In this document: one piece after another, positions 1 to 64,000 of the stretch
Position numbering within the stretch: the stretch's first letter is position 1
Layout of the letters: each line of letters begins with the position of its first letter
Assembly: GCF_004570385.1 (NCBI RefSeq)
Contig: NZ_SPQL01000016.1
Location: 39,016 to 103,015 of the forward strand
Direction of reading: 5' to 3'
DNA: 64,000 nucleotides
Source: Blastococcus sp. CT_GayMR19
GTDB lineage: Bacteria; Actinomycetota; Actinomycetes; Mycobacteriales; Geodermatophilaceae
Position numbers and translations under genes: made by a program
Notes under the pieces: model-generated
The model's input: only the letters and a program-made list of their open reading frames with translations
Database searches by the model: none
What the model was told of the DNA's origin: nothing

Positions 1-19
1 GATCCTGACGACCGAAGCA

Positions 20-63
20 CGGAGGGGGTGGCGAACCGGGTCTCCGGCTCGCCACCCCCTCCG
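20..63 (-). terminator. Terminator of the first chemotaxis receptor
   Basis: Perfect 15-bp inverted repeat (20-34 and 49-63, arm CGGAGGGGGTGGCGA) with a 14-nt loop holding a small nested CCGG stem. It starts 17 nt past the receptor stop codon on the minus strand. There is no T-run, as is usual in high-GC actinobacteria. Confidence 0.75.
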
Positions 64-80
64 GGTGTCCTTCGTGGACG

Positions 81-1712
81 TCAGTAGGTGAACCTCCCGA
101 CGGTGGTGCGCAGGTCGGACGCCATCCGGGACAGCTCGTCCACCGCGGTCCGCGTCTGGCCGAGCGCCTGCGTCGTGGCGTCCGCCGCCGTCGACACACC
201 GGTGATGTTCGTGGCGATCTCCGTCGTGCCCGAGGCGGCCTCCTGCACCGACCGGGACATCTCGTTGGTGGTCGCCGTCTGCTCCTCGACGGCGCTGGCG
301 ATGGTGGTCTGCCGGTCGGAGATCTGCGCCACGATGCTCGAGATCTCCTCGATCGCGGTGACCGCCGCGGTGGTGTCGCCCTGGATGGCCAGCACCCGGC
401 GGGCGATGTCCTCGGTCGCCTTCGCCGTCTCCTGCGCCAGCTCCTTGACCTCGTTGGCGACGACGGCGAAGCCCTTGCCGGCCTCACCGGCCCGCGCGGC
501 CTCGATGGTGGCGTTCAGGGCCAGCAGGTTCGTCTGCTCCGCGATGGAAGTGATCACCTTCACGACGTTGCCGATCTCCGCCGAGGACTCCCCCAGCTTG
601 GCGACCGTGGCCGTCGTGGTGGCGGCCGCGGTGACGGCCTTGGCTGCGACCTCGCTCGCCTCCGCCGCGTTCGAGGCGATCTCCCGGATCGACGCACCCA
701 TCTGCTCCGCACCGGCGGCGACGGTCTGCACGTTGCGCGAGACCTCCTCCGCGGCACCGGCCACGACGCCGGACTGCGCCGAGGTCTCCCCCGCCGACGC
801 CGAGATCTGCGCCGACGACGCCGACAGCTCCTCCGACGACGCCGCCACCGCGTCCGCCGAGGCGGCGATCTCGCCGACCGTCGTCGCCATCGTGCCTGCG
901 GCGCTGTTCAGCGCAGCCGCCATCTGGCCGAGCTCGTCCCGGCCCCGCACGGGGAGGCGCACGGACAGGTCGCCGTCGGCCACCCGCTCGAGTCCGCCCT
1001 TGACCTCCTTGACCCCGCGGACGATGCCGCGGGAGACGACCAGGGCGACGGCGAGACCCAGTGCCAGGCTCAGCGCGGTGACCAGGCCGGCGATCAGCGC
1101 GGTGGTGTCGTCGGCGTCCTGCGCCTGCCCGCGCAACGAGGCCGCCCGGGCGTCCACGGACGTCACGAGCTCGGTCATCGCCTGGTCCAGCACGTAGAAG
1201 ACGTCCCACTTCTCGCCGGTGGACATGGCGTCGCCCTCGTCGAGGCGGCCCGCGGCCCACAGGGCGAAGATCTGGTCGTTGAAGTCGCTCATGGCGCGCC
1301 AGTTGGTCTCGATCGCGGCCAGGCTCTCGCGGCCCTGCTCGTCGAGAAGGGTCTGGTCGATCGCGAAGAGCCGCTCGAAGCCCTCGGCGCCGTCGGTGTA
1401 GAACGCGACGTTGTCGCCGTCGGCCGCCGCCGCGGTGGCACCGCCGTCGACGCGGGAGCGCCAGGCGGTGATGTTCTGCCAGTTCGCCGCCCAGAGCAGG
1501 TCGTAACGGGCCGTCTCGACCTGCTGCTGCACGCGCACCGCGGCATCCGCCTGGGCCTGCAGGTCGCTGGCCCGGTTGCCGTTGACCACGCCGGAGACCA
1601 GCGAGGCGATCAGCCCGAGCAGGAGGACGCCGGTCAGCCCGAGGATCCGGGTGCGGATGGACAGGTCCCGATACCAGTGGGATCGGTTTTCGGTGGGGTT
1701 GGTGGACTTCAC
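81..1712 (-). CDS. Methyl-accepting chemotaxis protein 1 of a tandem set
   Basis: Membrane chemoreceptor of 543 aa that should signal through CheA/CheW to the flagellar motor. The GTG at 1712 is chosen because GAGGAG lies about 10 nt upstream; a longer reading frame exists but has no matching ribosome site. Visible parts: TM1 about residues 24-43, an extracytoplasmic four-helix-type sensor to about 205, TM2 about 206-229, HAMP to about 282, then a coiled-coil signalling domain with the conserved hairpin tip ([19 protein letters not shown]). There is no C-terminal CheR-binding pentapeptide. The signalling half is nearly identical to that of the next two receptors, while the sensor half is unrelated at sight, so the ligand cannot be predicted. 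It is the last of three same-strand receptors, each with its own terminator. Confidence 0.93.
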
Positions 1713-1930
1713 GGTGGTGCTTCTCCTCGGGATCTTCGTTCCTGCGCGACCGGGGCTTCGGTGGCAGTGGTGCCGTGCGGTGTGGTCGCCTGCGCAATGG
1801 CGTCGGCCCCTCGGGGCTCTGGAGTCACAGACGTCGCAGGAAGAAGTTAAGCGCTGAGGGATCGCAGTACCGCGCCATTCTGCGCGTGTTCCAACAGCGC
1901 CCAGGAATAGCTCGGGCACCGCTTTCCGGG

Positions 1931-1938
1931 TGTCGACA
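1931..1938. promoter_or_regulatory. TGTCGACA motif upstream of receptor 1
   Basis: Palindrome TGTCGACA followed on the plus strand by AAGCGCCCGGG, about 220 nt upstream of the receptor start. Similar words with the same flank (TGTCGACAA then a C-rich CCGG block) lie upstream of the other two tandem receptors, though on the other strand. It could be a regulator site; the function is inferred only from recurrence. Confidence 0.35.
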
Positions 1939-1976
1939 AAGCGCCCGGGCACCCTTGTCCGGCACAGCCGGGAATG

Positions 1977-2018
1977 CGACGAGGGTGGCAACCGGAATTC
2001 CGGTCGCCACCCTCGTCG
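1977..2018 (-). terminator. Terminator of chemotaxis receptor 2
   Basis: A 19-bp stem with one mismatch (1977-1995 and 2000-2018, arm beginning CGACGAGGGTGGC) and an AATT loop. It starts 16 nt after the receptor 2 stop codon on the minus strand. Confidence 0.8.
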
Positions 2019-2034
2019 GGAGGAGCTGGGGAGG

Positions 2035-3651
2035 TCAGTAGGTGAACCTCCCGACGGTGGTGCGCAGGTCGGACGCCATCCGGGACAGCTCGTCCACGGC
2101 GGTGCGGGTCTGCCCGAGCGCCTGCGTGGTGGAGTCCGCGGCCGCGGAGACCCCGGTGATGTTCGTGGCGATCTCGGTGGTGCCCGAGGCCGCCTCCTGG
2201 ACCGAGCGGGACATCTCGTTCGTCGTGGCGGTCTGCTCCTCCACCGCGGAGGCGATGGTGGTCTGCCGGTCGGAGATCTGCGCGACGATCGTGGAGATCT
2301 CCTCGATCGCGTTCACCGCGGCGGTGGTGTCGCCCTGGATGGCCAGGACCCGGCGGGCGATGTCCTCGGTCGCCTTCGCCGTCTCCTGCGCCAGCTCCTT
2401 CACCTCGTTGGCGACGACGGCGAAGCCCTTGCCGGCCTCGCCGGCCCGGGCGGCCTCGATGGTGGCGTTCAGCGCGAGCAGGTTGGTCTGCTCGGCGATG
2501 CTCGTGATCACCTTGACGACGTTGCCGATCTCGGCCGAGGACGCCCCCAGCTTGGCGACCGTGGCCGTCGTGGTCTCCGCGGCGACGACGGCCTTGGCCG
2601 CCACCTCGCTGGCCTCCGCGGCGTTCGACGCGATCTCGCGGATGGACGCGCCCATCTGCTCCGCACCGGCGGCGACGGTCTGCACGTTGCGGCTGACCTC
2701 CTCCGCGGCGGAGGCGACGACACCGGACTGCGCCGAGGTCTCACCGGCCGACGCCGAGATCTGCTGGGACGAGGCCGACAGCTCCTCGGACGACGCGGCG
2801 ACCGCGTCGGCCGAGCCGACGACCGACGAGAGGACGTCGCGCAGGTTCTGCTGCGCCGACTCGAGGGCGGCTGCCATCTGACCGAGCTCGTCCTTCGACG
2901 TGACGCCGCTGCTGACGGTGAGGTCGCCGGCCGCCATGGCCTCCGCGGAGCGCTGCACCGAGCGCACCGTGCGAGTGATGCGCCGGACGACGACGACGGT
3001 CAGGGCGACGGCCACGGCGACCGCACCCGTGGAGGTGGCCAGGAGCAGCGTGACGGCCGAATCGGCCTCGTCGGAAGCGGCTGCGTTGCGCGCGGCGGCC
3101 TGCGCGGACTGCGCGACACCCTCGGCCTCCATGTCGTCGGCGATGATCTGCAGCAGCGGCTGGAGCTGCTCCGACTGGATCTGGGCGAAGGCCTCGAAGT
3201 CGCCGCGGTCGGCCGCCGGGAACAGCTCGGTGGCCACCAGCTCGAGGTACTGCTCCCGGGTCTCCATCATCCGGGTCATCTCCTCCGGCGCCACGATGAA
3301 CGGCTCGTAGGCGTCGTAGCCGGCCTGGAGGTCGGCGGCCTTCTCCTCCATCTGCCCGACCAGCTCGAGGCGGCGCTCGGGGGAGGACACCGCGTACTCG
3401 AGGGTGCGGACGCGGTACGCGGCGTGCGCCCGCTGCACCTCGGCCAGAGCGTTCAACGGCAGGAGGTTCTCGTCGTAGATGGCCTCCTGGCCGGCGCGCA
3501 TCTCCTGGATGCGGTCGACGGCCAGCCAGTTCGTGCCGAGGACGACGACGGCGAGCAGCGCGACGACGGCGCCGATCCGGACGCCGACCGGCTTGTCTGC
3601 GAACCAGCCACCGGGGCCCCTCTTCGGAACGGAGCGAGCAGGGACGGACAT
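2035..3651 (-). CDS. Methyl-accepting chemotaxis protein 2 of a tandem set
   Basis: Chemoreceptor of 538 aa. The ATG at 3651 is preceded by AGGAG with 7-nt spacing. A short basic N-terminus is followed by TM1 (about 22-42), a helical sensor of about 150 residues, TM2 (about 190-212), HAMP, and a signalling domain whose last 260 residues differ from receptors 1 and 3 by only scattered substitutions. It ends RFTY like its neighbours. The sensor is acidic and helix-rich, resembling 4HB_MCP domains; the ligand is unknown. It has its own upstream region and terminator, so it is probably transcribed separately. The near identity of the signalling halves suggests recent duplication or gene conversion. 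Confidence 0.93.
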
Positions 3652-3843
3652 GTCGGTACTCCTGGAGGTGAGGGCAGCTGCGTGCGCGCGGTTCGGGTGC
3701 TGAATGTGTGAGCGGCGGCGACTCCCAGCCGCTCGGGTGACTCGGAGCAATGATGGGACATTTCGATCGATGGAGTGCCGCAAATGAGTGAGAAATCGGA
3801 CGTGTCCCGAGAAAGTGCGGCGACCGTCGTTCGCCCGGTGATT

Positions 3844-3851
3844 TGTCGACA
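3844..3851. promoter_or_regulatory. TGTCGACA motif upstream of receptor 2
   Basis: On the minus strand this reads TGTCGACAAATCACCGGG, closely matching the site upstream of receptor 3. It lies 193 nt upstream of the receptor 2 ATG. Regulatory role inferred from recurrence. Confidence 0.35.
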
Positions 3852-3878
3852 GGCGCCGTCCGCACGGTCGGGAACAGA

Positions 3879-3913
3879 AAGGAGCGCATGGCCGGAATGG
3901 CCATGCGCTCCTT
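3879..3913 (-). terminator. Terminator of chemotaxis receptor 3
   Basis: Perfect 15-bp stem (3879-3893 with 3899-3913, arm AAGGAGCGCATGGCC) and a 5-nt loop. It begins 33 nt past the receptor 3 stop. Confidence 0.8.
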
Positions 3914-3946
3914 CTGCCGGCGTCAACGCCGGGCGTCGTTTCGCGA

Positions 3947-5560
3947 TCAGTAGGTGAACCTCCCGACCGTCGTGCGCAGGTCGCTAGCCATGCGGGACAG
4001 CTCATCGACGGCGGTACGGGTCTGGGTCAGCGCCTGCGTGGTCGAGTCGGCGGCGCCCGAGACACCCGTGATGTTGGTGGCGATCTGGCCGGCGCCGTCG
4101 GCGGCTTCCTGCACCGAGCGGGACATCTCGTTCGTGGTCGCGGTCTGCTCCTCCACCGCCGAGGCGATGGTGGTCTGCCGGTCGGAGATCTGGGCGACGA
4201 TGCTCGAGATCTCCTCGATCGCCGCGACGGCGGCGGTGGTGTCGCCCTGGATGGCCAGCACGCGCTTGGCGATGTCCTCGGTCGCCTTCGCGGTCTCCTG
4301 CGCCAGCTCCTTGACCTCGTTGGCCACGACGGCGAAGCCCTTGCCCGCCTCGCCGGCCCGCGCCGCCTCGATGGTGGCGTTCAGCGCCAGCAGGTTGGTC
4401 TGCTCGGCGATCGAGGTGATGACCTTGACGACGTTGCCGATCTCGGCCGAGCTCGCACCGAGCTTGGCCACCGTCGCGGTGGTGGTCTCCGCGGCGACGA
4501 CGGCCTTGGCAGCGACCTCGCTGGCCTCGGCCGCGTTGGACGCGATCTCCCGGATCGACGCACCCATCTCCTCGGCACCCGCGGCGACCGTGGCCACGTT
4601 GCGCGAGACCTCCTCCGCGGCACCCGCCACGACACCGGACTGGACGCTGGTCTCCTGAGCCGAGGCCGAGATCTGCTGGGAGGACGCGGACAGCTCCTCC
4701 GACGACGCCGCGACCGCATCGGCCGAGCCGGCCATCGCCGACAGGACCTCTCGCAGAGCCGCCTGCGCGGTGTCCAGAGAGGCAGCCATCTGGCCGAGCT
4801 CGTCGTTCGAGTTGACGCCGGTCGCGACCGTCAGATCACCGGTGGCCAGTGCATCGAGGGACGCCTTCACGGCGCGGACCGGCCGAGTGATGGACCGGAC
4901 CGTCACGACACTGAGCCCGGCGACCACGGCGAGGCCGATCGCCAACGCGATGAGCGTGTTCGTCTGCGCGTCACCGATCGCGTCGTTCAGCACGGTCTGC
5001 GCCTCGGCGTTGGCCGCCGCGAGGGCGTCCTTCGCCGCGCCGACGGCGCCGTCGGTCAGGTCGTTGGCGGCCTGGATCTCCTCCCACCGGACCTGCATCG
5101 CCTCCTGATCGGCGACCGCGCCGTCCACGAAGGCGGTGATGGCATCGGTGTAGGCACCGTAGCTCTCCTGCAGGTCAGCGACCGCGGCGGCCGACGGCGG
5201 GCTGTCCGCCAGGTGGATGGTGTCGAGCTCGGCGAGCAGCTCCTGCGGGGTGGCGATGTCGTCGGCCAGTTCGGCGAGCTGGTCGCTCGGGTTCTCGCGG
5301 ACGAGCGCCTTGAAGCCGTCGACCTTCAGCTCACTGGCCCGGGTGTCGAGCTGGAGGACCACCTTCTCCGCGTGGTTCAGGTGGGCGAGCTCCTCGTCGG
5401 CCACGAGCACGGCCGCGTTGCCGGTGAGGACCGAGACGAGCACGCCACCGAAGGCGAAGATGACGACGCCGACGAGGATGCCGAACTTCACGGCGAGGGA
5501 GCGATTGGCGAACCAGCCGGCACGCTTCGGGCCGGCCTGGGGGAGGGGAGGGGTACTCAC
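3947..5560 (-). CDS. Methyl-accepting chemotaxis protein 3 of a tandem set
   Basis: Chemoreceptor of about 537 aa. The GTG at 5560 fits the family layout, but its ribosome site is poor (only a weak GGACGG), so the start is less certain than in receptors 1 and 2. TM1 is about residues 24-44, followed by an acidic helical sensor with many Asp/Glu residues, TM2 about 195-215, HAMP, and a signalling domain nearly identical to the two receptors downstream. It is the first gene of the tandem array as transcribed. Neighbouring otsB, also on the minus strand, ends 321 nt upstream. Confidence 0.92.
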
Positions 5561-5713
5561 GAGAAACCGTCCAGAAGGGGAGTGAATGGTGCCGGCACCG
5601 GGGCTGGGTGACACGGTGATTGTTGTGATTCCAACACTTCCCGACGGCCTTGAGACCCTATGGTCAGAGCAATCGTTATGCATGGCCGTGGTCGCCGGTC
5701 CGGCACTGAGATT

Positions 5714-5721
5714 TGTCGACA
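5714..5721. promoter_or_regulatory. TGTCGACA motif, proximal, upstream of receptor 3
   Basis: Minus-strand reading GGGGCTGTCGACAAATCTC matches the receptor 2 site over the core and the AAATC flank. It lies 154 nt upstream of the receptor 3 start. Confidence 0.35.
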
Positions 5722-5797
5722 GCCCCGTCCGGGTCACCGATTCCGAATGCGTGGATGCGTGAGCGAATACGCTGGTCGCCGTCCAGGCCGGGCGGAT

Positions 5798-5805
5798 TGT
5801 CGACA
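5798..5805. promoter_or_regulatory. TGTCGACA motif, distal, upstream of receptor 3
   Basis: Minus-strand reading TGTCGACAATCCGCCCGG shares the core and C-rich flank with the sites before receptors 1 and 2. It is the second copy in this intergenic region. Confidence 0.3.
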
Positions 5806-5881
5806 TTCCGCGGACGCTCGCCGGAGGGCGGACGTGCGGTCATTCCGGCGGCGGCGCCGACACGCCGGATGCGGCGGGTCG

Positions 5882-6640
5882 TCAGGCCAGCAGATCGGCC
5901 AGCCGGTTCAGCACGGCAACTGCCGCGACAGTATCCGATACCCGGTGCCGGGCCTCGGTGGGCCCCTCCCCGATCTTGACGGTGACGTCGTGGTCCCCGG
6001 CGAGGGCACGGAAGCCGTCCTCGTCGGTGACGTCGTCCCCGAGGTAGACCGAAGCGGCGACGCCGAGCTCGTCGGCCAGCCGCCGGAGGGCGCCCCCCTT
6101 GTCGGCGTCGGTGACCGCGATCTCGAGGACGTCCTTGCCCGGCTTCAACGTCAGTGACGAATCCACCGTCGCACGTGCTTCGTCCAGCAGGAGAGCGGCC
6201 GCGGCGCGGTCCTCGACCGGGCGGACGTGCACGGCGACGCTCGCCGGCTTGACCTCGAGCCAGGCACCGTCGACGGTCGCCACGAGGGGCTCCAGTTGCT
6301 CGGCCAGCCGGTCGCGCCGGTCGGCGAGCTCGCCCGTCAGCGGGCCGTCGAACTCGGCCCCGTGACTGCCCACCCACCGGAAGTCGCCGGACCAGCCGCT
6401 CGTCGCCTGGAGGTCCGCCACGCCCCGCCCGCTGACGAGGGTGACGATGACGCCGTCCACCCGGGACAGCCGTGCGAGCGCCTCGCCGGCACCCGCCTCG
6501 GGGACGGCCGCCGCCGGGTCGTCGCGCAGCGGGGCGAGCACCCCGTCGTAGTCGCTGGCCACGAGCAGCGGCCGCCGCTCCGCGAGGTCCACCAGCGCCG
6601 CGTCCAGGGCCGGTGGCAGCGCGACCGGTCCGGTGCTCAT
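5882..6640 (-). CDS. otsB: Trehalose-6-phosphate phosphatase
   Basis: Removes phosphate from trehalose 6-phosphate to give trehalose, a desiccation and osmotic protectant, in the cytosol. The protein has 252 aa, normal for the family. The HAD nucleophile motif appears near residue 30 as [10 protein letters not shown] (DxDx(T/V)), with [10 protein letters not shown] near residue 205 as the metal-binding motif and a conserved [10 protein letters not shown] segment before it. The ATG at 6640 overlaps the otsA stop as ATGA, so the two are translationally coupled. Both enzymes of the OtsAB route are therefore in one operon. Confidence 0.95.
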
Positions 6641-8130
6641 CCCTGCGCTCCCGGCTGTCCCCGTCGCGCGCTCCGTTCCGCGTCGCGGTCGGCCTTCCGG
6701 TCCGCACCCCCGCCGTGCGCGCCACTGCGCAGCGCGTCGATGAACGAGGTGGCCCAGTGGTCCAGGTCGTTGCGGAAGAGGTGCCGGCGCATCGCCCGCA
6801 TCCGCTTCGCCGCCTCCGCGGGCTCCACCCGAAGGGCACGGACCAGCTGGCTCTTCACCCCCGCGACGTCGTGCGGATTGACCATGAACGCCTGCTTGAG
6901 CTCGGCGGCCGCCCCGGCGAACTCCGACAGGACGAGGGCTCCGCCCAGGTCACCGCGCGCGGCCACGTACTCCTTGGCCACCAGGTTCATGCCGTCCCGG
7001 TACGGCGTCACCAGCATCACGTCGGCGGCCCGGTACAGCGCGGCCAGCTCCTCGCGCGGCATCGACTGGTTGAAGTAGTGCACCGCCGGGCCGGCCATCG
7101 ACCCGAAGACCCCGTTGATGTGGCCGACCTTCTGCTCGATGGTCTCCCGCATGTGCACGTAGTGCTCGACCCGCTCGCGGCTCGGCGTCGCGACCTGCAC
7201 CAGGACCGTGTCCGGGGCCTCCACCACGCCGTCCTCGAGCAGCTCCTCGAACGCGGCCAGCCGCACCCCGATGCCCTTGGTGTAGTCCAGCCGGTCGACG
7301 CCGAGGATGATCTTCTTCGGGTTGCCCAGCTCCTTGCGGATCTGCTCGGCCCGGGCCAGCACCTCCGGCGAGCGCGCCAGCTCGTCGAACGAGGCGACGT
7401 CGATGGAGATGGGGAAGGCCCGGGCGACGACCGTCCGCCCGTCGTACTCGACCGTCGGCCCGCGGGCCGGCAGGTCGTGCAGCCTCCGGGCGAGCTGGAC
7501 GAAGTTCGACGCCGCGGCCGGCCGCTGGAAGCCGACCAGGTCGGCGCCGAGCAGACCCTCGACGATCGCCGAGCGCCAGGGGAGCTGGGTGAACAGCTCG
7601 TACGGCGGGAACGGGATGTGCAGGAAGAACCCGATCGTCAGGTCGGGGCGGCTCTGGCGGAGCAGCGCGGGGACCAGTTGCAGCTGGTAGTCGTGCACCC
7701 ACACGATGGCGTTCTCGGCGGCGACGGCCGCGGCCCGCTCGGCGAACCGCTTGTTGACCTGGACGTAGGTGTCCCACCAGGTCCGGTGGTACTCCGGCTT
7801 CTCGACGACGTCGTGGTAGAGCGGCCACAGCGAGGCGTTCGACATGCCCTCGTAGTAGCGGTCCACCTCCTCCTCGGAGAGCGGGACCGGGACCAGCGAC
7901 ATCCCCCCGGACTCGAACGGCTCCGGGCCGTCGCCGGCGGAGCCCGACCAGCCGACCCACGCGCCACCCTGACCGGCGACGAACGGCTCCAGCGCGGTCA
8001 CCAGGCCGCCCGGGCTGCGCTGCCAGCGCGTTCCGCCGTCGGGGTCGGTCACCTGGTCGACCGGGAGGCGGTTGGCCACGACGACCACGGGGCTGTCCGC
8101 CCCGGTCTGCGTGCTCGATGTCTCCCCCAT
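6637..8130 (-). CDS. otsA: Trehalose-6-phosphate synthase
   Basis: GT20 glycosyltransferase that joins UDP- or GDP-glucose to glucose 6-phosphate to make trehalose 6-phosphate. The 497-aa protein shows the N-terminal VVVANRLPV segment, the GGLVTAL loop, WVHDYQLQL, and [12 protein letters not shown] with the donor-binding Arg/Lys, followed by [10 protein letters not shown] near the C-terminus. The ATG at 8130 has a G-rich ribosome site (GGGGGCGGT). The final ~25 residues are basic and low in complexity. First gene of otsA-otsB; receptor 4 lies just upstream on the same strand with a terminator between. Confidence 0.96.
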
Positions 8131-8175
8131 ACCGCCCCCGACCCTACTGAGGTGCCGGGGCCGATGCTCACGGAA

Positions 8176-8203
8176 GGGCCCGTCCGATGCTCCGGACGGG
8201 CCC
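8176..8203 (-). terminator. Terminator of chemotaxis receptor 4
   Basis: Perfect 11-bp stem GGGCCCGTCCG with its complement (8176-8186, 8193-8203) and a 6-nt loop. It starts 21 nt after the receptor 4 stop and insulates the otsAB operon. Confidence 0.75.
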
Positions 8204-8224
8204 TCCCATGCGCGTCTGCCCAGG

Positions 8225-9823
8225 TCAGACGCGGAACTGCCTCGTCACGTCCTGGAGCCGGCTGGACACGTCCGCCAGCTGGACGGCGGCCTGCTGCGAC
8301 TCCGCCACGGACTCGCTCGTCGAGCGGGCGGCGGCGGCCACCCCGGCGATGGTGGTGGCGATGTTCCCGGACCCGGTGGACGCCTCGGTCACGTTGCGGT
8401 CCATCTCCGCCGTCGTCGCCGTCTGCTCCTCCACCGCGGAGGCGATGGTCGTCTGGTAGTCGTTGATCCGGCCGATGACGCTCGAGACCTCCTCGATGGC
8501 GCTGACGGCGTTCGCGGTGTCGGCCTGGATGGCCTCGACCCGCCGCGCGATGTCCTCGGTCGCCCGCGCGGTCTCCTGCGCCAGCTCCTTGACCTCGTTG
8601 GCCACGACCGCGAAGCCCTTGCCGACCTCGCCCGCCCGGGCCGCCTCGATCGTGGCGTTCAGAGCCAGCAGGTTCGTCTGCTCGGCGATGCTGGAGATCA
8701 CCTTCACCACGTCGCCGATCTCCCGGGACGAGGCGCCGAGCCGGCTCACGGTGACGTTCGTCGTCTCCGCCGCCGCGACCGCGCGGTTGGCCACCTGAGC
8801 GGCCTCGCTGGCGCTCTGCGCGATCTCGCGGATGGAGACCCCCATCTCCTCCGAGCCGGCGGCGACCGTCTGCACGCTGCGCGAGACCTCCTCGGCAGCG
8901 GCGGCGACGACGTTGGCCTGCGCCGAGGACTCCTGCGCGTTCCCCGCGATGCGGTACGAGGCCTCTCCGACGCGGTCACTGGTGGCGGCGAGCTCGGCGG
9001 CGCTGCGGGACACCGCGGCCATCGCCTCACCCATGCGCGCCAGCGCCTTGTTGGCGTACTGCCCCATCTCGCCGAGGCCGTCCTTCGCGGCGACGTCGAG
9101 CCGCTGGCTGAGGTCGCCGTCGGCGACGGCCGCGAAGACCGTGACGGCGTCGGCCATGGGGGCGGTGATGCTGCGGGCGATGCGCCATGCCACGACCAGG
9201 GCGATCGCGGCGGCCAGGCCGCACAGGACGACCATGACCACCAGGAAGCCGTCGGCGATCTCCCGGGCCTCGGCGCCCTCGGCCTGGTTCTTGGCCTCCT
9301 CGAGGTCGATGAGCACGTTGATCGAGGCGAGCCAGTCGGAGAACAGCGGCGCCACCTCCGTCATCAGCAGGTTGATCGCGGCGGCGTCCTGCCCGGCCTC
9401 GCGCAGGGCGATCACGTCGTCGACGAGCGGAAGCGTCTGCGCCTCGATGCTCTGGATGGCCTCGTAGGCCGCCACCTCGTCCTGGCTGACCAGGCTGTCG
9501 TCGGCGAAGAACGTGTCCAGCTGCTCCGCGGACGCGGCATAGTCCCCGGCCAGCCGCTCGATGTCCGCGACGTGCTTCTCGACGTCGGCCGGGCCCCACG
9601 CCAGGACGACGTCCCGGAGGCTGATGGCGCGGTCGTGGACGCTGCCGCGGAAGTTGATCGCGTAGCGCTGCTTCACGCTGTTGAGCTCGTTGATGACGCT
9701 GAGCCGGTCACTGACCTGGGCTACCCTGCTCACCCCCAGGGCGGTGACGACCACCATGCCCAGCACGACGAGGAGGAAGCCGGCAACCAGGCGGTGGCCG
9801 ACGCTGAGGCGGTGCAGTCCCAC
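8225..9823 (-). CDS. Methyl-accepting chemotaxis protein 4, diverged
   Basis: Chemoreceptor of 532 aa starting at the GTG at 9823, with AGGAG 7 nt upstream. TM1 is about residues 10-30. The sensor of about 150 residues resembles a four-helix bundle (conserved IN(F/L)RxxVHDRAIxLRD segment), followed by TM2 (about 195-215), HAMP and the signalling domain. The hairpin tip is conserved, but the rest of the signalling domain is clearly more diverged than in the three tandem receptors (ends RQFRV, not RFTY). The ancestral-looking sensor suggests an older paralogue rather than a member of the recent duplication. Confidence 0.92.
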
Positions 9824-9928
9824 GGGGGAGCTCCTGACACGGACGATGGCCCCCGGGCCACGTCGGCCGGGGGTCTCCCCTCTACATCGGCCGTCGCCAT
9901 CGGATCGGGAACGCCCGGTGGTGCACAA

Positions 9929-10285
9929 CTAAAGGGCCCCGGCCCCCAGGTAGGCCGCCGCCGCGGCGGCCAGGCCGAGCACCAGCGTCGCCGCGAGGTA
10001 ACCCACGGCCCGGCCGAGCGCCCGCTCCTCGACGAGACGGACGACGTCGGCCCCGAGGGTCGAGAACGTGGTGAGCGTGCCGCAGAAGCCGGTGCCGACG
10101 AGCGCCACGACCCACCCCGGTGCTCCGCTCACACCCAGGACCGCGCCGAGCAGTGCAGCGCCCACGACGTTGACGACGAGGGTGCCCACTGCGGGGTCCC
10201 GCCCGCTCCGCGCCGCCGTCCGGATCACCAGCAGCCGGAGCGGGGCGCCGGCCAGCGCGCCGGCCACCACGAGCAGCGGCGTCAC
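9929..10285 (-). CDS. crcB: Fluoride channel subunit CrcB/FluC (second gene)
   Basis: Small four-TM protein (118 aa) of the Fluc/CrcB fluoride-export family. The family motif reads GTGFCGTLTTFST, and an early Arg follows ALAGAPLR. The GTG start at 10285 overlaps the stop of the upstream crcB copy (GTGA), so the two subunits are coupled. Paired, non-identical crcB genes are common in Gram-positive bacteria and form a heteromeric dual-topology channel. No fluoride riboswitch was recognised upstream of the pair. Confidence 0.9.
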   Translation of the reverse strand: MTPLLVVAGALAGAPLRLLVIRTAARSGRDPAVGTLVVNVVGAALLGAVLGVSGAPGWVVALVGTGFCGTLTTFSTLGADVVRLVEERALGRAVGYLAATLVLGLAAAAAAYLGAGAL

Positions 10286-10665
10286 GCGCGTCGGCCCAGG
10301 GCACCGTGGGCGGCGAGTGTTCCCGCTGCCACAGCCGCCACGCCACCGACGACCGAGACGACGACGTAGGCACCGGCGGCGACCACCGCTCCCGTCTCGG
10401 CCAGACGGACGACCTCCACGGCGAACGCCGAGTACGTCGTGTACCCGCCGAGCACACCGACGGCGAGGAACGGCCGCGGCCACGACGCCTCGGGGGCGCG
10501 AGCCGCGAGGACGGCGAGGAGGACGCCCAGCAGCAGGCAGCCGGTGAGGTTGACCAGCAGGGTCGCCCACGGCCAGCCGGCGGGGGAGGAGGGCAGGGCT
10601 CCGGCGACCGCCCAGCGGGCCAGCGCTCCCAGCGCGCCGCCGAGCGCCGCCAGCACGTAGGCCAT
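10282..10665 (-). CDS. crcB: Fluoride channel subunit CrcB/FluC (first gene)
   Basis: 127-aa, four-TM partner of the adjacent CrcB. It has the ALGALARW segment after TM1, LLVNLTGCLLLG in TM2 and the GGYTTYSAF(A)VE motif in TM3, which lines the fluoride path in the family. The ATG at 10665 follows AGCAGGAG almost directly, so the exact start is slightly uncertain. It diverges from the CoA-transferase gene about 100 nt away; the two promoters must share that short gap. Confidence 0.9.
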   Translation of the reverse strand: MAYVLAALGGALGALARWAVAGALPSSPAGWPWATLLVNLTGCLLLGVLLAVLAARAPEASWPRPFLAVGVLGGYTTYSAFAVEVVRLAETGAVVAAGAYVVVSVVGGVAAVAAGTLAAHGALGRRA

Positions 10666-10762
10666 CTCCTGCTCGACCCTCCGGTCTCTGTGCGGCCCGC
10701 GTCCGGCAGCATGCCCGGGGAAGGGTCGCACGCGGGCGGTCCAGGGCAGGGGAGGAGCCGCC

Positions 10763-11857
10763 ATGGGACCGCTGGAGGGCGTGCGCGTCGTCGAATTCGC
10801 CGGGCTGGGACCGGGACCGTTCTGCGGCATGCTGCTCGCCGACCTCGGCGCCGACGTCGTCCGCATCGACCGGCGGGGAGACCGTGGCGGGCTCATGGGC
10901 ACACTGGGCGCGACGTCGCTGCTGGACCGGGGCAAGCGCTCGATCGCCCTCGATCTCAAGGACCCGGCCGACCTCGACGTCGTCCGGGCGCTGGTCGCGC
11001 GGGCCGACGTCCTCCTCGAGGGCTTCCGGCCCGGGGTGATGGAACGGCTGGGCCTGGGGCCCGACGAGGCGCTGGCAGGCAACCCGGCGCTCGTCTACGG
11101 GCGGATGACCGGCTGGGGGCAGACCGGTCCGCTGTCGGCCAGCGCCGGCCACGACATCGGCTACATCGCCCTCACCGGTGCGCTCGGCGCCACCGGCCGC
11201 CCGGACGAGCGGCCCGCGCCACCGATGAACCTGCTGGGCGACTTCGGCGGTGGGGGAGTGTTCCTCGCGCTGGGTGCCCTGGCCGCGCTGATCTCGGCCC
11301 GCGGCACCGGTCGGGGCCAGGTGGTGGACGCCGCGATCGTCGACGGCACCGCCGTCCTGACGACGATGATCCACGGCATGCTGGACGGCGGTTCCTGGGT
11401 GGACCACCGCGGGGTGAACCTGCTGGACACCGGGGCGCCGTTCTACGACGTCTACCGCTGCGCCGACGGGCGGTTCGTCGCCGTCGGCGCGCTCGAGGAG
11501 CAGTTCTACGCGGCGCTGGTCCGCGGTCTGGGCCTGGACGGCGAGGCGTTGCCGCCCCGGGAGGACCCGCGGCAGTGGCCGGCGCTGCGGGACCGATTCA
11601 CGCAAGCGTTCGCCTCGCGGACCCGTGCCGAGTGGTGGGCGGTCTTCGCGGGAACCGACGCCTGCGTCGCGCCGGTGCTGTCCCTGGTGGAGGCGACCGC
11701 CGACCCGCACAACGTCGATCGCGGGGTGTTCGTGGAGGTGGACGGCGTCGTGCAGCCCGCCGTCGCCCCCCGGTTCTCGGCCACGCCGGGCTCGGTGGGC
11801 CGGGTGCCCGCGGTGGGGGAGCACGACCAGGAGATCCGCGCCGAGCTCGGCCTCTGA
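10763..11857 (+). CDS. CoA-transferase family III / alpha-methylacyl-CoA racemase-like
   Basis: 364-aa CaiB/BaiF-fold protein. It opens with the racemase-type segment LEGVRVVEFAGLGPGPFCGMLLADLGADV and continues with LDLKDPADL and the G-rich DFGGGG loop typical of AMACR/Mcr proteins. The likely reaction is epimerisation of 2-methylacyl-CoA for beta-oxidation of branched or sterol side chains; a CoA transfer role cannot be excluded. The start at 10763 has GGGGAGGAG upstream. It is a single-gene unit, converging on the NAGGN operon with duplicated hairpins between. Confidence 0.88.
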   Translation: MGPLEGVRVVEFAGLGPGPFCGMLLADLGADVVRIDRRGDRGGLMGTLGATSLLDRGKRSIALDLKDPADLDVVRALVARADVLLEGFRPGVMERLGLGPDEALAGNPALVYGRMTGWGQTGPLSASAGHDIGYIALTGALGATGRPDERPAPPMNLLGDFGGGGVFLALGALAALISARGTGRGQVVDAAIVDGTAVLTTMIHGMLDGGSWVDHRGVNLLDTGAPFYDVYRCADGRFVAVGALEEQFYAALVRGLGLDGEALPPREDPRQWPALRDRFTQAFASRTRAEWWAVFAGTDACVAPVLSLVEATADPHNVDRGVFVEVDGVVQPAVAPRFSATPGSVGRVPAVGEHDQEIRAELGL

Positions 11858-11912
11858 CCCGCTTTCGGTACCGAAAGCGGGGCTGCGCCCGGCGGCTTTC
11901 GGTACCGAAAGC
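11858..11912. terminator. Twin identical palindromes between convergent genes
   Basis: Two copies of the perfect palindrome GCTTTCGGTACCGAAAGC (copy 1 at 11861-11878 inside a longer CCC...GGG stem 11858-11881, copy 2 at 11895-11912). They are separated by a 16-nt spacer between the convergent CoA-transferase and ngg genes. Each could act as a bidirectional terminator. Confidence 0.7.
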
Positions 11913-11917
11913 GGGAA

Positions 11918-13681
11918 CTAGCGGCGGCGGGTCTCGGGGAAGAGCAGGTCGACGAACCGCTCGGCGACCGGCTGCGGCTCGTGGTTGGCCAGGCCCGGCC
12001 GCTCGTTGGCCTCGATGAAGACGTAGTCGGGGCCGCCGACGTCCGGCACCAGGAAGTCCAGCCCCGTGACGGGGATGCCGAGCTCGGTCGCGGCGCGGAC
12101 CGACGCCTGGGCGATCTCCGGGTGCAACCGCTCGGTGACGTCCTCGATGGTGCCGCCGGTGTGCAGGTTCGCCGTCCGCCGGACCTGGATCCGCTCGCCG
12201 TTCGGCGGGACGTCGTCCATGGTCCAGCCCGCCTCGGCGACCACTTCGGCCGTGATGTCGTCCAGCGGGATGCGGGACTCACCGTCGGTGGCCCGCTCCC
12301 GGCGCCGGCTGGTCGCGCGGACCAGCTGCGCCACCGGGCTGCGCCCGTCCCCGACCACCTCGGCGGGACGGCGGACGGCGGCGGCGACCACCTGCCGGTC
12401 GATCACGATGACCCGCAGGTCGTCCCCCTCCACGAGCTCCTCGACGAGCACGTCCGGGCAGAACTGCAGGGCATGGTCGACGGCGCGGGCGAGGCCGGCG
12501 TCGTCCGTCACGCCGACGGTGATGCCGCGCCCCTGTTCACCGCGGGCCGGCTTGACCACGACCGCGCCGACCTCCCGCATCAGCGCGGCCGCGGCGGCCA
12601 GGTCGCCCTCGGCGGCGACCGCCCCGCGGGCCACCCGCACCCCGGCGCGCTCCATGATCCGGCGGGTCACCCGCTTGTCGTCGCACCGGCTCAGCGCCAC
12701 GGCGGAGGTGAACTCCGACAGCGACTCGAGCGTGAGCACGGACCGGCCGCCGACCGACAGCCGCATCTCGCCCCACTCGGGATCGGTCACCTCGACCCGG
12801 ATCCCGCGCCGGAGCGCCTCGTCGGCGATGATCCGCGCGTACGGGTTCAGCTGCTCGAGCCCCGGCGGGCGGGCGGCGAACAGCGGGGTGTTGATCGGGT
12901 TCTTCCGCTTGACGCAGACGGCGGCGACCCGCGTGAAGCCGAGCTTGCGGTACAGCAGGATCGCGCCGGCGTTGTCGTGCATGACCGAGAGATCCAGGTA
13001 CGCCCGGCCGCGGCCGACGTAGCGCTCGGCGAGGACGCGGACCAGGGCCTCCCCGGTGCCGGGCGGGGCGTCCTGGGCGTGGACGGCGAGGCACCACAGG
13101 CTGGTGCCGCCCTCCGGGTCGCCGAAGGCGAGCTGGTGGTCGACGCCGGTGACGGTGCCGACGATCGTCCCGGTCCGCCGGTCCTCCGCGACCAGGTAGG
13201 TGAAGGGCCGGGTCCGATGGTTGGCCCACATGACGCCGGCATCGCCGGTCACCATGCCGTTGACGGCGTAGATCGCGTTGATCCGGTCCATGTCCGCCTG
13301 GGACGTCACCGTCCGCACGAACACGCCACGGATGAGTTCGGAGCGTGGCCGGTAGCGGTGCAGGTCGAGGCGGTAGGTGTAGGAGGGGTCGATGAACAGC
13401 TCGTCCGGTGCGAGCCCCACCAGCACGTGGGGGTCGCGCGGGTAGATGCAGATGTCCCGCTCGCCGGTCTCCTCCGCGCGCAGCGCGTCGACCAGGTCCC
13501 GCAGGTCGGGGAACGTCTGGCCGAAGATCAGCCGCCCCCAGCCCAGGTCCAGGACGACGTCGGTCTGCATCCCCTGGAGCTGATGCTCGGAGGGCTGCTT
13601 CCAGGAGCGGCTGGTGATCGCCGGCGCGGAGGCCACCGGCGTGCGCCGGCGATGGCCGGCGACCCGTGGGGTTCCGGACAC
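11918..13681 (-). CDS. N-acetylglutaminylglutamine synthetase (GNAT + ATP-grasp)
   Basis: 587-aa fusion of an N-terminal GNAT acetyltransferase (about residues 100-300, GTVTGVDHQLAFGD...LWCLAV, GEALVRVLAERYVGRG) and a C-terminal ATP-grasp ligase (about 330-585, VVVKPARGEQGRGITVGV, FIEANERPGLANH). The family N-terminal signature SWKQPSEHQLQGMQTDV is present. In Sinorhizobium meliloti this enzyme makes N-acetylglutaminylglutamine, the precursor of the osmolyte NAGGN. The GTG at 13681 was chosen: it begins 5 nt after the asnO stop, and GAGG lies 9 nt upstream. A GTG at 13636 is an alternative. It is coupled to the amidotransferase upstream. Confidence 0.9.
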   Translation of the reverse strand: MSGTPRVAGHRRRTPVASAPAITSRSWKQPSEHQLQGMQTDVVLDLGWGRLIFGQTFPDLRDLVDALRAEETGERDICIYPRDPHVLVGLAPDELFIDPSYTYRLDLHRYRPRSELIRGVFVRTVTSQADMDRINAIYAVNGMVTGDAGVMWANHRTRPFTYLVAEDRRTGTIVGTVTGVDHQLAFGDPEGGTSLWCLAVHAQDAPPGTGEALVRVLAERYVGRGRAYLDLSVMHDNAGAILLYRKLGFTRVAAVCVKRKNPINTPLFAARPPGLEQLNPYARIIADEALRRGIRVEVTDPEWGEMRLSVGGRSVLTLESLSEFTSAVALSRCDDKRVTRRIMERAGVRVARGAVAAEGDLAAAAALMREVGAVVVKPARGEQGRGITVGVTDDAGLARAVDHALQFCPDVLVEELVEGDDLRVIVIDRQVVAAAVRRPAEVVGDGRSPVAQLVRATSRRRERATDGESRIPLDDITAEVVAEAGWTMDDVPPNGERIQVRRTANLHTGGTIEDVTERLHPEIAQASVRAATELGIPVTGLDFLVPDVGGPDYVFIEANERPGLANHEPQPVAERFVDLLFPETRRR

Positions 13682-13685
13682 CGGA

Positions 13686-15467
13686 TCAGACCTCGTGGGT
13701 CTGCAGCCAGAGCTCGAGCAGGCCCAGCTGCCAGAGCTTGTTCCCCTTGAGCGGGGTGAGCTCCCCGTTGGGGTCGGCGAGGAGCTCACGCACGTACTCG
13801 GGCCGGAACAGCCCCCGCTCGCGGGCGGGCTCGCTCGCCAGCGCGTCCCGGACGAGGTCGAGCACCTTGCCCTCGAGGTGGGTGATCGCCGGCACCGGGA
13901 AGTAGCCCTTCGGACGGTCGATCACCTCCGGCGGGATGATCCGCCGGCCGATCGCCTTGAGGACGCCCTTGCCGCCGTCCGCGAGCTTCAGCTCGGGTGG
14001 GCACATCGCGGCCAGCTCGACCAGGTCGTGGTCGAGGAACGGCACACGGGCCTCCAGACCCCACGCCATGGACATGTTGTCGACCCGCTTGACCGGGTCG
14101 TCGACCAGCATGATCTCGCTGTCCAGGCGCAGCCCGGCGTCCACGGAGGTCTCGGCCCCCGGGCGGGTCATGTGCGCCCGGACGAACGCCAGGCTGGGGT
14201 CCTCGTCGAGGGCGTACCGGTCGGCGACGATCCGGCTCATCTGTGCGTGGTCGCGGTCGTGGAACCGCTTCGCGTACTCCGCGATCGCCGCCTCTCGGTC
14301 CAGCCCGGCCAGCGGCGGGTACCAGTGGTAGCCCGCGAACACCTCGTCGGCGCCCTGGCCCGACTGCACGACGCGGATGGACTGCGAGACGCGCTCGCTG
14401 AGCAGGTCGAAGGCGACGACGTCGTGGCTGACCATCGGCTCGGCCATGGCACCGATCGCGTGCCCGAGGGCACCGGCGAGCTCGTCGGAGCTGACCCGGA
14501 TGCGGTGGTGGTCGGTGGAGAAGTGCTCGGCGATCACGTCGGAGTAGGCGAACTCGTCGCCCTCCTGCCCGCCGACGGTCTCGAACCCGATCGAGTACGT
14601 CGCCAGCCCCGTCTGCCCCTCCTGGGCCAGCAGCCCGACGATCAGGCTCGAGTCCAGGCCGCCGGAGAGCAGGACGCCCACCGGGATGTCGGCGACGAGG
14701 CGGCGGCGGACGGCGACCCGCAGGGCCTCCTCGACGGCGTCCTCCCAGTCGCGGGCGGTCCACTTCGCGTGCTCGGGACGGCGCTCGTAGCGCGGCTCCC
14801 AGTAGCGGTGCTCGCGGCTCGTGCCGTCGGGCTCGATCACCCGCACCGTCGCCGGGGGCAGCTTGCGGACGCCGCTCAGCAGCGTCCGCGGAGCCGGGAC
14901 GACGGCGTGCCAGGACATGTAGTGGTGCAGCGCGACCGGGTCGACGGAGGTGTCCACGTCACCCGCCCGCAGCAGCGCGGGCAGCGTCGAGGCGAACCGC
15001 AGCCGCCTGGACGTCTCGGACAGGTACAGCGGCTTGATCCCCAGCCGGTCGCGGGCCATGACCACGCGGCCGGTGTCGCGCTCGTGGATCACGAAGGCGA
15101 ACATCCCGTGCAGGTGGTCCACGACGTCGGTGCCCCAGCGGTGATACCCCTTGAGGATCACTTCGGTGTCGCTGTGCGAGAAGAAGCGGTAGCCGTGGCC
15201 CTCCAGCTCGGCCCGCAGCTCCTGGTAGTCGTAGATGCAGCCGTTGAAGACGGCGGTGAGGCCCAGCTCGTTGTCGACCATCGGCTGCGCGCCGCAGGGG
15301 GACAGGTCGATGACCGACAGCCGGCGGTGCCCGAAGGCCACCCGGCCCGCGCTCCACGAGCCCTGGCCGTCCGGCCCGCGGGGCACGAGCGCCTCGACCA
15401 CCCGGGCGACGGCTGTCGTGTCGGCCGTCGTCCCGTCGAATGTGATCTCGCCGCAGAGGCCGCACAT
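13686..15467 (-). CDS. asnO: N-acetylglutaminylglutamine amidotransferase (asparagine synthetase-like)
   Basis: 593-aa class II glutamine amidotransferase. After Met removal, Cys2 of MCGLCGE is the glutaminase nucleophile, followed by RGPDGQGSW. The synthetase half carries the pyrophosphatase loop GVLLSGGLDSS. Pairing with the GNAT-ATP-grasp gene identifies it as the NAGGN amidotransferase rather than general AsnB. It should amidate N-acetylglutaminylglutamine to NAGGN, a dipeptide osmoprotectant. No ribosome site precedes the ATG; a TTAGAT -10-like word ends 8 nt upstream, so the mRNA may be leaderless. Confidence 0.92.
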   Translation of the reverse strand: MCGLCGEITFDGTTADTTAVARVVEALVPRGPDGQGSWSAGRVAFGHRRLSVIDLSPCGAQPMVDNELGLTAVFNGCIYDYQELRAELEGHGYRFFSHSDTEVILKGYHRWGTDVVDHLHGMFAFVIHERDTGRVVMARDRLGIKPLYLSETSRRLRFASTLPALLRAGDVDTSVDPVALHHYMSWHAVVPAPRTLLSGVRKLPPATVRVIEPDGTSREHRYWEPRYERRPEHAKWTARDWEDAVEEALRVAVRRRLVADIPVGVLLSGGLDSSLIVGLLAQEGQTGLATYSIGFETVGGQEGDEFAYSDVIAEHFSTDHHRIRVSSDELAGALGHAIGAMAEPMVSHDVVAFDLLSERVSQSIRVVQSGQGADEVFAGYHWYPPLAGLDREAAIAEYAKRFHDRDHAQMSRIVADRYALDEDPSLAFVRAHMTRPGAETSVDAGLRLDSEIMLVDDPVKRVDNMSMAWGLEARVPFLDHDLVELAAMCPPELKLADGGKGVLKAIGRRIIPPEVIDRPKGYFPVPAITHLEGKVLDLVRDALASEPARERGLFRPEYVRELLADPNGELTPLKGNKLWQLGLLELWLQTHEV

Positions 15468-15475
15468 GCAGACCG

Positions 15476-15481
15476 ATCTAA
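15476..15481 (-). promoter_or_regulatory. Possible -10 element of the NAGGN operon
   Basis: Minus-strand TTAGAT, 8 nt before the asnO ATG, in a gene with no Shine-Dalgarno sequence. Fits a leaderless transcript; weak evidence. Confidence 0.35.
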
Positions 15482-15552
15482 CCCGCGGGGCGGGGGCCCC
15501 GCGATGCGGGGACGGCGCGGCGTGAGCGAGTTCACGCGGTCCTTACACCGCC

Positions 15553-15566
15553 GTTCCACGTGGAAC
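15553..15566. promoter_or_regulatory. parS-like palindrome (intergenic)
   Basis: Perfect palindrome GTTCCACGTGGAAC, followed by A and preceded by C. It matches the chromosomal ParB site consensus TGTTTCACGTGAAACA except for two symmetrical changes. It lies in the asnO/aldo-keto reductase divergent gap. A second identical copy is at 33031-33044. Confidence 0.5.
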
Positions 15567-15622
15567 ACGAACCCGCCCAGGTCCAGCGTGTGGGGGTCGC
15601 CGGGAAAGGGCAGGGCTGGGAG

Positions 15623-16633
15623 GTGGACACCCGGACTCTCGGCACGTTGACCGTCTCGGCCCAGGGACTGGGCTGCATGGGGATGAGCGAGTTCTACGGA
15701 ACCGGCGACCAGGCGGAGGCGGAACGGACCATCCATCGAGCACTGGACCTGGGCGTCACCTTCCTCGACACCGCGGACATGTACGGCCCCTTCACCAACG
15801 AGCAGCTGGTCGGCTCGGCGATCGCCGGTCGACGCGACGAGGTCGTCGTCGCGACCAAATTCGGCAACGAGCGCGGCGAGGACGGCTCCTTCCGTGGCAT
15901 CAACGGCCGGCCCGAGTACGTCCGGACGGCGTGCGACACCTCGCTCCAGCGGCTCGGCGTCGAGGTGATCGACCTCTACTACCAGCATCGGGTGGACACG
16001 ACGGTGCCGATCGAGGAGACGTGGGGCGCTCTCCGCGAGCTGGTCGAGGCCGGCAAGATCCGCCACGCCGGCATATCCGAGGCCGCGCCGGAGACCATCC
16101 GCCGGGCCCACGCGGTCCAGCCGGTGACGGCCGTCCAGACCGAGTACTCGCTGTGGACCCGCGATCCGGAGGACGACGGCGTGCTGGCCACGTGCGCCGA
16201 GCTCGGCATCGGCTTCGTCGCCTACTCCCCGATCGGGCGGGGCTTCCTGTCGGGCCGGATCCGCAGCGTCGACGACCTCGCGCCCGACGACTTCCGACGC
16301 CGCAGCCCGCGGTTCCAGGGCGAGGCGTTCGAGCGGAACCTTGCGCTGGTCGACCGGGTACGCGAGATCGCCGATCAGAAGGGCGTCACCCCCACGCAGC
16401 TCGCGCTGGCCTGGGTGATGGCGCAGAGCGAGCGGGCCGGGAGCCCGGCCGGGGTGGATAGGCCCGCCGTCGTGCCCATCCCCGGCACCAAGCGGGTCTC
16501 CTACCTGGAGGAGAACGCGGCGGCGGCCGACGTCGCGCTCGACGACGAGGACCTGCGCCGGCTGGACGAGGCGGCGCCGGCGGGGGCCGCGATGGGAGAC
16601 CGCTACCCGGACATGTCCTCGGTGCACCGCTGA
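15623..16633 (+). CDS. Aldo/keto reductase
   Basis: 336-aa NADPH-dependent TIM-barrel oxidoreductase of the AKR13/YakC-like group. The catalytic tetrad is visible: Asp and Tyr in [10 protein letters not shown], Lys in [11 protein letters not shown], His in [22 protein letters not shown] near the N-terminus and the C-terminal PIPGTKR cofactor loop are typical. The GTG at 15623, with AAAGGGCAGGG before it, gives the usual family length; a longer ATG start at 15560 would overlap the parS-like palindrome and add a non-conserved leader. The substrate cannot be inferred. It stands alone. Confidence 0.88.
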
Positions 16634-16727
16634 CCCTCCCGTCACGCCCGGCCTGTGCTGCCGGGCAGGATGACGGCGTGCGGGTCCCGGTCGTTCGAGC
16701 TGTGTTCCGCGGCGCGAGGCTCCCCGG

Positions 16728-17093
16728 GTGACGACGATCCTCGTCGCCGCGATCACCGTCGTCGCGCTGCTGCTCGCCCTGCTGGGCGCCGCCACCACCG
16801 TGGCCGGACGCCGCATCGGCCTGGTCCACCTGGCCGGCGCCGGCCTGCTCGAGGGCCTGCTGCTGCTCCAGGCCGGGATCGCCGTCGCCGCCCTGGCCGG
16901 CGGCACCCGCCCGGCCGACCCGCCGACGTTCCTCAGCTATCTCATCGGCGTGCTGCTCGTCCCGGTCGCCGGCGTCCTGTGGTCCCGCACCGAGCGGACC
17001 CGCTGGGCCGGCACCGTGATCGCGGTGGCGGCCCTGGTCGTCGCGGTCATGGTCTGGCGGCTGCTGCAGCTGTGGGAGGCCACCGGTGTCTGA
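16728..17093 (+). CDS. Small four-TM membrane protein, unknown
   Basis: 121-aa very hydrophobic protein with four predicted helices (about residues 3-25, 35-57, 68-86, 95-113) and no soluble domain. GTG start at 16728. The next gene begins 8 nt before this one ends, so both are probably one unit. No family was recognised; the pattern resembles small integral proteins annotated only as hypothetical in actinobacteria. Confidence 0.75.
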   Translation: MTTILVAAITVVALLLALLGAATTVAGRRIGLVHLAGAGLLEGLLLLQAGIAVAALAGGTRPADPPTFLSYLIGVLLVPVAGVLWSRTERTRWAGTVIAVAALVVAVMVWRLLQLWEATGV

Positions 17094-17529
17094 GCACCCA
17101 GCGGCGGACCGTGGTGCCCTGCCCGACGGCACGGTCACCGGGCCCGGGCGCGTGCTCGTCGCGCTCTACGGGATCTTCGCGCTGGCGGCCGGTGCGCGCG
17201 CCGCGGTGCAGGTGAGCACCCGGTTCGGCGAGGCGCCGCTGGCGTACCTGCTCTCGGCGCTCGCCGCCGTCGTCTACGTGGTCGCCACGGCCGGTCTCGT
17301 GCGCGGCGGCCGGTCCGGACGGCGGACGGCGCTGGTCGCGATCACGGTCGAGCTCGTCGGCGTCCTCGTCGTGGGGACACTGTCGCTGGCCGACCCGGGC
17401 GCCTTCCCGGACGAGACGGTGTGGTCGGGCTACGGCCGCGGCTACTTCTTCGTCCCGCTCGTGCTGCCCGTCCTGGGGCTCTGGCTGCTCCGCTCCCGCG
17501 CCGGCGGGCCCGCGGCCCGGGAGCGGTAG
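17086..17529 (+). CDS. Small four-TM membrane protein, unknown
   Basis: 147-aa protein: a polar N-terminus of about 20 residues, then four predicted helices (about 24-42, 52-72, 80-100, 118-136) and a basic tail. It overlaps the preceding membrane gene by 8 nt and is read in another frame. The pair may form a complex, which is inference from coupling only. It faces the glycine-rich gene convergently. Confidence 0.75.
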   Translation: MSEHPAADRGALPDGTVTGPGRVLVALYGIFALAAGARAAVQVSTRFGEAPLAYLLSALAAVVYVVATAGLVRGGRSGRRTALVAITVELVGVLVVGTLSLADPGAFPDETVWSGYGRGYFFVPLVLPVLGLWLLRSRAGGPAARER

Positions 17530-17549
17530 CGGGGAGCGAGCGTGCGGGT

Positions 17550-18326
17550 CTAGAAGTCCCCGCCCCCGAAATCGCCACCCCCGAAGTCGCCGCCGCCGGA
17601 GTCCCAGCCGTTGTCGGCGCCGCCGGCGAAGTCGGCGTTCGGGTCGCCGCCGTAGTCGCCGCCCTGGTCGCCGTAGTCGCCGCCCGACGCCTCCTGGGAC
17701 ATCCCTTCCTCGTCCCCGCCGCCGAACAGCCCGCCGTCACCCGCGCCCGTGTCGAACAGGGCGTCCGCGACCGCGGTGCCGATGACGAGGCCGCCGATGG
17801 TGCCCAGCAGGCTGCCGCCGATCATGCTGCCCATCCCGGGCCCGCCGTAGCCGCCCCCGTAGCCGCCGCCGTATCCGCCGCGGCCGTACCCGCCCTGCCC
17901 GTACCCGCCCGGTCCATGGCCGCCCGGTCCGTAGCCCGGCCCACCGCCCAGGGCGCGCTCGAGGGTGCCCGGCTGCCGGACCTCCGCCCGCGTCGCGACC
18001 CGGGCGAGGGTGGCGGGGTCGTCGGTGCGCGGGCGCTCACCGGCCGGGACGGCGGCGGCCAGCTGCGCGAGGACCTGCTGCCGCTGGTCGGCGTCCAGCT
18101 TCGCGAAGGCCTCGGCGTGCGCCTGCTCGATCTGCTCGGGCGGTGCGGTGCGCAGCAGGTACCGGTAGCGCTCGATGGCCTGCTCGTCGGACACCCCGCC
18201 CTGGCCGTGCCCCCCGTGACCGCCGCCGTAGCCACCACCGCCGTAGCCGCCGTGGTCGCCCTGCTGTGCCGGCGGCGGGTACTGGTGATGCTGGCGTCGG
18301 CCGAAGAGTCGGTCGAGCAGTCCCAT
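17550..18326 (-). CDS. Glycine-rich protein with helical core, unknown
   Basis: 258-aa protein. The ATG at 18326 has GGAGGAACCGCC before it. After a basic start (MGLLDRLFGRR) comes a Gly/Tyr/His-rich stretch, a helical domain of about 70 residues (SDEQAIERYRYLLRTAPPEQIEQAHAEAF read in parts), then GGYGQGGYGRGGYG-type repeats, a hydrophobic glycine-zipper segment (GGSLLGTIGGLVIGTAVADALF) and an acidic Gly/Asp tail ending in GGGDF repeats. The zipper may insert in or bind membrane. Similar proteins occur in actinobacteria without known role. Confidence 0.8.
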   Translation of the reverse strand: MGLLDRLFGRRQHHQYPPPAQQGDHGGYGGGGYGGGHGGHGQGGVSDEQAIERYRYLLRTAPPEQIEQAHAEAFAKLDADQRQQVLAQLAAAVPAGERPRTDDPATLARVATRAEVRQPGTLERALGGGPGYGPGGHGPGGYGQGGYGRGGYGGGYGGGYGGPGMGSMIGGSLLGTIGGLVIGTAVADALFDTGAGDGGLFGGGDEEGMSQEASGGDYGDQGGDYGGDPNADFAGGADNGWDSGGGDFGGGDFGGGDF

Positions 18327-18464
18327 GGCGGTTCCTCCACTTGCGACGGCGCGGGCCCCTGACGAGGACGGACACCTCCGGGCCTTCCCCGTACCAACGC
18401 GGTCCACACCCGGTCGGTGCCCGACCTGCAGCAGGTCTCGTGCATGGAACCGGTGGCACGCGGT

Positions 18465-18470
18465 TAAATT
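18465..18470 (+). promoter_or_regulatory. -10 element of the LOV phosphatase gene
   Basis: TAAATT fits the actinobacterial TANNNT -10 box and sits 6 nt before the GTG start, implying a leaderless mRNA. It is the most AT-rich spot in the gap to the glycine-rich gene. Confidence 0.5.
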
Positions 18471-18476
18471 GCCTGT

Positions 18477-20813
18477 GTGCCGCCCGTGAGCGACCGTGCC
18501 AGCACCTCCTCCGTCCCTGCCCGGGCGGTGGAGGCCGCCGTCGAACTCGCCGCCCGGCCCGCCGCCTCGACGCTGGTGGACGCCGAGCGCGAGCTCGGGC
18601 AGCAGGCGGGCATCGTCACGGCCGCCAGCGCCGCCGTCTCCGGCTCCACGAGCCCCGCCGGTGCGCACGCGGTCCTGCCCGGGGTGCTCGCCGACGTCCC
18701 GGTTGCCGTCCTGGTCATCGACCAGGAGGCCGGCGCGGTGATGTACGCCAACGTTGCCGCCGTCGAGCTCGCGGGCAACATCACGCTCCCCGTGGACATC
18801 GACACCTGGGGCGCGGCGGCCGGGCTCACCGATCTCTCCGGTGCCCCGCTGGCCAGCACGACCGGCCCGCTCTCGCTCGTCGCCCAGGGCCGTCCGCTCA
18901 CCGGTGAGGCCGTGCGGCTGGCCCCCGGCCGGAGCACCGAGCGGGAGCGGGCCGACGCCGACGACGGGCAGGACGACCAGCTGCTGTGGGTCACCGGCTT
19001 CCCCCTGACGCAGGTGGGCAGCGGCCAGCAGCTGGCGCTCGTGGTGTTCATGCAGCTCGATCCCGCGGACGAGACCAGCGACCCGGCGGCCTACCTCCAG
19101 GCGCTCCGCGAGCGGGCCGTCATCGCCACCGACATCACCTTCACGATCACCGACCCCCGCGAGCCCGACCATCCGCTGGTCTGGGTCAACCCCTCCTTCA
19201 CCCGCGTCACCGGGTACGAGGCCGACGAGGCCATCGGCCGGAACTGCCGCTTCCTCCAGGGCCCGGCCACGGATCCCGCCGTGGTCGCCGGCATCCGCGC
19301 GGCGATCGAGGAACGGCGTCCCCACACGGCAACGCTGCTGAACTACCGCAAGGACGGCACGGCGTTCTGGAACCAGCTGTCGATCAGCCCGGTCTTCGAC
19401 GGCAACAGCGACCTCGTCAGCTTCGTCGGGGTGCAGATCGACGTCACCGAGCGCGTCCGGGTGGAGCACGACCGCGAGTCCGCCTTCGCCGCCGAGCAGG
19501 CGGCTCGCCAGGACGCGGAACTGGCCCGCGCGGTCGCGGAGCGGGCGCGGGCCGACGCCGAGCGGGCACAGAGCCGGCTGGCGCTGATGGCCGAGGCCAC
19601 CAGCGCGCTGATCGCCACCCTCGACATGACCGAGCTGCTCGACCGCCTCGCCGGGTTGTGCGTGCCCCGGCTGGCCGACTGGGTCTTCCTGACCCTGGTC
19701 GACCAGTACGGCCAGGTGCGGGAGACCGCCGCCCGCCATCGCGACGGGCGGGAGAGCGACCTGGAGGTCATCGCCCGGCACAGCCGGCACCTGCCGCCCC
19801 GGTCCCCGAGCCGGCGGACCATCGCCAGCGCGCGGCCGGTGCTCCTCGAGGACATCACACCCGACGTCCTGCGGGACGTGATCGGCGACCCCGAGGTGGT
19901 GGCGGCGTTCCAGCGGCTGGGCGGCACGACGACGCTGACCGTGCCGATGGTGGCCCGGCGGCGCACCCTGGGCGCCCTCGCCCTGGTCCGGGCCGACGCC
20001 GGGACGTTCACCCGGGAAGAGATCGACCTGGCCGAGGACCTCGCCGCGCGGGCGGCGCTGGCGATGGACAACGTGCGGCTCTACCAGCAGGAGCACACGG
20101 TGGCCGACACCCTGCAGCGGTCGCTGCTGCCGGTGCTGCCGGAGATCCCCGGCATCGAGTCCGCCGCCCACTACGTCAGCGCCTCGACGGCGGCGGAGGT
20201 CGGTGGGGACTTCTACGACCTGCTGCAGCTCCCCGACGGGTCGGTGGGCATGGCCATCGGGGACGTCGTCGGCCACGACGTCGCCGCGGCGGCGGCGATG
20301 GGTCACCTGCGGGGCGTCCTGCGCGCGGTCGTCTGGGAGGCCGTGGACGGCGATCCCGGCTCGGTGCTGGCCCGCGTGGACCGGCTCGTGCAGGGGCTGC
20401 AGGTGGCGTCGCTGGCGACGATGGTCTACGCGCGGGCCGAGCGGCCCGCCCGCGCGGGCGCCCCGTGGCGGGTGCACGTCGCCAACGCCGGGCACCCGCC
20501 GCTCCTGCTGCGTGCGCCGTCGGGCGCCGTCCGCCTCGTCGACGGCGTGACCGGCCTGCTCGTGGGCGTGGACGTCACGGCCCACCGCGAGACGCTCACC
20601 GTCGAGGTGCCCAGCGGCTCCACGCTGATCGCCTACACCGACGGGCTGATCGAGCGCCCCGGCCTGGACCTGGATCAGGGCATCGTCGAGCTCTGCGCGC
20701 GGATCGCCGCCACGGCGCCGGACACCGGTCCCCGGGCGTTGTGCGACGCCGCCGTCAGCGGGGCGCTGGACCACCGGGACGACGTGGCGCTGCTCGCCGT
20801 CCGCTTCGGCTGA
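18477..20813 (+). CDS. Blue-light LOV-GAF-PP2C phosphatase
   Basis: 778-aa signalling protein. A degenerate PAS segment (about 60-150) is followed by a full LOV domain (about 215-325): WVNPSFTRVTGY, GRNCRFLQG with photoactive Cys257, and NYRKDGTAFWNQL. Then come a coiled coil (about 330-375), a GAF domain (about 380-530) and a SpoIIE/RsbU-type PP2C phosphatase (about 545-778) with metal-site motifs VGGDFYD and GDVVGHD. Blue light should form a flavin-cysteine adduct and alter dephosphorylation of an anti-sigma antagonist. No anti-sigma or antagonist genes are adjacent. The GTG at 18477 lacks a ribosome site but has a close -10 box. Confidence 0.93.
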   Translation: MPPVSDRASTSSVPARAVEAAVELAARPAASTLVDAERELGQQAGIVTAASAAVSGSTSPAGAHAVLPGVLADVPVAVLVIDQEAGAVMYANVAAVELAGNITLPVDIDTWGAAAGLTDLSGAPLASTTGPLSLVAQGRPLTGEAVRLAPGRSTERERADADDGQDDQLLWVTGFPLTQVGSGQQLALVVFMQLDPADETSDPAAYLQALRERAVIATDITFTITDPREPDHPLVWVNPSFTRVTGYEADEAIGRNCRFLQGPATDPAVVAGIRAAIEERRPHTATLLNYRKDGTAFWNQLSISPVFDGNSDLVSFVGVQIDVTERVRVEHDRESAFAAEQAARQDAELARAVAERARADAERAQSRLALMAEATSALIATLDMTELLDRLAGLCVPRLADWVFLTLVDQYGQVRETAARHRDGRESDLEVIARHSRHLPPRSPSRRTIASARPVLLEDITPDVLRDVIGDPEVVAAFQRLGGTTTLTVPMVARRRTLGALALVRADAGTFTREEIDLAEDLAARAALAMDNVRLYQQEHTVADTLQRSLLPVLPEIPGIESAAHYVSASTAAEVGGDFYDLLQLPDGSVGMAIGDVVGHDVAAAAAMGHLRGVLRAVVWEAVDGDPGSVLARVDRLVQGLQVASLATMVYARAERPARAGAPWRVHVANAGHPPLLLRAPSGAVRLVDGVTGLLVGVDVTAHRETLTVEVPSGSTLIAYTDGLIERPGLDLDQGIVELCARIAATAPDTGPRALCDAAVSGALDHRDDVALLAVRFG

Positions 20814-20838
20814 CCAGCAGCATGGGGCCGCCCCCTCG

Positions 20839-21348
20839 TCAGGCCTCGGTGCGGAGCAGTCCGTAGGCGCCGCGGTGGAACAGCAGCGGACGGCGTTCGG
20901 GATGCGCGCCGAGGTCCAGGACGCGCGCGACGGCGAGCGTGTGGTCGCCGCCGTCGTACTCGGCCCACAGCTCCCCGTCGATCCAGGCGACGATGTCGGA
21001 GAGGACCGGTGAGCCGTGGGCGCTCGGCGTCCAGGGCATCCCGGCGAACTTGTCCGGCGCGGAGCGGGCGAAGTTCTGCGAGACGGCGTCCTGCCCCTCC
21101 GCCAGCACGTTCACGCAGAACCGGCCGATCTCGCGCAGCCGCGGCCACGTGCGGGAGGTGCGCGCGGGAGCGAAGGCGACCAGCGGCGGATCGAGGGACA
21201 GCGAGCTGAACGCCTGGCAGGTGAAGCCGATCGGCCCCTCCGCGGTGACCGCGGTGACGACGGTGACCCCCGAGGCGAAGTGCCCGAGCACGTCGCGCAG
21301 CAACGATGGGTCGACGATCCGCTGCGGTCCTCCCTCGGAATCGCTCAT
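20839..21348 (-). CDS. Flavin reductase-like FMN-binding protein
   Basis: 169-aa flavin reductase-domain protein (HpaC/NTA-reductase type): VLGHFASGVTVVTA, then GFTCQAFSSLSLDPPLVAFAP as the flavin-binding core, and GRFCVNVLA. It would supply reduced FMN/FAD to a monooxygenase. The ATG at 21348 overlaps the upstream HMG-CoA lyase stop as ATGA, an odd pairing that suggests a catabolic operon acting on a CoA ester or aromatic substrate whose monooxygenase is elsewhere. Confidence 0.88.
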   Translation of the reverse strand: MSDSEGGPQRIVDPSLLRDVLGHFASGVTVVTAVTAEGPIGFTCQAFSSLSLDPPLVAFAPARTSRTWPRLREIGRFCVNVLAEGQDAVSQNFARSAPDKFAGMPWTPSAHGSPVLSDIVAWIDGELWAEYDGGDHTLAVARVLDLGAHPERRPLLFHRGAYGLLRTEA

Positions 21349-22280
21349 CCGGCGGCGAGGGCACGGGGCACCGAGCGGCCCCCGGCGCGGTAGAGCGAGC
21401 TGGGCAGGGCGTGCCCGACGGCCTGCTCGGTGACGCGGGCGGCAGTCAGGAGCGCGTCCAGGTCGAGGCCGGTCCGCACGCCCGACTCCTCCAGCATGTA
21501 GACCAGTTCCTCGGTGGCGATGTTGCCGCTCGCGCCCGGTGCGAACGGGCAGCCGCCGAGGCCGCCGATGGAGGAGTCCAGCTGGGCGGCGCCGGCCTGC
21601 ACGGCCGCCAGCGCGTTGGCCTGCCCGGTGCCGCGGGTGTCGTGGAAGTGGACGCCCACGGGCACGCCGGGACAGGCCCGGCGGACGGCGTCGAGCAGCT
21701 GGACCACGCGCAGCGGCGTCGTCGTCCCGATCGTGTCGCCGAGGCACAGCTGGTCGGCCCCGGCGGTCACGGCCGCTCGGGCGACGTCCACCGTGCGGCC
21801 GACGGGTGTGCGCCCGTCGAACGGGCAGTCCCACGCCGTGGCGATGACGACCTCGAGCGACCCGCCGGCCGCGTGGGCCAGGCCGGTGATCTCGGGGACG
21901 GCGCCGACGGCCTCCGCCGTGGAGCGCCCGGCGTTCGCCCGGCTGTGGCTGTCGGCCGCGGACACCACGTATTCCAGGTGGGCGACGCCCGCGTCGATCG
22001 CCCGGACCGCGCCGCGGGCGTTGGCCACGAGCGCCGACCAGTGCACGTCGGGCCACCGGGAGAGCTCGGCCGCGACCTGGTCGGCGTCGGCGAGGGCGGG
22101 CACGGCCCTGGGCGACACGAAGGACGTCGCCTCGATCCGCCGCACGCCGGTGGCGACCAGCGCCTCCAGCATCTCCAGCTTGGCGTCGAGGGGCACGGGC
22201 GTCTCGATCTGCAGGCCGTCCCGCATCCCGACCTCACGGACGTCGACCGCGCTCGGCAGCACCAGATCGAACTCGTTCAC
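21345..22280 (-). CDS. Hydroxymethylglutaryl-CoA lyase
   Basis: 311-aa TIM-barrel lyase that cleaves HMG-CoA to acetyl-CoA and acetoacetate at the end of leucine degradation. VREVGMRDGLQIE holds the metal and catalytic Arg-Asp. LDSSIGGLGGCPFAPGASGN carries the active-site Cys, and HFHDTRGTG supplies the metal-binding His pair. The GTG at 22280 has GAGGAGG 5 nt upstream. It is the first gene of a two-gene unit with a flavin reductase; no other leucine-degradation gene is nearby. Confidence 0.94.
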   Translation of the reverse strand: MNEFDLVLPSAVDVREVGMRDGLQIETPVPLDAKLEMLEALVATGVRRIEATSFVSPRAVPALADADQVAAELSRWPDVHWSALVANARGAVRAIDAGVAHLEYVVSAADSHSRANAGRSTAEAVGAVPEITGLAHAAGGSLEVVIATAWDCPFDGRTPVGRTVDVARAAVTAGADQLCLGDTIGTTTPLRVVQLLDAVRRACPGVPVGVHFHDTRGTGQANALAAVQAGAAQLDSSIGGLGGCPFAPGASGNIATEELVYMLEESGVRTGLDLDALLTAARVTEQAVGHALPSSLYRAGGRSVPRALAAG

Positions 22281-22446
22281 GCTCGCCTCCTCGGCCTCGG
22301 CGCCGGGGCCGTTTCGTCAGACCCATCCAGCATCCTGCACCTGCGCGAATTACCCCTTTAAGGCGACCCGGAACGGTTCCGGGGCGTCCGCAGCGCCGAT
22401 ACAGGGGACTGTCACGCAAGATGGTTGAAGTCGATGGAGGTAGGAA

Positions 22447-23337
22447 GTGATCGAGGTGGTGGAGGCGCTGCCGCCTGCGGACCGCCGCAGTGCGTTCTCC
22501 AACGCACCGATGGGCATCGGACTGACCACCCCGGCCGGGATCCTGGTCGATGCCAACCCGGCGCTGTGCGCTCTGGTGGGGCGATCGGCCGCCGAGCTGC
22601 ACGGCCGCTCCGTGCTCGGGCTCGTCCACCCCGACAGCCGGGCGGTCGCCGAGGAGGCACACGCGACGCTCAACTCCCACCGCTCCCGGCCGCTGCGGCT
22701 GGAGACGCGGCTGGTCCGGTCCGACCACAGCGAGGTGCCGGTCCAGGTGACCGCCTCCTGGGTGCCGGAGTCGGAGGACGGCCAGGCGGCGCACCTCGTC
22801 ATGATCGTCGAGGACATCACCGACCGGAAGGCCATGGAGGCCCAGCTGGTCCACCGGTCGCTGCACGACGCGCTGACCGGCCTGCCGAACCGGCTGCTCT
22901 TCCAGGACCGGCTGTGGCACGCGCTCGAGCGGGGCCACCGCGAGCGCACGCCCACCTGCGTGCTGATCATGGACCTCGACGGGTTCAAGGCGATCAACGA
23001 CGAGCTGGGCCACCCGATGGGCGACCTCGTGCTGATCTCCTTCGCCGAGCGGCTGCGCTCGGTGCTCCGCGCCAGCGACACCGCCGCCCGCCTGGGCGGG
23101 GACGAGTTCAGCATCGTCTGCGAGAACACCGAGCCGGCCGACGCCGAGGTGCTGGCCGACCGGCTCCGCACCGCGGTGACCGAGCCGCTGTCCCTGAGCG
23201 GGACGAGCGTCTCGGTCGGCATCAGCATCGGGATCGGCTCCGCGCCGGGAGGCGAGGAGCCGGGCGACGTCTACGAGCGGGTCGTCCGGGAGGCCGACGA
23301 CGCCATGTACGCGAACAAGGCCAGCCGCCGCCGCTGA
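22447..23337 (+). CDS. PAS-GGDEF diguanylate cyclase
   Basis: 296-aa soluble protein: PAS domain (about residues 12-130) and GGDEF domain (about 140-296). The active site is intact (GGDEF at 217-221), and an inhibitory-site RxxD motif (RASD, 208-211) sits exactly five residues before it, so product feedback by c-di-GMP is expected. There is no EAL domain. The GTG at 22447 follows GGAGG at 6-nt spacing. It ends directly against the MMPL exporter stop with no gap. Confidence 0.93.
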   Translation: MIEVVEALPPADRRSAFSNAPMGIGLTTPAGILVDANPALCALVGRSAAELHGRSVLGLVHPDSRAVAEEAHATLNSHRSRPLRLETRLVRSDHSEVPVQVTASWVPESEDGQAAHLVMIVEDITDRKAMEAQLVHRSLHDALTGLPNRLLFQDRLWHALERGHRERTPTCVLIMDLDGFKAINDELGHPMGDLVLISFAERLRSVLRASDTAARLGGDEFSIVCENTEPADAEVLADRLRTAVTEPLSLSGTSVSVGISIGIGSAPGGEEPGDVYERVVREADDAMYANKASRRR

Positions 23338-25584
23338 TCAGCGGGCCGCGGCCCCTACGACCTCGCGCTCGCCGGCCGGCGCCGCGGCACCCAGCCGCGC
23401 GCCCTCGACGTCCAGGTCGGGCAGCAGCCGGTCCAGCCAGCGGGGCAGCCACCAGGCCGACCGGCCCAGGAGCGCCAGGACGGCCGGGACGAGCGTCATC
23501 CGCACCAGGAAGGCGTCGACGAGGATGCCGACGGCCAGGCCGAAGGCGATCGCCTTGACGATGACGTCCTCGATGGTCACGAAGCTCGCGAAGACCGCGA
23601 ACATGATCAGCGCCGCGGCGACGACGACCCGTGCCGCGTGCCGGGCCCCGGTGACGACGGCGTCCCGGGGAGCGGCACCGTGCACGAACTCCTCGCGCAT
23701 CCGGGAGACGAGGAAGACCTCGTAGTCCATGGCCAGGCCGAACAGCACCGCCATGAGGATGACCGGCAGGAAGCTGATCACCGGGCCGGTCGCCGGGACA
23801 CCGAGCAGGTCGCTGAACCAGCCCCACTGGAACACCGCGACGACCGCGCCGAACGAGGCGCCCACGGACAGCAGGAACCCGACGGCGGCCTTCAGCGGGA
23901 CGAGGATCGAGCGGAACACCAGCAGGAGCAGCACGAGGGCGAGGCCGACCACCACGAGGGCGAAGGGCAGCAGCGCGTCGCCGAGCCGGTCGGAGACGTC
24001 GATGGCGACCGCCGTCTGCCCGGTCACGGCGATCTCGCCGCCGGACTCCCGCTCCAGGCCGGGGGCGAGATCGCGCAGATCGGCGACGAGGGCGTTGGTC
24101 GCCTCCTCCTGCGGGCCGCTCTCCGGGATCACCGTGACGATCGCCGTGCTGCCTCCGGGCAGCAGCGTCGGCTGGGCGAACGCGACGTCGTCCAGTCCGC
24201 CGGTGAACTCCCCGGGGGTCCCCGTGGGGGTCCCGCCGACAGCGGCCGCGATCCGGCCGACCGACTGCTCGGCCGTGGCGGGGTCGAGGCCCTCCACGAG
24301 CATCACCAGGGGACCGTTGAGGCCGGGACCGAAGTTCTCACTGATCAGGTCGTAGGCCTGGCGCTGGGGGGCCTCGGGCGCGGCCGTGGAGTTGTCGGGC
24401 AGCGCCAGCTGCAGCTGGGGCGCCGGGATCGCCAGGACGACCAGGCCGGCGAGGACGGCCAGCACGGTGACCAGCGGACGACGGGTGATCAGCCGGGTCC
24501 AGCGGGCGCCCATCGAGCCGCCGGCTCCGGTGGTCTCCCGCGCGTCGGCCAGCTCGCGGCGGGCCGCGCGGGAGCCGGGCTTCGGGGCCAGGCGCCCGCC
24601 CGCGAAGCCGAGCAGGGCCGGCAGCAGGGTGAGGGCGACGAGGACGGCGACGAGAACCGTGCCGGCCGCGCCGACGCCCATGACGGTCAGGAACGGGATC
24701 CCGACGACGGCGAGGCCCGACAGGGCGATGACGACGGTGAGGCCGGCGAAGACGACCGCGGACCCGGCGGTGCCGACCGCACGCGCCGCGGACTCCTCCG
24801 GGTGCATGCCCGCGGCCAGCTGGGTGCGGTGCCGGGACAGGATGAACAGCGTGTAGTCGATCCCCACGGCCAGCCCGATCATCAGCGCCAGGGTGGGCGC
24901 CGTCGAGGACAGGGTGATCAGGTTCGACGTGAGCAGCAGGCCACCCATGCCGACCGCGATGCCGACGATCGCCGTCAGCAGGTTCATCCCGGCCGCGAGC
25001 AGCGAGCCGAACGTCAGTACCAGCACGAGGACGGCGACCGCCACGCCGATGAACTCGGTGGCGCTGATCGCGACGCCGGTGGTGCCGAAGGCGTTGCCGC
25101 CGACGGCCACCTCGAACCCGGCGTCGGCGGCGGCCGCGGTCGTCTCCTGGAGAGCGTCGAGGGTCCCGGGCTCGATCTCGCCCTGCGCGACGTCGTACTG
25201 GACGGTGGCCAGGGCCGCCCGGCCGTCGGGGCTGATCGCGGAGCTCTCGAACGGGCTGACCACGGAGCCGACCTCCGGGGCCTGCCGGGCCGCGGCGACG
25301 ACCTGCTCGATGACGGCGGCGTTCGCCGGGTCGACCACGGTGGAGCCGTCGGGGGCGACGAAGACGATCTGCGCGCCGACGCCGGCGGCGCCCGGGGAGG
25401 CGGCGTCGAGCGAGTCGAGCGCCTCCTGGGACTCCGACCCCGGGATCGTGAACTCGTCGTCGAAGGAGCTGCCGAGGGTGAGCAGCAGGGCGACGACGGC
25501 ACCGAGGATCGCCAGCCACGCCACCGAGACGGTGCCGCGGTGGCGGTAGGAGGCGCGGCCGAGCCGGGCGAGCAGCGAGCTCAT
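23338..25584 (-). CDS. MMPL-family RND exporter
   Basis: 748-aa inner-membrane transporter with the MMPL two-repeat layout: TM1, a large extracytoplasmic loop (about 45-175), a TM2-6 block with GLAVGIDYTLFILSRHR (the proton-relay GxxxDY segment), a second loop (about 400-520), and a TM8-12 block with LFGLAMDYEVFLVSRMREE. Such proteins export lipids or drugs using proton force. The ATG at 25584 overlaps the tetR stop, so the regulator is cotranscribed and probably autorepresses the pair. The substrate is unknown. Confidence 0.92.
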   Translation of the reverse strand: MSSLLARLGRASYRHRGTVSVAWLAILGAVVALLLTLGSSFDDEFTIPGSESQEALDSLDAASPGAAGVGAQIVFVAPDGSTVVDPANAAVIEQVVAAARQAPEVGSVVSPFESSAISPDGRAALATVQYDVAQGEIEPGTLDALQETTAAAADAGFEVAVGGNAFGTTGVAISATEFIGVAVAVLVLVLTFGSLLAAGMNLLTAIVGIAVGMGGLLLTSNLITLSSTAPTLALMIGLAVGIDYTLFILSRHRTQLAAGMHPEESAARAVGTAGSAVVFAGLTVVIALSGLAVVGIPFLTVMGVGAAGTVLVAVLVALTLLPALLGFAGGRLAPKPGSRAARRELADARETTGAGGSMGARWTRLITRRPLVTVLAVLAGLVVLAIPAPQLQLALPDNSTAAPEAPQRQAYDLISENFGPGLNGPLVMLVEGLDPATAEQSVGRIAAAVGGTPTGTPGEFTGGLDDVAFAQPTLLPGGSTAIVTVIPESGPQEEATNALVADLRDLAPGLERESGGEIAVTGQTAVAIDVSDRLGDALLPFALVVVGLALVLLLLVFRSILVPLKAAVGFLLSVGASFGAVVAVFQWGWFSDLLGVPATGPVISFLPVILMAVLFGLAMDYEVFLVSRMREEFVHGAAPRDAVVTGARHAARVVVAAALIMFAVFASFVTIEDVIVKAIAFGLAVGILVDAFLVRMTLVPAVLALLGRSAWWLPRWLDRLLPDLDVEGARLGAAAPAGEREVVGAAAR

Positions 25585-26225
25585 GGGGAAGAGGACTCCA
25601 GATCAGGGGTCGTGGCGGCGCGGAGCAGCAGCAGCAGCGCCGTGCGTTCGAGGTCGGAGGCGGCGCGCCGGCCGGACGGGGAGACCCCGCCGACCACCTC
25701 GCGGATGACGACGCCGTCGTGCAGCGCCAGGACGATGCGGGCCAGGCGGTGGGCCGGGACGGTCAGCCGGATGCCCACCCGCGAGGCCGAGGTCTCGATC
25801 AGCGCGGTGAGGCGCCCGTGCAGGGCTTCCGCGTGGCGGCGCAGCGCCGCGGCCGCCTCCGGACGCCGGGCCGCGAGCAGCGCGTACTCGGTGTGCACGA
25901 GCACCCAGGTGCGGTCGGCGCGGAAGGTCGACAGGCAGCGCTCGACGGCGGCGCCCACCGGGTCGGCCTCGTCCTCGATGCCGGTCAGCTGCTCCTCGGC
26001 GAGGGCGAGGTTGCGGGCGGTCTCCCGGGCGTAGAGCGCGGCGAAGAGCTCGTCCTTGGTGCGGAAGCTGGAGTAGAAGGCGCCGCGGGTGAAGCCGCCC
26101 CGGGAGCAGATGTCCTCGACGCTGGCGGCGGCGAACCCGATCTCGGCGAAGGTCTCCAGTGCCGCGTCGAGCAGCCGTTCCACCGTCTCCGCCCGACGGC
26201 GGCGGGGGCGATCGACCTCGGACAC
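25581..26225 (-). CDS. TetR-family repressor of the adjacent exporter
   Basis: 214-aa regulator. N-terminal helix-turn-helix about residues 10-56 with FAEIGFAAASVEDICSRGG and the TetR recognition segment FTRGAFYSSFRTKDELF; the C-terminal part is a ligand domain. Start is the GTG at 26225. A cluster of GTATC/GATAC half-sites lies 12-33 nt upstream. Coupling by ATGA overlap to the MMPL exporter gene makes it the likely local repressor, induced by an exported or toxic lipophilic compound. Confidence 0.92.
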   Translation of the reverse strand: MSEVDRPRRRRAETVERLLDAALETFAEIGFAAASVEDICSRGGFTRGAFYSSFRTKDELFAALYARETARNLALAEEQLTGIEDEADPVGAAVERCLSTFRADRTWVLVHTEYALLAARRPEAAAALRRHAEALHGRLTALIETSASRVGIRLTVPAHRLARIVLALHDGVVIREVVGGVSPSGRRAASDLERTALLLLLRAATTPDLESSSP

Positions 26226-26236
26226 GATGCAGGACT

Positions 26237-26258
26237 GTATCGGATACGCCCGTGTATC
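26237..26258. promoter_or_regulatory. Probable TetR operator
   Basis: Half-sites GTATC-G-GATAC (26237-26247) and GATAC-GCCCGT-GTATC (26243-26258) form two overlapping inverted repeats just before the tetR start. A minus-strand TACAGT (26239-26234) could be the -10 of the same promoter, so binding would block transcription. Confidence 0.6.
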
Positions 26259-26278
26259 GACGCCAGCCCCGCCGGCGA

Positions 26279-26334
26279 GACTTTCCGCGCGGAAAGTCCC
26301 GGGCCGTTGCCGGACTTGCCGCGCGGAAAGTCCG
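26279..26334 (-). terminator. Twin palindromes after the M20 peptidase gene
   Basis: Perfect palindrome GACTTTCCGCGCGGAAAGTC (26279-26298) and a second copy with one mismatch (26311-26334, CGGACTTGCCGC/GCGGAAAGTCCG). The second starts 5 nt after the peptidase stop on the minus strand. They probably end the pgm-peptidase transcript. The layout repeats that at 11858-11912. Confidence 0.65.
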
Positions 26335-26339
26335 GCGGG

Positions 26340-27413
26340 TCAGCCGGGCCAGCGGCCGACGACGTCCCCGAACGCCGCGGCGGCCTGCTCGAGCTCGGCC
26401 AGCTCCACGTACTCGTCGCGGGCGTGCATGACCGCCGGCGTGCCCGGGCCCCACACCACGATCGGCGCGCCCTGCACCACCTCGACCAGCACGGAGGCAT
26501 CGGTGAAGTAGGTGGCCGGCTTCGACAGCACCGGGCCGGGGAGGGTGGCGACCCACGGGTCGTCGGCCGGCGTCCCCACCGGCGGCAGGTCGACCCGCAC
26601 CTCGACGTCGGCCACCTCCGGCTGGCCCTGCCACCAGCGCAGCAGCGCGCCCCCGTCGGCGACCGTGCGCATGTCGATGACGGCCTCCGCGCGGTCGGGG
26701 ACCACGTTGGCGGCGGCGCCCCCGGCCACCATCCCCGGGTTCCACGTCTCGTTGCCCAGGAACTCGTCGCTGCGCAGCGGGATCTCTCCCCCGGCGCGGG
26801 TGAGCAGCGCCGCCAGGTCGAGGACGGCGTTGTGCCCGCGCTCCGGCGTGCTGCCGTGCGCCGCGCGTCCCGCCGTCCGGACGGCGAGCCAGAGCGCGCC
26901 CTTGTGGCCGAGCACGACCTCGTTGCCGGTCGCCTCGGGGACGATCACGGCGCCGATGCGCTGCTCGCCGACGGCGGAGGCGGCCGCGGCGGCGCCCTTG
27001 GAGCCGATCTCCTCGTCGCTCGTGAGCAGCAGTGCGACCGGCGTCTCCGGATCGGCGCCCGCCAGCGCCGCCACGGACGCGACCAGGCCGGCCTTCATGT
27101 CGCTGCCCCCGCGGCCCCACACGCGACCGCCGTCCAGGTCGGCGCCGAACGGATCGCGCTGCCACTCGCCCGCGTCCGGCACCGGGACGGTGTCGATGTG
27201 GCAGGCGAGGAGCAGCTGTGGCCGGCCGGGATCGGTCGGCGTCCGGAGGAGCGTCCACGGGTGGTCGGGGTCGGAGCCCTCGGTGACCTGCAGATGCGGC
27301 GCATGTCCACGCAGGACCTCGACGACGGCGCCCATGGCGTCCCGTTGCGATCCGGGGTCGCCGGAGACGGTGACGCGGCCCACGAGCTCGCGGAGCAGCC
27401 CGACGACGTCCAT
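26340..27413 (-). CDS. M20-family metallopeptidase (ArgE/DapE/ACY1-like)
   Basis: 357-aa zinc amidohydrolase. Zinc ligands are visible in LACHIDTVP and GRGGSDMKAG, the catalytic Glu pair in TSDEEIGS, and a later HARDEYVELAEL segment carries the last His. A dimerisation domain lies about residues 170-275. Start ATG at 27413, two nt after the phosphoglucomutase stop, so it is cotranscribed. It could be a succinyl-diaminopimelate desuccinylase-like enzyme or an N-acyl amino acid hydrolase; the sequence does not decide. Confidence 0.88.
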   Translation of the reverse strand: MDVVGLLRELVGRVTVSGDPGSQRDAMGAVVEVLRGHAPHLQVTEGSDPDHPWTLLRTPTDPGRPQLLLACHIDTVPVPDAGEWQRDPFGADLDGGRVWGRGGSDMKAGLVASVAALAGADPETPVALLLTSDEEIGSKGAAAAASAVGEQRIGAVIVPEATGNEVVLGHKGALWLAVRTAGRAAHGSTPERGHNAVLDLAALLTRAGGEIPLRSDEFLGNETWNPGMVAGGAAANVVPDRAEAVIDMRTVADGGALLRWWQGQPEVADVEVRVDLPPVGTPADDPWVATLPGPVLSKPATYFTDASVLVEVVQGAPIVVWGPGTPAVMHARDEYVELAELEQAAAAFGDVVGRWPG

Positions 27414-27415
27414 GG

Positions 27416-29050
27416 TCAGCCTCCCAGCGCAGCGGTCACGACGGCCCGGGCCTCCTCCTGCACCTGCGCCAGGTGCGCGGGGCCGCGGAAGGACTCGGCG
27501 TAGACCTTGTAGACGTCCTCGGTGCCCGAGGGGCGCGCGGCGAACCACGCGTTCTCGGTGGTGACCTTGAGCCCGCCGATGGGGGCGCCGTTGCCGGGGG
27601 CGGTGGTGAGCTTGGCGACGATCGGCTCACCGGCCAGCTCGGTCGCGGTGACCGCCTCGGGGGAGAGCTTGCCCAGCGCCGCCTTCTCCTCGCGGGTGGC
27701 CGGCGCGTCGATCCGTGCGTACGCCGACTCCCCGAAGTGGTCGGTCAGCTGCCGGTGCAGCTTCGAGGGGGACCGGCCCGTCACGGCCTGGATCTCGCTG
27801 GCCAGCAGCGCGAGCAGGATGCCGTCCTTGTCCGTCGTCCACACGCCGCCGTCACGCCGCAGGAACGACGCCCCCGCGGACTCCTCGCCGCCGAACCCGA
27901 CCGAGCCGTCGAGCAGGCCCGGCACGAACCACTTGAACCCGACCGGCACCTCCACCAGCGGGCGGCCCAGGTCGGCGACCACGCGGTCGATCAGGGAGCT
28001 GGACACCAGGGTCTTGCCGACGGCGGTGGTCGGCGACCAGTCCGGCCGGTGGCTGAGCAGGTAGGCGATCGCGACGGCGAGGAAGTGGTTCGGGTTCATC
28101 AGGCCGCCGTCGGGCGTGACGATCCCGTGCCGGTCGGCATCGGCGTCGTTGCCGGTCGCGATCTGGAACTCGTCCTTGCGGCCGACCAGGGACGCCATGG
28201 CCGCCGGGGACGAGCAGTCCATCCGGATCTTGCCGTCCCAGTCCAGGGTCATGAACCGCCACGTGGGGTCCACCAGCGGATTGACGACGGTGAGGTCGAG
28301 GCGGTGGCGCTCGGCGATGGCCGCCCAGTAGTCGACGCTCGCGCCACCCAGCGGGTCCGCGCCGATCCGCACGCCGGCGTTCCGGATGGCATCGATGTCG
28401 ACGACGGCGGGCAGGTCGTCGACGTAGGCGCCGAGGAAGTCGTAGGACTCGGCGTCGGCGCGGGCCTGCTCGAGGGGCACCCGGCGGACGCCGCTCAGCC
28501 CGGCGCGCAGCAGCTCGTTGGCGCGGCCCGCGATCCAGCCGGTGGCGTCGGTGTCGGCCGGGCCGCCGTCCGGAGGGTTGTACTTGAAGCCGCCGTCCCG
28601 CGGTGGGTTGTGCGACGGCGTGACGACGATGCCGTCCGCGAGACCCGTCGTCTTCCCCCGGTTGGCGGCCAGGATCGCGTGGCTGACCGCCGGGGTCGGC
28701 GTGTAGCGGCCGGCCGCGTCGACCAGCACGGTCACGTCGTTGGCGGCCAGCACCTCCAGCGCGCTGGCCCAGGCGGGCTCGGAGAGGGCATGGGTGTCCC
28801 GGCCGATGAACAGCGGCCCGTCGTAGCCCTGGGCGGCGCGGTACTCGCAGATGGCCTGGGTGGTGGCCAGGATGTGCGGCTCGTTGAAGGCCGCGTCGAA
28901 GGCCGACCCGCGGTGCCCGGAGGTGCCGAAGGCCACCTGCTGGGCGGGTTCCGCGGGGTCCGGCTCGACCGTGTAGTACGCGGTGACCAGCGCGGCGATG
29001 TCGATCAGGTCGGAAGGGGCGGCGGGCTGACCGGCACGGACATCGCTCAT
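27416..29050 (-). CDS. pgm: Phosphoglucomutase, alpha-D-glucose specific
   Basis: 544-aa hexose phosphate mutase interconverting glucose 1- and 6-phosphate, feeding glycogen, trehalose (UDP-glucose) and cell-wall sugars. FGTSGHRG lies at about residue 41, the phosphoserine loop at [13 protein letters not shown], the Mg-binding loop at [12 protein letters not shown], and the sugar-binding [11 protein letters not shown] in the third domain; domain four is complete. Start ATG at 29050. First gene of a two-gene unit with the M20 peptidase. Confidence 0.96.
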
Positions 29051-29126
29051 GCCGCTGATCTTGGCCCGCGGGCGGCTGTCCGCGCGACCGGGCGCGTCGG
29101 GACCGGGAGGACGAAAAAGCCCTTGC

Positions 29127-29177
29127 GGTTCTGTCAGTAGGGGGGCGCATCCTGGCCCCATGACGTCGGACAGAACC
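29127..29177 (+). promoter_or_regulatory. Inverted repeat before the ABC exporter operon
   Basis: GGTTCTGTC (29127-29135) pairs perfectly with GACAGAACC (29169-29177), 33 nt apart, 26 nt before the exporter start. It could be a regulator site or the base of an RNA stem that holds the short upstream reading frame. Confidence 0.4.
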
Positions 29178-29203
29178 CCAGCACCGTCCGCGGGGGGCGC
29201 GGC

Positions 29204-29207
<4 letters not shown>
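29160..29207 (+). CDS. Possible 15-residue upstream reading frame
   Basis: ATG at 29160 opens 15 codons ([15 protein letters not shown]) and its TGA overlaps the exporter ATG as ATGA. This is the geometry of a translationally coupled leader. Only a distant G-run serves as ribosome site, so translation is uncertain. Confidence 0.3.
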
Positions 29208-30198
<991 letters not shown>

Positions 30199-30202
<4 letters not shown>

Positions 30203-31041
30203 CCGCCGTCCAGACCGCCCGCACGTCGGTCACCCGGCCGCCGATCCATCCGCCGTCCCTGCTCCGGGCGTCGGCGACCATCGTCTGGCGCAACCTGCTG
30301 CACATCCGCCGGATGCCCGAGATGCTGCTCGACGTCACGGTGCAGTCGGTGATGTTCGTGCTGCTGTTCGCCTACGTGTTCGGCGGCGCGATCGCCGTGA
30401 TCGGCAGCAACTACCGGGAGTTCCTGCTGCCGGGAATCATGGTGCAGACCATGGTCTTCTCCTCCGCCATCGTGGCGATGGGGCTGACCAGCGACCTGCA
30501 GAAGGGGATCGTCGACCGGTTCAAGTCGCTGCCCATCCCCCGCTCGTCGGTGCTGGTCGGCCGGAGCATCTCGAGCCTGATCCACTCGAGCATCGGCGTC
30601 CTCGTGATGGGGCTGACCGGCCTGCTCATCGGCTGGCGCATCCGGAACGGCGTCGTCGACGGGATACTCGCGTTCCTGCTCCTGCTGCTGTTCGGGTTCG
30701 CCCTGATCTGGCTGGGCATCTGGGTCGGCTCCCTGATGCGGACGGTCGAGGCCGTGCAGGGCTTCATGTTCACGGTCATGTTCCCGCTGACGTTCGTGGC
30801 CAACACGTTCGCTCCCACGGAGACCATGACGCCGTGGCTGCGGACGATCGCCGAGTGGAATCCCGTCTCCGCGCTCACCCAGGCGTGCCGGGAGCTGTGG
30901 GGCAACGGCCCGCCGGCACCGGCGGACGCCGCCTGGCCCCTGCAGAACCCGGTGATGGTGTCCGTGGCGTGGTCGTTCATCTTCATCGCGATCTTCGCGC
31001 CGCTCGCGGTCTCCGCCTTCCGCCGTCGTTCCCGCGACTGA
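30199..31041 (+). CDS. DrrB-type ABC-2 permease
   Basis: 280-aa ABC-2 membrane protein with six predicted helices; contains [22 protein letters not shown], the [10 protein letters not shown] segment and a [20 protein letters not shown] cytosolic loop typical of DrrB. The GTG at 30199 overlaps the ATPase stop, which is the usual DrrAB coupling. No regulator gene is adjacent. The substrate is unknown: drug or lipid. Confidence 0.93.
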
Positions 31042-31071
31042 TCCCGACGGCACGGCGGCCGCCTGGCCACC

Positions 31072-31140
31072 GCTCGACGGCGTCGAGCCCTACCCCCGCT
31101 CGACGGCGTCGAGCCCTACCCTCCCTCGACGACGTCGAGG
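31072..31140. terminator. Three tandem hairpins between convergent genes
   Basis: GCTCGACGGCGTCGAGC occurs twice at 26-bp spacing (31072-31088, 31098-31114, inside a 24-bp direct repeat), followed by a variant CCTCGACGACGTCGAGG (31124-31140). Each is a 7-bp stem with a 3-nt loop. The last lies inside the final codons of the hydrolase gene. Likely a bidirectional terminator that grew by duplication. Confidence 0.6.
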
Positions 31141-31967
31141 AATCTGCGGATGGTCTCGAGGAAGACCTCGGGCTGCTCGCTGTGCACCCAGTGCCCGGCG
31201 TTCTTGATCTTGACGAGGCGGGTCGCCGGGAAGAGCTCGTCCATGCGGACCCGGTCCTCCGGGAGGATGTACGTCGAGTTCGCCCCGGCGATCCACAGGA
31301 CCGGGCCGTCGTAGGTGGCACCCGCGGGAGGTGCGGGGAAGCCGCGCAGGTGCCCGAGGTCGCGGGCAAGGGCCGCGAGGTTCAGCCGCCACCGCCAGCC
31401 GCCGCTCGCCCCCACGTCGCGGACCAGGCTCTGCAGCAGGAACGAGCGCACCATCCGGCTGGGGACGGCGGGCCGCAGCGCCTCGTCGGCCTCGTCCCTC
31501 GTCCGCAGGCTGTCCAGGTCGAGGGCCCGCATGGCGGCGATGTAGCCCGCGAAGGGGGTGGCCTCCTCGTCGGGGTCGTCGGTCCGGGCGCCGGCTTCCG
31601 GGTAGTCGGACGGCGCGACGTCGACGACGACCAGCGCACGCAGCAGCTCCGGGTGCCGCAGGGCCAGCTGCATCGCGACCTTGCCGCCCATGGAGTGCCC
31701 GACGAGGGTGACCGGCTCGCCCAGCCTCCGCAGCTCGGCCGCCAGCAGCTCCGCCATGCCGAGGTAGTCGACCCGGTCGGTCCATGGGGAGTGCCCGTGG
31801 TTGGGCAGGTCGAGCAGGGTCACCCGGTGCCGGTCGGCCAGCCCCTTGGCGATCGTCGTCCAGTTCTTGCCCTGCCCGAACAGCCCGTGCACGAAGACGA
31901 CGTGCGGGCCTGCCTCGCCCACGGTGCGCGACGCCAGCCGCTGGTTCCTGTCCTCGTCGTCTGCCAC
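31116..31967 (-). CDS. Alpha/beta hydrolase
   Basis: 283-aa serine hydrolase. Oxyanion segment VFVHGLFGQGKNW, nucleophile elbow VGHSMGGK (Ser), LDLPNHGHSP, and catalytic His in NAGHWVHSEQP. The layout resembles the YbfF/ABHD11-like esterases. The GTG at 31967 precedes the conserved region; its ribosome site is weak and upstream starts are possible. The last codons are made of hairpin DNA from the intergenic repeat. Substrate unknown. Confidence 0.87.
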   Translation of the reverse strand: MADDEDRNQRLASRTVGEAGPHVVFVHGLFGQGKNWTTIAKGLADRHRVTLLDLPNHGHSPWTDRVDYLGMAELLAAELRRLGEPVTLVGHSMGGKVAMQLALRHPELLRALVVVDVAPSDYPEAGARTDDPDEEATPFAGYIAAMRALDLDSLRTRDEADEALRPAVPSRMVRSFLLQSLVRDVGASGGWRWRLNLAALARDLGHLRGFPAPPAGATYDGPVLWIAGANSTYILPEDRVRMDELFPATRLVKIKNAGHWVHSEQPEVFLETIRRFLDVVEGG

Positions 31968-32098
31968 CCGGGGATTCCACCAGACACACCGTCCGCCTGC
32001 GGAGACGGCGCGTTCCCCGGATTTCGTCGGTGCCGGCACGCACACTGCTTGCCTGGTCGCAGGCGGGCAGCCGCCGTGCGCAACGAGGGGGACAGCAC

Positions 32099-33886
32099 AT
32101 GCCGGGACGGCGCCGCCGTGCCACGAGCACCACGAGCCGGACGAGCGCCGCGGCCCGGACGAGCGCCGCGAGCCGCACGAGCGCCGCGAGCCGGGCGAGC
32201 GCCGCGACCGGCACCGCGCGGAAGCGGGCGGCTGCCTCGCCGCGCCGCGCCGCGAAGCCGAAGCCGGACAACCCGGTCGCCGGTCCGGGGGAGCGGGTAT
32301 GGGTGCTCGCCGTCCCGTTCCGGGCGCCGGCCCCCGGCGCGGTCTGGCACGCGGGGCTGCAGGCGCACGTCTGGGTCGGGGCGGACCTGCCTCCCGAGCT
32401 CCAGCCCTACGACCCGCCGCCGTACACGTTCGAGCGGTTCCTCGAGGACGAGCTCAACGAGAAGCCCCGGCCCCTGCCCATGGCCCGGCCGCTGACCCCG
32501 CGCGACCAGCAGTGCGACGGCGCCGACGTGGTCGCGGCTCACGCGGCAGCGGGCGGCCGGGTCTTCCTGCTGGGCGACGATCCCGGCGTGGGCAAGACCG
32601 GGACGGCGATCCTGGCCGTCAAGGCCATCGCCGAGCAGCGGGACGTCCGGACCGTGCTCGTCGTGGCCGACCGTCCGGCGGCAATCACCATCCCGCACTG
32701 GGCACGCTCGATCGCCGGCTTCGGCGACGGCGGGCTGCGCTGGTGCGTCACCACCTGGGACCGCCTGGCCAAGGTGAGCAAGCTGACCTTCGACGTCGTC
32801 GTCGCCGACGAGGCGCACATGGTGCGGCACACCACGACGCAGCGGTGGAAGCACTGGAAGGCCGTCTCCGGTGCCGGGCGGGCGAACGGTGCGCCCTACG
32901 TCCTCGCCGCCACCGCGACGCCGGCGCACACCCCGCTCGAGCTGCCGTACCTCGCGCCGCAGTTCGCCGTCCACCACGGCGAAGGCATCCGGGAGTGGGC
33001 CGACCTGCCCACCCGCCTCGCCGCCCACGGGTTCCACGTGGAACGTGGCCGCTACGGCTGGGTCTGGACCGAGGACGCCGACGAGCGCCGGGCGGACCTC
33101 GCCCGCCTCCAGGACTGGCTCGCCGACGCCGATCCGCCGGCCCTGCTGCACCGCCCGGCCCCGTGGGGTCCCGTCTCGGTCACCGGGACGCCGGTTGCCC
33201 TGACCCCCGCCGAGCGGGCCGCCTACGACACCGAGTGGTCGGAGTTCCGCGCCGAGATGCAGCTCGCCCGGCGTGCCCGGCAGAGCGCGAAGGGCCGCGC
33301 CGCGCTGATGCGGTTCCGGCAGAAGGCCGGCCTGATCCGCGTGCAGGCGACCGTGGACTGGGTGAAGGCGCAGGTGGAGGCCGAGCGCCAGGTCGCGGTG
33401 TCGGTGGAGTTCGTCGAGACGGCGGCCGACCCGATCCGCGAGGCGCTGCTGGACGCCGGTGTGCCGGTGGCGGGCATCTACGGGCGAGACCGGTTCGACG
33501 TCGAGGCCGATCGGCTGCGGTTCCAGCGCGGCGAGGCGCCGGTCTGCGTCCTGACCGTGACGGCGTCCATCAGCCTGCACGCCGGCGAGCTGCTGCCGGC
33601 CGGCACGCACGCCTCGGAGACCCCACGGGTCGGGCTCTTCCACCAGCCGCGGTTCTCCGGCATCCAGGCGCGTCAGGTCACCGGCCGCACCCACCGCGAC
33701 GGGAGGACGTCGCCGTGGCGGATCGCCTTCGCCGAGGACACGGTCGAGGAGCAGGTGGCCCGCGTGATGGTGGAGCGGCTGGCGGTGAGCGGCTCGGCCG
33801 CGGGGGCGGACACGTCGTCCCTGCGGGAGATCGCCGAGCTGCTCGACGCCGACTGGCTCCCCGCCACCGCCCTCACCGAGGGCTGA
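32099..33886 (+). CDS. SNF2/DEAH-type helicase, phage-like
   Basis: 595-aa SF2 ATPase. An Ala/Ser/Arg/Thr low-complexity tail (about residues 8-55, built from a repeating TSAASR unit) precedes the motor. Walker A GDDPGVGKT at 159-167, Walker B DEAH at 237-240, motif III ATATPAHTP, and a C-terminal lobe with VTGRTHRDGRTSPW. The ribosome site GAGGGG precedes the ATG at 32099. The compact design is like single-subunit helicases of actinophages, but no other phage gene is near. DNA-remodelling or defence roles are possible; not assignable from sequence. Confidence 0.85.
   Translation: MPGRRRRATSTTSRTSAAARTSAASRTSAASRASAATGTARKRAAASPRRAAKPKPDNPVAGPGERVWVLAVPFRAPAPGAVWHAGLQAHVWVGADLPPELQPYDPPPYTFERFLEDELNEKPRPLPMARPLTPRDQQCDGADVVAAHAAAGGRVFLLGDDPGVGKTGTAILAVKAIAEQRDVRTVLVVADRPAAITIPHWARSIAGFGDGGLRWCVTTWDRLAKVSKLTFDVVVADEAHMVRHTTTQRWKHWKAVSGAGRANGAPYVLAATATPAHTPLELPYLAPQFAVHHGEGIREWADLPTRLAAHGFHVERGRYGWVWTEDADERRADLARLQDWLADADPPALLHRPAPWGPVSVTGTPVALTPAERAAYDTEWSEFRAEMQLARRARQSAKGRAALMRFRQKAGLIRVQATVDWVKAQVEAERQVAVSVEFVETAADPIREALLDAGVPVAGIYGRDRFDVEADRLRFQRGEAPVCVLTVTASISLHAGELLPAGTHASETPRVGLFHQPRFSGIQARQVTGRTHRDGRTSPWRIAFAEDTVEEQVARVMVERLAVSGSAAGADTSSLREIAELLDADWLPATALTEG
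33031..33044. promoter_or_regulatory. parS-like palindrome inside the helicase gene
   Basis: Exact second copy of GTTCCACGTGGAAC, here within coding DNA for GFHVERG. Its identity with the intergenic copy 17.5 kb away supports a ParB-site reading, as parS often lies inside origin-proximal genes. Confidence 0.5.
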
Positions 33887-33889
33887 GTC

Positions 33890-34186
33890 TCAGGGATGCG
33901 ACGGTGCCGGCGGCGCGCCGTCGACCTCGAAGAAGAGCTCCTCGGGATAGCACCACCACCAGTCCTCCCCGGGCTCGTAGGAGCGGATCAGCGGGTGGGT
34001 CGGATGGGCCCGCGCATGTGCGGTCGCGTGCCGGTTGGGTGAGCTGTCGCAGCAGCCGACGTGACCGCACCGCATGCACAGGCGGAGATGGACCCACCGG
34101 CCATCCGTGCGCAGGCAGTCCTCACACCCCTCGCTCGACGGCGTCACCGGCTCGACCGTGTCCAGGTGCGTGCACCGCTCAGCCAT
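33890..34186 (-). CDS. UBP-type zinc-finger protein
   Basis: 98-aa protein that is essentially one ZnF-UBP domain: Cys5, His7, Cys21/Cys24, Cys37/Cys40, Cys45, His53 and His57 fit the family ligand pattern, with RWVHLRLCMRCGHVGCCDSS in the centre and WWWCYPEELFFEV at the end. Eukaryotic relatives bind the free C-terminus of ubiquitin; bacterial copies have unknown targets. ATG at 34186 follows GGAGGG. It converges on the helicase gene and diverges from dinB. Confidence 0.9.
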   Translation of the reverse strand: MAERCTHLDTVEPVTPSSEGCEDCLRTDGRWVHLRLCMRCGHVGCCDSSPNRHATAHARAHPTHPLIRSYEPGEDWWWCYPEELFFEVDGAPPAPSHP

Positions 34187-34289
34187 CGCCGTCCCTCCGC
34201 AGGTCGCTCCAGCGCTCGGTGCCACTGTCCAACGCGGAGTCGCCGCCGCGTAAGGGCTCTGCGGGAACGGGGATCATCAGGGGGTGGGC

Positions 34290-35669
34290 ATGCGGCGGGA
34301 GGCGAGCATCCTGCACCTGGACCTCGACGCCTTCTTCGCCGCCGTCGAGCAGCGCGACAAGCCCTCCCTGCGCGGGCGGCCGGTCGTCGTCGGGGGTGTG
34401 GGCGGGCGGGGCGTCGTCGCGACGGCGTCCTACGAGGCGCGGGCCTACGGGGCCCGCTCGGCCATGTCCACCGCGGAGGCCCGCCGCCGGTGCCCGGCCG
34501 GGACGGCGTTCCTCGGCGGCCGGTTCCCGGCCTACCGGCGCACCTCCGAGGTGGTGATGGCGCTCCTCCGTGAGCTGTCGCCGCTCGTGGAGCCGGTGTC
34601 GATCGACGAGGCCTACGTGGATCTCGCTGCCACCTCCCCCACCCACCCGGGGCACGACCTGTCCGTCGAGGGCGTGACCGCCGTGGCCGCCGAGCTGAAG
34701 GCGCGCATCGCCGTCGCCACGGGCGGTGTGACGGGCTCGGTGGGCATCGGGACCTCGAAGATCATGGCCAAGCTCGCCTCCGACATGGACAAGCCCGACG
34801 GCCTCGTCGTCGTCGCGCCGGGCACCGAGCTCGAGGTCCTCCACCCGCTGCCGGTGACCCGGCTCGGCGGGGTGGGGCCGGCGACGGCGGAGCGGCTGCA
34901 CCAGATCGGGGTGAAGACGGTGGCCGACCTGGCGGCGAAGTCGCTGCCGGACCTGGTGGCGCTGGCCGGCCGCGCGCACGGCGCCGGCCTGTACTCCCTT
35001 GCGAGGGCGGAGGACGACCGGGCGGTCGTGCCCGACCGGGAGGCCAAGTCGGTGTCGGCGGAGGAGACGTTCGAGCGCGACCTCACCGATCTCGCCGTCC
35101 TCGGGCGGGAGATCGACTCGATGGCGGCCCGGGTGGGCGGCCGGCTGCGGGCCTCGGCGTACTCGGGCCGCACCGTCACGCTCAAGCTGCGGCGCTACGA
35201 CTTCACCACCATCACCCGGTCGCAGACGCTGCCCCAGCCGACGGACGACGTCCGGCAGATCGCCGCCACCGCCCGGCGCCTGCTCGCCGACGCCGGCACC
35301 GCCGGCGGGCTGCGGCTGCTGGGCGTCGGGGTCTCGGGGCTGTCGGTCTACGCGCAGGGGGACCTGTTCGCCGACGACGACGAGCCACTCCCGGACGCGG
35401 TGACCGCCGAGGACGCCCCGGAGCCGGTTCCCGACGTCTCCGTGCCCGTGGAGAACCGCTGGTGGCCGGGACAGGACGTGGCGCACGAGGAGCTCGGGCA
35501 CGGCTGGGTGTGGGGCCGCGGCCTGGGGCGGGTGACGGTGCGCTTCGAGGGGCCACTGACCGCACCCGGTCCGGTGCGGACGCTGGCCGCCGACGATCCC
35601 GCTCTCAGCCCCGCCGACCCGCCCGACTGGCGACCAGCCGGCGACCGGGCAGGCAGGATCGACCCATGA
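34290..35669 (+). CDS. dinB: DNA polymerase IV (Y family)
   Basis: 459-aa translesion polymerase. Catalytic residues in LHLDLDAFFAAVEQ and VSIDEAYVDL; steric-gate region YEARAYGARSAMST; a helix-hairpin-helix thumb and a little-finger domain to about residue 350. The C-terminal ~90 residues are a variable acidic extension with a W-rich stretch. The ATG at 34290 is favoured because GGGGG lies 5 nt upstream; a GTG two codons earlier is possible. No SOS box was seen upstream. The stop overlaps the methyltransferase start. Confidence 0.94.
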   Translation: MRREASILHLDLDAFFAAVEQRDKPSLRGRPVVVGGVGGRGVVATASYEARAYGARSAMSTAEARRRCPAGTAFLGGRFPAYRRTSEVVMALLRELSPLVEPVSIDEAYVDLAATSPTHPGHDLSVEGVTAVAAELKARIAVATGGVTGSVGIGTSKIMAKLASDMDKPDGLVVVAPGTELEVLHPLPVTRLGGVGPATAERLHQIGVKTVADLAAKSLPDLVALAGRAHGAGLYSLARAEDDRAVVPDREAKSVSAEETFERDLTDLAVLGREIDSMAARVGGRLRASAYSGRTVTLKLRRYDFTTITRSQTLPQPTDDVRQIAATARRLLADAGTAGGLRLLGVGVSGLSVYAQGDLFADDDEPLPDAVTAEDAPEPVPDVSVPVENRWWPGQDVAHEELGHGWVWGRGLGRVTVRFEGPLTAPGPVRTLAADDPALSPADPPDWRPAGDRAGRIDP

Positions 35670-36271
35670 CCGAACCGAGCATGTGGACGCGGATGACGAC
35701 GGAGAACCCCGAGCACTCCGCCGCCTACGTCCAGCGCTTCCGGGACCTCGCCGCCGCGGGACAGGACCTGGTGGGGGAGGCACGCCTCGTCGACGCGATG
35801 CTCCCGCGCAGCGCGCGGGTGCTGGACGCCGGATCGGGCACCGGCCGGGTCGGGGCCCACCTCGCCGCCGTGGGGCACGACGTGGTCGGGGTGGACGGCG
35901 ACCCGGTGCTCGTCGCCGAGGCCCGGAAGGAGCACCCCACGGCGACGTGGCTGGTCGGGGACCTGGCCGAGCTGGATCTCCCCGCGGCCGGGATCGCGGA
36001 GCCGTTCCACGCCATCGTCTGCGCCGGCAACGTCATGACGTTCCTGGCCGAGTCGACGCGGGTCGAGGTGCTGCGGCGCATGCGGGCACACGTGCGGGAC
36101 GACGGGCGGGCGGCGATCGGCTTCGGTGCCGGCCGGGGGTACGAGTTCACCGACTTCCTCGCCGACGCGGCGACCGCCGGCTGGGCGCCCGACCTGCTGC
36201 TGTCCACCTGGGACCTGCGGCCCTACACGGAGGACGCGCAGTTCCTGGTCGCCCTCCTCCGCCCCGCCTGA
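35666..36271 (+). CDS. Class I SAM-dependent methyltransferase
   Basis: 201-aa methyltransferase: motif I VLDAGSGTGRVGAHL, VVGVDGDPVLVAEA for the acidic residue binding SAM ribose, and a YVQRFRDLAAAG leader. Translationally coupled to dinB by ATGA overlap; a small-molecule or protein substrate is likely but unknown. The coupling to a repair polymerase may be chance. Confidence 0.88.
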   Translation: MTEPSMWTRMTTENPEHSAAYVQRFRDLAAAGQDLVGEARLVDAMLPRSARVLDAGSGTGRVGAHLAAVGHDVVGVDGDPVLVAEARKEHPTATWLVGDLAELDLPAAGIAEPFHAIVCAGNVMTFLAESTRVEVLRRMRAHVRDDGRAAIGFGAGRGYEFTDFLADAATAGWAPDLLLSTWDLRPYTEDAQFLVALLRPA

Positions 36272-36297
36272 CCAGCGAAACTGTCGTAGGTACGCCC

Positions 36298-36303
36298 TAG
36301 ATT
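36298..36303 (+). promoter_or_regulatory. -10 element of the DUF222-HNH gene
   Basis: TAGATT ends 7 nt before the GTG start, and no ribosome site is visible, which fits a leaderless transcript. Confidence 0.45.
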
Positions 36304-36310
36304 CGGCCAT

Positions 36311-37972
36311 GTGTTCGAGGGCGGTGCGTACGGCGTCGGGGTGACGGTCAACACCCTCGAGCCCATGCCCTGGGACGACGTGTCCTGGGCCGACGTGCCA
36401 CTGCCGCCGGGCGTCGAGGTGCACCCCACGCGACTGGGCGAGCTGATGCCCGTCGGCGCGCGGACGCAGGCGGAGCGAGCCGCGGAACTCCAGCGCGTGT
36501 CCGTCGTGGAGGGCCAGCTCGCCGCCTACAGGGCGGAGATCGTCGCCGCGATGGCCCGGGCGAGTGCGGACACGGACGACCGGCAGCCCGGTTCGGCAGG
36601 GGCCGCCTCCCCGGACTGGGCCCCCGATCAGGGCGACGAACCGTTGCCGGGGGTCAGTGAGTTCTTCCCGGACGAGCTGGCGCTGACGCTGAACTGCTCC
36701 CGGGCGGCGGCCACCACGCTGGCGGAGGTCTCACTGACGCTGGTGGAGCGCCTGCCCTCCGCATGGGCGGCCCTGGCCGACGGGAAGCTGGACTGGCCTC
36801 GCGCGCGGGCGCTGGCCACCGAGCTGGGATGGCCGGCCCGCAACACCGAACCAGTCGTGATCGCCGAGGTCGAGGCAGCAGTCCTGCCCGGTGCCATGGA
36901 GCTGTCGGTGAAGCGGCTCCGCGCCCTGGTCGCTCGCGAGCTCATCAGCCGCGATGCCGCGGCGGCCGAGCGCCGGAGGAAGCGGGCGGAGCGGGCTGCC
37001 GACGTCATCGTGCACGGCCTGGGCGACGGCATGGCCGAGCTCCGCGCGGTCATGCCGGCTCCGCTCGCCGCCGCGACCCGCGACGCCGTCGATTCCTACG
37101 CCCGGATGGCGAAGGCCGACGGTGCGCGAGGGACGCTCGGCCAGGTGCGCGTCGGGGTGCTGGCCGATCTCGTCCTGCGGCCGTGGGACACCAGCCGACC
37201 GTCCGTCACCGCAGAACTGACCGTCATCGCGCCGCTCGACGCCCTCCGACCGCCCGACCTCGCCCGTTTCATGCCGCCGGCGGACTCCTCGACGTTCGAC
37301 CTGCCCGGGTCGGCCGCCCGCTCGGTGGTCGCCGATCACGCCCCGCACGGCGGCGGCGCCGCGCCCGTGGGTGAGGTCAACGGGCAGCCGATCACGGCCG
37401 GCCACCTCCGCGAGCTGCTCCGCCAACTCGACGCCCTGTGCCCAGGTGGGTTGCAGGCGCCGGCGGGCGGACGGCTGACGATCGCCGTGGTCGAGCCGGG
37501 TTCGGGTGAGCTGCGGGCGACCGTCACGCGTGCTGAGCTGGAACGACTGGTCCGCCGAGGGTGTCCAGACCATCCACGAAGTGTCTGCGAATGCCCGCTG
37601 CTCGACCGGCCGGAGGCGGTGGACCGCTACCGTCCCACCCCGGCGCAGTACCGCTTCGCCCGCACGCGCGACCGGACGTGCCGCCATCCCGGCTGCGACA
37701 ACCGAGCCGCATGGGCCGACCTCGACCACGTGATCCCGCACAGTCGCGGGGGGCCGACCGACTGCGCCAATCTCTGCTGCCTGTGCCGCCGGCATCACCG
37801 GCTCAAGACGCACGCCGACGGCTGGCGGTTCGTGCTGCTGCCCGACGGGATGCTGTCGGTGACCACGCCCACCGGCGTCACCCGCACCACCCGGCCACCC
37901 GGCATGTCGGCGCCGAACGATCCCGACCCACCCGCGCCGCCGCGGGCGAACGATGATCCGCCTCCGTTCTAG
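36311..37972 (+). CDS. DUF222 and HNH endonuclease-domain protein (13E12 family)
   Basis: 553-aa protein with an N-terminal helical DUF222 domain (about residues 50-380) and a C-terminal HNH nuclease motif: CRHPGCDNRAAW, then DLDHVIPHSRGG, then NLCCLCRRHHRLKTH with the metal-binding Cys pairs. Such proteins are abundant and often repeated in actinobacterial genomes (13E12 repeat family in mycobacteria) without a proved role. The GTG at 36311 is probably leaderless. The tail after the HNH is Pro-rich. Confidence 0.88.
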   Translation: MFEGGAYGVGVTVNTLEPMPWDDVSWADVPLPPGVEVHPTRLGELMPVGARTQAERAAELQRVSVVEGQLAAYRAEIVAAMARASADTDDRQPGSAGAASPDWAPDQGDEPLPGVSEFFPDELALTLNCSRAAATTLAEVSLTLVERLPSAWAALADGKLDWPRARALATELGWPARNTEPVVIAEVEAAVLPGAMELSVKRLRALVARELISRDAAAAERRRKRAERAADVIVHGLGDGMAELRAVMPAPLAAATRDAVDSYARMAKADGARGTLGQVRVGVLADLVLRPWDTSRPSVTAELTVIAPLDALRPPDLARFMPPADSSTFDLPGSAARSVVADHAPHGGGAAPVGEVNGQPITAGHLRELLRQLDALCPGGLQAPAGGRLTIAVVEPGSGELRATVTRAELERLVRRGCPDHPRSVCECPLLDRPEAVDRYRPTPAQYRFARTRDRTCRHPGCDNRAAWADLDHVIPHSRGGPTDCANLCCLCRRHHRLKTHADGWRFVLLPDGMLSVTTPTGVTRTTRPPGMSAPNDPDPPAPPRANDDPPPF

Positions 37973-38043
37973 TGGCCCGGCCCCGATGCGCCGCGTCGGC
38001 TATGACTGAAGCCGCACGCGCTGGGTGCCGGTCGGTTGGGCGG

Positions 38044-38121
38044 TCGTCCTCCCGCTCGGCGCGGTCGTGGGCTCGGCGCGGTCGCTGGGCTCGGCTCGTC
38101 CTCCCGCTCGGCGCGGTCGTG
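38044..38121. repeat. Direct repeat and GC-rich tandem block
   Basis: A 26-bp unit (starts TCGTCCTCCCGCTCGGCGCG) occurs at 38044-38069 and 38096-38121, with a related CTCGGCGCGGTCG piece between. It lies in the 156-nt gap after the HNH gene and before the PepSY gene end. No gene supported here. Confidence 0.6.
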
Positions 38122-38128
38122 CTGCGGA

Positions 38129-38584
38129 TCAGTTGCCGTGCGACTCGGTGCCGGTGATCTGGAAGTCCTCGCCGACCAGCACGGTGAGCCGCTCGTCGTC
38201 GGTGGTGACGATGTGCGCCTCGTAGACGCCACCGGAGTCCGTCTCGACGCGCTCGATGGTGGCGTCGGGGTACTCGGCGAGCACAGCCTCGGTCACCTGG
38301 GTCGCGGTGTCGCCGGTGAGCAGCTCTTCGTCGCCGCGCTGCGGCTGGGACGGGTCGCCGCCCCGCGGGCCGTGGTGCCCGCGACCGTCGCGCTGACTGG
38401 TGGAGGACTCCGGGCGCGTGTTGCCGTCGTCGGCGGCGTTCGCCGTGACCGTCCCGGCGATGATCCCGCCGACGACGAGTCCGCTGCCCACCAGCGCCGC
38501 CGACCGCACCCACGCCCGCTGGCCGATGCGCTCGCGCAGCGTCGGCTTCGGCCGCGCCGCCTCGTTCTGGGTCTCGCTGTCCAT
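38129..38584 (-). CDS. PepSY-domain membrane-anchored protein
   Basis: 151-aa protein with a cytosolic basic N-terminus, one TM helix (about 29-50, ending in ANA, so signal-peptide cleavage is possible), a Gly/His-rich linker and a C-terminal PepSY domain (about 88-148). PepSY domains modulate peptidases or bind ligands outside the membrane. ATG at 38584 has GGGAG 6 nt upstream. No partner peptidase is adjacent. Confidence 0.85.
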   Translation of the reverse strand: MDSETQNEAARPKPTLRERIGQRAWVRSAALVGSGLVVGGIIAGTVTANAADDGNTRPESSTSQRDGRGHHGPRGGDPSQPQRGDEELLTGDTATQVTEAVLAEYPDATIERVETDSGGVYEAHIVTTDDERLTVLVGEDFQITGTESHGN

Positions 38585-38698
38585 GTCGGACTCCCTGCAC
38601 TCCGAGGCCCCCGACGGGGCCGTCCGGAGAAGAGAGTCGGTCGCGGACCTGTGGTGAAGCTGTACGCCGGGTGCGGGATGGCCGTGAATGCACGGCGA

Positions 38699-39583
38699 CT
38701 ACAGGACGCCGTTCTCCCGCAGCACGCACAGCGCGTGGACCGTCGCGTGCCCGCGCCACTCCAGCGTCGCTGCGGGGGAGTAGCTGTCGAAGTCCACCGT
38801 CCAGCCGCCGTCGGCCTGCTGTCCGTCGGCCAGCCGCTCGAGTTCGGCGTCGACCACCGCTGCGCCGAACAGCGACCGCGCCGGACCGCCGGGCAGCGGC
38901 GCGAAGTCCAGCGGGCGCATGAACTCGTCCGCGGCCCCGCCGTCGACGTGCAACAGCCCGTTCTCCGGCACGCGAGGCCGGAGGCCCTCCACCGCTTCGG
39001 CAGCCGCCGGCGTGGACCGCGACGCCGCGTCGAGGAACTGCACGGCGAACGCCAGCTCCATCGCGTGCGCGGGGCCAGGCCCGTTGATGGCGGCCAGGCA
39101 GAACTCCGTCGCGCGGGAGAGCCACGGGTGTCCGGCCACCGCCGGGTCGGCGGCAGCCACCCGGTGGGCCGCCGCGGCGACCACGCCCGTGATCTGCAGG
39201 GACGACGTCGTCGAGTCGGCTCCGGCCCAGAAGGGAGCGGAAGCGGCCGGGTCGGGAACCGGCAGCGCGAAGGGCAACCCCCCGTCCGGCAGCGCGACCG
39301 ACGCCAGCCAGTCGCACAGCTCGGCCGCGCGCGGTGAGCTGGCCGGCGCGATGTCGGCGAACACCTCGAAGGCGTGCAGCGCGCCGCCCGGCTGACTGGT
39401 GCGCGACCGCAGATCTGGCTCGAGACCCCAGCCGTAGCCGCCGTCGGGATTGCGGTAACCGTCGACGGCCACCAGCACGGACGCGACGTCGCCGTTCCCG
39501 AACAGCAGGTCGTGCCGGCGGCGGTCCAGCACGCGGGCCGAACCGGCGAGGAAGTCGGCCGCAGCGGCCAGATCGACGCTCAC
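38699..39583 (-). CDS. Alpha/alpha-toroid (terpene-cyclase-like) protein
   Basis: 294-aa protein with repeated helical units like those of squalene-hopene cyclases and prenyltransferases. QW-like repeats are seen at NPDGGYGWGLEPDL and GQQADGGWTVDF; ALPDGGLPFAL is another turn. It is about half the length of a full cyclase, and the DXDD acid motif is not present, so catalysis as a cyclase is doubtful. The GTG at 39583 was chosen; one at 39601 is possible. No isoprenoid gene is near. Confidence 0.7.
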   Translation of the reverse strand: MSVDLAAAADFLAGSARVLDRRRHDLLFGNGDVASVLVAVDGYRNPDGGYGWGLEPDLRSRTSQPGGALHAFEVFADIAPASSPRAAELCDWLASVALPDGGLPFALPVPDPAASAPFWAGADSTTSSLQITGVVAAAAHRVAAADPAVAGHPWLSRATEFCLAAINGPGPAHAMELAFAVQFLDAASRSTPAAAEAVEGLRPRVPENGLLHVDGGAADEFMRPLDFAPLPGGPARSLFGAAVVDAELERLADGQQADGGWTVDFDSYSPAATLEWRGHATVHALCVLRENGVL

Positions 39584-39676
39584 GACGTCACCATGCCGCA
39601 CGTCACCGATCTTTCGCCCGGGACCGCGCGGATCGGGCGACCGAGCCGCGATGGCGGGATGGCGCGACCATGAGGC

Positions 39677-40081
39677 ATGGACGAGATCGGCCTGGACGTG
39701 GCCACCATGAACCTCGACGAGTTCCTGCTGGCCCGGATCGCGGAGGACAAGCGCGTGGCCACGGACGCCGCCGGAGCCGACAGGAAGGGGGAGTGGGGTC
39801 CCGACCTCGTCGGCGACGGACCCGGAGGGCCCCGTTCGACGGCGCACGTCGTCCGGCACGACCCGGCGCGCGTGCTCGCCGAGTGCTCGGCCAAGCGGCG
39901 GATCGTCCTGGCCTGCCGGGACGCCCGCCCGGAGACGGCGTTCGTCGGCATCCACCCGCGGGGCATGGCCGATTTCCCGGTCACGGCGCAGGATCAGCAC
40001 CAGCTCGCCGCGCTCACGCTGGCGCTCCTCGCCCTGCCCTACGCCGATCACCCGCACTACCGGCCGGAATGGCGGCCGTGA
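39677..40081 (+). CDS. DUF6221-family protein
   Basis: 134-aa small protein matching the actinobacterial DUF6221 pattern as I know it: LDEFLLARIAEDKRVA at the start, DPARVLAECSAKRRIV in the middle, and LALPYADHPHYRPEWRP at the end. Function unknown; often near phage or regulatory genes in streptomycetes. The ribosome site is weak. Convergent with the PucR gene, hairpin between. Confidence 0.8.
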   Translation: MDEIGLDVATMNLDEFLLARIAEDKRVATDAAGADRKGEWGPDLVGDGPGGPRSTAHVVRHDPARVLAECSAKRRIVLACRDARPETAFVGIHPRGMADFPVTAQDQHQLAALTLALLALPYADHPHYRPEWRP

Positions 40082-40090
40082 ACCGGCCGG

Positions 40091-40108
40091 GCGTGCCCGC
40101 CGGCACGC
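40091..40108. terminator. Bidirectional terminator
   Basis: GCGTGCC with GGCACGC (40091-40097, 40102-40108) and a CGCC loop, in the 28-nt gap between convergent DUF6221 and pucR-like genes. Confidence 0.55.
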
Positions 40109-40109
40109 G

Positions 40110-41294
40110 TCAGGGGTGGATGCCGAGGGCGAGCGTCAGCTCCAGCACGGTCCGGGGATCCTCCAGCCGCGTCCCGTAGAGCTCCCGGAGCTGCGTCATC
40201 CGGTACCGCACGGTCTGCGGGTGCACGAACAGCTCGGCCGCCACCGCATCCCGCCGGCCGTGGTGGAGCAGCCACGACCGCAGCGTCTCCACCAGCTTCT
40301 CGCGAGCACCTGGGCTGAGGTCCTGCAGCGGTGCGAGGACAGCGGCGCGCAGGTCGGCCAGCGCCTCGGCATCGGCCCGCAGCACGAGGTCGGCCAGCCG
40401 CCGCTCGGTGTCCAGCGGCTCGGCCCCCTCCGCCGCCAGTCCCAGCTGGAGCGCGCGGCAGACCCGCGCGTACGAGGCCGACGCCTCGGCCCACGGGCGG
40501 GGCGGCCCGACGACGGCCTCGCGCCCGCCCAGCGAGCGGAGCAACGCCGGCCGCGACCGGCCTGCCGCGTCCGGCACGAGCAGGACGACGAGATCGGACG
40601 CCGAGCCCAGCCCGGGCACCTCCTCGCCGGCGCGCAGCGTGCGGCCGTCCAGGGAGACCAGCGCCCCGCGGACCTGGCTCTCGGGCAGGACCACCGCGGT
40701 CAGCGTGCGCGGCGGCGCCCAGTCGGCGCGCTCCGCAGCCGCCTCCAGGTCCGCCACGGCCCCGCCGGCGAGCAGCTGGTTGGCCAGCCGCTCCAGGTAG
40801 CGCTGCCGGACCCGCCCACTGGTCGCCAGCTCGTCGCTGTGCCCCGCGACGCTGGAGGCCGAGAGCTGGTCGATGTAGGCGAACACCAGCTCCGCGAACC
40901 GGGCCAGCTGCGGCGCGGTCAGGCCGGCCGCGACGGCGCCGGCGCTCATGTGCCGCCACGCGACCCGAGCCCCCACGCGGTACGCGGCCAGCAAGGCGTC
41001 CATCGAGCGGCCACTGCGGGCCTCCCCGCGGCCCAGCTGGTACGCGCCCTCCAGGGCCGGCCGGATCGGGATGCTGGCGTCCGCGCCGCTGCTCGCCGTC
41101 GCCAGTTCCAGGAAGCCGCCGAGCGCCAGCTCGACGGCGTTGACGATGACCCTGCCCATGTCGCCGGAGAACGCGTCGGCGTAGCTCGGGACCTCGACGA
41201 TGATCTCCGCGACGGTCCGCTCGGCGACCGACGGCAGCTCGGCGCGCATGCCGTCGGCCACAGCGGTCGGGATCGCGGTCGGCTCCGGCCTCAT
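40110..41294 (-). CDS. PucR-family transcriptional regulator
   Basis: 394-aa regulator. The N-terminal helical domain (about 20-150) resembles the RsbRD/PucR sensor type. A central GGDEF-like fold follows, then a C-terminal PucR helix-turn-helix (about 335-390): LLHHGRRDAVAAELFVHPQTVRYRM, read in parts. ATG at 41294 has AGGAG 4 nt upstream. It is divergent from the reductase-desaturase operon and is likely to control it; a TGTTC-N5-GAACA palindrome lies between. Confidence 0.9.
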   Translation of the reverse strand: MRPEPTAIPTAVADGMRAELPSVAERTVAEIIVEVPSYADAFSGDMGRVIVNAVELALGGFLELATASSGADASIPIRPALEGAYQLGRGEARSGRSMDALLAAYRVGARVAWRHMSAGAVAAGLTAPQLARFAELVFAYIDQLSASSVAGHSDELATSGRVRQRYLERLANQLLAGGAVADLEAAAERADWAPPRTLTAVVLPESQVRGALVSLDGRTLRAGEEVPGLGSASDLVVLLVPDAAGRSRPALLRSLGGREAVVGPPRPWAEASASYARVCRALQLGLAAEGAEPLDTERRLADLVLRADAEALADLRAAVLAPLQDLSPGAREKLVETLRSWLLHHGRRDAVAAELFVHPQTVRYRMTQLRELYGTRLEDPRTVLELTLALGIHP

Positions 41295-41319
41295 CGTTCT
41301 CCTGCTCTGGCGGGCGTTT

Positions 41320-41334
41320 TGTTCGCAGGGAACA
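41320..41334. promoter_or_regulatory. Candidate operator for the desaturase operon
   Basis: Perfect inverted repeat TGTTCGCAGGGAACA (5-bp arms, 5-nt spacer) in the only gap between the PucR regulator and the reductase-desaturase operon, 67 nt before the operon start. Confidence 0.45.
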
Positions 41335-41400
41335 GAACCTACGCCCCGATTCACGTCAGCGGCACAGGTACTTATGCCTTGGGCTGGACAAGCTCTAGAC

Positions 41401-42498
41401 ATGACGACAACCGTTCCGCGCCCGACCACGGCCCGGCCTCGGATTGCGCTGCGCGACCGGGTGCTCAAGCTGGCCGAGCTGGTCACGACACCCCTGCTCC
41501 CCACCGACTACCTCGACCTGATCGATCCCCTCCGGTCCGGCGCCGACCTGCGCGGCCGGATCGAGGCGGTCCTCCCCGAGACGCGGGACGCGGCGACGGT
41601 CGTGATCCGTCCCGGCCGCGGCTGGCAGGGCCACACCCCCGGCCAGTACATCCGGATCGGCATCGACGTCGACGGCGTCCGCCAGTGGCGCGCCTACTCG
41701 CTCACCTCGGACCGGACCCGGACCGACGGCTGCATCGCCATCACGGTGAAGGCGATCCCGGGCGGCAAGGTCAGCAACCACCTCGTGCACCGCACGACGC
41801 CGGGGACGATCGTGCAGCTCGACCAGGCCGCGGGAGAGTTCGTCCTCCCAGCCCAGCTCCCCGCCAAGGCGCTGTTCCTCACCGCCGGCTCCGGGATCAC
41901 CCCCGTCATGGGCATGCTGCGCAACCACCCGGAGCTGACCGACGTCGTCCTGGTGCACTCCGCCCCCACGGCCGAGGACGTCGTCTTCGGCGCCGAACTG
42001 CGGGCGATGGCCGCCGACGGCCGGATCCGGCTGGTCGAGCAGCACACGGACACCGCCGGGATGCTCGACGCCCCGGCGATCGCCGCGCTCGTCCCCGACC
42101 TGCACGAGCGCGCCACCTGGGCGTGCGGGCCCGTCGGGATGCTGGAGGCGCTGGAGGAGCACTGGGAGTCCGCCGGCCTCGACAGCCGGCTCTACACCGA
42201 GCGCTTCCGCCCCACCGTCCTCGTGACCGGCGAGGGCGGCACCGTCTCCTTCACCAGGAACGGCACCACGCTCGAGGCCGACGGGGCCACCCCGATCCTC
42301 GACGCCGCCGAGGACGCAGGCGTCCTCATGCCGAGCGGTTGCCGGATGGGCATCTGTTACGGCTGCGTGCTGCCGCTGCGCGAGGGCGCCGTCCGCGACC
42401 TGCGCAACGGCGAGATCACCACCGCGGCGCCCGGGGACGGCGTCCTGATCCAGACCTGCGTGAGCGCCGCGGCCGGCGCCTGCGACATCGACCACTGA
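41401..42498 (+). CDS. Ferredoxin/flavodoxin reductase-like electron donor for the desaturase
   Basis: 365-aa flavoprotein: FAD-binding barrel with RAYSLTS near residue 98, NAD-binding domain with TAGSGITPVMGML, and a C-terminal 2Fe-2S ferredoxin domain with CRMGICYGC plus a later Cys (LIQTCVS). It is the Rv3230c type, which passes NADPH electrons to the DesA3 stearoyl-CoA desaturase in M. tuberculosis. The desaturase follows 20 nt downstream. No good ribosome site precedes the ATG; the mRNA may be leaderless. Confidence 0.92.
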   Translation: MTTTVPRPTTARPRIALRDRVLKLAELVTTPLLPTDYLDLIDPLRSGADLRGRIEAVLPETRDAATVVIRPGRGWQGHTPGQYIRIGIDVDGVRQWRAYSLTSDRTRTDGCIAITVKAIPGGKVSNHLVHRTTPGTIVQLDQAAGEFVLPAQLPAKALFLTAGSGITPVMGMLRNHPELTDVVLVHSAPTAEDVVFGAELRAMAADGRIRLVEQHTDTAGMLDAPAIAALVPDLHERATWACGPVGMLEALEEHWESAGLDSRLYTERFRPTVLVTGEGGTVSFTRNGTTLEADGATPILDAAEDAGVLMPSGCRMGICYGCVLPLREGAVRDLRNGEITTAAPGDGVLIQTCVSAAAGACDIDH

Positions 42499-42518
42499 CC
42501 TTTGATCGGAGCCCACTC

Positions 42519-43715
42519 ATGACCGTGATCCAGAAGAAGTCCGAGAACCCGATCGCCCACCTGTCCGCCGAGGACATCGAGATCCTCGGCAAGGAGCTCG
42601 ACACCATCCGCCAGGAGATCCGCGACAGCCTGGGGGAGGACGACGCCAAGTACATCCGCCGTGTCATCGACGTCCAGCGCAAGCTCGAGCTGGGCAGCCG
42701 CGCCGCCCTGCTGGTCTCCATGTTCCCGCCGGCCTGGTTCGTCGGGACCGTCGGCCTCTCGGTCGCCAAGATCCTGGAGAACATGGAGATCGGGCACAAC
42801 ATCCTGCACGGCCAGTGGGACTGGATGCGTGACCCGAAGATCCACTCCACGACGTGGGAGTGGGACATGGCCAGCCCGGCCGAGCAGTGGAAGCACTCGC
42901 ACAACGAGCTGCACCACACGTACACGAACGTGATCGGTAAGGACAACGACCTCGGCTACGGCATCATGCGCGTCGACGAGGACCAGAAGTGGCACCCGAT
43001 GTACCTGGCGCAGCCGCTGTGGAACTTTCTCAACGCCTGCTTCTTCGAGTACGGGATCGCCGCCTACGACCTGGAGCTGGGCAAGAACCTGGCGACGAAG
43101 AAGCGCCGCGCGAACCCGGAGTTCCGGGCCGACGCCAGGAACGTGCTGAAGAAGATCCGCAAGCAGGCGACCAAGGACTACCTCGTCCACCCGGTGCTGT
43201 CCGGGCCCTCGTTCCTGCCGACCCTGGCGGCCAACTTCACCGCCAACGTGGTGCGCAACCTGTGGTCGCACTCGGTGATCATGTGCGGCCACTTCCCCGA
43301 GGGCGTGGAGACGTTCGAGAAGACGTCGATCGAGGGCGAGACCCGCGGCGAGTGGTACCTGCGCCAGATGCTGGGCTCGGCCAACATCTCCGGCAGTAAG
43401 GCCATGCACATCATGACCGGCAACCTGAGCCACCAGGTGGAGCACCACCTGTTCCCCGACCTGCCCAGCAACCGGTACGCCGAGATCGCCCCGAAGGTGA
43501 AGGACATCTTCGACCGCTACGGGCTCACCTATCACTCGGCCCCGCTGTACAAGCAGGTCGCCAGCGCCTGGCACAAGGTCATCCGGCTCTCGCTGCCCAA
43601 CGGCTGGCTCGCCGAGACGACGCCGAAGAACGCCCCGGCCCAGGTGATCAAGCTGGTGCGCATGACGACCGGCGGCAAGAAGGTCCGCCGCGAGCTCAGC
43701 CGGGCCGCCGCCTGA
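42519..43715 (+). CDS. DesA3-type acyl-CoA delta-9 desaturase
   Basis: 398-aa membrane di-iron fatty acyl desaturase. All histidine boxes are present: H93NILH97, H126SHNELHH133 and H305QVEHH310. Hydrophobic helices are about 62-82 and 165-185. With its reductase it should insert a double bond into saturated acyl-CoA to adjust membrane fluidity, an oxygen- and NADPH-dependent step. A strong terminator follows. The divergent PucR gene suggests fatty-acid or redox control. Confidence 0.94.
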   Translation: MTVIQKKSENPIAHLSAEDIEILGKELDTIRQEIRDSLGEDDAKYIRRVIDVQRKLELGSRAALLVSMFPPAWFVGTVGLSVAKILENMEIGHNILHGQWDWMRDPKIHSTTWEWDMASPAEQWKHSHNELHHTYTNVIGKDNDLGYGIMRVDEDQKWHPMYLAQPLWNFLNACFFEYGIAAYDLELGKNLATKKRRANPEFRADARNVLKKIRKQATKDYLVHPVLSGPSFLPTLAANFTANVVRNLWSHSVIMCGHFPEGVETFEKTSIEGETRGEWYLRQMLGSANISGSKAMHIMTGNLSHQVEHHLFPDLPSNRYAEIAPKVKDIFDRYGLTYHSAPLYKQVASAWHKVIRLSLPNGWLAETTPKNAPAQVIKLVRMTTGGKKVRRELSRAAA

Positions 43716-43730
43716 CCCAGCTCGAGCGCT

Positions 43731-43777
43731 GAACCGGAGAGGTCCAGAACCCGCGTGGTTCTGGGCCTCTCCGGTTC
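43731..43777 (+). terminator. Terminator of the desaturase operon
   Basis: 21-bp stem with one G-U pair (43731-43751 and 43757-43777, arm begins GAACCGGAGAGG) and a 5-nt loop, 15 nt after the desaturase stop. The TTCGA at its end made it look briefly like a tRNA arm, but no cloverleaf exists. Confidence 0.85.
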
Positions 43778-43791
43778 GAGGCTCCCGGTAC

Positions 43792-44235
43792 TCAGAGGTC
43801 GCGGACGCTGAAGGGTCGGGGACCGTAGCCCTCGGGCAGCCCACGCAGCTGGACGTGGTCGAGCTTCCTGCCCACCACTGCGCCCGCCGGCCAGAACCGA
43901 GCGAAGTGCACGGTGTCCTCGATCGTCTCCTCCAGCAGTTCGGCGAACTCCGCCGTGCCGAGCAGGTCCGGTCCCATTCCTGCCGCGACGAGATATCCGT
44001 CCACCGCCACCCGCAGGTCGTCGTAGGTGATGTCGAGCTCGCGCACCAGCGCCGTCGTGGTGGCCCGCATCGAGCTCATCCCGGAGAAGGCCCGCCCGCA
44101 GCCGCAGCCACCGTCCGGATCCGCCTCGTCCGTCGCGCAGACGAAGCCGAGCAGGACCAGCTCGCCTTCGACGGCGAAGCAGAAGTCGCCGTCCTGTTCA
44201 CCCTGGCGCTCGCGCGTCGCCGTCAGCAGCTTCAT
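43792..44235 (-). CDS. Conserved actinobacterial protein, unknown
   Basis: 147-aa soluble protein. A Cys-rich segment GGCGCGRAFSGMSS follows a beta-rich start (MKLLTATRERQGEQDGDFCF) and precedes helices (ATTTALVRELDITYDDLRVAV). The four clustered Cys could bind metal. Proteins with this opening are common in actinobacteria, but I recognise no function. The ATG at 44235 lies in a small hairpin and has no ribosome site. Confidence 0.8.
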   Translation of the reverse strand: MKLLTATRERQGEQDGDFCFAVEGELVLLGFVCATDEADPDGGCGCGRAFSGMSSMRATTTALVRELDITYDDLRVAVDGYLVAAGMGPDLLGTAEFAELLEETIEDTVHFARFWPAGAVVGRKLDHVQLRGLPEGYGPRPFSVRDL

Positions 44236-44306
44236 GCACGGCACCGTGCCACGGGGGTCTGACAAGTCGTTTGCCCTGCTGAGGATCGAGATGTTCCGAT
44301 GCGGCG

Positions 44307-45140
44307 GTGGATCTTCCCGCCGTGCTCGCGGCTCTCGACGAGCAGCTGCGCCGCCACCCGGTGGCGGGTCCGGGGGTGCGGGTCGAGAACGAGGATCGAG
44401 TGACCCGGATGGTCGGCACCGACGGGTCGTGGTCGTCCGTGGTCTGGAGCGGGCTGTCCGAGGCCGACGCGGACGATGTGATCGCCCGCGAGATCGCGCG
44501 CGCCACAGAGGCGTCCTTCGAGTGGAAGCTGTACTCGCACGACCGGCCCGCCGACCTGCCCGACCGGCTGCGGGCCGCCGGCTTCACACCGGAGCCGGTG
44601 GAGACGGTCATGGTGGCCGACCTCGCCGACCTCGACCTGCCGGTCCCGGCGCCCGACGGCATCCGTCTGGCGACCGTGGAGGACGACGCCGGCGTGGAGG
44701 CGATGCTCCGGGTCCACGACGAGGTCTTCGGTCCGGGCACCACCTACCCGTCGGTGGTCGAGGCGGTGCGGACGGCGTTGGGCATCCACCCTCGGCCGAT
44801 CGAGGCGGTTCTCGCCCGGGCCGGCGACACGGCCGTCTCGGCGGGCCGGGTCGAGTTCCACGAGGGCACCGACTTCGCCAGCCTGTGGGGCGGCGGGACG
44901 CTGCCGGAGTGGCGGGGCCGCGGGGTGTTCCGCGCCCTGGTGGGCCACCGCGCCGTCCTCGCCCGGGACCGCGGCTTCCGCTACCTGCAGGTGGACGCCC
45001 TGCCCACGAGTCGCCCGATCCTGGAGCGGATGGGCTTCCACCCGCTCACCGGGACGACCCCGTGGACGTACGGCAGCAAATCCGAGGAGGCGACGCCTGC
45101 CGGTCCGCTGTCTCCGTCAGGCGCGCAGGACAGCTCCTAG
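44307..45140 (+). CDS. GNAT-family acetyltransferase
   Basis: 277-aa protein. An N-terminal domain of about 110 residues is followed by a GNAT fold with the acetyl-CoA loop WRGRGVFRALVGHRA (RxxGxG-like) and ALPTSRPILERMGFHPL at the end. It resembles bacterial two-part GNATs acting on small amines or peptides. The GTG start at 44307 has no ribosome site. Its stop overlaps the convergent small gene by 4 nt. Confidence 0.85.
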   Translation: MDLPAVLAALDEQLRRHPVAGPGVRVENEDRVTRMVGTDGSWSSVVWSGLSEADADDVIAREIARATEASFEWKLYSHDRPADLPDRLRAAGFTPEPVETVMVADLADLDLPVPAPDGIRLATVEDDAGVEAMLRVHDEVFGPGTTYPSVVEAVRTALGIHPRPIEAVLARAGDTAVSAGRVEFHEGTDFASLWGGGTLPEWRGRGVFRALVGHRAVLARDRGFRYLQVDALPTSRPILERMGFHPLTGTTPWTYGSKSEEATPAGPLSPSGAQDSS

Positions 45141-45406
45141 CCCGTCGGAGTCGCGCTCCGTGCGATCCGTAGGACGTCCCCATCGGTGCGCGGCCTCGGC
45201 ACCGTGATCCTGGGACGCCGGGGCAGCAGGGGGATGACGACACCCGCGACCTGGTACTCCGCCCGGCGCCTGCTGGTGGGCGTGGCCCGCTCCGCGTCGG
45301 CGATCATCGCGGCCACCCGGCCCAGCCGTGCCCGGCTGGGGGAGGCGTCGTCCGATGAGAAGGCAACCCGACCGATCGGCTCGGGACCGCCCGGCGCGGG
45401 CATCAT
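45137..45406 (-). CDS. Small basic protein, unknown
   Basis: 89-aa Arg/Pro-rich protein. The ATG at 45406 overlaps the stop of the NTF2-like gene (ATGA), which supports translation by coupling. No domain recognised. It ends against the GNAT gene with a 4-nt overlap. The low-complexity composition leaves some doubt that it is a real gene. Confidence 0.5.
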   Translation of the reverse strand: MMPAPGGPEPIGRVAFSSDDASPSRARLGRVAAMIADAERATPTSRRRAEYQVAGVVIPLLPRRPRITVPRPRTDGDVLRIARSATPTG

Positions 45407-45791
45407 GCGGCCACGCTCGGGGTGCCCTGGTGGAACAGCAGCAGCCATCGGGCCTCGGGGTCGCGCAGCCACACCGAGCTGCGCAGCGCCTCCCGGCCGG
45501 GCTCGCGCGACCGGTAGGTGACCAGCACGGCGTCCGCGCCGAGGTAGCGGGTCCGCAGGTCGGCGGCCTGGACCGGGGCGTCCGCGCCGCTCGTGACCGC
45601 GGTGATCGACTCGGGGTCCCGCACCCGCCCGGACGCGCCGCGCTCCAGGAAGCCCGGGTGTAGCAATGCCCGGACGCGCTCGGCGTCCCGCCGGACGTCG
45701 GGCTCCAGCAGGGTCAGCTCGCGCTCGACGACGTCCCGGAGATCGGCCTCGGTGGGCCGCGCGGGCGGACTGGTCAGCTGGACGGCGGCCA

Positions 45792-45792
<1 letters not shown>
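45403..45792 (-). CDS. SnoaL/DUF4440 (NTF2-like) protein
   Basis: 129-aa NTF2-fold protein: ERELTLLEPDVRRDAERVRALLHPGF at the start, then ADLRTRYLGADAVLVTYRS and SSVWLRDPEARWLLLFHQGTP, the DUF4440 pattern. Such folds act as small enzymes or ligand-binding proteins. The start codon overlaps the dnaB stop (TGATG), so it is read as part of the dnaB transcript. Role unknown. Confidence 0.82.
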
Positions 45793-47162
<1,370 letters not shown>

Positions 47163-47241
47163 GGATTCCTCCATCTCCTTGCCGGCGCGCCCGCACCACC
47201 ACTCCGTGGGGAAGCCGGGAGTTCGGCGGGCGCCGCCGGAC

Positions 47242-47255
47242 CGAACGTGTGTTCG
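47242..47255. promoter_or_regulatory. LexA (SOS) box upstream of dnaB
   Basis: CGAACGTGTGTTCG matches the actinobacterial LexA consensus CGAAC-N4-GTTCG exactly; the symmetry extends to GACCGAAC and GTTCGGTC (47239-47258). It lies 80 nt upstream of the dnaB start. Confidence 0.65.
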
Positions 47256-47400
47256 GTCATTGCTACCGCCGGGCACCGACAAGTTCGGCGGACCCACGAT
47301 CGGGAGTGCCGGGGTTCGGCACCCGGCGGGAGCTGGGGAGGACGTTAGGAACCAGGAGGGCCGCCGTCCAACACCGGTGTGGGCGTCGATCTGCACAACT

Positions 47401-47409
47401 TGTGGACAA
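47401..47409 (-). promoter_or_regulatory. DnaA box (perfect)
   Basis: Minus-strand TTGTCCACA, the preferred DnaA box of high-GC actinobacteria, embedded in CTTGTCCACAAG. Confidence 0.6.
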
Positions 47410-47434
47410 GTCGGTGGACGGACGCCTGTCGACA

Positions 47435-47443
47435 TGTGGAGAC
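47435..47443 (-). promoter_or_regulatory. DnaA box-like word
   Basis: Minus-strand GTCTCCACA, three mismatches to TTGTCCACA but retaining the CCACA end; it counts only as a neighbour of the perfect box. A TGTCGACA abuts it at 47427-47434. Confidence 0.25.
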
Positions 47444-47511
47444 GGCGGGGGACACGTCCCGGCCATCCGGGGGATGCCCGCCGCTCACCTGCACGAAGGG
47501 TTCCCCGCGGC

Positions 47512-47520
47512 TGTGGACGG
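47512..47520 (-). promoter_or_regulatory. DnaA box-like word beside an AT-rich stretch
   Basis: Minus-strand CCGTCCACA (two mismatches), directly next to the AT-rich run GAAACTTCTCAACAATTTTT. Confidence 0.35.
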
Positions 47521-47746
47521 AAGAAACTTCTCAACAATTTTTCGCGACGCGCCCCACGAGCCACAGGGGGCGTCGTGGGCGGCCGGGCGGCCCGGGGCGG
47601 GCTCCGGATCCACATCGGGAACGCGCCCGGACCGGTCAGCGCCCCGCAGAGCCCGTCGCCCGCCGGTGACCATGCCCGGGGGACCGCTGGGGTCAGGGGC
47701 ACCGGCCACGGCGCGCTCAGGGCGCTTGGCGGTCCCGTGGAGAACG

Positions 47747-47784
47747 CGCGAGGGGCGCCGGACCGGAGTCCGACGCCCCTCGCG
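47747..47784 (-). terminator. Terminator of the rpsF-ssb-rpsR-rplI operon
   Basis: 17-bp stem with one mismatch (47747-47763 and 47768-47784, arm CGCGAGGGGCGCCGGAC), loop CGGA, 52 nt past the rplI stop. Confidence 0.8.
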
Positions 47785-47835
47785 GGCAGTGCTCGTGCGA
47801 ACGGCCAGGCCGTACCGGCCGCCTGGCCGCGGCTG

Positions 47836-48291
47836 TCAGGCGGCGACGACCTCGATGGTCAGCTGGGTGCTGACCTCGGCGTGCACCCGCACGGTGACGG
47901 TGTGCTGGCCGGTCGTCTTGATGCTGCTGGGCAGCTCGATCCGGCGACGGTCCAGCTCCGGGCCGCCGGCGGCGGTGACCGCCGCGGCGACGTCGGCCGT
48001 GGTGACCCGCCCGAACAGGCGGCCGCCCTCACCGGCCCGTGCCGGCACGCGGACGGTCAGGCCGGACAGCTGCCCGGCGACGGCCTGCGCCTCCTCGTTC
48101 GAGCGCACGTCGCGGGCGGCACGCGCCCGGCGGAGCGACTCGATCTGCTTCTCGGCTCCGCGGGTGGCCAGGATGGCCAGGCCGCGGGGCAGGAGGTAGT
48201 TGCGGCCGTAGCCGCCCTTGACCTCGACGGTGTCACCGGAGGAACCGAGACCGGTGACCTCCTGCGTGAGGATCAGCTTCATCTGGCTCAT
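47836..48291 (-). CDS. rplI: Ribosomal protein L9
   Basis: 151-aa 50S protein. The N-terminal domain has MKLILTQEVTGLGSSGDTVEVKGGYGRNYLLPRG, the 23S rRNA-binding signature read in parts, followed by the long connecting helix and the C-terminal domain (LFGRVTTADVAAAV). Last gene of the rpsF operon, 2 nt after rpsR. ATG at 48291; an internal Met three codons later matches other L9 starts. Confidence 0.96.
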   Translation of the reverse strand: MSQMKLILTQEVTGLGSSGDTVEVKGGYGRNYLLPRGLAILATRGAEKQIESLRRARAARDVRSNEEAQAVAGQLSGLTVRVPARAGEGGRLFGRVTTADVAAAVTAAGGPELDRRRIELPSSIKTTGQHTVTVRVHAEVSTQLTIEVVAA

Positions 48292-48293
48292 GG

Positions 48294-48530
48294 TCAGCGC
48301 GCCGTCGAGGTGTAGGGCAGCAGTGCCATCTCGCGGCTGTTCTTCACGGCCACGGCGACGTCACGCTGGTGCTGGCTGCAGTTGCCGCTGACGCGGCGGG
48401 CACGGATCTTGCCGCGGTCGGAGATGAACTTCCGCAGCAGCGTCGTGTCCTTGTAGTCGACGTAGGTCGCCTTGTCCTTGCAGAACTGGCAGACCTTCTT
48501 CTTGACCTTGCGGATGGGGGGCTTGGGCAC
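48294..48530 (-). CDS. rpsR: Ribosomal protein S18
   Basis: 78-aa 30S protein that pairs with S6. CQFCKDK and a later Cys-Ser-Gln-His show the zinc-binding (C+) form. [19 protein letters not shown] is the rRNA-binding region. Between ssb and rplI in the conserved operon; S18 with S6 is expected to bind the operon leader. Confidence 0.96.
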
Positions 48531-48580
48531 AGGGTTCTCCAGATACAGAGACGTTCGGGGGAGGTTCTAGGGAGGAAGGA

Positions 48581-49081
48581 TCAGAAGGGAGGCTCGTCGG
48601 ACGGACCGGCGGGCGTCGACCAGGGGTCGCTGCTCCCGCCGCCGCCACCGGCGCCACCGGAGGAGCCGAAGCCGCCTCCGCCGCCGCCACCACCGAAGCC
48701 GCCGCCACCCTCACCGCGGGAGGCCTTGGTGACCTTCGCGGTGGCGTAGCGCAGCGAGGGGCCGATCTCGTCGACCTCCAGCTCGATGACGGTGCGCTTC
48801 TCGCCTTCCTTGGTGTCGAACGAGCGCTGCTTGAGGCGCCCGCTGACGATGACCCGCGAGCCACGGGTGAGGGACTCGGCGACGTTCTCGGCCGCCTGCC
48901 GCCACACGTTGCAGCGCAGGAAGAGCGCCTCGCCGTCCTTCCACTCCTGGGACTGACGGTCGAAGGTGCGCGGCGTCGAGGCGACGGTGAAGTTGGCCAC
49001 CGCGGCACCCGACGGCGTGAACCGCAGCTCCGGGTCGGACGTCAGGTTGCCGATGACGGTGATGACGGTCTCGCCGGCCAT
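48581..49081 (-). CDS. ssb: Single-stranded DNA-binding protein
   Basis: 166-aa SSB: OB-fold (about 1-110; [34 protein letters not shown]), a Gly-rich linker (about 117-150), and an acidic tip SDEPPF that replaces the usual DDDIPF partner-binding end. Start ATG at 49081, 2 nt after rpsF. Confidence 0.96.
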
Positions 49082-49083
49082 GG

Positions 49084-49371
49084 TCAGTGGGCCTCGGGAC
49101 GCATCAGCTTCGTGCGGAGCACCGACTCGTTCAGGTTGAGCTGCCGGTCGAGCTCGGCGACCGCAGCGGGCTCGGCCTCGATGTTGACGATGGCGTAGAT
49201 GCCCTCGACCTGCTTGTTGATCTCGTAGGCCATACGGCGACGGCCCCAGATCTCGGTCTTGACGGTGCCACCGGACTTGGTGACGACGGTCAGGAACCGG
49301 TCGAGCGAGGGAGCGATGGTGCGCTCCTCGAGATCGGGGTCGAGGATGACCATCAGTTCGTAGTGACGCAC
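49084..49371 (-). CDS. rpsF: Ribosomal protein S6
   Basis: 95-aa 30S protein: [20 protein letters not shown] start (GTG at 49371), [22 protein letters not shown] in the middle. The AGGAGG ribosome site is 11 nt upstream and is also one arm of a leader stem. First gene of rpsF-ssb-rpsR-rplI. Confidence 0.96.
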
Positions 49372-49382
49372 GGAGAACCCCA

Positions 49383-49425
49383 CCTCCTCTGGTCTTGGCG
49401 GCTGCAGGACATCTGCAGCAGGAGG
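49383..49425 (-). ncRNA. rpsF leader, S6:S18-type autoregulatory structure
   Basis: In the mRNA, CCTCCT (49425-49420) can pair with the ribosome site AGGAGG (49388-49383). Inside this stem lies a perfect hairpin GCTGCAG-ATGTC-CTGCAGC (49419-49401) followed by a 3' bulge that starts CGCC, giving the CCG trinucleotide characteristic of the known S6:S18-binding motif. This would let free S6-S18 complex shut off translation. Structure is seen in the sequence; binding is inferred from the known motif. Confidence 0.65.
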
Positions 49426-49545
49426 GTCGTGCATGCGTTGCGCGCCCCGGCAGCTGCCGAGAGCGCGCAGCAGAAGGCTACCAGCGCCCGGGAATCCGCT
49501 CCGCCGCGCTGTCCACAGGCCGTCCGGCGGACCCCGGCAGGGGAG

Positions 49546-50592
49546 CTACCGGGAGGAGCGCGCGGCCTGGTGGGTGCGGACCAGGGCGGCGGTCACCGCG
49601 GCGAGCGCGACCACCGCGGCCAGTGCCGCTGCGGGCAGCGCCTGCGCGGCCGGCGACGACGCGGCGGTCTCCTCGGCGGCGGTCTCGTCCAGGCACGCGC
49701 CGTCGAGGCCGGCGAGCCGGCCGAACACCGGCACCGAGGCGCCGTCGTAGCTGCCCGCCAGTCCACCGGAGCCCCCGGCGCCCCCGGCGCCGCCGCTGCC
49801 CGCGCCGGAGGAGCTCCGGCCCGGAGCGAAGAACTGTGCGGGGTCGAACGCCGCGGCGGCCGCGACGTCGGACGGTGACATCTGCGGGGCCCCGGTGCCC
49901 GTGCCGTACGTGTAGCCCGGGCCCGTGGCGCCCCCGACCACACCGGGAGTGCCGTCGGGCTGCGGGGCCGGCGGGGTCTCGCCCTGCGGCGTCGGGACGG
50001 GGACCGGCACGGGAGCGGGCGCGGGCCCGGGCGCCGGGGGCGCCGGCACGCTGACCGCCGGCAGCTGCGGCAGGTTGACCGACGGCAGGGTGGGGACGTT
50101 CGGCGCGATGGTCTGCACGACGTACGGCGTCGGGGCGGGCAGCGCCGGCAGCCCCGCGGCGACGGTGCTCACCACCTGGTCGACGACGGCGGCCGGGGTT
50201 CCGGCGGCCGGGACCACCCGGTAGGTGTAGGTGATCGAGCCGGTGGTCGCGGGGGCGCTGAAGTTCCACGCCGCCGACTGACCGGCTTGCAGGTCGCGGC
50301 GCTGGCCGAAGAACGTGACGGCGACATCGGTGTTCACCGTCGCGGAGAGGCTGCCGAGGACGCCGAGGTCCGCCCCGGTGCTGTAGCTGTCCACCTCGTT
50401 CACGAACGTGACCCTGCCGCCGGGGTCGACGCTGGCGGCGGGGGGCGTGACGGTGCGGATCTCGACCGTGGCCGCGGGCGCCGCGCCGGCGCCGGGCGCG
50501 AGCAGTACCGCGGCCCCGGCCATGCCCAGCCATCCGAGCATCGCCGCGGCGATCCCACGCTGGGCACTCCGACGAATCCGACCGGTTGCCAT
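49546..50592 (-). CDS. Secreted, membrane-anchored surface protein, unknown
   Basis: 348-aa protein. Signal peptide to about residue 38 (basic start, hydrophobic core, AGAAPA cleavage). Next comes a beta domain of about 120 residues with cupredoxin-like phrases (TVTPPAASVDPGGRVTFVN) but no clear copper Cys-His-Met set, then a Pro-rich and Gly-rich stalk, and a C-terminal TM helix (about 320-340) with a basic tail. It probably displays the beta domain on the cell surface. ATG at 50592 follows GGAGAAG. No function recognised. Confidence 0.75.
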   Translation of the reverse strand: MATGRIRRSAQRGIAAAMLGWLGMAGAAVLLAPGAGAAPAATVEIRTVTPPAASVDPGGRVTFVNEVDSYSTGADLGVLGSLSATVNTDVAVTFFGQRRDLQAGQSAAWNFSAPATTGSITYTYRVVPAAGTPAAVVDQVVSTVAAGLPALPAPTPYVVQTIAPNVPTLPSVNLPQLPAVSVPAPPAPGPAPAPVPVPVPTPQGETPPAPQPDGTPGVVGGATGPGYTYGTGTGAPQMSPSDVAAAAAFDPAQFFAPGRSSSGAGSGGAGGAGGSGGLAGSYDGASVPVFGRLAGLDGACLDETAAEETAASSPAAQALPAAALAAVVALAAVTAALVRTHQAARSSR

Positions 50593-50715
50593 CTTCTCCG
50601 CTACCTCCACGTCGATCCGAGGACGCGTTTCCCCTGGTGAGGGGGGACCCCGTCCCCGTGCCCCAACGATGATGTGACGCAGGAGATACGGGTAAACCTG
50701 ATCCCGCGGCCGAAC

Positions 50716-50721
50716 TAGGCT
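50716..50721 (+). promoter_or_regulatory. Possible -10 of the endonuclease IV gene
   Basis: TAGGCT fits a TANNNT -10; start codon is 44 nt further. No convincing -35. Confidence 0.3.
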
Positions 50722-50764
50722 CGTCGAGCGTGACCCGTCACCCGTCCGTGCACCCTCGGCTCCC

Positions 50765-51574
50765 ATGACGAAGCACCCGATCGGCGTACACGTCGGCCCC
50801 GGGCTGACCGGCGACAACGAGCTCGACGACGGCGGCCCGCTCGCGAGAGCCGCGGAGATGGCTGCCGACGGCGTGCAGGTCTTCCTGACCGACCCGCAGA
50901 GCTACAAGAGCCCCCGGCCCCGGCCGGACGCCGACGCGCTGCTCCGGAGCGACGTCATGGTGATCGTCCACGCGCCCTACATGCTGAACGTGGCGTCGAC
51001 CAACAACCGCATCCGCATCCCCGGGCGGAAGCTGCTGGCCGAGCACGCGCAGGCGGCCGCGGCGATCGGGGCGCGCGGGATGGTCGTTCACGGCGGCCAC
51101 GTGCTCGCCGAGGACGACCCCGCCGTCGGCGTCGAGAACTGGCGGAAGACCTTCACCTACCAGGCGAAGAACGGCGGCTTCGCCCTCCCCCTGCTCATCG
51201 AGAACACGGCCGGCGGCGGCAATGCGATGGCCAGGGACCTCGACGCGATCGCCCGGCTGTGGGACGGCGTGGGCGAGTTCGGCGCCGGCTGCGTCCTCGA
51301 CACCTGCCACGCCTGGGCGGCCGGCTGGGACCTCACCAGCGCCGTCGACGACCTGCGCGCGATCACCGGCCGCGTGGACCTGGTGCATCTCAACAACAGC
51401 CGCGACCCGCACGGTTCCAGCCGCGACCGGCACGCCCCGCTCGCGGCGGGCGAGATCCCCCTGGAGCTACTGGTCGAGGTCGCGCGGTCCGCCGACTGCC
51501 CGATCGTCCTGGAGACCCCCGGAGACGCCCCCGGCCACGCCGAGGAGATCGCCCTGCTGCGCGCCGCCCTATGA
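50765..51574 (+). CDS. nfo: Endonuclease IV (AP endonuclease)
   Basis: 269-aa TIM-barrel AP endonuclease with the zinc-ligand order of the family: VHAPYMLN, VHGGH, IENTAGG, LDTCHAW, DRHAPL and LETPGD. It cuts DNA at abasic sites in base excision repair. The length is slightly below E. coli Nfo. Convergent with the GT87 gene, their ends overlapping by 6 nt, with a hairpin just past the stop. Confidence 0.92.
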   Translation: MTKHPIGVHVGPGLTGDNELDDGGPLARAAEMAADGVQVFLTDPQSYKSPRPRPDADALLRSDVMVIVHAPYMLNVASTNNRIRIPGRKLLAEHAQAAAAIGARGMVVHGGHVLAEDDPAVGVENWRKTFTYQAKNGGFALPLLIENTAGGGNAMARDLDAIARLWDGVGEFGAGCVLDTCHAWAAGWDLTSAVDDLRAITGRVDLVHLNNSRDPHGSSRDRHAPLAAGEIPLELLVEVARSADCPIVLETPGDAPGHAEEIALLRAAL

Positions 51575-53164
51575 CTCCGCGACCCTCCGGGTCGCAACGC
51601 GGCCAGGAGCTGTCCCCCGCTCGGCATGAGCCGCTGCGTCGCGCCTGCGCGGAACCCTCCGGGCCCCACTCGGCACGACAACCACATCCCGCGCTCCGTC
51701 GAGGACGCCTCCGGCCGGGTCGTCGACACCGGGCCAGCTGGTGCGGACGACGTCCCCGTCGGGGCGCAGGACGTCCCGCACGACGAGGGCCATGAGCACC
51801 AGGAGGGCGGCGTCGCGCAGCAGCACGCCGCGGAAGAAGTCCTCGACCTCGATCCCGCGGTTGGCCGTCCCGAGGTAGTGCAGCATCGTCACCACCCAGA
51901 CCAGCACCTCGGTGGCCTGCCACAGCAGGAGCGACCGCCATCGCGGGCGGGCCAGCACCGCCAGCGGCAGCAGCCACAGCGCGTACTGCGGGCTGTAGAC
52001 CTTGTTCAGCAGCAGGAAGCCGGCGACGAGCAGGAACGCCACCTGCGCCACCCGGGGCCGCACCGGGGCGGCCAGCACGAGCCACAGGACGCCGGCGCCG
52101 AAGACGAGCAGGGCGACGGTCACCGCGGCGTTGAGCAGGGTGGGGACCTCACCCTCGGCCAGGGGCCCGTCGAGCAGCCGGTTGTCGCTCAGGTGCAGGG
52201 CGATGTTCCACAGCGACTCCGGGTTGGCCCCCCGCGCGCGGCTGAAGACGAAGAACCACGCCCAGTTGTCCGGCGCGAGGACGGCGACCGGCAGGTTGAC
52301 CGCCGTCCAGGCCGCGACCGCCGCCCCCGCCATCACCCCCCACTCGCGCAGGCGCCCGGCCCGGACGCAGAGCAGGAACAGGGCGCCCAGGATCAGGAGG
52401 GGATAGAACTTCGCCGCGACGGCGGCACCGAGCAGCAGGCCGGCCGGCACCGGCCGGCGGCGGGCCCACGCGACCATGCCGAAGCAGGCCAGGGCGACCG
52501 CGAACAGGTCCCAGTTGGTGAAGGCGTGCACAGCGAGCACCGGCGAGAGGCCGATCATCGCGGCGTCCCACGGCCGGCGCCCCGCGAGTGCCAGGCAGGC
52601 CCGTGTGACGAGCAGCGCGCAGACCGACAGCAGCAGGCAGGTCACCAGGGTGTAGCTGTGGACGGGCGCCAGGTCGGGCAGCATGCCCACGGCTTCGGCC
52701 GCCCGGTCGTACCCGCGGGCCAGGGCCGCCGCCAGCGCGATGAACGCCCCGGTCAGCACCGGGTACTCGACGCGGCTGTCCAGGTAGGGGAGGTCGCCGG
52801 AGTCGAGCCCGTACCCGCCGAACAGCGGCACCGCGTCGGAGTAGCAGAGATGGGTGTACTGCTTGGACCCGCTCCACTCGCCGGCGGCGCACGGGGCCTG
52901 CTTGATCCAGGCCAGCGCCAGCACGAACGTGGCGAACAGCAGGCACACGCGCAGCGGCGTCCAGAAGAGCGCTCCGCCGGTGACGGCGTGGCGTCCCCAG
53001 GGTCCCCCGACCGCCTCGCTCGCCTGGGCGACCACCGGGTCGCTCCAGCTGGGGATGACCCGGTCCGGCCGGCCGGAGCGCGGCGTCGCCGGCGCCACGG
53101 ACCCCACCGGCGCGACGTCGCCGGTGGGGTCCGTGGGAGGGCCGTCGGGGGGCGGCTGCGTCAC
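51569..53164 (-). CDS. GT87-type membrane mannosyltransferase (Rv0051-like)
   Basis: 531-aa polytopic membrane protein with about 11 helices and the GT87/GT-C hallmark Asp-containing loop DLPYLDSRVEYPVLTGAF after TM1, plus FYPLLILGAL and NKVYSPQYALWLLPL near the end. It probably adds mannose from polyprenyl-phosphate-mannose to a lipoglycan outside the membrane. GTG at 53164. It lies directly after ponA as in M. tuberculosis. The last ~36 residues are Arg-rich and encoded by a dispersed repeat (51628-51679), not by conserved sequence. Confidence 0.88.
   Translation of the reverse strand: MTQPPPDGPPTDPTGDVAPVGSVAPATPRSGRPDRVIPSWSDPVVAQASEAVGGPWGRHAVTGGALFWTPLRVCLLFATFVLALAWIKQAPCAAGEWSGSKQYTHLCYSDAVPLFGGYGLDSGDLPYLDSRVEYPVLTGAFIALAAALARGYDRAAEAVGMLPDLAPVHSYTLVTCLLLSVCALLVTRACLALAGRRPWDAAMIGLSPVLAVHAFTNWDLFAVALACFGMVAWARRRPVPAGLLLGAAVAAKFYPLLILGALFLLCVRAGRLREWGVMAGAAVAAWTAVNLPVAVLAPDNWAWFFVFSRARGANPESLWNIALHLSDNRLLDGPLAEGEVPTLLNAAVTVALLVFGAGVLWLVLAAPVRPRVAQVAFLLVAGFLLLNKVYSPQYALWLLPLAVLARPRWRSLLLWQATEVLVWVVTMLHYLGTANRGIEVEDFFRGVLLRDAALLVLMALVVRDVLRPDGDVVRTSWPGVDDPAGGVLDGARDVVVVPSGARRVPRRRDAAAHAERGTAPGRVATRRVAES
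51579..51595 (+). terminator. Hairpin after the endonuclease IV gene
   Basis: GCGACCC-TCC-GGGTCGC, beginning 5 nt after the nfo stop and lying within the 3' end of the convergent GT87 gene. Confidence 0.5.
51628..51679. repeat. Dispersed repeat, copy 1 (inside GT87 gene)
   Basis: 52-nt element beginning GAGCCGCTGCGTCGCG and ending CACTCGGCACGAC. Copy 2 at 56233-56282 differs by three substitutions and two single-base gaps. Copy 1 encodes part of the GT87 C-terminal tail. Confidence 0.75.
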
Positions 53165-53199
53165 GGCCTCAGTCTGCCGTGCCGCGGCCGCCGGTCCCG

Positions 53200-55605
53200 T
53201 CAGGGCCGCGGCTGACCGCCCGCGCCACCTCCGCCGCCACCGCCGCCCGCGCCGCCCCCGCCGGCGGTCGCCGGCCCGGGGGAGCCCTGCGCGGGGGAGC
53301 CCGTGGTGGGCGTCGTCGGCGTGGTCGGGGCCGAGACGGACGTCTCGGTGGACGTGTCCTCCGTGGGGGCGGTCGTCTCCGTCGTCGGGGCGGGCGCCGC
53401 GGACGTCGGGGGCGGGGCCGCCGTCGTGGGCTCCGGGACCCCCTCGCCGCTGTCGCCCTGGAAGCTGGCCTTGTCGGGCAGGTCCTCCTCGGGCGTGCCC
53501 GCGAGCACCGTGCTCATGAACCGCTGCCAGATGGCGCCCGGCAGGCCGGAGCCGTAGATGATCCGGCCCCGGACGTCGACGATCGGGTCGGAGGGGGTGT
53601 CGTTCCCCATCCACACCGCCGTGGACAGCGACGGGGTGTACCCGACCATCCAGGCGTCGGAGTTGTCGGTGTCGGAGGAGCCGACGGTGCCGGTCTTGCT
53701 GGCCACCTCCCGGCCGTCCTCGAGCGGCCGCTTGGAGTAGTCGGCGACGTCCTTGATCCCGTAGGTCACGTCGTTGGCGACGTCGGCGGTCATCACCTGC
53801 TCACCGGGGTCCGGCACGGTCTCCAGCAGCAGCGTGCCCGCACTGTCGTTGACCTTGGCGACGAAGTAGGGGTCCCGCTGGGTGCCGCCGCTGGCGAAGG
53901 TCGCGAACCCGACGGCCTGGTCGATGGGGCGCATCTCGTACTCGCCGATGCCGATCGACGAGCCGACGTTGCCGCTGTTGGGGTTGGCGAGCGTCGTCTT
54001 GCCCTTCAGCCCCCCGCCCTCCCAGACGTCGGGCAGCCCGGTGGCCCGTCGCGTGAACTCGGCGACGTTCGGCGGCCCCACCTCGAAGGCCAGGCCGTAG
54101 AAGGTGGTGTTCAGCGAGCGGGTGATCGCCTCCTTCAGCGTGCAGGCGGGGCACGAGACCCCACCGGAGTTGCGCACCGGCGCCTCGCGGTCCTGGAACG
54201 TCTGGGGCGAGCTGCCGTCGCGCCGGGCGGTCACGCTGATGCCCTGCTCGAGCGCCGCACCCAGCACGTAGGGCTTGATCGACGAACCCGGCTGCCGCTG
54301 GGCGTCGGCGTAGTCGTTGCCCGTGCCCGACTCGCCGCCGTAGTAGGCGCGCACCGCCCCGCTCCGCGGGTCGACGGCGACCAGCGCCTCCTTCAGCGGC
54401 TCGGGCTCGCCCTGCATCACCTCGTTCCGCGCGGCGACCGCGGCGTCCTGGTAGCCCTTGTCGACGGTGGTCACGATCCGGAGCCCACCGGCGCGGATCT
54501 GCTGCTCGTCGTAGCCGTGCTTGCCCTCGAGCTCCTCGATCGCCTTCTGGACGATGAGGCCCTCGGGGCCCGCCGGGATGCCCAGCGAGCCGGCGGCCTT
54601 GGGCTCCACCGGCGGGTACACCGACGCGGTGCGCTCCTCCTGGGTCAGCCAGCCCTCCTCCACCATGGCGTCGAGCACCTTGCCCCAGCGGTCCTGGGCA
54701 TCCTCCGGGCTGACCTCGGGGTCGTACCGGGAGGGGCTGCGGATGAGGACGGCGAGCACCGCGCCCTGCTGCGCCGTGAGCTGGGACGCGGGCACCTTGA
54801 AGTAGGTGTTGGCCGCGGACTCGATCCCGTAGGCGCCGCGGCCGTAGTAGATGGTGTTGAGGTAGTTCTCGAGGATCTGGTCCTTCGAGTAGTTGTTGTC
54901 CAGCTTGATCGCCAGGAAGAGCTCCTGGAACTTCCGGCCGAAGGTCTGGTCGGAGTTCTGCAGGATCGCGTTCTTCACGTACTGCTGGGTGATCGTCGAC
55001 CCGCCCTGCGTCGAACCGCCGGTCACGTTGTTCCACGCCGCCCGGACGATGCCGGTGAAGGAGATGCCCGGGTCGGTGTAGAACTCGCGGTTCTCGGCGG
55101 CGAGCACGGCCTCCTGGGCCGGCTTGGCGATCTGGTCCAGCGCGACGTTGGTGCGGTTCTCGTCGCCCAGCCGGGCCATCTCGCTGGTGCCGTCGGAGTA
55201 GTAGACGACGGTGGTCTGGGCGGTGGTGATGGAGTCGGGGCTGGGCACCTCGGTGCTGGCGTAGACGACGCCCACGAACACCCCGAGCAGCACCAGCATC
55301 CCGGCCATCAGGGCGCCGAGGATCTTCAGCCGGCGGTTGCGGACCTGCTTCTTGGACCGCGGTGCCTTGCCGCGCGGCTTGGCCGAGCGGCTGCCGGTGC
55401 CCTTCCCCCCGTTCGCCCGGCTGCCGGCCGGCCGGCCCGCGGCGGGACGACCGGCAGCGGTCCGGGACGCGGTCGTCCGGGCCCGGCCGCCGCCGCCCCC
55501 GGTGCTCCGGGTACGGGCGGGCGGCGGGCGGCGGACGGATCCGGCGCGCGGCGCGACCGGTGAGGTCTCGTCGTGGCTCGGCACGCGGGAACCCCTCTCT
55601 GACAT
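53200..55605 (-). CDS. ponA: Bifunctional penicillin-binding protein 1A
   Basis: 801-aa class A PBP making and cross-linking peptidoglycan. A long basic/Gly-rich cytosolic tail (1-90) is followed by the TM helix (94-116), the GT51 glycosyltransferase with catalytic Glu171 in ENREF, and the transpeptidase with S441SIK444, S497LN499 and K637TG639. A Thr/Pro- and Gly-rich tail (about 710-801) follows. The ENxxF region reads ENREFYTDPG, with Asp in place of the usual His. ATG at 55605. Homologue of PonA1 at the same map place in M. tuberculosis. Confidence 0.95.
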   Translation of the reverse strand: MSERGSRVPSHDETSPVAPRAGSVRRPPPARTRSTGGGGGRARTTASRTAAGRPAAGRPAGSRANGGKGTGSRSAKPRGKAPRSKKQVRNRRLKILGALMAGMLVLLGVFVGVVYASTEVPSPDSITTAQTTVVYYSDGTSEMARLGDENRTNVALDQIAKPAQEAVLAAENREFYTDPGISFTGIVRAAWNNVTGGSTQGGSTITQQYVKNAILQNSDQTFGRKFQELFLAIKLDNNYSKDQILENYLNTIYYGRGAYGIESAANTYFKVPASQLTAQQGAVLAVLIRSPSRYDPEVSPEDAQDRWGKVLDAMVEEGWLTQEERTASVYPPVEPKAAGSLGIPAGPEGLIVQKAIEELEGKHGYDEQQIRAGGLRIVTTVDKGYQDAAVAARNEVMQGEPEPLKEALVAVDPRSGAVRAYYGGESGTGNDYADAQRQPGSSIKPYVLGAALEQGISVTARRDGSSPQTFQDREAPVRNSGGVSCPACTLKEAITRSLNTTFYGLAFEVGPPNVAEFTRRATGLPDVWEGGGLKGKTTLANPNSGNVGSSIGIGEYEMRPIDQAVGFATFASGGTQRDPYFVAKVNDSAGTLLLETVPDPGEQVMTADVANDVTYGIKDVADYSKRPLEDGREVASKTGTVGSSDTDNSDAWMVGYTPSLSTAVWMGNDTPSDPIVDVRGRIIYGSGLPGAIWQRFMSTVLAGTPEEDLPDKASFQGDSGEGVPEPTTAAPPPTSAAPAPTTETTAPTEDTSTETSVSAPTTPTTPTTGSPAQGSPGPATAGGGGAGGGGGGGGAGGQPRP

Positions 55606-55743
55606 GTCTGTGCGGCGACGGGGGGCCGTCGCAGCGTGGCGTCTTCAACTGTGGAAACGGTGGAGGCCCGTCGGCGCGCCTCGACCCCGGCAGCACCGCA
55701 TGTGACGGACGGGTCCCCAGGGGCAACCGTGGTGACGACCGGA

Positions 55744-56181
55744 TTACTCCGTGGCCACCCGGCGCCGGTTCCTCCGGGGCTGGCGTCCCGGAGCCGGCTC
55801 GGCCCCGAGGACGTAGGAGTAGTCCAGGTGGTTCCAGCCGCAGGTGCGGCACACCTCGACGGCGTACACCGTGAACTCCTCCTGTGCGGCGTCCATCCGG
55901 GCGAGCTCGGCCTCGGTCTTGGCCTGACCGGCGGTGGGACCGAGGTGGTCCCCGTAGACGTAGTTCACGCGGGTCAGGCGTTCCTTGCGGCAGACGGGGC
56001 AGACGGCGTCGGTCACCTCGCCGTGGTACTTCGCCGCCCGCGAGAGGTAGGGACTGGCGTCACACACCTCGAACGATCCGGTGCGCCCCGCGTAGACGTC
56101 GGCAAGGAGCGCTCGCCTCTGCAGCGAGTAATCCACGACGGATCGACGTCCGGGCACGGGCGCCAATGTACGCAAGAACAT
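55744..56181 (-). CDS. DUF5318-family zinc-ribbon-like protein (Rv0049-like)
   Basis: 145-aa small protein of the actinobacterial DUF5318 family. [12 protein letters not shown], then two CxxC pairs: [11 protein letters not shown] (mid) and [15 protein letters not shown] (near the end), which could hold one zinc. The ATG at 56181 has a strong GGAGG 6 nt upstream. A GTG at 56136 matches the start of some relatives. Function unknown; conserved near ponA1. Confidence 0.88.
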
Positions 56182-56232
56182 GGCGATCCTCCGGATCGCA
56201 CCGCGGCCAATCGCCGTCCCCCCCGACACGTG

Positions 56233-56282
56233 GAGCCGCTTCGTCGCGCCTCCGCGGACCCTCCGGGCCCACTCGGCGCGAC
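56233..56282. repeat. Dispersed repeat, copy 2 (upstream of padR)
   Basis: 50-nt copy of the element at 51628-51679, same strand orientation, in the gap between the divergent DUF5318 and padR genes and just before the padR operator. Confidence 0.75.
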
Positions 56283-56321
56283 CCGGACCTCCCGATGACC
56301 GGCGAGCGCCCCGTTCTTCCT

Positions 56322-56346
56322 TCGATGTATCGTCTCGATACATCGA
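56322..56346. promoter_or_regulatory. PadR operator
   Basis: Perfect palindrome of 11-bp arms TCGATGTATCG and CGATACATCGA with a TCT centre, 25 nt before the padR ATG. It contains ATGTAT...ATACAT, the type of half-site bound by PadR-family repressors. Autoregulation and possibly control of ino1 are likely. Confidence 0.7.
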
Positions 56347-56370
56347 CAGCACCGAGCCAAGGGAGGCGAC

Positions 56371-56976
56371 ATGCTCGAGTTCGCCATCCTCGGCCTGCTG
56401 CACCAGTCGCCGATGCACGGGTACGAGCTGCGGAAGCAGCTCGCGCAGATCCTCGGCGGGCTGCGGAGCATCTCCTACGGCTCGCTCTACCCCGCGCTCA
56501 AGCGCATGCACGCGGCCGGTCTCATCAGCACCGAGGAGCCCGATCCGCACGCGCTGCTGCCCGCCGACGCCCCGCCCCTGACCGGCCGGCGCGGCAAGGT
56601 CGTCTACACGATCACCGCGGAGGGCAAGGAGCGGTTCCACGAGCTGGTCTGCGACAGCGGCCCGGAGGCCTACGACGACGGCGGCCTCTTCGGCGTCCGC
56701 CTGGCGTTCTTCCGCCACACGGCGTCGGACGTGCGGCTGCGGATCCTCGAGGGGCGCCGCCGCACCGTCGAGCGGCAGCGCGAGGGCCTGCGGTCCTCGC
56801 TGGCCCGCACCCGGGAGCGGCTCGACCACTACACGCTCGAGCTCCAGCGCCACGGGCTGGAGTCGGTGGACCGGGAGGTCCGCTGGCTCTCCGAGCTGAT
56901 CGACACCGAGCGCCGTGGAGCAGCGGGCGGCGCTCCCCCCGAGACCCCCGGCGGATCCCCGCCGAGCACCAAGTGA
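56371..56976 (+). CDS. PadR-family transcriptional regulator (Rv0047c-like)
   Basis: 201-aa regulator: winged helix at about residues 1-95 ([33 protein letters not shown]) and a C-terminal dimer helix domain with a charged coiled coil (about 120-190). ATG at 56371 follows GGGAGG. It lies directly upstream of ino1 in the same direction, the conserved PadR-Ino1 arrangement, so inositol synthesis is probably its target. A 25-nt palindrome just upstream is its expected site. Confidence 0.93.
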
Positions 56977-57068
56977 CCAGAGGACGGCGTGCCGGTCACG
57001 CCGTCGACACCGGACCGCCCGCGGTCCGCGTCCACGGGACCCCCGCGGTCCAGGAGAAGGAGAAGTTC

Positions 57069-58148
57069 ATGGGAACCGTCAAGGTCGCCATCGTCGGCGT
57101 GGGCAACTGCGCCGCCTCGCTGGTGCAGGGCGTGCACTACTACCGCGATGCCGACGAGTCCGTGTCGGTGCCCGGGCTGATGCACGTGCGCTTCGGTGAC
57201 TACCACGTCTCCGACATCGAGTTCGTCGCCGCCTTCGACGTCGACGCCAAGAAGGTCGGGCGTGACCTCTCCGAGGCGATCGTCGCCAGCGAGAACAACA
57301 CCATCAAGATCTGCGACGTGCCGCCTCTCGGGGTGACCGTGCAGCGGGGGACGACCCTCGACGGTCTCGGCAAGTACTACCGCGAGACGATCGACGAGTC
57401 CGACGAGCAGCCCGTCGACATGGTCACGGCCCTGCGCGAGTCCGGCGCCGACGTCCTGGTCTGCTACCTGCCGGTCGGCTCGCAGCACGCGGCGGAGTTC
57501 TACGCCCAGGCCGCGATCGACGCGAAGGTCGCCTTCGTCAACGCCCTGCCCGTCTTCATCGCCGGCACCCCCGCCTGGGCGGAGAAGTTCACCGCCGCCG
57601 GCGTGCCGATCGTCGGCGACGACATCAAGAGCCAGGTCGGCGCCACCATCACCCACCGCGTCCTCGCCAAGCTCTTCGAGGACCGCGGCGTCCAGCTCGA
57701 CCGCACCATGCAGCTCAACGTCGGCGGCAACATGGACTTCAAGAACATGCTCGAGCGCGAGCGCCTGGAGTCCAAGAAGATCTCCAAGACCCAGTCCGTC
57801 ACCTCCCAGGTCGACCGCGACATGGGCGCCGGCAACGTGCACATCGGCCCCTCGGACCACGTGCCGTGGCTCTCGGACCGCAAGTGGGCCTACGTCCGCC
57901 TCGAGGGCCGCGCGTTCGGCGACGTGCCGCTGAGCCTGGAGTACAAGCTCGAGGTCTGGGACTCCCCCAACTCGGCCGGCATCATCATCGACGCCGTCCG
58001 CGCCGCCAAGATCGCCCTCGACCGGGGCATCGGCGGCCCCATCCTGTCCGCGTCGTCCTACTTCATGAAGAGCCCGCCCGTGCAGTACGACGACAGCCAG
58101 GCCCGCGACGCCGTCGAGGCCTTCATCCGGGGCGACATCGAACGCTGA
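57069..58148 (+). CDS. ino1: myo-Inositol-3-phosphate synthase
   Basis: 359-aa actinobacterial-type enzyme converting glucose 6-phosphate to inositol 3-phosphate with NAD. N-terminal dinucleotide loop [13 protein letters not shown], catalytic-domain [26 protein letters not shown], and [17 protein letters not shown] at 57069 follows GGAGAAGGAGAAG. Its product feeds mycothiol, phosphatidylinositol and lipoglycans; here it lies close to an ITPK-like ATP-grasp gene. A terminator follows. Confidence 0.97.
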
Positions 58149-58168
58149 CGCCCGTCCCGGGACACACC

Positions 58169-58217
58169 TCACCCCCGTCCCCTCCCGGTGCGTCAGCACC
58201 GGGGGAGGCGGGGGTGA
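58169..58217 (+). terminator. Terminator between ino1 and the GDPD gene
   Basis: A long imperfect stem (TCACCCCCG... with ...GGGGGTGA; loop near GCGTCAGC) of about 22 pairs with one bulge, 21 nt after the ino1 stop and 7 nt from the GDPD stop; may serve both. Confidence 0.7.
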
Positions 58218-58223
58218 CGCGCT

Positions 58224-58988
58224 TCAGGCGGCGACCATCTCCCGGATCATCGTCGCCCGGTCCAGCTCGCTCCACGCGGTCAGGATGTCGTCGGTGATGA
58301 CGGCGTCCACGCCGAGCTCGGCCACCCACTGCAGGTCCGACCGGTCGTTGACCGTCCAGAGCGCGACCGACAGGCCGAGCCGGTGTGCCGTCTCGACGGC
58401 CTCCGGCGTCTGCCGCACACCGGCCAGCGAGAGGTGCACCTCGTCGTGCCCGTCCTCGGAGGCCCGCTGCACGACCTCGGCGGCCGGGTCCTCGGTGTGG
58501 CCGAGCAGCGCGGTGCGGACCGGCAGGTCGGCGCACGTCGCGCGGATCATGGCGAGCAGTGCGGGGTCGAAGGACGAGACGGTGATGGCGGCGTTCCCGG
58601 CGGAGGTGCGGAGGACGTCGGCCAGGACCGACGCGGTCCGCGCGGCGACGGCGGCGTCGGCCACCGGCTTGGCCTCGACGACGACCTGAGCCCCGGAGAA
58701 GGACTGCACGGCGGCGAGCAGCTCCGGCAGCGTCGCGAGGGCGGCCTGCTCGGCGGCGCTGGGCAGGTCGTGCGTGCAGACCAGCGTGCCGCCCTCGGTG
58801 AGCCAGACGTCGACCTCGACGCCGTCGGCACCCTGGAGCAGGGCCTCGGTGACCGCCGCCACGGAGTTGTCCGGCCGGCCCGCTCCCGGGGCCCCGCGGT
58901 GTCCGAGGACCTGGACCCGGTCGGTCTCCGCCGGCAGGAAGGGGTCCGCCGGGAAGGAAACCATCTGGCGGCCGGTGCTCTCGTTCAT
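58224..58988 (-). CDS. Glycerophosphodiester phosphodiesterase
   Basis: 254-aa TIM-barrel GDPD. HRG at residues 30-32 in LGHRGAPG, metal-binding GADGVEVDVWLT, and catalytic His in CTHDLPS. It hydrolyses glycerophosphodiesters such as glycerophosphoinositol to glycerol 3-phosphate and alcohol. The ATG at 58988 has GAGG 6 nt upstream. No signal peptide, so cytosolic. Convergent to ino1, divergent from the ATP-grasp operon. Confidence 0.9.
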   Translation of the reverse strand: MNESTGRQMVSFPADPFLPAETDRVQVLGHRGAPGAGRPDNSVAAVTEALLQGADGVEVDVWLTEGGTLVCTHDLPSAAEQAALATLPELLAAVQSFSGAQVVVEAKPVADAAVAARTASVLADVLRTSAGNAAITVSSFDPALLAMIRATCADLPVRTALLGHTEDPAAEVVQRASEDGHDEVHLSLAGVRQTPEAVETAHRLGLSVALWTVNDRSDLQWVAELGVDAVITDDILTAWSELDRATMIREMVAA

Positions 58989-59447
58989 CGTCAACCTCGT
59001 CTGCGTGTCCCCGTGATCCGTTACCGCAAGGGTTCGCCGCGGCGAGGTGCCCCGGTAGCAACCGCAGGGGTGACCGGGAGCCGCACGAGGTGTCGACCTC
59101 ACCCACCTTGGTGTCCGCCGCGCGGAAGCCACCCGCCCCACCCAGGTGGTGGAAGCCGACACCCCGAGGGGTGCCGTCCCACCCCTGGGATGCCTGGGGA
59201 GGGCCCGCTGCCGCCCCGAGAGTTCCGGTCAGGCCGGACGCCGGCCGGACACGAGGTGGCGGACCGGATGACCAGCACCGGACACGGAGTGGCGCACACC
59301 GGCGTCCCCTCGGCCCACCGGAGGGCCGACGGTTCCCACCCCGAACGACCGGACTCCAGCGCCGGGGCCCTGTCCAGCCGGGCTCGCCGGGTCCAGAGTG
59401 GTCCCGGGCCGAGAGCCGGCCGGGGGACAGGAGGGACGGCACACCAG
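58989..59447. other. Long intergenic leader of the ATP-grasp operon
   Basis: 459 nt with no supported gene. Rich in short self-complementary words (ACCCCGAGGGGT at 59161-59172; CCCAGGTGGTGG nearby), so a structured 5' leader or regulator sites are possible. No known riboswitch was recognised. Confidence 0.5.
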
Positions 59448-60437
59448 ATGACGAGCTCGAGCAGCTCCAGCGAGACCCGCTCCAGCGGGACCCAGCAGAT
59501 CGACGTCTCGGCGATCCGCGAGTTCGGCGAGGTCCTGCTGACGTCCCCGGCGCGGCTGTGCTTCATCGTCGAGGAGCGGTACGAGAACGAGGTCATGCCC
59601 GGTGCGGTCGTGGACGTGCTGCGCTCCTGCGGACACAGCGTCGACGTCCTGCGGCCGAACGGCACCGTGACCGACCTGTGGGAGCTGCTGCCCACCGATG
59701 TCGCGCGGTACGACGCCTTCGTGCTCAAGACCGTCTCCGAGGGCCCCGGCCTGAGCCTGCTGGACGCCGCCGCGGCCGCCGGCGTCACCACGGTCAACGA
59801 CTACCGGGCGATCCGCCTGGCCCGGGACAAGGCCGTCGCCGCCGTCCGGGCCCGGGCCGCCGGCATCCCCTTCCCGAAGACCTGGTTCGCGTCCAAGTCG
59901 ACCCTGCTCGAGCAGATCCCGGCGGACGCCTATCCGCTGGTGGTGAAACCGAACAGCGGCAGCGCGATGCGGGACGTGTACCGGGTGGACACCCCCGACG
60001 AGCTGGCGCGGCTCGCCATCGGCGGCAGCCTGCTGGTCCAGCCCTACCTGCCCAACCCGGGCCACGACGTCAAGCTCTACAACACCGGCGACGAGGTGTT
60101 CGCCACCGTGAAGCGCTCGCCGCTGCACCCGGGCGCCGACGTCGTCGAGGAGCAGATCCCCGTCACCCCCGAGCTGCGGAACCTGGCCCGCGCCGTCGGC
60201 CGGGTGTTCGGGCTCGACATCTACGGGATCGACGTCGTCGAGACCGCCGAGGGCTGGGTCGTCCTGGACGTCAACGACTTCCCCAGCTTCGGCAAGGTCC
60301 CGCAGGCCGCCTGGCGGCTGGCCCGGACCGTGTTGCGGGTGACCCGGCGCCAGGCCGCCGCCAAGGCCGCCGCCCAGGCCTCGTCCCCCACCGTCTACCG
60401 CCCCGTCGTCACGACCGTCGCGGAGGCCCGGCCATGA
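59448..60437 (+). CDS. ATP-grasp enzyme 1, unknown substrate
   Basis: 329-aa ATP-grasp protein. A Ser-rich start precedes a Rossmann-like pre-ATP-grasp domain (about 30-120). ATP binding shows in YPLVVKPNSGSAM (Lys167) and LLVQPYLPNPGHDVKLY, and the metal loop is DVNDFPSF (274-281). The fold pattern is RimK/ITPK-like, giving either amide ligation or inositol-phosphate phosphorylation. AGGAGG lies 13 nt before the ATG. The stop overlaps the next ATP-grasp gene (ATGA). First of three tightly coupled genes. Confidence 0.85.
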   Translation: MTSSSSSSETRSSGTQQIDVSAIREFGEVLLTSPARLCFIVEERYENEVMPGAVVDVLRSCGHSVDVLRPNGTVTDLWELLPTDVARYDAFVLKTVSEGPGLSLLDAAAAAGVTTVNDYRAIRLARDKAVAAVRARAAGIPFPKTWFASKSTLLEQIPADAYPLVVKPNSGSAMRDVYRVDTPDELARLAIGGSLLVQPYLPNPGHDVKLYNTGDEVFATVKRSPLHPGADVVEEQIPVTPELRNLARAVGRVFGLDIYGIDVVETAEGWVVLDVNDFPSFGKVPQAAWRLARTVLRVTRRQAAAKAAAQASSPTVYRPVVTTVAEARP

Positions 60438-61258
60438 AGATCCACCTGCTCGCCGAGGCCGCGCCCAACCCGGTCCTCACCGCCGTCATGGCGGAGCTGG
60501 GCCGCCGGCACGAGGTCGCGGTCTACGACGCCGAGACCCTGCCGGCGGGATACGGCGGCGAGCCCGGTCAGCAGGCGCCGCCGGACGTCGTCCTGCTCAA
60601 GTCCCGCCGGCCCGAGGCGAGGCGGGTGGCACAGACCGCGGAGCGGGCCGGCAGCGTGGTCGTGAACAGTCCGGCCGCGACCACCCTGGCGCTGGACCGC
60701 GCCGCCACGGCCGAGGCCCTGGACCGGGCCGGCGTCGCGGCCCCCCGCAGTTGGTCCGTCGCCGCCCTGCGCGACCTGGCCGCGGACGGAGCCGCGCTGC
60801 CGTGGCCCCTCGTCGTCAAGAGCCGCACCAGCTCCCGCCGCGATCTCGTGCGCCTGGTGAGCAGCCCGGCGGAGCTTGCCGGGCTGCTGCCCGAGTGGGG
60901 CGGGGAACCGGTCGTCGCCCAGGAGTTCGCTGCCAACGACGGCTTCGACATCAAGGTGTGGGTGATCGGCGCGCACCTCTCCGTGGCCCGCCGGCGCAGC
61001 GCCCTGGAGGCCATCGACAAGAGCGCCGACGAGCACCTGGACCCGGCCGATCTGCCGGAGGACTGGATCCGGACCGCGCGCGACGCCGGCGCGGCGATGG
61101 ACCTGCAGCTGTACGGCGTCGACCTGCTGATCACCGGGGGCCGGCCGGTGGTGGTGGACGTCAACCCGTTCCCCGGTTTCCGCGGCGCACGTGAGCCTGC
61201 CGAGGCACTGCTCCGCTTCCTCTCGACGATCGCATCCACGAGGACGGTGCCGGCATGA
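60434..61258 (+). CDS. ATP-grasp enzyme 2, inositol-trisphosphate-kinase-like
   Basis: 274-aa ATP-grasp protein. By memory it aligns with eukaryotic ITPK: PVVAQEFAANDGFDIKVWV (160-178), then LSVARRRSAL, then LYGVDLLI and VVVDVNPFPGF (239-249) with Asp242/Asn244 as metal ligands. ITPK phosphorylates inositol phosphates; RimK-like ligases share the fold, so this is not proved. It overlaps both neighbours by 4 nt, indicating a stoichiometric set with ATP-grasp 1 and the APH-like protein. Confidence 0.8.
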   Translation: MKIHLLAEAAPNPVLTAVMAELGRRHEVAVYDAETLPAGYGGEPGQQAPPDVVLLKSRRPEARRVAQTAERAGSVVVNSPAATTLALDRAATAEALDRAGVAAPRSWSVAALRDLAADGAALPWPLVVKSRTSSRRDLVRLVSSPAELAGLLPEWGGEPVVAQEFAANDGFDIKVWVIGAHLSVARRRSALEAIDKSADEHLDPADLPEDWIRTARDAGAAMDLQLYGVDLLITGGRPVVVDVNPFPGFRGAREPAEALLRFLSTIASTRTVPA

Positions 61259-62619
61259 GCATCTCGACCGGACCGGCGAGGCCGATGGTGACCGGCGCGA
61301 CCGACGCGCTCGACCGGTACCTCGCCGACGAGGGCACCGACCGGACCAGGCCCCCGCTGCGGTACCTGCGGCGCAAGCCCGGACGTGGCCTCGTGGCTGT
61401 CTTCGGCCCGAGCGACCGCGGGGACATCTACACGGTCAGCGTCGACGAGCGGTCCCTGCTCGAGGGTCTCGACGCTGCCGGGGTGTCGGGCTCCACGGTC
61501 CAGGCGTTCCCCGTCGACCCGAAGCTCCCGCACCTGGACGCCGTGATGGCGCCCTCCGCGCACGCCGACCTCGCGGCCGCCCTCGAATCGACCGCCCGCG
61601 AGGTCCACGACGTGCCGTCCGACCGGGACCTCCTGGACGTCGTCGCCGAGCCCGTCCGGTACAAGCCGGGGGACCGGTGCGTCCTCCGCTACCGGCTCCG
61701 CTTCGGCGCACCGGGGGCCGCCGGGGGACCGGGCACGGCTCCCCGGATCTGCACCCTCGTCGCGAAGCTCTACCGGGATCCCCACGAGGCGCAGGCCGCC
61801 GACGACCTCCTGGCCCGCCTCCGCGAGCGAGCGGCGGTCGAGTGGACCGCCCGGCCCCTGGGCGTGGTGCCGGGGCTGCCGCTGGCGCTGACCGAGGACC
61901 TCGGGAGCAGCCGCGACCCCGTGCCCGCGCACTCCGGTCTGCACGTCGTGCATCCCGGGTCCGACGCCGCGGCCGAGGTCGTCCGCCGGGCCGCCCGGGC
62001 CCTCGCCGAGCTGCACACGAGCGGCGTCGACACCGCCGGCCTGAGCCGGCGCACCGGAGCCGACGAGGCGGGGAAGGCGGCGAAGCGCGCCGGACTGCTC
62101 GAGGGGTACGTCCCGGAGCTCGCCCCGGTGGTCCGGCAGGTCGGCGACGCGCTGTGCGCCGCCCTGACCGACCTGCCCACGGACACCCTTCGTCCCGGGC
62201 ACGGGAGCTACAAGCCGAGCCAGCTGATGGTCCGGGGCAGCGCCGTCTTCCTCGTGGACTTCGACCAGTTCTGCCTGGCCGACCCGGCGCTCGACGTCGG
62301 GTACTTCCTCGCCTACCTGCGGCCGGCCGGGCTCTTCTACCGCCGGGCCGGTCGCCGGGCGTGGTTCGAGGAGTCCGCGGAGACCTTCCTCTCCACCTAC
62401 CTCCACCGCCTCACCGAGCGCGGGGAATCCGCGGCCACCTGCGCGGGCATCGCGCGCCGTGCCCCCCTGTTCGAGGCCGCGCTGCTCCTCAAGATCGCGG
62501 CGCGACGGGCCAACCGGCTGCACAGCCCACGTCCCGGAGAGGTGGCGGCGGTGCTCGACGAGGTCTCCCGCTGCCTCGCCGTCACCCGGACGCCCCGGTC
62601 GCTGGTCGGAGAGGCCTAA
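61255..62619 (+). CDS. APH-fold phosphotransferase with altered catalytic motif
   Basis: 454-aa protein with the aminoglycoside-phosphotransferase/choline-kinase fold: nucleotide-lobe segment KPGDRCVLRYRLRF and LVAKLYRD, hinge, then His316-Gly317-Ser318-Tyr-Lys-Pro-Ser-Gln323 where kinases have HGDxxxxN, followed by Asp335-Phe-Asp337. The catalytic Asp and Asn are thus Ser and Gln, so it may use another base or be a pseudokinase. An N-terminal ~110-residue domain precedes it. ATGA-coupled to ATP-grasp 2. The target is unknown. Confidence 0.8.
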   Translation: MSISTGPARPMVTGATDALDRYLADEGTDRTRPPLRYLRRKPGRGLVAVFGPSDRGDIYTVSVDERSLLEGLDAAGVSGSTVQAFPVDPKLPHLDAVMAPSAHADLAAALESTAREVHDVPSDRDLLDVVAEPVRYKPGDRCVLRYRLRFGAPGAAGGPGTAPRICTLVAKLYRDPHEAQAADDLLARLRERAAVEWTARPLGVVPGLPLALTEDLGSSRDPVPAHSGLHVVHPGSDAAAEVVRRAARALAELHTSGVDTAGLSRRTGADEAGKAAKRAGLLEGYVPELAPVVRQVGDALCAALTDLPTDTLRPGHGSYKPSQLMVRGSAVFLVDFDQFCLADPALDVGYFLAYLRPAGLFYRRAGRRAWFEESAETFLSTYLHRLTERGESAATCAGIARRAPLFEAALLLKIAARRANRLHSPRPGEVAAVLDEVSRCLAVTRTPRSLVGEA

Positions 62620-64000
62620 CCCGCCAGGTTCAGGACGGTCAGCGTGCCGTCGCGGAGGTTGGTGACGTAACCCCGGCTGCCGTCGGGCAGGACCGCGAAC
62701 GAGGTGGGGGACTCGCCGGTCGGGATGGTGGCCGTGACCGCGTACGTCTCCCCGTCGATGACCGAGATGCTGTTGTCCTCGTTGTTGGTGATGTAGGCGT
62801 ACCGGCCGTCCGCCGACCACGCGGCATGCTGCGGGAACGCGCCGACGGGGATCGTCGCGAGCACGGTGTTGGTGTCGGTGTCGATGACCGACGCCGAGTC
62901 GGCGTCGTAGGTGGCCACGATGAGGATCGGCTTGGTCGGGTGCATGGCGATGCTGTGCGGGCTCGTGGGCACCGGGATGGTCGTGATGACCGTGTTGGTG
63001 GCGGTGTCGATCGCCGACACGACGTTGGAGTCGTGGTTGGCGGTGTAGACCCGGGATCCGTCGACCGTGAAGGCGACCCAGTGCGGGTTGGGCGCCACCT
63101 CGATGTTCGTGACCAGGTCGTCGGTGGACGTGTCGATCACGGACACGCTGTCGTTGTCGTGATTGGGCACGTAGACCCACTTCCCGTCGGGGGACACCGC
63201 GGAGAGGAACGGCCGGGTGTCCACCGGGATGGTGTCGACGACCGAGTTCGACGTCGTGTCGAGGACGCTGACCGCCGCGATGGTCCGGGCCTCGTCCCAC
63301 ACGCTCACGTACGCCCTCCGGCCGTCCGGGCTGAAGGCGATGAACTGCGGGGGACCGACGTCGATCGGGATCGTCGCCGTCACGGCGTCGACAGCCGTGT
63401 CGACGACGGTGACCACGCCGACATCGCGGTTGGCGATGTAGAGCTGCCGCCCGTTCGGTGCCGCGGCGACGTATCCCGGCGTCTCACCGACCGGGATGGT
63501 GGCGCCGATGGACGGGATCGGGACCGCCGTCGACGGCGGGGCCGGGGCTTCCGATGCCGAGGGCGACGCCGAGGCGGTCGGCGCCTGGGCGCCGCCGGTC
63601 TGGCCGTCCGGCCGCGTGCTCAGGTAGACGGCCACGCCGGACACGACCACGAGCAGCGCCAGCCCCACGAGAAGCGCGAGGTACCGGCTCCACCACGGTG
63701 CGGACGCGGCCGGTGGGGGAACCGTCGCTGCGGGACCGCCCGGTCCAGGTCCCTCCGGTGGGGGAGCGGCCGGCGGGGCACTCCCGGGGGGCTCGCCGGT
63801 GCGGGGCTCGGGCACCTGGCCCGACGGCTGCGCGGCGACGGGCACCTGGCCCGACGGCTGCGCGGCGACGGTCGCCTGGCCCGAGGGCTGGGCGGCGACG
63901 GTTGCCTGGCCCGAGGGCTGGGCGGCGACGGTTGCCTGGCCCGAGGGCTGGGCGGCGACGGTCGCGGCCCCGCCGCCGTGGTCGGTGAGGGCGACAGATC
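62616..64000 (-). CDS. YVTN beta-propeller membrane protein, 5' end beyond the window
   Basis: Reading frame open to the window edge (461 codons here). A 10-residue repeat VAAQPSGQAT (five copies) and a Pro-rich stretch precede one TM helix (about 63710-63610), a linker, then a seven-bladed YVTN/YncE propeller with recurrent SVIDT and (T)IPV units. A GTG at 63845 is the last possible in-frame start, but upstream codons (SVALTDHGGG) continue without stop. Pro-rich cytosolic part, single TM and external propeller is the layout of receptor Ser/Thr kinases (PknD type), so a kinase may lie upstream. Ends convergent with the APH gene, 4-nt overlap. Confidence 0.85.
   Translation of the reverse strand, partial: SVALTDHGGGAATVAAQPSGQATVAAQPSGQATVAAQPSGQATVAAQPSGQVPVAAQPSGQVPEPRTGEPPGSAPPAAPPPEGPGPGGPAATVPPPAASAPWWSRYLALLVGLALLVVVSGVAVYLSTRPDGQTGGAQAPTASASPSASEAPAPPSTAVPIPSIGATIPVGETPGYVAAAPNGRQLYIANRDVGVVTVVDTAVDAVTATIPIDVGPPQFIAFSPDGRRAYVSVWDEARTIAAVSVLDTTSNSVVDTIPVDTRPFLSAVSPDGKWVYVPNHDNDSVSVIDTSTDDLVTNIEVAPNPHWVAFTVDGSRVYTANHDSNVVSAIDTATNTVITTIPVPTSPHSIAMHPTKPILIVATYDADSASVIDTDTNTVLATIPVGAFPQHAAWSADGRYAYITNNEDNSISVIDGETYAVTATIPTGESPTSFAVLPDGSRGYVTNLRDGTLTVLNLAG
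63811..63960. repeat. Five 30-bp tandem repeats in coding DNA
   Basis: Units at 63811, 63841, 63871, 63901 and 63931, each ending GGCGACG. Units 1 and 2 are identical, as are 4 and 5. Each encodes ten residues (VAAQPSGQ plus two). Exact duplicates imply recent slippage. Confidence 0.9.

Follow-up and report, generated by a model that had tools for sequence, protein, structure and literature searches.

A conserved pair of ATP-grasp genes and a predicted pseudokinase gene lie in an island beside ino1 in Blastococcus

Three overlapping genes of Blastococcus sp. CT_GayMR19, encoding two ATP-grasp enzymes (AG1 and AG2) and an APH-fold protein, lie close to ino1 in the window, by which we mean the whole stretch of 64,000 nucleotides that was analyzed (Table 1). 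This arrangement raises the question of whether the neighborhood tells what the three proteins do. A first-pass annotation made from the sequence had proposed an inositol-phosphate pathway built on ino1 and on segments of AG2 that resemble inositol-trisphosphate 5/6-kinase (ITPK), with a small peptide-like metabolite as a second option. We have followed the gene set through other genomes and compared its proteins with the families nearest to them.

Table 1. The three-gene set and its flanking genes, with positions in the window.
Feature	Position	Strand	Remarks
AG1 (ATP-grasp enzyme)	59448..60437	+	329 aa; RimK/LysX/ArgX-like fold; metal loop DVNDFPSF
AG2 (ATP-grasp enzyme)	60434..61258	+	274 aa; stands between RimK/LysX and ITPK; metal loop DVNPFPGF; ATGA overlap with AG1
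APH-fold protein (predicted pseudokinase)	61255..62619	+	454 aa; HGSYKPSQ...VDFDQ; PF01636; ATGA overlap with AG2
Ser/Thr kinase-HSP70-propeller protein, C-terminal beta-propeller	62616..64000	-	open at contig end; next island gene after APH
GDPD-family gene	58224..58988	-	PF03009 96.8 bits on a longer ORF to 59162; opens the island at its ino1 end
ino1, PadR-linked copy	about 57078..58148	+	TIGR03450 678.7 bits vs cut-off 638; start codon approximate; left flank of the island
PadR-family regulator	56371..56976	+	PF03551 64.2 bits; upstream of ino1

The frames of AG1, AG2 and APH have no internal stops, and at each of the two junctions the genes overlap by the four bases ATGA. The coupling of the three genes that had been noticed at first pass is borne out by these junctions and by five other Geodermatophilaceae loci that keep the order AG1-AG2-APH, with identities of 71-84% for AG2 and APH and 73-88% for AG1. 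The AG1/AG2 junction is ATGA in all six loci of this family, while that between AG2 and APH is ATGA in three and GTGA in two; the sixth locus (L033) has ATGA at the AG2 stop, with APH called 44 bases later by the gene caller. Because genes were called by a simple in-house script based on codon usage, gene starts are uncertain. The ino1 and GDPD genes that had been singled out as the nearest upstream metabolic genes are both there, but the GDPD gene is divergent and therefore not part of the operon, so that we reject it as a member. Additionally, no gene in 91 loci of other families (described below) has a best match to GDPD above 80 bits, a level at which weaker GDPD relatives would escape. 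Further upstream the window holds the ribosomal S6, SSB, S18 and L9 genes, a transglycosylase-transpeptidase gene and DUF5318, followed by PadR. The kinase-HSP70-propeller protein at the other end is present whole in two of the related loci (L033 and L048).

Genomes that carry the operon and genomes that are free of it differ at this site by an island. Three operon-free genomes (L121, L122 and L123) have PadR, ino1 and a lipoprotein-like gene, the last two being 97-157 bases apart, and in none of these three empty sites is there a match to the GDPD gene. PadR occupies the same place in filled and empty sites (PF03551 64.1 bits in the empty site L121). In filled genomes about 17-21 kb lie between ino1 and the lipoprotein-like gene, starting with GDPD, AG1, AG2, APH and one or two Ser/Thr kinase genes, the long versions of which have HSP70 and propeller domains; a trypsin-like protease occurs in some islands. 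These are followed by an ABC exporter (1157-1184 aa) whose C-terminal part is APH-like, and then by genes for a small kinase and an FHA protein. Last come those for a trehalase-like enzyme (GH15), the FHA-215 protein and the PepSY protein, and beyond the island follows the lipoprotein-like gene. The label "lipoprotein" comes from the N-terminal sequence of that protein, in which Pfam has no match. The window's own genome carries parts of the island, in the expected order, at the end of contig C8, on C29 and at the start of C2.

Three of four loci have another ino1 copy at the far end of the island, namely L048, G028 (contigs C19 and C13) and the window's own genome (contig C2). Geodermatophilus sabuli (L113, L114) has no second ino1 at the far end, where a search for an ino1 remnant stayed at noise level. 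The two copies of the window's genome are 94.9% identical in amino acids and 94.2% identical over 1076 bp, a stretch that hardly goes beyond the coding sequence, and they are mutual nearest relatives among 39 full-length entries (repeats included, from a subset of loci). On a single metagenome-assembly contig (L035) FHA-215 and PepSY are followed by an ino1 remnant of 27 bases (E 2.8e-6) and then by GDPD and AG1, which is the junction that we would expect had two ino1 copies recombined. Close AG2 relatives were found in 6 of 112 genomes of the family (the window's own and five others, at 77-83% identity) and APH in the same six (71-81% for the five), while ino1 is present in 104 of the 112. 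As the island has a patchy distribution and ino1 a nearly general one, their adjacency carries little functional weight, and the mere co-occurrence of a near universal gene says nothing. The ino1 gene beside the operon thus looks like the landing site of the island, and the adjacency probably does not reflect a pathway.

Outside the Geodermatophilaceae, an AG2 profile search of 394 genomes of the class gave matches in 19 genomes (E<=1e-8), 12 of them in a single family (f5), apparently the streptomycetes (Streptomycetaceae). Within that family AG2 was found in 97 of 249 sampled genomes (E<=1e-30) at 98 places, of which 90, together with one locus from a further family (f2), make up the 91 other-family loci. 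In 86 of these AG1 is the gene immediately upstream of AG2, on the same strand, and in 73 of the 86 the two overlap by 4 bases. The five exceptions are three loci with one partner uncalled (L213, L236 and L293) and two in which AG2 is fused to APH (L215 and L217). Within the neighborhoods of 6-10 kb on each side, less at contig ends, ino1 is near the pair in none of the 91 loci. Because of this adjacency and the absence of ino1 from these neighborhoods, AG1-AG2 is the unit of conservation; the three-gene set is kept in the six Geodermatophilaceae loci, and the linkage to ino1, which the first pass had proposed to check across genomes, does not extend to the pair in the 91 loci. The conserved neighbors of the pair form groups of at most 23 of the 91 loci that look like inherited synteny. 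BLAST with the island proteins placed an APH beside four of the 91 pairs and an ABC-transporter match beside nine; since most pairs have neither match, APH and the ABC exporter are not needed in general. In one locus (L210) a gene of the inositol-monophosphatase family overlaps AG2. None of 72,556 plasmid records matched the window's AG2 (E<=1e-15) or an AG2 of family f5 (E<=1e-20). A search of titles and abstracts in the open-licence part of PMC, with subscription papers outside its scope, found no published description of the pair.

To which family the two enzymes belong depends on what is compared. AG1 and AG2 align with each other at 26% identity (hhalign, E 1.1e-40) and, judged by sequence, are ancient paralogues. 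Both pass the Pfam cut-offs of two families, AG1 scoring higher with RimK (PF08443, 42.8 bits) than with Ins134_P3_kin (PF05770, 29.0 bits, cut-off 23) and AG2 higher with the latter (38.0 bits) than with RimK (27.3 bits). PF05770 is matched (E<=1e-3) by 18 of 39 AG2 proteins (the window's and 38 of 40 selected, with the fused L214 and L216 left out) and by 14 of 35 AG1 proteins (the window's and 34 of 40 selected); L039, whose ATP-grasp frame ends early, was excluded from alignment. TIGR00768, the ArgX/LysX/RimK profile, gives 92.5 bits for AG1 and 53.3 for AG2, both below its cut-off of 143.4. The ITPK-like segments QEF...KVWVIG, GVDLLI and DVNPFPGF claimed for AG2 are all found there, and ITPK came first in a PDB search with the single AG2 sequence (29.2 bits, against 27.0 for a LysX-type ligase). 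The closest solved fold for the ATP-grasp enzymes is nevertheless that of the RimK/LysX/ArgX ligases and not ITPK. Ligase hits with no ITPK similarity, together with no co-occurrence with ino1 in other genomes, had been named as the outcome that would speak against the inositol pathway. The part on ino1 is borne out, as no linkage is seen elsewhere, and the part on ligases holds to some extent: profiles and folds lean to the ligases, but the similarity to ITPK is real.

The residues expected to bind metal (D and D-x-N) are kept in both enzymes. For example, D230, D242, N244, F246, P247 and G248 of AG2 are each conserved in 87 of 87 sequences, and D-x-N is found in all 172 AG1 and AG2 sequences; the lists of protein relatives were the best 120 of 273, 649 and 674. 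Among 26 wider, more distant relatives two have E-x-N and one D-x-S. According to excerpts of PMC4431377, other operons with linked ATP-grasp ligases are known, and the standard motif is ExN. From their proximity in fold and profile to ArgX, LysX and RimK we infer that the pair performs ligase rather than kinase chemistry, a conclusion that is not secured because D-x-N stands for the E-x-N of LysX and because the N-x-x-R-G-G loop of LysX is found in 0 of 172 sequences. AG2 shares with ITPK the D-x-N-x-F-P-G loop, a K-V-x-V-x-G segment and a Lys that we take to lie on the substrate side of the fold. However, AG1 has FPS where AG2 has FPG and human ITPK has DINAFPG, and AG2 differs from ITPK at a conserved His after QxFxN that has a role in substrate binding. 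Aligned ITPK sequences read NHN or NHG there, whereas position 168 of AG2 is N in 49, G in 31, S in four, A in two and T in one of the 87 sequences, and His in none. The PPIP5K/Vip1 kinases match weakly in sequence (45.7 bits with their family profile, that of LysX reaching 119.2). PF05770 was reached in 5 of 396 genomes of a sample of the phylum, and a wide spread of ITPK in Actinomycetota is rejected on that count. The genome of a Lokiarchaeota locus (L042) has no match at E<=1e-3 in a whole-genome search, although the protein taken by itself gives 26.6 bits. P0306, a candidate AG1::AG2 fusion, was rejected, as it consists of two AG1-like halves.

The first-pass description of two ATP-grasp enzymes with a degenerate APH agrees with the Pfam scores, which are over cut-off for all three proteins (PF01636 43.8 bits, cut-off 23.2, for APH). 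In the best 120 of 649 relatives of the APH-fold protein, the H, G, S, K, S and Q of HGSYKxSQ are each invariant (120/120), so that Ser replaces the catalytic Asp (HGS against HGD) and Q replaces N. The catalytic Asp is Ala in four of four AG2::APH fusions, and a second, glycosyltransferase-like cluster keeps HGD in nine of 11 motif matches and has HGA in two. Because the catalytic Asp is Ser or Ala in relatives and fusions we predict that the APH-fold protein is a pseudokinase; loss of the HGD Asp alone does not prove inactivity. LxmK, the class V lanthipeptide kinase (NF038156), is a weak match (32.2 bits, cut-off 315). The fusions (L214, L215, L216 and L217) join AG2 and APH in one protein of 718-784 aa, with AG1 before and an overlapping ABC exporter gene after. 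Only the APH half of L217 passes PF01636 (27.7 bits); the others match the window's APH by BLAST at 36-39% identity over about 400 residues. As these fusions occur in another family, they link the two proteins by evidence that does not depend on gene order in the Geodermatophilaceae.

A pair so widespread, fixed in its order and coupled in translation can be expected to have a specific product. The explanation that we prefer, with confidence about evenly balanced, is a sequential assembly in which AG1 and then AG2 would build up one small molecule, the APH-fold protein, lacking its catalytic Asp, would serve as a binding partner of AG2, and the ABC exporter would secrete the product. Export is suggested by the exporter that follows the AG2::APH fusion and by the one that lies in the island, both of which point to a secreted product. 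The small metabolite offered as a second option at first pass, possibly an exported one, is supported. The same fold and profile would also suit a RimK-like modification of a cellular protein, to which AG1 and AG2 would attach amino acids while APH helps to bind it, and no candidate for a dedicated substrate is a neighbor common to more than 23 of the 91 loci. The exporter speaks for a secreted product instead, and we consider such a modification rather unlikely. Excerpts of PMC8939145 describe microviridin-like loci with two ATP-grasp genes, in which exporters are common, and excerpts of PMC13097080 describe the graspetide groups 29 and 37 of Actinomycetota as often having a phosphotransferase. 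Both features would suit a RiPP cluster of graspetide type, in which AG1 and AG2 would be macrocyclases served by an exporter. Its precursor peptide would be expected near AG1, but in the 400 nt before AG1 no short ORF was found to be widely conserved across 86 loci, the best being common to 10 other loci, nor was one found around the six Geodermatophilaceae operons, where the best of 39 short ORFs resembles those of three others on mixed strands. The graspetide-type model TIGR04187 likewise matches weakly (AG1 17.9 bits, cut-off 350), and we regard such a cluster as very improbable.

Kinase chemistry would give two further alternatives to sequential assembly. AG1 and AG2 might be ATP-grasp-fold kinases of small molecules, with some other polyol or sugar phosphate as their substrate. 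We think this unlikely given that the best folds and profiles are those of ligases and that the distant relatives include the E-x-N and D-x-S variants; clusters with mannitol dehydrogenase belong to another branch, and in these an MFS gene is present but neither an APH nor an ABC gene was seen. The inositol-phosphate pathway, in which AG2, perhaps also AG1, would act like the ITPK of the lipid-independent route and phosphorylate inositol 3-phosphate that ino1 would provide, draws on the PF05770 scores of both enzymes, on the D-I-N-x-F-P-G of human and maize ITPK that AG2 shares in alignments, on the second ino1 of three of the four islands and on the inositol-monophosphatase-family gene of L210. 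Additionally, an ITPK family in Lokiarchaeota, as excerpted from PMC8024741 and PMC10897400, ended the eukaryote-only view of these kinases and led to a PLC-independent route. Against it stand the ligase-leaning fold, the replaced His, the PF05770 matches confined to 18 of 39 AG2 proteins, the uninformative co-occurrence and the absence of ino1 from the neighborhoods of the 91 other pairs. The ino1 gene from which this pathway had been argued is the PadR-linked copy that operon-free genomes have as well. Consequently, we reject the pathway as the main reading on the grounds of the empty sites and the 91 loci, and hold it to be quite unlikely.

An operon that adjoins ino1 can therefore mislead, as the link looks like a landing site. 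The AG2::APH fusion with its exporter provides a concrete handle on an ATP-grasp enzyme with a pseudokinase partner, and an ITPK-like D-x-N-x-F-P loop on a ligase fold offers a case in which to study how an ATP-grasp enzyme passes between transferring phosphate and forming amides. A bolder reading, to which we give a low probability, places AG1 and AG2 in a branch that would bridge amino-acid ligases and inositol-phosphate kinases. In this reading AG2 would be a kinase of small molecules in bacteria whose active site is of the ITPK type; a dead partner of kinase fold, in some cases fused to AG2, would steer it, and the phosphorylated product would be exported. If true, the system would be the first of its ITPK-like kind in bacteria and would hint at the origin of the eukaryotic inositol-phosphate kinases.

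Upstream of AG1, the first of the two ATP-grasp genes, a promoter-like block (GTGGCATCCTG) is conserved in loci of f5, the actinobacterial family that holds most of the AG1-AG2 loci read from other families (for example L218, L238 and L241), and an inverted repeat, CCGGACG...CGTCCGG, precedes the AG1 start codon in many f5 loci. The 12-mer CGTGGCATCCTG is present in 28 of 87 regions upstream of AG1. By BLAST, an inositol-monophosphatase-family neighbour occurs in only one of the 91 other-family loci (L210), where it overlaps AG2 by 13 bases.

Two further types of cluster were observed. Three or four ATP-grasp genes of the same branch are grouped in L040, L041 and L044, alongside a gene resembling mannitol-1-phosphate dehydrogenase and a transporter of the MFS type (domain scan for L040 only). 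Four Geodermatophilaceae genomes carry a second cluster with several APH-like proteins, in which HGD is kept in 9 of 11 motif matches and the ABC gene is 51-53% identical to that of the island; by appearance this cluster also holds putative glycosyltransferase genes and a putative epimerase gene.

The kinase-HSP70-propeller gene remains open at the window end, where the contig also stops, and a run of short AAQPSGQ repeats in its linker is the likely cause of this assembly break. Geodermatophilus sp. YIM 151500 has tandem AG1 duplicates that are 82% and 86% identical to window AG1.

The island between ino1 and the lipoprotein-like gene is patchy in occurrence, and a second ino1 closes it in three of four loci. 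Because L035 retains a 27-base ino1 remnant within a permuted gene order, there is a hint that recombination has occurred between ino1 copies.

Coordinates of the features discussed, by locus
Feature	Location	Remarks
Duplicated AG1	L036 1250-3399	Geodermatophilus sp. YIM 151500
Island locus	L048 1-18381	
Island in own genome	window 57078-58148 (ino1)	together with contigs C29 (L112) and C2 (L046)
ino1 remnant	L035, about 3464-3490	
Second APH-like cluster	L116 8635-19584	also L118, L119, L120
Inositol-monophosphatase-family gene	L210 11055-11957	PF00459, 114 bits
Kinase-HSP70-propeller gene	window 62616-64000	
ATP-grasp cluster	L040 4880-10675	
ATP-grasp cluster	L041 2790-7837	
ATP-grasp cluster	L044 1293-6235
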